A DNA stretch of 21,366 nt from a virus. The stretch spans positions 1 through 21,366 of the IMG/VR virus record IMGVR_UViG_3300042691_000838, one strand, 5' to 3'. Below, piece by piece: positions 1 through 21,366 of the stretch; position 1 is the stretch's first letter, and each line of letters starts with the position of its first letter. A program made the translations under genes and the position numbers. The notes beneath the pieces were generated by a model. It was given only the letters and a program-made list of their open reading frames with translations. It did no database searches and had not been told where the DNA came from.

Positions 1-251
1 TTGTGTACTACCGCATGCGCCGTATTCAGGACGCTGGCTCTGGTGTAACTGTCCAAGACATTCCATTCCGCTTTATCCCCTGCATGGTGGCAGGATTGGC
101 CTATCTGTTGAGCATGAAGTTGCCAGATGTTGATCCAAACCGTGTAATGGGTCTAAAGGCTGAGTATGAACAGCAGTGGGAATTGGCCCAGTCGGAAGAC
201 CGCGATACCTCTCCGTTGAGGTTTGTGCCAAGGAATTTGTTCTATGCCTAA
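1..251 (+). CDS. Head-tail connector-type virion protein, C-terminal part (5' partial)
   Basis: This is the last ~82 residues of a gene that starts before the window; the frame is open to base 1, so the GTG at base 3 is probably internal. The segment is a helical, charged C-terminus with RFIPCMVAGLAYLLSMKLP followed by a Lys/Glu-rich helix and an acidic SEDRD turn ending in RFVPRNLFYA. A hydrophobic 'AGLAYYL' helix followed by LKxEYExQ and EDRD is, from memory, typical of phage connector or tail-adaptor proteins next to the portal and capsid genes. That assignment is an inference from pattern and position. The stop overlaps the next gene by 8 bases. Confidence 0.5.
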   Translation, partial: VYYRMRRIQDAGSGVTVQDIPFRFIPCMVAGLAYLLSMKLPDVDPNRVMGLKAEYEQQWELAQSEDRDTSPLRFVPRNLFYA

Positions 252-672
252 TCGGTTTGCTTCCGGTAAGCATGCAATTGCTGAATGCGACCGTTGTGCG
301 CAGAGGTACATGCTCAAGGAACTAAAGACACAGGTAGTCAAGACTAAGCCATTTAAGGTCAAAGTTTGCCCCGCATGTTGGGATCCCGATCAGCCACAGT
401 TGCAACTGGGTATGTATCCAGTTAATGATCCGCAAGCTGTGCGTGAGCCGCGCCCCGATGTGAGCTACCAAGTTTCTGGCCAAAGTGGCCTACAGATTTT
501 GCTAACGGACAGCACCACTCAAGATGGGTTTGGATATCCAGAGCAAGGTAGTCGGGTCTTTCAATGGGGGTACAACCCTGTTGGTGGCGCAAGTGGGTTT
601 GATACACTTTTAACGCCAAATAACTTGGTGTTAGCGATAGAACTTGGTACAGTTACGGTTACAACGACATAA
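244..672 (+). CDS. Small zinc-ribbon phage protein
   Basis: 142 aa. An N-terminal zinc-ribbon is visible: a CDRC pair (C15, C18) and a CPAC pair (C42, C45) flank a Lys-rich hairpin, so one structural zinc is expected. After it comes CWDPDQPQLQLG and a DPQAVREPRPD stretch, then a beta-rich C-terminus ending in TVTVTTT. Proteins of this shape sit beside head-tail adaptor genes in many environmental phages; their role is not established. An in-frame GTG at 223 would add seven residues, but the ATG at 244 follows AAGGA (about 230-234) at usable spacing and gives the ordinary start MPNRF. It overlaps the previous gene by 8 bases. Confidence 0.75.
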   Translation: MPNRFASGKHAIAECDRCAQRYMLKELKTQVVKTKPFKVKVCPACWDPDQPQLQLGMYPVNDPQAVREPRPDVSYQVSGQSGLQILLTDSTTQDGFGYPEQGSRVFQWGYNPVGGASGFDTLLTPNNLVLAIELGTVTVTTT

Positions 673-682
673 GGAGTCGAAC

Positions 683-886
683 ATGGACAAAGCAGATTTG
701 AAACAAGACAAAAAGATGGTAGCTGGAGCCGTGCACAAGCACGAGAAGAAGCTGCATCCCGGTCAGCCTATGACAAAGTTTGCCAAAGGCGGTAAAACTA
801 ACCTGCAAATGAAGCAGTTGGGTCGTGGTCTAGCCAAGGTGGCTAACCAGAAGAAGTCTTCCTTTACCTACAAAAAAGGCGGTTGA
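683..886 (+). CDS. Small basic phage protein
   Basis: 67 aa, very lysine-rich, starting MDKADLKQDKKMVAGAVHKH, with a central HPGQPMTKFAKGG and a basic C-terminus ending TYKKGG. I recognise the general pattern (xAD-x-xQDKKMV...HPG...KGG) from environmental phages but know of no assigned function. The charge suggests nucleic acid or acidic-protein binding, which is only inference. The ATG at 683 is preceded by AAGGAGTCGAAC, a strong ribosome binding site; an ATG at 644 in the same frame lies inside the previous gene and has none. One base separates its stop from the next gene. Confidence 0.75.
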   Translation: MDKADLKQDKKMVAGAVHKHEKKLHPGQPMTKFAKGGKTNLQMKQLGRGLAKVANQKKSSFTYKKGG

Positions 887-887
887 T

Positions 888-1154
888 ATGGCAACTTTTA
901 GCAAAAAAATGATGGGCAAAGAAGTTGGTGATGCCAGCGTCTATGCTCCGCCCCATAACATGAGCGGCGAAGCGGGTGTGGACATCAAGAACAGCGGCTA
1001 CCAAGGTGGCAATCGTTTGACCGCCAATGATGTGAACATGTCTGTTGGTAACATCAGCCGTGATCCATACAAAGCACCTAAGACTTCTGGCATTAAAATT
1101 CGCGGTACTGGCGCAGCTACTAAAGGTGTGATGGCCCGAGGCCCAATGGCTTGA
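888..1154 (+). CDS. Small conserved-looking phage protein
   Basis: 88 aa. It begins MATFSKKMMGKEVGDASVYAP and is rich in Gly, Asn and Lys without hydrophobic segments or cysteines, so it is a soluble, probably poorly structured protein. The motifs NRLTANDVNMSVGNISRDPYK and a Gly/Ala-rich basic end are visible. It lies between the basic 67-aa protein and the adaptor-like gene with one-base gaps, so it is co-transcribed with virion genes. I do not recognise a function; a small head or tail accessory protein is the reasonable guess from context. Confidence 0.65.
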   Translation: MATFSKKMMGKEVGDASVYAPPHNMSGEAGVDIKNSGYQGGNRLTANDVNMSVGNISRDPYKAPKTSGIKIRGTGAATKGVMARGPMA

Positions 1155-1155
1155 T

Positions 1156-1854
1156 ATGAATTACACGCAACTGTTCGATACCATTCAGTCGTACACGGAA
1201 AATAACTTTCCGGATTTCACTCTTGCCAGTGGCGGGATAGAGACGACTACCGAACAGATCAATCGGTTTATTGAACAAGCCGAACTACGCATATATAACA
1301 CGGTGCAGTTTCCGTTTTTGCGTAAAAATATGACGGGTAATATTCAGTCGGGCAACAAGTACCTTCAAGCGCCAAACGACTATCTGGCTACATACTCTTT
1401 AGCTGTGATAGATGCGTCTGGTAACTACGAGTACTTGTTAAACAAAGACGTAAACTTCATTCGCCAGTCATACCCTAATCCAACTACAGATGTTGGCATT
1501 CCAAAGTACTACGCATTATTTGGCCCAGCATTGTCGGGTAGTGTAATTACAACTGAACTGACGTTTATTCTTGGCCCAACACCTGATACTACTTATACGG
1601 CAGAGCTTCATTTCTATTACTACCCAGAGTCAATCACGACTGCGGGTACGTCATGGCTTGGTGACAACTTTGACACAGTGCTTCTGTATGGAGCACTGGT
1701 GGAGGCTTACACCTACATGAAAGGCGAAGCAGACATGCTTGCCTTATACGATGGCAAATACAAAGAAGCCCTTGCACAAGCTAAACGTTTGGGTGATGGT
1801 ATGGAGCGTCAGGATGCCTATCGTTCTGGTCAATATAGACAGGCGGTGACCTGA
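1156..1854 (+). CDS. Head-tail adaptor-like protein (SU10/gp6-type)
   Basis: 232 aa. The N-terminus is helical (MNYTQLFDTIQSYTENNFPD, then EQINRFIEQAELRIYN and VQFPFLRKN), the middle is beta-rich (KYLQAPNDYLATYSLAV, then a segment with PKYYALFGP and ELTFILGPTPD), and the C-terminus is again helical with VLLYGALVEAYTYMKGEADM and a Lys-rich amphipathic helix. This helix-beta-helix order with 'QAPxDyl' and 'lLYGALveAy.fmkgd' is what I associate with adaptor proteins of podoviruses (SU10-like, loosely T7 gp11/P22 gp4 analogues), which form a ring under the portal. The family assignment is from memory; the adaptor role is inference. It ends in a TGATG overlap with the next gene. Confidence 0.6.
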   Translation: MNYTQLFDTIQSYTENNFPDFTLASGGIETTTEQINRFIEQAELRIYNTVQFPFLRKNMTGNIQSGNKYLQAPNDYLATYSLAVIDASGNYEYLLNKDVNFIRQSYPNPTTDVGIPKYYALFGPALSGSVITTELTFILGPTPDTTYTAELHFYYYPESITTAGTSWLGDNFDTVLLYGALVEAYTYMKGEADMLALYDGKYKEALAQAKRLGDGMERQDAYRSGQYRQAVT

Positions 1855-2276
1855 TGGCTTTTACAGGTAACTACTCCTGCAATACGTTGCGGACTGGCTT
1901 GATTAACGGGACGTTGAATTTTTCAACTGACACGTTTTATTTGGCGTTGTATACAAACTCTGCTACTTTGAATCAGCTTACTGCGGCGTATACATCCGAT
2001 GGTGAGACTTCTGGTGGTAACTACGTAGCTGGTGGCCAAGTGGTTACGGCAACAGTTAATACGGCGCTAGGTTCAAACAGTAGTACTATTTACGTTAATT
2101 TTTCTAGCCCAGCTTGGACTGGCGCAATTACGGCTCGGGGAGCTTTAATTTATAAAGCTGGGGCTAATGGCGCTGTCTGCGTTCTGGACTTTGGGAATAA
2201 CATAACATCGACTGGTACTTTCACTGTAACGATGCCTGCTAACACTAGCACGGCTGCACTCATTAGACTTGTATAG
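1854..2276 (+). CDS. Beta-rich virion protein, paralogue of the 2497 gene
   Basis: 140 aa, rich in Thr, Asn and aromatic beta strands, no charged clusters and only two cysteines. Visible landmarks are FYLALYTNSATL, GETSGGNYVAGGQVVT, a central NFSSPAWTGAITARGALIYK and the C-terminal TFTVTMPANTSTAALIRL. The same landmarks in the same order occur in the protein at 2497-2988 (YVAGG; TFTLTMPSNT-TALIRL), so the two are paralogues. A beta-sandwich decoration, tail or fibre-associated protein is likely from composition and position between adaptor and fibres, but the exact role is unknown. The start ATG overlaps the adaptor stop by one base (TGATG). Confidence 0.65.
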   Translation: MAFTGNYSCNTLRTGLINGTLNFSTDTFYLALYTNSATLNQLTAAYTSDGETSGGNYVAGGQVVTATVNTALGSNSSTIYVNFSSPAWTGAITARGALIYKAGANGAVCVLDFGNNITSTGTFTVTMPANTSTAALIRLV

Positions 2277-2284
2277 GAGAAAAC

Positions 2285-2479
2285 ATGGCACTGGTTACAA
2301 CCACCAAAGGCGAAATGGACGAATCTCTTCTTGAGAAAAAAGAAGGTTCAGTCGATAATGACCACGAGTACACGACTTGGGTTGAGTATTGGCATGAAGG
2401 TGAGTTGGTTCACCGTTCGGCGCATGTGCAACTAAAGAAATCGGTGGGGATAAAAGTCGAAGCCGCATCTTTTGGTTAA
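2285..2479 (+). CDS. 64-aa charged protein of unknown function
   Basis: 64 aa. It starts MALVTTTKGEMDESLLEKK and contains an acidic/aromatic centre (DNDHEYTTWVEYWHEGELVHRS) ending SVGIKVEAASFG. Its charged composition contrasts with the Thr/Gly-rich virion proteins on both sides. It has a good ribosome binding site (AGGAGAAAAC before the ATG) and lies between the two paralogues, eight bases after the first. I do not recognise the family; the position suggests a small virion or assembly factor. Confidence 0.6.
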   Translation: MALVTTTKGEMDESLLEKKEGSVDNDHEYTTWVEYWHEGELVHRSAHVQLKKSVGIKVEAASFG

Positions 2480-2496
2480 TTTTTTAAGGAACTATT

Positions 2497-2988
2497 ATGG
2501 CAAATACACAATCAATGTGCACCTCGTTTATGAGCGATCTGTTGGTCGGTGGCCAACAACTAGGCGCTGTAACTCTGGTTTCTCGCACCAGTTTAACTGC
2601 TCCAACTACAGACACAGTTAAAGCTGCGTTGTACTTGGCATCTGCAACCATTAATGCTTCCACCACTGTTTATACAGTAACGGGTGAAGTGTCGGGCACA
2701 GGCTATGTTGCTGGTGGTGTGACGGTAACTAATGCCACTGCGCCCACTTCAACAAACTCGTCTGCAACAGCAGGCGTTGCGTACTGGACTCCTTCGGCAA
2801 GTATTACGTACACAACCGTGACTTTGACCACGGCGTTTGATGCGGTGTTGTTGTACAACTCCACCCAGAATAACAAGGCAATTAGTGTTCATACCTTTGG
2901 TTCGCAGACAATTACTGCTGGCACGTTCACGTTGACAATGCCATCGAATACAACTTCGACTGCTTTGATTCGTTTGGCTACAACCTAA
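2497..2988 (+). CDS. Beta-rich virion protein, paralogue of the 1854 gene
   Basis: 163 aa. After MANTQSMCTSFMSDLLVGG the protein is a series of Thr/Ser/Val beta strands: a VKAALYLASATINAS strand pair, a GEVSGTGYVAGGVTV hairpin, an AYWTPSASITYTTVTLTTA segment and the end TFTLTMPSNTTSTALIRLA. The YVAGG hairpin and the TFTxTMPxNT...ALIRL end are shared with the 1854 gene, pointing to duplication followed by strong divergence, with an extra N-terminal segment here. The family seems common in environmental podovirus genomes; a tail or decoration role is inference. The ribosome binding site is AAGGA before the ATG. Confidence 0.65.
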   Translation: MANTQSMCTSFMSDLLVGGQQLGAVTLVSRTSLTAPTTDTVKAALYLASATINASTTVYTVTGEVSGTGYVAGGVTVTNATAPTSTNSSATAGVAYWTPSASITYTTVTLTTAFDAVLLYNSTQNNKAISVHTFGSQTITAGTFTLTMPSNTTSTALIRLATT

Positions 2989-2994
2989 TAGGGT

Positions 2995-3012
2995 CGGTGG
3001 GGTAACTCACCG
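2995..3012 (+). promoter_or_regulatory. Possible small hairpin touching the ribosome binding site of the repeat protein
   Basis: In the 32-base gap after the 2497 gene, CGGTG (2995-2999) can pair with CACCG (3008-3012). The closing G is also the first base of the GGAG Shine-Dalgarno (3012-3015) of the 3021 gene. No T-run follows, so it is not an intrinsic terminator. Five pairs are weak, so any effect on translation is speculative. Confidence 0.2.
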
Positions 3013-3020
3013 GAGTAGCC

Positions 3021-3869
3021 ATGTTTGGAATCTCCGCATTTGCCGAAGCGCCGTTCGCCTCGCTTGCGGGGCAGACAGTAGTTGTTGCTCTTACCGGCGT
3101 TCAGGCGTCTGGCGCGGTAGGAACAGTTGCGGTTGGCGCTAGGTCTAAAGCCCTAACAGGCGTAGCAGCTACGGGCGCAGTTGGCTCAGTTACGGAAACT
3201 AATAGCCCAACAGAAAACGGAGTAGTTGCTACAGGTGCAGTTGGTACAGTTGTTCAAAGTAGAACGGTTGCTCTCACAGGAGTTTCTGCTTCGGGCGCAG
3301 TTGGCACGGTTGTCCAAAGTAGGTCTAAAGCTCTTACCGGAGTTTCTGCTTCGGGCGCAGTTGGAAATCTTACCGAGACTAACAGCCCAACAGAAAACGG
3401 CGTAGTTGCCAATGGTTTTGTAGGCACGGTTGTCCAAAGTAGAACAGTTGCGTTGAATGGTGTAGCAGCCTCTGGCGCAGTTGGAAATGTTACCGAAACT
3501 AATAATCCAACTGAAAACGGTGTAGTAGCTACAGGCGCAGTAGGTTCCGTCACCCCAAGTCGGACTGTAGCGTTGACTGGTGTAGTAGCCTCTGGTGCGG
3601 TGGGTGATGTTACAGAAACAAATAATCCAACCGAAGATGGCGTAGTAGCTACCGGTAGTGTGGGGTCAGTGGGGTCAAGTCGGACGGTTGCAATAACCGG
3701 AGTACAAGCTAGTGGCCAAGTTGGTACAGTAAATTATTTTTATTGGACAACAATTGATGACAGCGGGACTCCAAACTGGCAAAATGTGAGCAACAGCGGG
3801 ACTCCAAACTGGCAAAATGTGAATAATGTACAAGCGCCAAATTGGGAAGATGTTGAAATGGTTGTGTAA
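3021..3869 (+). CDS. Virion protein made of eleven ~20-residue tandem repeats
   Basis: 282 aa. After a short N-terminal leader (MFGISAFAEAPFASLAG) the protein is eleven copies of a unit with the core GVxAxGAVGxV, about residues 26-237. Each unit is closed by one of two alternating linkers, VQSRTVALT-like or TETNSPTEN-like. The C-terminus carries three copies of a Trp motif, SGTPNWQNV, SGTPNWQNV and QAPNWEDV. Such regular Gly/Ala/Val repeats form repetitive beta structures (solenoid or stacked hairpins), and the 'PNWxxV' tail is often seen at the end of phage virion proteins. It probably forms an elongated tail or fibre component; this is inference. The small protein at 16756 carries two copies of the same core. 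Confidence 0.7.
   Translation: MFGISAFAEAPFASLAGQTVVVALTGVQASGAVGTVAVGARSKALTGVAATGAVGSVTETNSPTENGVVATGAVGTVVQSRTVALTGVSASGAVGTVVQSRSKALTGVSASGAVGNLTETNSPTENGVVANGFVGTVVQSRTVALNGVAASGAVGNVTETNNPTENGVVATGAVGSVTPSRTVALTGVVASGAVGDVTETNNPTEDGVVATGSVGSVGSSRTVAITGVQASGQVGTVNYFYWTTIDDSGTPNWQNVSNSGTPNWQNVNNVQAPNWEDVEMVV
3096..3731 (+). repeat. Eleven-unit, 60-bp tandem repeat with alternating A/B linkers
   Basis: Units start at 3096, 3159, 3219, 3279, 3339, 3399, 3459, 3519, 3579, 3639 and 3699: the first is 63 bp, the next nine are 60 bp, and the eleventh keeps only its core. The core GVxASGAVGxV is constant. The linker alternates between an Arg/Ala/Leu type (A) and an acidic Thr/Asn/Pro type (B) in the order A B A A B A B A B A, with one break. 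Bases differ mostly at third positions, so the protein repeat appears to be selected. Confidence 0.9.
3760..3822 (+). repeat. 30-bp exact direct repeat, period 33
   Basis: Bases 3760-3789 recur exactly at 3793-3822 and encode SGTPNWQNV twice in frame. A third, degenerate copy (QAPNWEDV) follows at about 3830-3856. The exact identity indicates a recent duplication or slippage event within the coding sequence. Confidence 0.9.
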
Positions 3870-3878
3870 GGAAAGAAT

Positions 3879-5624
3879 ATGGCTCTAGTTTTAGCAGATC
3901 GCGTTAAAGAAACCACTACCACGACTGGTACGGGGACAGTGACTCTGCTTGGCGCATCCACAGGGTTTCAGTCTTTTGCTGTGATTGGCAATGGCAACAC
4001 AACTTATTACACCATTGCAGGGCAGACTGGTAGTCAGTGGGAAGTAGGTATTGGTACGTACACTTCTTCTGGTACAACACTTGCCCGTACTACGGTTTTA
4101 GCAAATAGCGCAGGAACCCAACCATCGGCTTTATCATTCTCAGCCGGTACAAAAGATGTGTTTGTTACATATCCATCACAAAAATCGGTATCCACCGACA
4201 CACTGGCCTACCCGCCAGCCATTGGCTCTACAACTCCTGCGGCTGGTTCGTTCACATCGGTGACCGTCCCTGTTGCTTCTGGCAACGCTGTTATTTCCCC
4301 TAACACCAGCATCACAGGTTGGCTGTACTCAGGTAATAGTTTTTCTGTTGGCGGTCAGGAAACATCACCCACAGGTTTGTTTATTGGCTCTAATGGTACA
4401 AAGATGTACGTCAATGGCTCATCTGGTGACGATGTAAACGAATATACACTTGGAACTGCTTGGAACATTACGACAGCTACGTTTGTCACTACATTTTCTA
4501 CAGCTGCACAGGATAGTGCGCCACAAGACATCTTTTTTAAACCAGATGGTTTGTCAATGTTTGTTATGGGAAGTACAAACGACACAGTTTATCAATACAC
4601 GCTTAGTACGGCTTGGGACATTTCGACAGCATCATACGCCAGCAAGTCTTTTAGCGTTACAACGCAGGAAGCAACACCACTTGGTCTTTGGTTTAAACCA
4701 GATGGTTTAGTAATGTATGTCATTGGGTCAAGTTCTGACACAGTATTTCAGTACACACTTGGAACTGCGTGGGATGTGTCAACAGCAACTTATGCAAGTA
4801 TTTCGTTTAGTGTTGCATCACAAGAAGGTTCGGCTAACCAAGTCAACCTGAGTGCTGACGGCACAAAGATGTGGGTGGTTGGTACAACTGGCGATGACAT
4901 TTGGGAATACACACTTGGTACGGCTTGGAATGTAAGCACAGCAACTCCCGTCAACAACTTCTATATTGGTTTTCAAGATACTAGCCCAAATGGATTGTAT
5001 ATTGATTCCACAGCGGCTAATCGTGTGTATCTTGTGGGAAGTACAACAGATACAGTTTACCAATACAACACCGCCACAAACTCTGTCGATTTCAGCACAG
5101 ACAAGCTGTACACACCCGGCACACTATCCATAAACGGTAACTTTGTTTCTGGTGCAAATGCTTATGTTGATGGAACTCTGGTTGTTCAAGGTGCCGTAAC
5201 TGCGGGCGGTGCCGTAACTGCAAGTTCTACTGTTGCTGTAAGTTCTACATTAACAGCGGCTGCCGCAGTAACTTTTAGCGGAACAACAACAAGTCTTTTG
5301 TTGGGAACATCACAAACAACAGGTCTTATTACTGTTGGTGGAACTACCGGCACAGGTATTATTACCGTTGGCCAGTCTACAGGCGCTCAAACGCTTAACT
5401 TGGCTACTGGTGCTACAACAAATGGTACAACCAAAACAGTCAATTTTGGCACTGCGGGTGTTTCTGGTTCAATTACTAACATTAACATAGGCTCTGCTGT
5501 ATCTGGGGCAACGTCATCCGTTACGGCAAATGGAAATTGGGCGTTTGCAAATGCCCCTACAGTTGGCACTGCCACACTGGCATCAAGATCATACGCACAA
5601 GCCATGCGTATTTTGGCTCTTTAA
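3879..5624 (+). CDS. Tail fibre with beta-propeller-like repeat domain
   Basis: 581 aa. The N-terminal ~110 residues ([20 protein letters not shown], then [19 protein letters not shown] and ARTTVLANS) match the N-terminal part I know from many podovirus tail-fibre and virion proteins, probably the virion-attachment part. Residues about 145-405 are five repeats of ~50 residues with the consensus [40 protein letters not shown], which reads as propeller blades. The C-terminal ~170 residues are Thr/Gly/Val-rich ([20 protein letters not shown] and similar), typical of trimeric beta-helical fibre shafts, ending [11 protein letters not shown]. The ribosome binding site is GGAAAG before the ATG. Role: adhesion or receptor recognition, inferred from architecture. 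Confidence 0.75.
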
Positions 5625-5633
5625 GGAACTAAT

Positions 5634-6221
5634 ATGGCAGTAACCAATTTCTCCCCTCTCCTTGGTTTAGCACTACCAACTACTGGAGATTTGTCTGGTA
5701 CGTGGGGTACAACAGTCAATGACTCCATTACAAACCTGCTTGACTCGGCGGTTGCTGGCACGACTACACTTTCAGCCGATGCGGATGTAACTCTTTCAAC
5801 GACCAACGGCGCGGCTAACCAAGCACGTAATGCTATCATCTTGTGGACAGCCAGTAACGGCGCAACCACTCGGAACATCACGGCTCCAGCCCAGAGCAAA
5901 GCCTATTTGGTCATCAATGCTGGCACTGGCTCTATCGTTATTCGCGGCTCTGGCCCAACAACTGGCGTAACGGTTGCCTCCGGTGTTCGCGCCTTGGTAG
6001 CGTGGAACGGCTCTGACTTTGTGAAGATTGTCAGTAACCCAGTGGTGTTGACAACAGACGTGTCCGGTGTTCTTCCAGCCGCTAATGGTGGTACAGGGTT
6101 GTCTAGCCCGGGGGCCAACGGGAACGTTTTGGCATCTAACGGTTCGGCTTGGGTATCATCATCAAGCGCCAGCGTTTCTGCTGGTAAGTCTATTTCTTTT
6201 GCACTTGTTTTCGGTTTCTAA
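5634..6221 (+). CDS. Tail fibre/knob-type structural protein
   Basis: 195 aa. It begins MAVTNFSPLLGLALPTTGD followed by LSGTWGTTVNDSI, a start shared by many phage tail proteins from environmental genomes. It continues with beta strands (NAIILWTASNG, KAYLVINAGTGSIVIRG, VRALVAWNGSDFVKIV) and a linker, PAANGGTGLSS, then NGNVLASNGSAWV near the C-terminus. 'ANGGTGxxS...GNVLxSNGxxW' is a very common phage fibre segment that connects shaft and tip. The end is short (SISFALVFGF). It has an AAGGA ribosome binding site and lies 9 bases after the large fibre, so the two are likely partners in the same appendage. Confidence 0.7.
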   Translation: MAVTNFSPLLGLALPTTGDLSGTWGTTVNDSITNLLDSAVAGTTTLSADADVTLSTTNGAANQARNAIILWTASNGATTRNITAPAQSKAYLVINAGTGSIVIRGSGPTTGVTVASGVRALVAWNGSDFVKIVSNPVVLTTDVSGVLPAANGGTGLSSPGANGNVLASNGSAWVSSSSASVSAGKSISFALVFGF

Positions 6222-6231
6222 GGAGCTATAA

Positions 6232-6603
6232 ATGGCCAATCCAAATATCGTCAACGTAACGACAATCAATGGCGTTACAACTTTTCTTGCACCCGCTAAC
6301 ACTACAGCCAACGTGCTGTTGTCAAATGCAGCATCTTCTGGTCTGGTCTTTAAGATCAATCAGATTGTGTGTGCAAATGTTACGGGTTCTGCGGCTAACG
6401 TCACAGTGAGCATCGACAACGCCGCTGCTGGCGCTGGTACAGACTTCCCTATTGTGTCAGCAGTGTCTGTTCCAGCTAATGCGTCGCTGATTGCGGTGGA
6501 TAAGACTACAGCTATCTACTTGATGGAGAACCAATCTATCGTTGTGACCAGCGGTACAAGTGCTGCCATCTCATATACTATTAGCTACGAATCTATCGCT
6601 TAA
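6232..6603 (+). CDS. Small beta-rich virion protein
   Basis: 123 aa, starting MANPNIVNVTTINGVTTFLA and consisting of alternating strands (ANVLLSNAASSGLVFKINQI, AANVTVSIDNAAAG, ASLIAVDKTTAIYLMENQS, AISYTISYESIA). The pattern 'VxKINxI...sNVTVsI...iaVDKttaIYLmEnqSI' is one I associate with small structural proteins in cyanophage- and pelagiphage-like genomes; I know no assigned biochemical role. It is presumably a beta-sandwich on the tail or fibre. It lies inside the fibre cassette with an AAGGAG ribosome binding site directly upstream. Confidence 0.65.
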   Translation: MANPNIVNVTTINGVTTFLAPANTTANVLLSNAASSGLVFKINQIVCANVTGSAANVTVSIDNAAAGAGTDFPIVSAVSVPANASLIAVDKTTAIYLMENQSIVVTSGTSAAISYTISYESIA

Positions 6604-6614
6604 AGGGGTAGCCC

Positions 6615-7742
6615 ATGTCGATGTCTCGCCAAGCTGGTATTGTTTTACCGGGGTACAACGCCCTGAAGGTTGCTAACGCCCCTACGATTGGCACTGCTAC
6701 GGCGGGGGATACTCAAGTTTCTGTGGCATTTACTGCCCCTACGTGTGTGGGTGGCGGGGCTATTTCATCGTACACGGCATTTGCAAACTGCGGTGTCTAC
6801 AGAACAACCGGCGCATCGTCCCCCTTGGTAGTCACAGGATTGACCAACGGCACGGCGTACACTTTTAAAGTCATTGCAACCAATGTGTATGGCCCAAGTT
6901 ATCCAAGCGGGGCTTCAAATAGCGTAACCCCAGTAGTGGTTACCGGTCAACAGGCTTATACAGCCGCAGGAAGTTACACATGGGTGGCCCCTGCTGGCGT
7001 GACTTCCGTCTCTGCTGTTGTTGTTGGGGGCGGGGCAAGTGGTAAGTTCAACGGCAGTGGCGGTGCGGGTGGCCTTGCCTATATTAACAACTACTCTGTT
7101 ACTCCCGGCGCAAGCTACAGCGTATCTGTGGGCGGGGGCGGCATAAGTAGTGGACTGACCTGCCGCGCTGCTGGTGGCGCATCTTCATTTGTTAGTTCAG
7201 GAGTACTGGGCGTTTCCGGCGGACAGGGGGGCTGTGGCGCGACTTCTGCGGGCGGCGCGGTAATCACTGGTACAGGTTTTAGAGGCGGTAATGGCGCTCT
7301 TTCTACTGGTGGCGCGGGTGCTGGTGGGTACGCCGGAATAGGCGGGGATAGTACTGGGACAACTTGTACTAACGGTAATGCTGGCGCGGGCGGCGGTGGA
7401 GGTAGCGGGGCTTCCGGTGGGGGAAGCTGCTGCGCGTTTGGCGGGGGCGGCGGTGTTGGTATTTTGGGGCAAGGCTCCAATGGTGCTGGCGGTATTCGCA
7501 ACGGTTGTTATGTAGGTAAGGGCGGTTCTGGTGGGGCTAACGGCGCTACTGCTATTACTTCGGGATGCCGACGGGGCGGTGATGGCGGAGCTTACGGTGG
7601 GGGTGGCGCTAAAGGCCCGCGTACGGTTTCTGGCTGCTGTGTTACCAATTACAAAGGCGGCTATGGCGGCGTAGGCGCAGTCCGAATCATCTGGCCCGGT
7701 ACAACTCGCAGCTTCCCATCAACGAACACAGGTGATCTCTAA
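6615..7742 (+). CDS. Fibronectin-III plus cysteine-bearing glycine-rich adhesin
   Basis: 375 aa. Residues ~22-108 form a fibronectin type III domain (APTIGTATAGDTQVSVAFTAP ... LVVTGLTNGTAYTFKVIATN ... SNSVTPV). It is followed by an AYTAAGSYTWVAPAGVTSVS strand pair that opens a glycine-rich domain (~114-375) ending GGVGAVRIIWPG. In known phage adhesins (for example the S16 gp38 family) glycine-rich domains pack as polyglycine-II helices displaying receptor loops; that is an analogy. Unusually, the protein holds about a dozen cysteines, including the adjacent pairs SCCAF and GCCVT. The ribosome binding site AAGGGG precedes ATG 6615; ATG 6621 is an alternative. It is joined to its paralogue by a TAATG overlap. 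Confidence 0.75.
   Translation: MSMSRQAGIVLPGYNALKVANAPTIGTATAGDTQVSVAFTAPTCVGGGAISSYTAFANCGVYRTTGASSPLVVTGLTNGTAYTFKVIATNVYGPSYPSGASNSVTPVVVTGQQAYTAAGSYTWVAPAGVTSVSAVVVGGGASGKFNGSGGAGGLAYINNYSVTPGASYSVSVGGGGISSGLTCRAAGGASSFVSSGVLGVSGGQGGCGATSAGGAVITGTGFRGGNGALSTGGAGAGGYAGIGGDSTGTTCTNGNAGAGGGGGSGASGGGSCCAFGGGGGVGILGQGSNGAGGIRNGCYVGKGGSGGANGATAITSGCRRGGDGGAYGGGGAKGPRTVSGCCVTNYKGGYGGVGAVRIIWPGTTRSFPSTNTGDL
6678..6703 (+). repeat. Fibronectin-III entry repeat, copy 1
   Basis: The 26 bases encoding APTIGTATA at the start of the fibronectin-III domain are nearly identical to 7823-7848 and 8963-8988 in the next two genes. They differ by a few mostly third-position changes, so the three adhesin genes share a conserved DNA module at the domain border. 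Confidence 0.75.
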
Positions 7743-8821
7743 TGCCTAATTTTTCTGGAATCTGGACAGTCACCCAGCAGATGCAAGCAAAGGGTGCAAG
7801 TACATGGCCCGCAACGCCGGGTGCGCCTACGATTGGTACGGCTACGGCAGGCACTGCGCTATGCGCTTCGGTTACGTTTACAGCACCCGGCTGTACGGGT
7901 GCATACCCTGCGGGGATTACTGGGTATCGTGTTATATCAACTCCCGGTTGCTTTACACAAACTGGCGCATCTTCACCGTTGGTGGTAACTGGACTTACTG
8001 CGGCTACTTCGTATACGTTTAAAGCACAAGCTACAAACGGCAATGGTTATGGCGCGTTGAGCGCGGCTAGTAATAGTATTACTGCAACCTTGGTAACTTG
8101 CGCCACATACACAACTGCGGGTTCATACTCTTGGGTTGCTCCAACTGGGGTCACGTCTGTGGCGGTTGTTGCTGTTGGCGGTGGCGGGGGCGGTAATGCC
8201 AACTGGTCCACTGGTGGTGGTGGCGGTCTTGGGTATAAGAATGGGTATTCAGTAACGCCCGGAAGTTCTTACACGGTTGTTGTAGGCGCGGCGGGTCCGG
8301 CTGCTGGAAGTGGCGGGGGCTGTTCATATTTTGTATCAACCGCTGTAGTTAAAGGTGGTGGCGGCGGCGGCAGTAGTAGCTCAACGAGCACTGCTGGTAC
8401 GTTCACCGGGGATGGTGGCGGCAATGGTGGTTCTGGTAGTACTGGTGGCGGTGGCGCTGGCGGTTACTCTGGTAATGGTGGTACTAGTAGTGCTGGCGCT
8501 GGTGGTGGTGGTGGCGCTGGCGGACGTTTCTGCACAGGCAGCAATTACGAGAATGCTGGCGGGGGCGGGGTTGGACTTTTTGGACAAGGCGCAAACGGAG
8601 CCGCTGGCGTAGTATGCGGGTCTCCCCAATCAGCTACTTACGGTAAGGGCGGTTCTGGCGGCTCAGATTCCACTCAAACTGGTGGGGCCTACGGTGGTGG
8701 CGGCGGTTACTCTGACGTGACAAATGCTAACTACCCCGGTGGTAGGGGCGCAGTCCGTATTGTCTGGGCTGGTGGCGCTCGTGGCACCCCATCGTTCCCA
8801 TCAACAAACGTAGGGCCTTAA
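7742..8821 (+). CDS. Fibronectin-III plus glycine-rich adhesin (paralogue)
   Basis: 359 aa. Its N-terminus, FSGIWTVTQQMQAKGASTWP, is a short segment also found in the next gene (GIWTLDQAQ...KQGIWP) and probably attaches the protein to the tail. A fibronectin-III domain follows at ~28-116, then the same YTTAGSYSWVAPTGVTSVAVVA strand pair and a long glycine-rich domain (~122-359) ending GGRGAVRIVWAGG. Compared with the 6615 protein the glycine-rich loops differ almost completely, with long Gly/Ser runs, while the domain entry and exit are conserved. This is the pattern expected of host-range adhesins that diversify at exposed loops. Role as a receptor-binding protein is inference. Confidence 0.75.
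   Translation: MPNFSGIWTVTQQMQAKGASTWPATPGAPTIGTATAGTALCASVTFTAPGCTGAYPAGITGYRVISTPGCFTQTGASSPLVVTGLTAATSYTFKAQATNGNGYGALSAASNSITATLVTCATYTTAGSYSWVAPTGVTSVAVVAVGGGGGGNANWSTGGGGGLGYKNGYSVTPGSSYTVVVGAAGPAAGSGGGCSYFVSTAVVKGGGGGGSSSSTSTAGTFTGDGGGNGGSGSTGGGGAGGYSGNGGTSSAGAGGGGGAGGRFCTGSNYENAGGGGVGLFGQGANGAAGVVCGSPQSATYGKGGSGGSDSTQTGGAYGGGGGYSDVTNANYPGGRGAVRIVWAGGARGTPSFPSTNVGP
7823..7848 (+). repeat. Fibronectin-III entry repeat, copy 2
   Basis: Near-identical to 6678-6703 and 8963-8988 and encodes APTIGTATA. It marks the linker-to-domain border in the second adhesin. Confidence 0.75.
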
Positions 8822-8824
8822 TTC

Positions 8825-10453
8825 ATGAGTATCAAACAATACCCCGGTGGTATCGTCACCAAGAACCCAACGGCTCCGACAACTTCGGCAGCTAAAGGTA
8901 TCTGGACGCTTGACCAAGCACAGAATTACACCAAGCAAGGCATCTGGCCAAGAAGCCCCGGCGCTCCTACGATTGGTACGGCCACGGCTGGGTCTGGTTC
9001 TGCAACGGTTGCTTATACCGTGCCAACTGATCTTGGCGCAGGGGCGATTACGTATACAGCCACTTCCAGCCCCGGAGGCTTGACCGGAACAGGCGCTTCC
9101 CCTATTACAGTAAGCGGTTTAACAAACGGCACTGCTTACACATTTACCGTTACCGCAACAACCCCCGGCGGTACAGGCCCCGCTAGTGCGGCCAGTAATA
9201 GTATTACACCGGTTGCACCTTCGTTCATGGCCAACCTTTACGGCGGTCTTGCTAGGTCTGTAGTTACTGATTCAAGTGACAACATTCTTATGTTAGGTTA
9301 CGACACAAATAACCAATATGTGAATATTGCTAAATATACTAACGCAGGCGTGTTAGTGTATCAAAAACAAACAAGCGTGTCTGGTACTTCAGGTAACCGG
9401 ATTGCAATTGATAGTTCCGGGAATATGGCTGTAGGGACTGTTGGTGGCGGTCAACAACGTCTACTCGTGTATGATTCAACAGGCGCTTTAACTTGGCAAC
9501 GGTACATCTCTGGTTGGCCTAGTGGATGTAGTGGTGCTACCCCACAATCCGGTGCCGGTGTATGTTTTGATCCGTCTGGGAACGTCTACATAGGTACTCC
9601 TGTTTATTACGCTTGCCTTTATGGATACACCTTAAGTAAATTTAATTCTTCAGGAACTAAACAATGGTCGCGTACATTTACTAACAACCTAAATAGTAAT
9701 CCTTACACTTCTCTCGCGTCTGATTCAGCTGGCAACATATATTTCACCACGGGCAGGGTTCCGGGTAGTGGGTACTATACCGGAACACTTGTCAAAGTGA
9801 ACTCTAGTGACGGTACTACTATTTGGAACCGATTTGTTGACTTGCCTTGTAATTACCCCAACACGTACGGTCAAGACGTAGTGGTGGATTCAAGCGATAA
9901 CGTGTACATGACAGGAAATTTAGGCACCAACAGTTTTGTAGCTAAATATAATTCTTCAGGTACAAATCAGTGGGTCAAACAAGCATCTTTTGGAGCGCAA
10001 AGCTACAGTTATGGCGTGAGTGTTGACACATCAGGTAACGTGTACTTGACAGGTCATTACTTGTTTGACTATAAAATGTACATGATTAAATTGAATTCAT
10101 CTGGAACTGAGCAGTGGCAGCGACAGATGACCGCTAATACCAGCGGTTGGAAAAGCTATGGGGAAGATGCCCACGTTGATTCAGGAGGAAACCCTGTTTT
10201 TGTAGGAACCCTTAACAATGCCGCTGACAACAGAATGTTCATTATGAAACCCCCTTCTGATGGTTCGGCAACAGGTACATACACACTAAGCGGTTTGTCT
10301 TGGACTTACAGTGCTTCTTCTGCGAGTATCAGCACCCCTAGTGTTACTTTAGGTACTGGCGGTCCGTCTAATTCTGCTATAAGTTTGAGTGCTTCTGCTT
10401 CTTCGTACACTGTTTCTAACGGTTCTTTAACTACAGGAACTACAATACTATGA
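8825..10453 (+). CDS. Fibronectin-III plus seven-repeat beta-propeller virion protein
   Basis: 542 aa. Residues 25-42 repeat the GIWTxxQ...GIWP tail-attachment segment, 47-131 are a fibronectin-III domain, and ~133-480 hold seven SBBP-like repeats. Each repeat has a D-S/T/P-x-G/D-N motif followed by a hydrophobic strand and, in most, a QW/TW strand: TDSSDNILML, IDSSGNMAVG, FDPSGNVYIG, SDSAGNIYFT, VDSSDNVYMT, VDTSGNVYLT and VDSGGNPVFV. Seven such units make one complete seven-bladed propeller, a fold used for ligand or sugar binding. The C-terminal ~58 residues are a Ser/Thr-rich tail. It replaces the glycine-rich domain of its two upstream paralogues, so a receptor-binding or host-surface role is likely. 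It ends in an ATGA overlap. Confidence 0.75.
   Translation: MSIKQYPGGIVTKNPTAPTTSAAKGIWTLDQAQNYTKQGIWPRSPGAPTIGTATAGSGSATVAYTVPTDLGAGAITYTATSSPGGLTGTGASPITVSGLTNGTAYTFTVTATTPGGTGPASAASNSITPVAPSFMANLYGGLARSVVTDSSDNILMLGYDTNNQYVNIAKYTNAGVLVYQKQTSVSGTSGNRIAIDSSGNMAVGTVGGGQQRLLVYDSTGALTWQRYISGWPSGCSGATPQSGAGVCFDPSGNVYIGTPVYYACLYGYTLSKFNSSGTKQWSRTFTNNLNSNPYTSLASDSAGNIYFTTGRVPGSGYYTGTLVKVNSSDGTTIWNRFVDLPCNYPNTYGQDVVVDSSDNVYMTGNLGTNSFVAKYNSSGTNQWVKQASFGAQSYSYGVSVDTSGNVYLTGHYLFDYKMYMIKLNSSGTEQWQRQMTANTSGWKSYGEDAHVDSGGNPVFVGTLNNAADNRMFIMKPPSDGSATGTYTLSGLSWTYSASSASISTPSVTLGTGGPSNSAISLSASASSYTVSNGSLTTGTTIL
8963..8988 (+). repeat. Fibronectin-III entry repeat, copy 3
   Basis: The third near-identical copy of the APTIGTATA-coding module, here leading into the propeller protein rather than a glycine-rich domain. 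It shows that the same N-terminal module is combined with different C-terminal domains. Confidence 0.75.
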
Positions 10454-10779
10454 GTGCGTATATCAAACTTTCAACGCTTGAGTACCCCCGGCATGAGGGG
10501 GATATTCGCCTTGAACACTCTGAAATTCTTGAGTCACAAACCGGCGATACGTTTCCATGCCCGCTAACATATGCTTTGGTTACGCCCACTCAGCCCCCAT
10601 CTTTCAACCCCACTGTTTCTAAATGTATAGAAGGCGCTCCGGTGCAAGTTGAAGATGCTTGGCAAATGACTTGGGTAGTTGTCCCCTTGACCCAAGAAGA
10701 GTTAGATTTTTACGCACAACAAGACGCCGCTTTCAACCTCCTTGACAAGCCGGGGAGTGTCCCAGATGTTATTGAATAA
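10450..10779 (+). CDS. Probable tail-fibre accessory or assembly protein
   Basis: 109 aa, acidic, starting MSAYIKLSTLEYPRHEGDIR. It contains a Pro-rich middle (LVTPTQPPSFNPTVSK) and an end with WQMTWVVVPLTQEELDFYAQQ. A 'W...W.V..LT.EE' end is common in small proteins that follow fibre genes and act as fibre chaperones or tip subunits (XkdW or tail-fibre-assembly-like); the resemblance is general, so the call is tentative. It is translationally coupled to the propeller gene through an ATGA overlap, which supports a role tied to that protein. Confidence 0.5.
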   Translation: MSAYIKLSTLEYPRHEGDIRLEHSEILESQTGDTFPCPLTYALVTPTQPPSFNPTVSKCIEGAPVQVEDAWQMTWVVVPLTQEELDFYAQQDAAFNLLDKPGSVPDVIE

Positions 10780-11065
10780 AGAACTGCATGTTGGCGATAT
10801 CAACGGAATGATCTTTGATTTTGAAGAGGCCGGAGATGTGTTGACCAAACATATCCACAACGAAGACAACGTACATATTACGATTGTTGCCCGTGGCCGT
10901 ATAAAAGCCTATTCGCATGATTGGGAAACCGAAGCTGACGCAGGGCAGGTTCTTGACTTTCGCCCCAACGAGCCTCACGAGATAATGGCGTTGGAAGGCA
11001 ATACGCGCATCATTAACATCGTGAAAAAACACGGTGGTATATCTAACGAACATATACAGGAGTAA
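10766..11065 (+). CDS. Small single-domain cupin
   Basis: 99 aa. The cupin motifs are visible: motif 1 contains HIHNEDNVH (H29, H31, then E33 or H37) followed by ITIVARGRIKAY, and motif 2 is GQVLDFRPNEPHEI with H71. These would form a mononuclear metal site in a double-stranded beta-helix. Cupins range from sugar or amino-acid binders to dioxygenases and isomerases, so the substrate cannot be read from this. ATG 10766 is preferred over an in-frame TTG at 10742 because GGGGAG lies directly upstream and it gives a full-length fold. It overlaps the previous gene by 14 bases and stands two bases before the next. Confidence 0.75.
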   Translation: MLLNKELHVGDINGMIFDFEEAGDVLTKHIHNEDNVHITIVARGRIKAYSHDWETEADAGQVLDFRPNEPHEIMALEGNTRIINIVKKHGGISNEHIQE

Positions 11066-11067
11066 AC

Positions 11068-11568
11068 ATGAACCTCTACATCGAAACTGAAAACGGCGTA
11101 ACTAAGAATCATCCTGCGTTTGAGGACAACCTCATCCAAGCGTTTGGTTCTGTCCCAGCACATTGGGAGCTATTTACCCGTGTCGAGCGTCCTGTACCCG
11201 GCATTTATCAGGTCTTGGAAAACCAAGAAGCGGTCTACGCCAAAGTAGACGGTGTTTGGACTGATGTGTGGACAGTGCGTGAAATGACTACCGAAGAGAA
11301 AGCAGCCAAACAGCAAGCTGTTCGTGATGCGTTTAATACCCGAGACCAAGCATCTAACTGGTCTGCTTGGACTTTGGATGAGGCTACCTGCGTAATGGTT
11401 CCTCCAATCCCACGCCCTGCTATAGATGAAACTAAGGTTGCCGCTGGCATCATGACTTTCTGGTGCGGCGCAGACAACAACTGGAAAGACACTCCAGCTA
11501 AACCCGTTGATGAAAATCAATATAAATTTGATTTCCTTGCTTGGCAGTGGGTTGCGGTTGTAAACTGA
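11068..11568 (+). CDS. Fibre-region protein of unknown function with Trp-rich C-terminus
   Basis: 166 aa. It begins MNLYIETENGVTKNHPAFED and has a central WTVREMTTEEKAAKQQAVRD segment. This 'MT.EEKAAKQ' helix is common near the C-terminus of small phage tail proteins. It ends with a Trp-rich stretch (TFWCGADNNWKD, FDFLAWQWVAV). I believe related proteins occur in cyanophage-like genomes downstream of fibres, but no function is established. It is probably a fibre-associated or assembly protein. The ribosome binding site is CAGGAG, and the gene follows the cupin by two bases. Confidence 0.55.
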   Translation: MNLYIETENGVTKNHPAFEDNLIQAFGSVPAHWELFTRVERPVPGIYQVLENQEAVYAKVDGVWTDVWTVREMTTEEKAAKQQAVRDAFNTRDQASNWSAWTLDEATCVMVPPIPRPAIDETKVAAGIMTFWCGADNNWKDTPAKPVDENQYKFDFLAWQWVAVVN

Positions 11569-11593
11569 TAGCCCAACCAACAAGGAGAGAACC

Positions 11594-12313
11594 ATGGCAA
11601 AAACCGCCACTAAGAAGTCAAAAGCAAAAGTATGCAAAGCCGCTGAGTCAGTGGCCCAAGTTGTTCTGCAAACACAACTTCAAGTTGCGCATCATTTCCC
11701 CTGCCCAATCTACCTGATTGAACGCCCTGATTTCTTGGAGGTAGTAAACACTATTTCTGAAGAAGCCCTTGCGGAAGCCAAAAAAACACAGCCACTTAAT
11801 GAAATCTACCCTGTCTATATGACGGGCAACTACTTTGGTGACCCCCGTATGGCTGGGTTTTCTGAGTTTGTAGGCGCAACTGCTTGGAACATCCTCAATG
11901 AGCAAGGCTATGCCATGCAGGACAAGGCGGTGCAGTTCACAGAAATGTGGACACAAGAGCACCACAAACACTCCGCAATGGACGCACACGTGCATGGTTT
12001 TGGCTCACAGATTGTGGGCTTTTACTTCCTTGAGACTCCAGAAGGAGGATCTCACGTAGTGTTCCACGATCCCCGTGCAGCCAAGGTGCAGATTGATTTG
12101 CCAGAGCAAGACATAAATATGGCAACACCTGCCAGCAAAATGATTAACTTCACGCCAAAACCCGGCATGATGATCTTTGCTAACTCATGGCTTTCTCATT
12201 CATTTACACGCCATGCGGCTGACCTGCCTATTAAGTTTGTACATTTTAATTTAACAGTGATTCCTGCGCCGCAACAGGCTTGCGCTATTCCTCCAGCCGC
12301 TGAAATTATATGA
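11594..12313 (+). CDS. 2-oxoglutarate/Fe(II)-dependent dioxygenase
   Basis: 239 aa. The C-terminal half shows the phage-type 2OG-Fe(II) oxygenase pattern: an AHVHGFGSQIVGFYFLETPE segment (H132, H134), HVVFHDPR (D159), then PGMMIFANSWLSHSFTRH (H202) and IKFVHFNLTV. That gives a H-x-H...D...H iron site with a basic residue (R206 or K214) to hold 2-oxoglutarate. Members hydroxylate proteins, nucleotides or small metabolites and are frequent in cyanophage and freshwater phage genomes; the substrate here is unknown. The N-terminus is basic (AKTATKKSKAK). It has a strong AAGGAG site and sits between fibre-accessory and lysis genes, so hydroxylation of a virion protein is an attractive but untested idea. 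The gene ends in an ATGA overlap. Confidence 0.8.
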   Translation: MAKTATKKSKAKVCKAAESVAQVVLQTQLQVAHHFPCPIYLIERPDFLEVVNTISEEALAEAKKTQPLNEIYPVYMTGNYFGDPRMAGFSEFVGATAWNILNEQGYAMQDKAVQFTEMWTQEHHKHSAMDAHVHGFGSQIVGFYFLETPEGGSHVVFHDPRAAKVQIDLPEQDINMATPASKMINFTPKPGMMIFANSWLSHSFTRHAADLPIKFVHFNLTVIPAPQQACAIPPAAEII

Positions 12314-12558
12314 ACACGTACCAAATTCGGTTCAACAAGTCTCGCGGGCAAGCTGGGCGCGGTTCTATGGATCACGTCTGGCGCGTCTTTGAAAACGGCA
12401 AGGAGTTCTTGTTTAAGAACATTGACATTACGACCCCCGTCAAGAGCGAGAAAGACGTTAACGGGGTTGACTACAACATCATTTGCCAAGGCTACATGAC
12501 AATTGATCGAGAGACTTCAACAGCACGTATTACTGCGGATGTAATGGTGGAGGCATGA
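12310..12558 (+). CDS. Small phage protein of unknown function
   Basis: 82 aa, starting MNTYQIRFNKSRGQAGRGSM followed by DHVWRVFENGKEFLFKNIDI, then GVDYNIICQGYMTIDRETST. The layout is an alpha/beta, mostly beta domain without transmembrane segments. 'HvWRVfenGkEflfk.i.i.....E......W/yni.c.G.m.id..t.ta.I' is a sequence I associate with T4-like and cyanophage small conserved proteins, function unassigned. It starts within the dioxygenase stop (ATGA) and its own stop overlaps the next start (ATGA), so it is translated as part of a coupled block. Confidence 0.6.
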   Translation: MNTYQIRFNKSRGQAGRGSMDHVWRVFENGKEFLFKNIDITTPVKSEKDVNGVDYNIICQGYMTIDRETSTARITADVMVEA

Positions 12559-13007
12559 TCGATCTGACCAAAGCTATTGGAGCAGTTGCCGCTACTGTTG
12601 CTGCATTAGGCGGCAGTTACACGCTTGCCGATAAGTTTGGTTTTTTTGACCGAGCAATCATTGAGTGGTCTCCAGAGAATTTTAAAATTGTGGCTGAGGC
12701 TGGCAAGCCCATCAACGTGACGGTTGCGCGGATTAAAAAGCGTGATGATTGTTCTGTTGAGAGTTTTACCCCAAGCATTCGCGATGCGGCTGGTATGGTG
12801 CATGAGGCAACCACCACCGCAAGTAAGTTTAGCGGCCCAGCCGGGCCAGAGATTGATACGTTCACCTACGAACTTACGATGGTAGGCAAGGAAAAGGTTA
12901 CTAACGGCAAAGCCACTTTGCTGGCGACGATCAAGTACAAGTGTCCTGAAGGGGAGCGCGTTGTACAGTACCCTCGTCATGCAAATTTAAGTTTTGAATT
13001 GAGATGA
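12555..13007 (+). CDS. Protein with N-terminal hydrophobic anchor, lysis-block neighbour
   Basis: 150 aa. An N-terminal hydrophobic helix (about residues 6-25, KAIGAVAATVAALGGSYTLA) is followed by FGFFDRAIIEWSPENFKI and a soluble beta-rich domain with two cysteines (C46, C129). The helix is Ala/Gly-rich and could be a membrane anchor or an uncleaved signal. I do not recognise the domain. Coupled ATGA overlaps on both sides put it in the same translation unit as the lysis genes, so a membrane- or periplasm-facing accessory role is plausible. A spanin is not supported, because no lipobox or long coiled coil is visible. Confidence 0.6.
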   Translation: MIDLTKAIGAVAATVAALGGSYTLADKFGFFDRAIIEWSPENFKIVAEAGKPINVTVARIKKRDDCSVESFTPSIRDAAGMVHEATTTASKFSGPAGPEIDTFTYELTMVGKEKVTNGKATLLATIKYKCPEGERVVQYPRHANLSFELR

Positions 13008-13498
13008 TTGATCCGATCACGGCGCTAGAAGGGTTGCAAACTGCAATCAGTGTCGTTAAAAAAGCTAGTAAAGTTGCTAGTGATCTGGCAGGTTTAACTC
13101 CGTCAATTGCCAAACTTTTTGATGCCAAGTCAACCGCTACTAAGGCTATGCTCCACGCCAAGCGTACGGGTGGTAAGTCTAACCTTGGTGCGGCGTTACA
13201 GATTGAGATGGCTTTAGATGAAGCCAAGCGGTTTGAAGAGCAGTTAAAAATGTTGTTCATGCAAGCTGGGCGCATAGACGTATGGAATGCGACCAAAGCC
13301 CGGCAGGCTGAAATGGACAGGGATGATGCCAAAGAGATGGCGGCTTTACACGCTGAAGAGAAAAGGCGCAAAGAGGCCGAGGCCGAGCAGATGGAGTGGG
13401 CAATTGCCATTGTGATTATTGTGATGTTTGTTGGTGCTGTTGGCTGGGGGCTTACACAAATTAACGAACTATGCGCTACCAACAGGTGTGGGCGGTGA
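13004..13498 (+). CDS. Coiled-coil protein with C-terminal transmembrane segment
   Basis: 164 aa. Residues 1-40 are an amphipathic helix with small residues (LQTAISVVKKASKVASDLAG). A long charged helix (about 65-130: EMALDEAKRFEEQLKM, ARQAEMDRDDAKEMAALHAE, KRRKEAEAEQ) follows, then a clear membrane segment at 131-150 (EWAIAIVIIVMFVGAVGWGL) and a short tail with two cysteines (C157, C162). This is a tail-anchored cytoplasmic coiled coil. Such proteins lie next to holin genes in several environmental phages; a holin-partner or antiholin role is inference. ATGA overlap upstream, GTGA overlap downstream. Confidence 0.65.
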   Translation: MIDPITALEGLQTAISVVKKASKVASDLAGLTPSIAKLFDAKSTATKAMLHAKRTGGKSNLGAALQIEMALDEAKRFEEQLKMLFMQAGRIDVWNATKARQAEMDRDDAKEMAALHAEEKRRKEAEAEQMEWAIAIVIIVMFVGAVGWGLTQINELCATNRCGR

Positions 13499-13647
13499 AT
13501 GAGTACCAAAAACAGTTTGACCTTTTCCTTAAAGTCTTTGTCAGGCTGTGTATTGCGTGGTGGGTGCTTGGACTGCTCCGGTTCCTGCCTGATGAGTTGG
13601 CGGGGAAAATTGTGAATAAACTACTTGGAATGATAGGACTAGGATAA
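13495..13647 (+). CDS. Small membrane protein in the lysis block, missed by ORF calling
   Basis: 50 aa from a GTG start. The GTG at 13495 forms a GTGA overlap with the stop of the previous gene, like the ATGA overlaps of its neighbours, and is preceded by AGGTG about six bases upstream. The protein has one membrane helix, VFVRLCIAWWVLGLLRFLP, followed by DELAGKIVNKLLGMIGLG, an amphipathic end. An ATG at 13471 in the same frame would give 58 aa but has no ribosome binding site. Its stop overlaps the holin start (TAATG). Size, topology and position suit a small holin, antiholin or pinholin-type partner; this is inference. Confidence 0.65.
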   Translation: MNEYQKQFDLFLKVFVRLCIAWWVLGLLRFLPDELAGKIVNKLLGMIGLG

Positions 13648-14162
13648 TGCTAACCCTTCTCTCAACCCTGATTTCGTTTCTCATGGGCGGTTTGCCCAAG
13701 CTGTTGGACTTCTTCCAAGACAAGGCTGACAAACTGCATGAACTAAATCTTGCTCGGCTACAGATTGAGCGTGAGTTGGAACTGCGTAAAGCTGGCTTTG
13801 AAGCGCAGGAAAGGATTGAACATATCCGGTCAGAGCAGTTGGCAACCGAGAGCGCAGCTAACACCCAACAAGTTCTTATAGGGGCACAACAAGCCGAGAT
13901 GCAGGCCATCTACGCCCACGATGAAAGCCTAAACGAAGGCACAAGCCAGTGGATGAAGAACCTGAGAGCCAGCGTTCGCCCTGTCATTACCTACGGCTTC
14001 TTCGTCCTGCTCTTGTTTGTAGACGTCGGTTTGTTTGCCTACGGCTGGCACAGCGGTGCTACTTTTGTAGAGTTGGCCGAGATGCTGTGGGACTCTGACA
14101 CCCAAGCCCTGTTTGCTTCAATCATTGCTTTCCACTTTGGTGGCCGGGCGTTTGGCAAATGA
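13647..14162 (+). CDS. 3-TM holin family protein (GTA-type)
   Basis: 171 aa. An N-terminal hydrophobic segment (LTLLSTLISFLMGGLPKLL) is followed by a long charged coiled coil (about 23-90, KADKLHELNLARLQIERELE onwards). A transmembrane helix (113-133) comes next, preceded by the conserved ASVRPVITY, then a third weaker hydrophobic segment near the end (ALFASIIAFHFGGRAFGK). 'RPxITY...FxFGxRAFxK' and the order of segments fit the family called 'holin of 3TMs, for gene-transfer release', found in gene transfer agents and many environmental phages. Role: forming the membrane lesion that lets the endolysin reach peptidoglycan. It is coupled to the previous (TAATG) and next gene (ATGA), and the adjacent lysozyme supports the call. 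Confidence 0.75.
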   Translation: MLTLLSTLISFLMGGLPKLLDFFQDKADKLHELNLARLQIERELELRKAGFEAQERIEHIRSEQLATESAANTQQVLIGAQQAEMQAIYAHDESLNEGTSQWMKNLRASVRPVITYGFFVLLLFVDVGLFAYGWHSGATFVELAEMLWDSDTQALFASIIAFHFGGRAFGK

Positions 14163-14635
14163 ACATCTCAGACAAGTGCTTGCACATGATCCGCCATCAC
14201 GAGGGGGTCAGGCAAAACCCGTATAAATGCCCAGCAAAATTGTGGACGGTGGGCGTTGGGCACGTAATGTTTCCAGAGCAGGGCAAGCTCAAGATAGACC
14301 AGCGGGATGCCTTTGTACCCCCACCAGAGTCTATGCGTAAACACAGCATGGAGGAAGTCAATGAGATACTTAAAGCCGATCTTGCTAGGTTTGAGCGAGG
14401 CGTGGCTACCTATTGTCCTGTTCCTCTTACTCAAGGACAGTTTGACGCACTTGTATCGTTTTCATTCAATGTTGGGCTAGGTACGCTCCAGCGTTCAACC
14501 ATGCGCCAAAAAGTGATTCGTGGTGATATGGCGGGTGCCGCAGAAGAACTCTTGAAGTATTGCATGGCGGGGGGTAAAATTCTCAAAGGGCTACAGAAAC
14601 GTCGGATCGACGAACGTGCCGTGTTTCTATCTTAG
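14159..14635 (+). CDS. Endolysin, T4-type lysozyme (GH24)
   Basis: 158 aa, the normal length for the family. The catalytic pattern E-8aa-D/C-5aa-T is clear: E15 in HHEG, C24 in YKCPAK and T30 in LWTVGVGH, with cysteine in place of the usual aspartate. The LTQGQFDALVSFSFNVGLG block at about 100-118 and a final ILKGLQKRRIDERAVFL helix are also diagnostic. It cleaves the N-acetylmuramic acid to N-acetylglucosamine bond of peptidoglycan. No signal peptide or anchor is visible at the N-terminus (MNISDKCLHMIRHHEGV), so release needs the holin immediately upstream, whose stop it overlaps (ATGA). Confidence 0.9.
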   Translation: MNISDKCLHMIRHHEGVRQNPYKCPAKLWTVGVGHVMFPEQGKLKIDQRDAFVPPPESMRKHSMEEVNEILKADLARFERGVATYCPVPLTQGQFDALVSFSFNVGLGTLQRSTMRQKVIRGDMAGAAEELLKYCMAGGKILKGLQKRRIDERAVFLS

Positions 14636-14643
14636 GACTGCCG

Positions 14644-16752
14644 ATGCCACTACAAAAATTCTTGTTTAAGCCGGGGGTTAACCGGGAGAACACACGCTAT
14701 ACCACCGAAGGCGGTTGGTATGAGGGCGACAAAATCCGTTTTCGTCAAGGCAACCCTGAAAAGATTGGCGGCTGGACGCAGTTTGCAGCAAACACATTTT
14801 TAGGCATCTGCCGTTCTTTATGGAATTGGATAACATTGGCTGGAGAAAATCTAGTTGGTGTCGGGACTAATTTACAGTTTTATATTCTAAATGGTGGTGT
14901 TTATTACGACGTCACACCAATTCGCAAAACAATCACCCTTACAAATCCGTTTACTGCAACCAATGGCTCAAGCGTTATAACAGTTGCCGAAGCAGATCAT
15001 GGATGTGTAGACGGCGATACTGTTATTTATAGTGGCAGTGGGATCGTGGGTCTTGGTGGCAACATCACTGCGGCTGTACTTACAAACACGTTCCAGATTA
15101 CGTTCCTTGATGATAATAGTTACACAATTACGGTATCCGCCACTGCTAACGCTACAGATGCTGCGGGATCTCCCGGTGGTGGTACGGTCGTAACACAATA
15201 CGAAGTTAATACAGGTAATTCTTACCAAGTACCTCTTGTTGGTTGGGGTGCTGGCCCTTGGGGTGGTGGCACATGGGGTAACGGAGAATCTACTACCACG
15301 TCTCTTTACATTTGGAATCAGCAAAACTTTGGTGAAGATTTAATATATGGCCCTCGTGGCCAAGGTATTTATTACTGGAATGCTAACGTAGGTTATGCAC
15401 CAATCCAAATAACAATTAGTATTGCGGCTCCCGGAGTTATTACATTACCCACTGGATTTTCGTTTCCTGATGGCACAACCATTACATTTACTTCGACTGG
15501 CGCATTACCTACTGGGTTAACGGTTGGTCAAGTTTATTTTGTGGTGAACTCAACAGGTGGCACATTCAATGTATCTACCACTATTGCGGGTACGCCAATC
15601 ACTACCTCTGGTGGTCAGTCTGGCACCCAACGCATATCTCAGCGTGGTATTGATCTGGCGGATGCGGGTGACGATGACACGCCCATCTTTCAAAACTTCC
15701 TTATTGTTTCAGATACCAGCCGTTTTGTGCTTGTATTCGGCACTAATGACTATGGTAGTACTGTTTTGAACCCAATGTTAATCCGTTGGTCAGACCAAGA
15801 AGATCCGTTTACATGGGCACCCCAAGCTACCAACCAAGCGGGTAGTTTGCAACTCTCCCACGGCTCATCAATTATTACAGCCGTTCAGTCTCGCCAAGAG
15901 ATTGTGGTGTTTACGGACTCGTCCATTTACTCGCTCCAGTATGTTGGCCCACCATTTGTTTGGACTGCTCAACTGATTGCTGACAACGTGTCTGTCGTTG
16001 GCCCTAATGCCGCTGTAATTGCATCAGGCGCGGTGTACTGGATGGGCGTAGACAAGTTCTACAAATACGATGGACGTGTACAAACGCTTAACTGTGACTT
16101 ACGCCGTTATATTTTTAGCGACTTTAATGCTCTACAAGCCCAACAAGTTTACGCTGGTACTAACGAAGGTTTTAATGAAATCTGGTGGTTCTATTGTTCT
16201 GCCAATTCAACTGCAATTGATAAGTACGTTATTTATAACTACGTTGAAAATGTGTGGAGCTATGGCAATATGGGTCGTACAGCTTGGTTAGATTCTGGTT
16301 TGTTACCCCTGCCTGTTGCCGCCACATACGATAATGAACTTGTACAACACGAAGACGGTGTAGATTCCTATGTATTAGGTGTGCAAACTGCGTTACCTGC
16401 GTACATCTCGTCTTCTGAATTTGACATTGGTGATGGCCACAACTTTGGTTATGTATGGCGCATATTGCCTGATTTAACTTTTGAAAACTCTTCGTCAACA
16501 CCTAGTGGCTCTGCCGCCGCAGTTGCTATGACTTTGTATCCGTTACAAAACTCTGGCTCTGGCACAGGGAATTCGGGCAGTGCAAGCATCACTAAAGGTG
16601 CAACATACAACATTACTGAGGAATATACGGGGCAGATTTACACCCGTGTTCGTGGCCGTCAGATGATATTTAAGATTGCCTCGGATCAGATTGGTACAAC
16701 ATGGCAGTTAGGTGCGCCTAGACTGGATATTAGAGCAGACGGTAGGAGATAA
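14644..16752 (+). CDS. Large nozzle/stabilisation-like virion protein with two inserted beta domains
   Basis: 702 aa. The N-terminus, MPLQKFLFKPGVNRENTRYT and then EGGWYEGDKIRFRQGNPEKI, is a hallmark of a large phage structural family placed near tail-nozzle genes. The C-terminus TWQLGAPRLDIRADGRR is likewise characteristic of it. Repeating strand blocks in between (IIVFTDSSIY-like, VGPNAAVIASGAVYWMGVDK, NEGFNEIWWFYC) suggest a propeller, as in P22 gp10/T7 gp12-type nozzle proteins; the analogy is structural, not sequence-proven. Residues ~96-184 and ~255-330 look like inserted beta domains, the second with the common GALPTGLTVGQVYFV and GGQSGTQRI motifs. The ribosome binding site is AGGACTG before ATG 14644. 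Confidence 0.65.
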   Translation: MPLQKFLFKPGVNRENTRYTTEGGWYEGDKIRFRQGNPEKIGGWTQFAANTFLGICRSLWNWITLAGENLVGVGTNLQFYILNGGVYYDVTPIRKTITLTNPFTATNGSSVITVAEADHGCVDGDTVIYSGSGIVGLGGNITAAVLTNTFQITFLDDNSYTITVSATANATDAAGSPGGGTVVTQYEVNTGNSYQVPLVGWGAGPWGGGTWGNGESTTTSLYIWNQQNFGEDLIYGPRGQGIYYWNANVGYAPIQITISIAAPGVITLPTGFSFPDGTTITFTSTGALPTGLTVGQVYFVVNSTGGTFNVSTTIAGTPITTSGGQSGTQRISQRGIDLADAGDDDTPIFQNFLIVSDTSRFVLVFGTNDYGSTVLNPMLIRWSDQEDPFTWAPQATNQAGSLQLSHGSSIITAVQSRQEIVVFTDSSIYSLQYVGPPFVWTAQLIADNVSVVGPNAAVIASGAVYWMGVDKFYKYDGRVQTLNCDLRRYIFSDFNALQAQQVYAGTNEGFNEIWWFYCSANSTAIDKYVIYNYVENVWSYGNMGRTAWLDSGLLPLPVAATYDNELVQHEDGVDSYVLGVQTALPAYISSSEFDIGDGHNFGYVWRILPDLTFENSSSTPSGSAAAVAMTLYPLQNSGSGTGNSGSASITKGATYNITEEYTGQIYTRVRGRQMIFKIASDQIGTTWQLGAPRLDIRADGRR

Positions 16753-16755
16753 CCT

Positions 16756-17148
16756 ATGACGATGCTCCAGAACCGGGCTTCCCCAAATATTCCGCAAGCC
16801 CCTGCGGAGTATGACCAAGCGTACATGAATGCGTTGAGTAACGTGATTCGGTTGTTTTTTAATAACATTAACACGGTACAACAACTTAACTTAGCAAGTT
16901 TGAATCTTGACTTACGTACACTGCCTACTGATGCCGATCTACCTAATCTACGTATTGGCGACGTGTATCGGGATACCCAAGATGGCTTACAGGCCACAAG
17001 CCAAATGCTTCGTATTAAAGTGCCAGTTGAATTGACTGGGGTTTCAGGTTTAGGGGCGGTTGGTAGTGTAGGGGCCGTTGGGGGCACAATTACTAAAAAT
17101 TTAACTGGTGTTTCTGGGTCTGGTGCAGTTGGCACAATGACCCCTTAG
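16756..17148 (+). CDS. Small virion-associated protein ending in two GVSGxGAVG repeats
   Basis: 130 aa. The N-terminal helix bundle region begins MTMLQNRASPNIPQAPAEYD and contains ALSNVIRLFFNNINTVQQLN and LPTDADLPNLRIGDVYRDT. This 'LPT.ADL..LR.GDVYRD' pattern is familiar from small proteins next to nozzle-type genes in environmental phages. The C-terminus carries two copies of the GVxxxGAVGxV core (17038-17070 and 17107-17139) seen eleven times in the 3021 protein. The gene starts three bases after the nozzle-like gene; GGTAGGAG gives a good ribosome binding site and ATG 16762 is an alternative start. A tail-tip or nozzle-linked role is inferred. Confidence 0.65.
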   Translation: MTMLQNRASPNIPQAPAEYDQAYMNALSNVIRLFFNNINTVQQLNLASLNLDLRTLPTDADLPNLRIGDVYRDTQDGLQATSQMLRIKVPVELTGVSGLGAVGSVGAVGGTITKNLTGVSGSGAVGTMTP

Positions 17149-17182
17149 TACTAGAATATGACAAAACATAGAGGAGCCTATT

Positions 17183-18166
17183 ATGGGTACTGGAGTCGGT
17201 GAAGCGATGCTGCTTGGCGCGGCAATGGGTGGCGGCTCTGCCGCTATAACTGGTGGCGACCCTCTTAAAGGTGCCCTCCTTGGTGGTTTGACCGGCGGTG
17301 CTGGTGCGGGTATTAGCGGGGGTTTAGCCGGTGCGGCTGGTACAGAAGCGGCTTTGGCTACTGCGGGTACTGAGGCGGCTACAAATATTGCCGCTTCGGC
17401 GGCTCCTGCTGGTGGAGGTATTTCTTCTCTTTTGGGTGAAAATGCTGCACAAAATATTGCGGCTAACCCAAATTTGTTTCCGCCCGGTTTTGCTAACCCA
17501 AATACTGCAACGCTGTTGACGCCCTCTGGTACTTCTTACGCAATTCCATCAGCCACATCCAATGTTGTGCCACCTGCAACTGGTGGAACTTTTGGTGAAG
17601 GGATGGCAAAGTTTGCTAATAACCCAATGGCTTCTTTAAAGGCTAATCCTTTTACCGCCGCAGGTGCTGGTCTAGCTGGCGCTATTGGCGGACGAGAAGA
17701 AATGGAAAGGCCGGGAGAATACGATGGCCCCCTCAAGCGATTTAAGTTTAATCCTGAATCCTATCGACCTTCTTTCTTTGCCGCTGAAGGCGGTATTACT
17801 GATTTAGCCGCAGGTGGTTATGACCGTATGGTTGGTGAAGAACCTATGTATCCATCTAATATGGCTCGTGGTGGTATCTCTGATTTAGGTAGCTACTCAG
17901 ACTACGCACGTGGTGGTCGTATGCTCAAAGGCCCCGGTGATGGCATGTCTGACAGCATCCCTGCAAGTATTGCAGGCAAACGCCCTGCCCGCTTGGCTAC
18001 TGAAGAGTTTGTGGTTCCCGCTGATGTGGTCTCACACCTTGGTAATGGCTCTTCTGATGCAGGTGCTAAACAACTCTACGCCATGATGGACAGAGTTCGC
18101 AAAGCCCGCACGGGTCGTAAGTCTCAAGGCCGTGAGATTAGCCCCCAACAATACATGGCCGCATAA
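17183..18166 (+). CDS. Glycine-zipper N-terminus plus conserved C-terminal virion protein
   Basis: 327 aa. The first ~52 residues are a Gly/Ala-rich hydrophobic stretch with many GxxxG spacings (GEAMLLGAAMGGGSAA, GALLGGLTGGAGAGISGGLA), typical of segments that pack in membranes. The middle is Pro/Asn/Ala-rich. The C-terminus has AEGGITDL (201-208), ARGGISDL (228-235) and ARGGRML (242-248) followed by a block, PGDGMSDSIPASIAGKRPAR to LYAMMDRVRKARTG (251-310). I recognise that block as a recurrent segment of large phage structural proteins in metagenomes. An ejection or internal virion protein able to insert in the host envelope is inferred. The ribosome binding site is GAGGAG. Confidence 0.6.
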   Translation: MGTGVGEAMLLGAAMGGGSAAITGGDPLKGALLGGLTGGAGAGISGGLAGAAGTEAALATAGTEAATNIAASAAPAGGGISSLLGENAAQNIAANPNLFPPGFANPNTATLLTPSGTSYAIPSATSNVVPPATGGTFGEGMAKFANNPMASLKANPFTAAGAGLAGAIGGREEMERPGEYDGPLKRFKFNPESYRPSFFAAEGGITDLAAGGYDRMVGEEPMYPSNMARGGISDLGSYSDYARGGRMLKGPGDGMSDSIPASIAGKRPARLATEEFVVPADVVSHLGNGSSDAGAKQLYAMMDRVRKARTGRKSQGREISPQQYMAA

Positions 18167-18175
18167 GGAACCACT

Positions 18176-18274
18176 ATGAGCTACTCTCGTCAAAAACTTT
18201 ATGCCTTTGGTGAACCACTTGGGGAATCGGTAACTCGCAAAGAAGGTGGCCGCATTATTTATGGCGGTGGTGGT
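18176..18274 (+). repeat. 33-codon N-terminal tag, copy 1
   Basis: This segment encodes the N-terminal 33 residues of the 18176 protein and matches 19647-19745 in the next-but-one gene: 30 of 33 residues are identical and differences in the DNA are mostly silent. It marks a duplicated leader-like module. Confidence 0.85.
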
Positions 18275-19222
18275 AGTGGTGGCGGTGGCGGCCCTGCCGC
18301 ACCAGAGGCTCCTCCCCCTCCTCCTGACCGCATGGCTTCTGCGGCTCCCCCACCTGTGTTTCAAACCTACGGAAGCGGCAATAGAACTGGTTCACTGGTA
18401 CAAGCTGGTGGAGGCATGCGTCCATCTACGTTGGATTACAGCAAGCCCATCTACGATCCTAACTACGCCGACAACATTACCGGCTATCAGCAGTCAAGCC
18501 AGTTTTATCAGCCTATTTATCAACCCCAGTACAACAACTATGCCAACCCATTAACGGCAGGTAATGTAGCAAATTACGGTACGAACCCCGGCCCTTCCTC
18601 GGGATATTTAGCTGCAACTGCACAAGGTGGTCAAGGTCTTGATAGTTATTATCAAGGTTTAAAGGCGTTTGCTGCACAGCAGAGTAGCCAACCTCGTGGT
18701 ATGGACTACACAACGTTTAACCCCGCACGTAAAGCATTAGGCGCAAATCAAGCTGATTTACAGCAAGCCTATGAGTACAACCCACAACAGCAACAAAAGA
18801 GGGAGTTTGGTGGTTTTGGTGGTATGGGTGGTAGTAATTGGATGTCCCAGATGCAAACCCCGTCCCAACAACCCGAACGGGGATCAATGCCTCAAACAGC
18901 ACGACCAACGGTAGACGGCGGCCCAGCCCCTGACTACGGTGCAATGATCCAACGCACTGCGCAAAATCAACAAGACTACGGTGGTATGGGTGGTTTTATG
19001 CCCCAAATGCAAACTCCGTTTAACCCTTACATGAATCAATATCAGTCTCCGTTTAGCTATCAACAACCAATGCAGCAACAAATGCAACAGCCCCAGCAGA
19101 TGCAGCCAAACTACGGCCCTAGCCAAGCTATTGTTGGCAGGTCTTCCCAAATGCGTGGCACCCCCAACGTGATGCGCCGTGCTGAAGGTGGTATTGCGTC
19201 TTTGATGGATGATGTTGAATGA
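18176..19222 (+). CDS. Tagged Gly/Gln/Pro-rich virion protein
   Basis: 348 aa. It starts with the 33-residue tag (MSYSRQKLYAFGEPLGESVT, then RKEGGRIIYGGGG), followed by a Gly-rich hinge and a Pro-rich stretch. The rest is low-complexity, rich in Gln, Tyr, Pro, Met and Asn: AISSQ-like QQSSQFYQPIYQPQYNNYA, and the near-repeats FGGMGGSNWMSQMQTP and GGMGGFMPQMQTP. A long Gln/Met tract precedes the C-terminal AEGGIASLMDDVE, which echoes the AxGGI motifs of the previous protein. I do not know a named family. Order and composition suggest an internal virion/ejection protein; the function is unproven. Its stop overlaps the GNAT gene (ATGA). Confidence 0.6.
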   Translation: MSYSRQKLYAFGEPLGESVTRKEGGRIIYGGGGSGGGGGPAAPEAPPPPPDRMASAAPPPVFQTYGSGNRTGSLVQAGGGMRPSTLDYSKPIYDPNYADNITGYQQSSQFYQPIYQPQYNNYANPLTAGNVANYGTNPGPSSGYLAATAQGGQGLDSYYQGLKAFAAQQSSQPRGMDYTTFNPARKALGANQADLQQAYEYNPQQQQKREFGGFGGMGGSNWMSQMQTPSQQPERGSMPQTARPTVDGGPAPDYGAMIQRTAQNQQDYGGMGGFMPQMQTPFNPYMNQYQSPFSYQQPMQQQMQQPQQMQPNYGPSQAIVGRSSQMRGTPNVMRRAEGGIASLMDDVE

Positions 19223-19650
19223 ACTTAACAATTCGTTCGGTAGATGTAAGCTACATCCATCAAATATGGCCTACAGTAAAGCCATACATTGAGGATGCGT
19301 TAAACAAAGGTCATGATTTTCCTGATTGGGCGTATTGTTACAACATAGACCATGTACAACAGTATGTAACTTCAGGGCAGTGGCTTTTGTTAGTTGCTAT
19401 TGACGAAGAAAAACAAATCCACGGTGCCTGCACTGTGTCTTTTATAAACTACCCACTTCATAGGGTAGCGTTTGTTACTTGCATTGGTGGTAAATTGATT
19501 TCTAACCAAGCTACTTTTGAGCAATTAAAACAGTTGCTTAAATCACATGGGGCAACGAAAATACAAGGTAGTGGCCGTGAAGCCATCGTGCGCTTGTGGA
19601 AACGTTACAACTTTGAACCGCGCAACACCCTAGTTGAGGTACTAATATGA
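19219..19650 (+). CDS. GNAT-fold acetyltransferase-like protein (T7 gp13-type)
   Basis: 143 aa. The order fits a GNAT domain: an N-terminal strand (NLTIRSVDV), a helix (YIHQIWPTVKPYIEDALNK), a strand pair (QWLLLVAIDEEKQIHGACTVSF), RVAFVTCIGGK, and a helix-strand end (FEQLKQLLKSHG, IVRLWKRYNFEPRNTLVEVLI). The usual acetyl-CoA pyrophosphate motif (Q/R-x-x-G-x-G/A) is not visible, so activity is doubtful. T7 gp13, an internal-protein assembly factor, has a GNAT-like fold in the family I recall as Phage_T7_Gp13; homology here is a guess by fold and place. It is coupled by ATGA overlaps to both tagged proteins. Confidence 0.65.
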   Translation: MNLTIRSVDVSYIHQIWPTVKPYIEDALNKGHDFPDWAYCYNIDHVQQYVTSGQWLLLVAIDEEKQIHGACTVSFINYPLHRVAFVTCIGGKLISNQATFEQLKQLLKSHGATKIQGSGREAIVRLWKRYNFEPRNTLVEVLI

Positions 19651-19745
19651 GCTATTCCCGTAGACAACTTTACGCCATGGGTGAACCCCTTGGTGAATCC
19701 GTAACCCGCAAAGAAGGTGGCCGCATCATTTATGGCGGCGGCGGT
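19647..19745 (+). repeat. 33-codon N-terminal tag, copy 2
   Basis: Second copy of the module at 18176-18274. It encodes MSYSRRQLYAMGEPLGESVT then RKEGGRIIYGGGG. The residue differences are Q6R, K7Q and F11M. Confidence 0.85.
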
Positions 19746-21140
19746 GGCGGCGGGCCTACAACAACCACGGTCAATCAATCCAATATCCCTGAGTACCTAC
19801 GCCCTCAAGTTGAGACGGTGCTTGGCGGGTCAATGCGGGAGTTGTTTAAAACCAAAGAAATCCCCGGGGTAGATGGCGCTCCAAGCACGTTTGAAATTAC
19901 AGGCACTAAACCTTTTACGCCTTACAGCGCCAACGTACAAGATTATGTAGCGGGCTTTAGCCCTCTGCAACAACAAGTCCAACAAAATGCGGCTAACTTG
20001 CAAGTGCCCGGCCAGTTTAATCAGGCTACGGGTTATGCCAACGCCGCCGGTCAAGGTGGGTTGGGAAGCGCACAAGCTGCTTACGGCTACGGCAATCAAG
20101 GCGCTCAATCTGGTCAACAAGGCCAACAGCTCGGTATTCAAGGCGGTCAGTACTACGGCAATATGGGTGCGGGGTATGGCGCACAAGCCGCTGACATTGG
20201 CCAGATGGGTCTTCGCGCTGAACAAACTGGCCAGCAAATTGGTAACCAAGCACAACAATACGCTAGTCAAGCCGCCGCCGCTGGGCAAAACTACGCTAAT
20301 CAAATGACTGATCCTAATGCGGTTCAGCAATACATGAACCCATATCAGTCTGCTGTGACTGATGTTCAAATACAGGGCGCACAACGCCAAGCTGATATTG
20401 CCCGTACACAACGTGGAGCGCAAGCCGCTCGTGCGGGTGCTTTTGGTGGTGCCCGTCAGGCTATTGAAAACGCTGAAGCTAATCGTGCGCTGGCCTCTCA
20501 GATGGATGCAATTCGTGCTCAAGGTCAGCAAACTGCTTACGATAAAGCAATTCAGTCTATGCAGTATGGCTCCAATCTTGGACTTCAAGGTCTTCAAGGA
20601 GCGCAACAGGGACTGGGTACTGCCTTGCAAGGCGGTCAGTTAGGTCTGTCTGGTATTGGCACTGCACTGCAAGGATTGCAAGGCGGTATGCAGGGTGCCG
20701 GTGTTGGTCTGCAAGGTGTGGATCGTCAACTGGCAGGTACTGCCCAAGGTATGCAGGGTGCTCAAGTTGGCCTCCAAGGTGTGTCTGGCGCTCAAGCAGG
20801 TTATGGTCTGGCTAATCAAGCGGCGTCTAATCTGGCCAATATTGGTACACAGCAACTGGCTGGGCAGACAGGCATCTTGGGTCTACAGAACCAGATCGGT
20901 GCACAGCAACAAGGTCAGCAACAGCAGTACATTAACCAAGCTATCCAGAACTATGGGCAAGCACAAGAAGCGCCAATGCAAGCGTACAACCAATACAACG
21001 CTCTGTTGCGTGGTTATGCACTGCCCGGAACAACCTCAACTCAATACCAAGCCGCTCCTCCACTTGTTAATCAGGTTGCAGGTTTGGGCACTGCCGGTAT
21101 TGGCGCATTAGCATTGAGCAACGCAGTGGGCAAACCATAA
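19647..21140 (+). CDS. Tagged internal/ejection-type virion protein with glycine-capped heptad array
   Basis: 497 aa. After the 33-residue tag comes a Thr-rich linker and a segment NIPEYLRPQVETVLGGSMRE, then PFTPYSANVQDYVAGFSPLQ, which I recognise from ejection-type proteins of environmental podoviruses. Residues ~135-220 are Gln/Gly/Ala-rich. At 241-300 a helical motif (IARTQRGAQAARAGAFGGAR, then QAIENAEANRALASQMDAIR) is the best conserved part of this family as I recall it. Residues 316-385 are ten consecutive heptads, each ending in Gly and usually with Leu or Met at position 5. The rest is helical and Gln-rich, ending in a Gly/Ala-rich hydrophobic segment. An internal core or envelope-channel protein, analogous to T7 gp14, is inferred from order and composition. 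Confidence 0.65.
   Translation: MSYSRRQLYAMGEPLGESVTRKEGGRIIYGGGGGGGPTTTTVNQSNIPEYLRPQVETVLGGSMRELFKTKEIPGVDGAPSTFEITGTKPFTPYSANVQDYVAGFSPLQQQVQQNAANLQVPGQFNQATGYANAAGQGGLGSAQAAYGYGNQGAQSGQQGQQLGIQGGQYYGNMGAGYGAQAADIGQMGLRAEQTGQQIGNQAQQYASQAAAAGQNYANQMTDPNAVQQYMNPYQSAVTDVQIQGAQRQADIARTQRGAQAARAGAFGGARQAIENAEANRALASQMDAIRAQGQQTAYDKAIQSMQYGSNLGLQGLQGAQQGLGTALQGGQLGLSGIGTALQGLQGGMQGAGVGLQGVDRQLAGTAQGMQGAQVGLQGVSGAQAGYGLANQAASNLANIGTQQLAGQTGILGLQNQIGAQQQGQQQQYINQAIQNYGQAQEAPMQAYNQYNALLRGYALPGTTSTQYQAAPPLVNQVAGLGTAGIGALALSNAVGKP
20592..20801 (+). repeat. Ten-unit 21-bp (heptad) degenerate tandem repeat
   Basis: The 70 codons divide into ten heptads with glycine always at position 7; six also carry LQG or MQG at positions 5-7 (LGTALQG, IGTALQG, LGGMQG-like, VGLQG twice, TAQGMQG). 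The bases are degenerate, so the repeat is clearest at protein level. Confidence 0.75.
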
Positions 21141-21149
21141 GGAATAATC

Positions 21150-21366
21150 ATGAGCCTCAATAGCCTACAAGATGATATGTCACGCCGTGCCGCTTCTATG
21201 GCGGCAATGGCTAAACGCGCCACTAATCCCCAACAGATTGAAGCCATACAGAAAAGTCTTGTGGCGGGTGTTCAGAGCGGTGCAATCCAGCCTTATGTTG
21301 GTATCCCGCTCATCCAAGAACTTACCAAGAAGATAACCGAAGTCAAAGCCAAAATGGCGCAAAGCA
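21150..21366 (+). CDS. Helical virion-region protein, N-terminal part (3' partial)
   Basis: At least 72 codons, open to the window end. It begins MSLNSLQDDMSRRAASMAAM, continues AKRATNPQQIEAIQKSLVAG and VQSGAIQPYVGIPLIQELTK, and is almost entirely predicted helix with Ala, Met and Gln. A start AAGGAATAATC supplies the ribosome binding site nine bases after the tagged ejection-type gene. I recognise the look of small helical proteins found after internal virion proteins in environmental phages, but no function. If the region follows a T7-like order, the next internal protein should start here or just beyond. Confidence 0.6.
   Translation, partial: MSLNSLQDDMSRRAASMAAMAKRATNPQQIEAIQKSLVAGVQSGAIQPYVGIPLIQELTKKITEVKAKMAQS

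Follow-up and report, generated by a model that had tools for sequence, protein, structure and literature searches.

The window, that is, the whole stretch of DNA that was analysed, is a complete linear IMG/VR contig of 21,366 bases. The features relevant to this study are listed below.

14644 to 16752, plus strand: P22 gp10-like 'stabilization' virion protein (PHROG 3287), the anchor of the module
16756 to 17148, plus strand: 130-aa protein in the position of P22 gp26
17183 to 18166, plus strand: A327 (327 aa), third module protein, with a glycine-rich and hydrophobic N-terminus
18176 to 19222, plus strand: P1, whole open reading frame, 348 aa
18176 to 18274, plus strand: P1 leader, type A, MSYSRQKLYAFGEPLGESVTRKEGGRIIYGGGG
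18275 to 19222 (stop codon 19220-19222), plus strand: P1 body, Pro/Gln/Gly-rich, unrelated to P2, C-terminus RRAEGGIASLMDDVE
19219 to 19650, plus strand: GNAT-fold protein, 143 aa, with an ATGA overlap with both P1 and P2
19647 to 21140, plus strand: P2, whole open reading frame, 497 aa
19647 to 19745, plus strand: P2 leader, type A, MSYSRRQLYAMGEPLGESVTRKEGGRIIYGGGG
19746 to 21140, plus strand: P2 body, predicted ejection protein
21150 to 21366, plus strand: first part of the following gene, truncated where the contig stops, in the position of P22 gp20

Relatives of the gene starting at 21150 encode proteins of about 450-660 aa. No family match was obtained for the 130-aa protein, and P1, the GNAT-fold protein, P2, and A327 had no match in Pfam. 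The repeat (A/L)TGV.(A/G).GAVG.V is common to two separate proteins of the window: it occurs many times in a 282-aa protein (3021-3869), and the 130-aa protein (16756-17148) has two copies at its C-terminus. A second short motif, (E/R/K)GG(I/R/T), recurs as AEGGITDL and ARGGISDL in A327, as AEGGIASL at the C-terminus of P1, as KEGGRI inside the leader, and as KKGGTV..GIANLGLYNA at the C-termini of P2 relatives.

The first-pass annotation had reported the same N-terminal tag on two unlike proteins, and this was borne out. The first 33 residues of P1 and P2, which lead to a glycine run, are identical at 30 positions. Past this run the two proteins diverge into unrelated bodies, P1 being proline/glutamine-rich and P2 continuing as PTTTTVNQSNIPEYLRP. 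When the window was searched with the P2 leader, the two leaders were the only matches (E values of 1.4e-19 and 8.9e-18); thus, the likeness is not due to chance. The two leaders differ in 13 of 33 codons, 10 of them silently and 3 not (pS 0.44, pN 0.06). The possibility that the window's P1 and P2 had lately undergone gene conversion was considered and rejected, because their leaders differ at 15 of 99 bases, compared with the 4-8 differences that separate the window's P2 leader from the P2 leaders of most near relatives. The ATGA overlaps were likewise found at both junctions, P1/GNAT and GNAT/P2.

A search of IMG/VR with P2 as the query retrieved 206 related stretches, of which 80, nearly all 35-82% identical, were kept. 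The gene order in nearly all relatives was the gp10-like gene, the small protein gene, A327, often P1, GNAT, P2, and a long gene, and the GNAT gene was directly 5' of P2 in nearly all. One relative, G017, is whole-length at 62,867 bases. It has genes for terminase, portal, and a Mu gpT-like coat protein, and past the long gene that follows P2 it encodes a 2010-aa protein in which DarB-like and LPD39 stretches were recognised. The 2010-aa protein located two genes past P2 in the genome of L060 (L227, 140-6169) had a DarB-like part (PHROG 10089, 3.8e-73) and LPD39, and this composition suggests an injected polyvalent protein. Related P2 bodies were also found in the cultured phages MinM2, DSL-LC04, CRP-901, and HTVC027P; CRP-901 has a Pfam-recognised GNAT gene directly before its P2 relative. 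When the phage collection was searched by tblastn with whole P2 and with leaders A and E on their own, no match was obtained.

The family PHROG 4287, annotated as 'DNA ejection protein', was matched by 7 of 45 P2 members (best E value, 4.8e-21), by the related proteins of MinM2, DSL-LC04, and CRP-901, by the leader-A proteins of L096, L103, L108, and L135, and by LUZ24 gp53, which is annotated as a phage particle protein. The window's own P2 had no direct PHROG match and is related to PHROG 4287 via its family. An ejection role for the tagged proteins is therefore well supported, if indirectly, and the proteins of the window would share this role as judged from the family matches. The AlphaFold model of P2 consisted of long helices, with a confidence (pLDDT 58) too poor for a structure search. 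The leader-A protein of L096 (2130-3509) is P2-like but carries at its C-terminus an intramolecular chaperone domain of the Peptidase_S74 family, an uncommon feature in a protein of the ejection type.

The leader was surveyed in the 80 relatives and by two pattern scans of IMG/VR. The leaders were of types A, B, C, E, and a few others, or were absent, and each type joins the conserved P2 body at the glycine run. Type A is the leader of the window, type B reads MIIPSK..GY..DG.R....GGGG, type E reads MRY.HF..LPE.AF.., and type C leaders are hydrophobic and aromatic, for example MNFLKYWKWFFFNQFFLYAGGG. Whether the leaders share an aromatic residue immediately ahead of the glycines was tested on 24 leader clusters; 10 had one, against 7.2 expected, which was not significant (P 0.14). 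The leader of the window was carried by at least four different bodies, almost always in one module. Type A was found on P2, on P1 (the window and L010), on A327 (L129), on proteins in the P1 position with unrelated bodies (L029, L037, and L039), and on the P2-like protein of L096. Type B was found on P1, P2, A327, and an unassigned body (L195). Most P1 relatives have a type B leader, and some have none; A327 relatives have type B (L014, L024, L034, and L064) or type A (L129). In L024, all three module proteins carry type B. Since the cargoes are several and different, the tag is not the N-terminus of one family passed on by ordinary descent, and its modular nature, as claimed earlier, is supported.

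In 27 virus records of 35-98 kb, the matches of the leader HMMs lay in the module; the sole exception was weak and partial (E 0.05). The leader A pattern had five matches in 84,980 cellular genomes, one of which was real. It lies in Limnohabitans sp. WS1, on an unrelated 393-aa protein (L228, 4905-6083) in a prophage-like region, with a gene for a terminase small subunit nearby, and is phage-derived in view of that neighbour. This match hints at Burkholderiales hosts. A search for relatives of the L228 and L195 bodies found none.

To follow the history of the leader, a tree was built from 127 P2 bodies after removal of the leader (348 columns). Leader type changed at least 31 times on this tree, and 49 changes were needed when the leader labels were shuffled; hence, leader type is clustered, yet far from inherited without a break. 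Type A alone accounted for 18 changes, 14 of which were forced by well-supported branches. The clearest swap involved L016 (no leader), L018 and L022 (type C), and L019 (type A), whose P2 proteins are 88-96% identical with unrelated leaders. Phages with near-identical bodies and unrelated leaders have gp10-like proteins that are 90-98% identical. Between L018/L022 and L019, the GNAT proteins are 96-97% identical, and the DNA is unrelated just from the GNAT stop codon to the first glycine codons. These results show that the leader is exchanged as a cassette among the module proteins of related phages. Mosaic exchange in ejection proteins is already known (PMC8954989, PMC10883804). A leader pool common to different ejection-module proteins is not mentioned in the ejection-protein literature covered, mainly openly readable papers, and leader swapping appears to be undescribed.

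The exchange boundaries coincide exactly with the gene start and with the glycine codons, and several leader types, or none, are tolerated. Both facts would also fit mobile N-terminal segments of little function, for which the ATGA junction and these codons are handy recombination points. This reading is very unlikely, given the selection on the peptide and the virtual restriction of the leaders to the module in the 27 virus records. The selection was estimated from 26 type A leaders that had been found via their bodies rather than via the leader pattern. Synonymous sites have diverged far and the peptide has been kept (pS 0.54, pN 0.10, ratio 0.18), and the ratio is lower than that in the body segments of the same genes (0.29-0.43); thus, the leader peptide is kept more strictly than its own protein. 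A larger set of type A leaders, found by pattern and biased at the pattern positions, agreed. Type A is therefore held by purifying selection, in support of the earlier claim that the peptide is under selection.

Leaderless P2 members open with MSGGGG or MGGGGG, exactly at the hinge. Because at most 10 sense codons precede their ATG, they encode no hidden upstream leader. Such members bear on the idea that the tag is a sorting signal, of which the modular, conserved leader stood and the capsid-packaging part was weakened. T4 removes its capsid-targeting sequence with a phage prohead protease. A leader of this kind would dock to the scaffold or core, bring its cargo into the procapsid, and be cut by the prohead protease. 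The presence of one leader on different virion-module proteins and the strong selection on the peptide are consistent with such targeting, and in T4 the N-terminal ten residues of internal proteins suffice alone for packaging (PMC8402733). However, leaderless homologues exist, and near-identical bodies bear unrelated leaders in phages whose gp10-like proteins are nearly the same. Peptidase_S78 (PF04586) was absent from 10 virus records, and a Pfam scan of 60 proteins of one whole-length genome found no prohead protease family, although a protease of an unfamiliar type may have escaped these searches. The comparable leader of P22 gp7 is not needed for procapsid binding, for which residues 21-154 suffice (PMC8402733). 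With leaders interchangeable or absent and no prohead protease found, T4-like targeting is less likely, and we regard it as an improbable account, though not a negligible one.

The GNAT fold of the gene between P1 and P2 was confirmed by structure prediction: the AlphaFold model had a mean pLDDT of 92, and its Foldseek matches in the PDB were mostly acetyltransferases (best E value, 1e-8). The acetyl-CoA binding motif [RQ]xxGx[GA] was not evident by eye in the consensus of the GNAT-gene family. Pairs of phages with the same leader showed a small excess of GNAT identity (0.07; reached in 0 of 2000 shuffles, phylogeny uncorrected). A link between GNAT and leader type was rejected, the excess being that expected when adjacent DNA moves together and clear counter-examples being present. 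The suggestion that the GNAT protein acts on the tag found no support: phages with type A and type C leaders have GNATs that are 96-97% identical, and type A leaders accompany GNATs 27-100% identical to that of the window. The gene is tied to the tag by adjacency alone.

The best explanation, to which we give about an even chance by analogy with P22, is that the tag is a swappable propeptide leader, like that of P22 gp7, on podovirus ejection (pilot) proteins, and that it is exchanged as a cassette. The host protease OpdA removes 20 residues from P22 gp7, and mature gp7 begins KGGKG (PMC8402733). The leader is swapped among at least three adjacent ejection-module proteins and would be present while a membrane-active protein is made and packaged, keeping it from acting too early. 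A host peptidase such as OpdA would then cut at the hinge, and the mature protein would begin at the glycines. Packaging and ejection of these proteins, as well as the cleavage, the cutting enzyme, and the restraint of early action, are what we infer from the comparison. Leaderless forms that start where mature gp7 starts are to be expected if the leader is a removable propeptide. A protease-processed propeptide was among the options of the first-pass annotation, and it is the one favoured here. Against the gp7-like reading, P22 that lacks the gp7 leader loses only modestly and still gives a burst about 60% of normal (PMC8402733), and the conservation of type A exceeds what a dispensable leader would seem to need.

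Alternatively, the leader may stay on and act at ejection, leading the protein out of the portal or into the outer membrane, and be swapped to escape exclusion by the host or a prophage. Some leaders are hydrophobic and aromatic (MNFLKYWKWFFFNQFFLYA), rapid exchange would suit an arms race, and SieA exclusion by prophages does target P22 DNA ejection; however, SieA escape maps to gp16 and gp20, with no evidence for gp7 involvement (PMC10883804). Type A, moreover, is highly conserved rather than diversifying. A role at ejection is quite improbable.

The propeptide reading treats gp7 as an analogue by place and build, and membership of its family is not claimed, since homology between P2 and gp7 was not demonstrated. 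In hhalign, P2 gave E values of 0.37 against a nine-sequence gp7 alignment and 0.023 against a single gp7, and PHROG 598 (P22 gp7) was absent from the P2 matches. When the module proteins were compared as profiles with those of P22, no convincing homology emerged; for the GNAT-fold protein and P22 gp14 (hhalign E 0.12), the equivalence is one of place alone. Within the gp7 family, the body is conserved and the leader varies: P22 and Sf6 share one, Proteus V3 and Sodalis phages have another, Louie has a third, and APSE-7 has none. Across the P22-like gp7 genes L083-L091, the N-terminal leader likewise differs or is missing and the body is kept. By eye only, the L025 leader (..LLPLSGYMGGGGDSGG) resembles the Proteus leader (..TLPMSGLMKGGGDGG). 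Given this variation, leader exchange may reach well-studied phages. A broader proposal, that tailed phages share a small mobile pool of leaders for any ejection-bound protein as a general swappable address or propeptide system, is tentative and in our judgement doubtful.

Little is understood of how phages hold their ejection proteins inactive, package them, and release them, and the leader of P22 gp7 has stood alone as a case without explanation. Nature here offers many combinations of leader and body, among them proteins that are almost the same yet differ in their leader or lack one, and these make the job of the leader directly testable. The leader may also mark unrecognised ejection proteins that are otherwise too diverged to find. 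Mosaic exchange of ejection proteins and one cleaved leader, that of P22, were known before; a leader pool across ejection-module proteins appears to be new.

Among known systems, the capsid-targeting sequence of T4 IPI-III is similar in being one short N-terminal peptide on several otherwise different virion proteins. It differs in that the present leaders can be swapped for one another or be missing, and no prohead protease such as T4 uses was found here. The PHROG 4287 family is matched by P2 relatives and several leader-A proteins, and its member LUZ24 gp53 has a leader of its own ending ..RAYKGGSKK, whereas the cultured members MinM2, DSL-LC04, and CRP-901 have none. The closest parallel is P22. 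The module order (gp10-like, ~130 aa, A327, P1, GNAT, P2, ~600 aa, and 2010 aa, the last member seen in one whole-length genome) parallels 10-26-14-7-20-16, with P2 placed after the equivalents of gp10, gp26, and gp14 and before those of gp20 and gp16. As in P22 and Sf6 gp7, a short N-terminal leader ends at a glycine-rich hinge, and, as in the gp7 family, it is exchanged or absent among homologues. The leader of P22 and Sf6 gp7 differs in sequence from type A, and, unlike in P22, up to three adjacent proteins here draw their leaders from one common pool.
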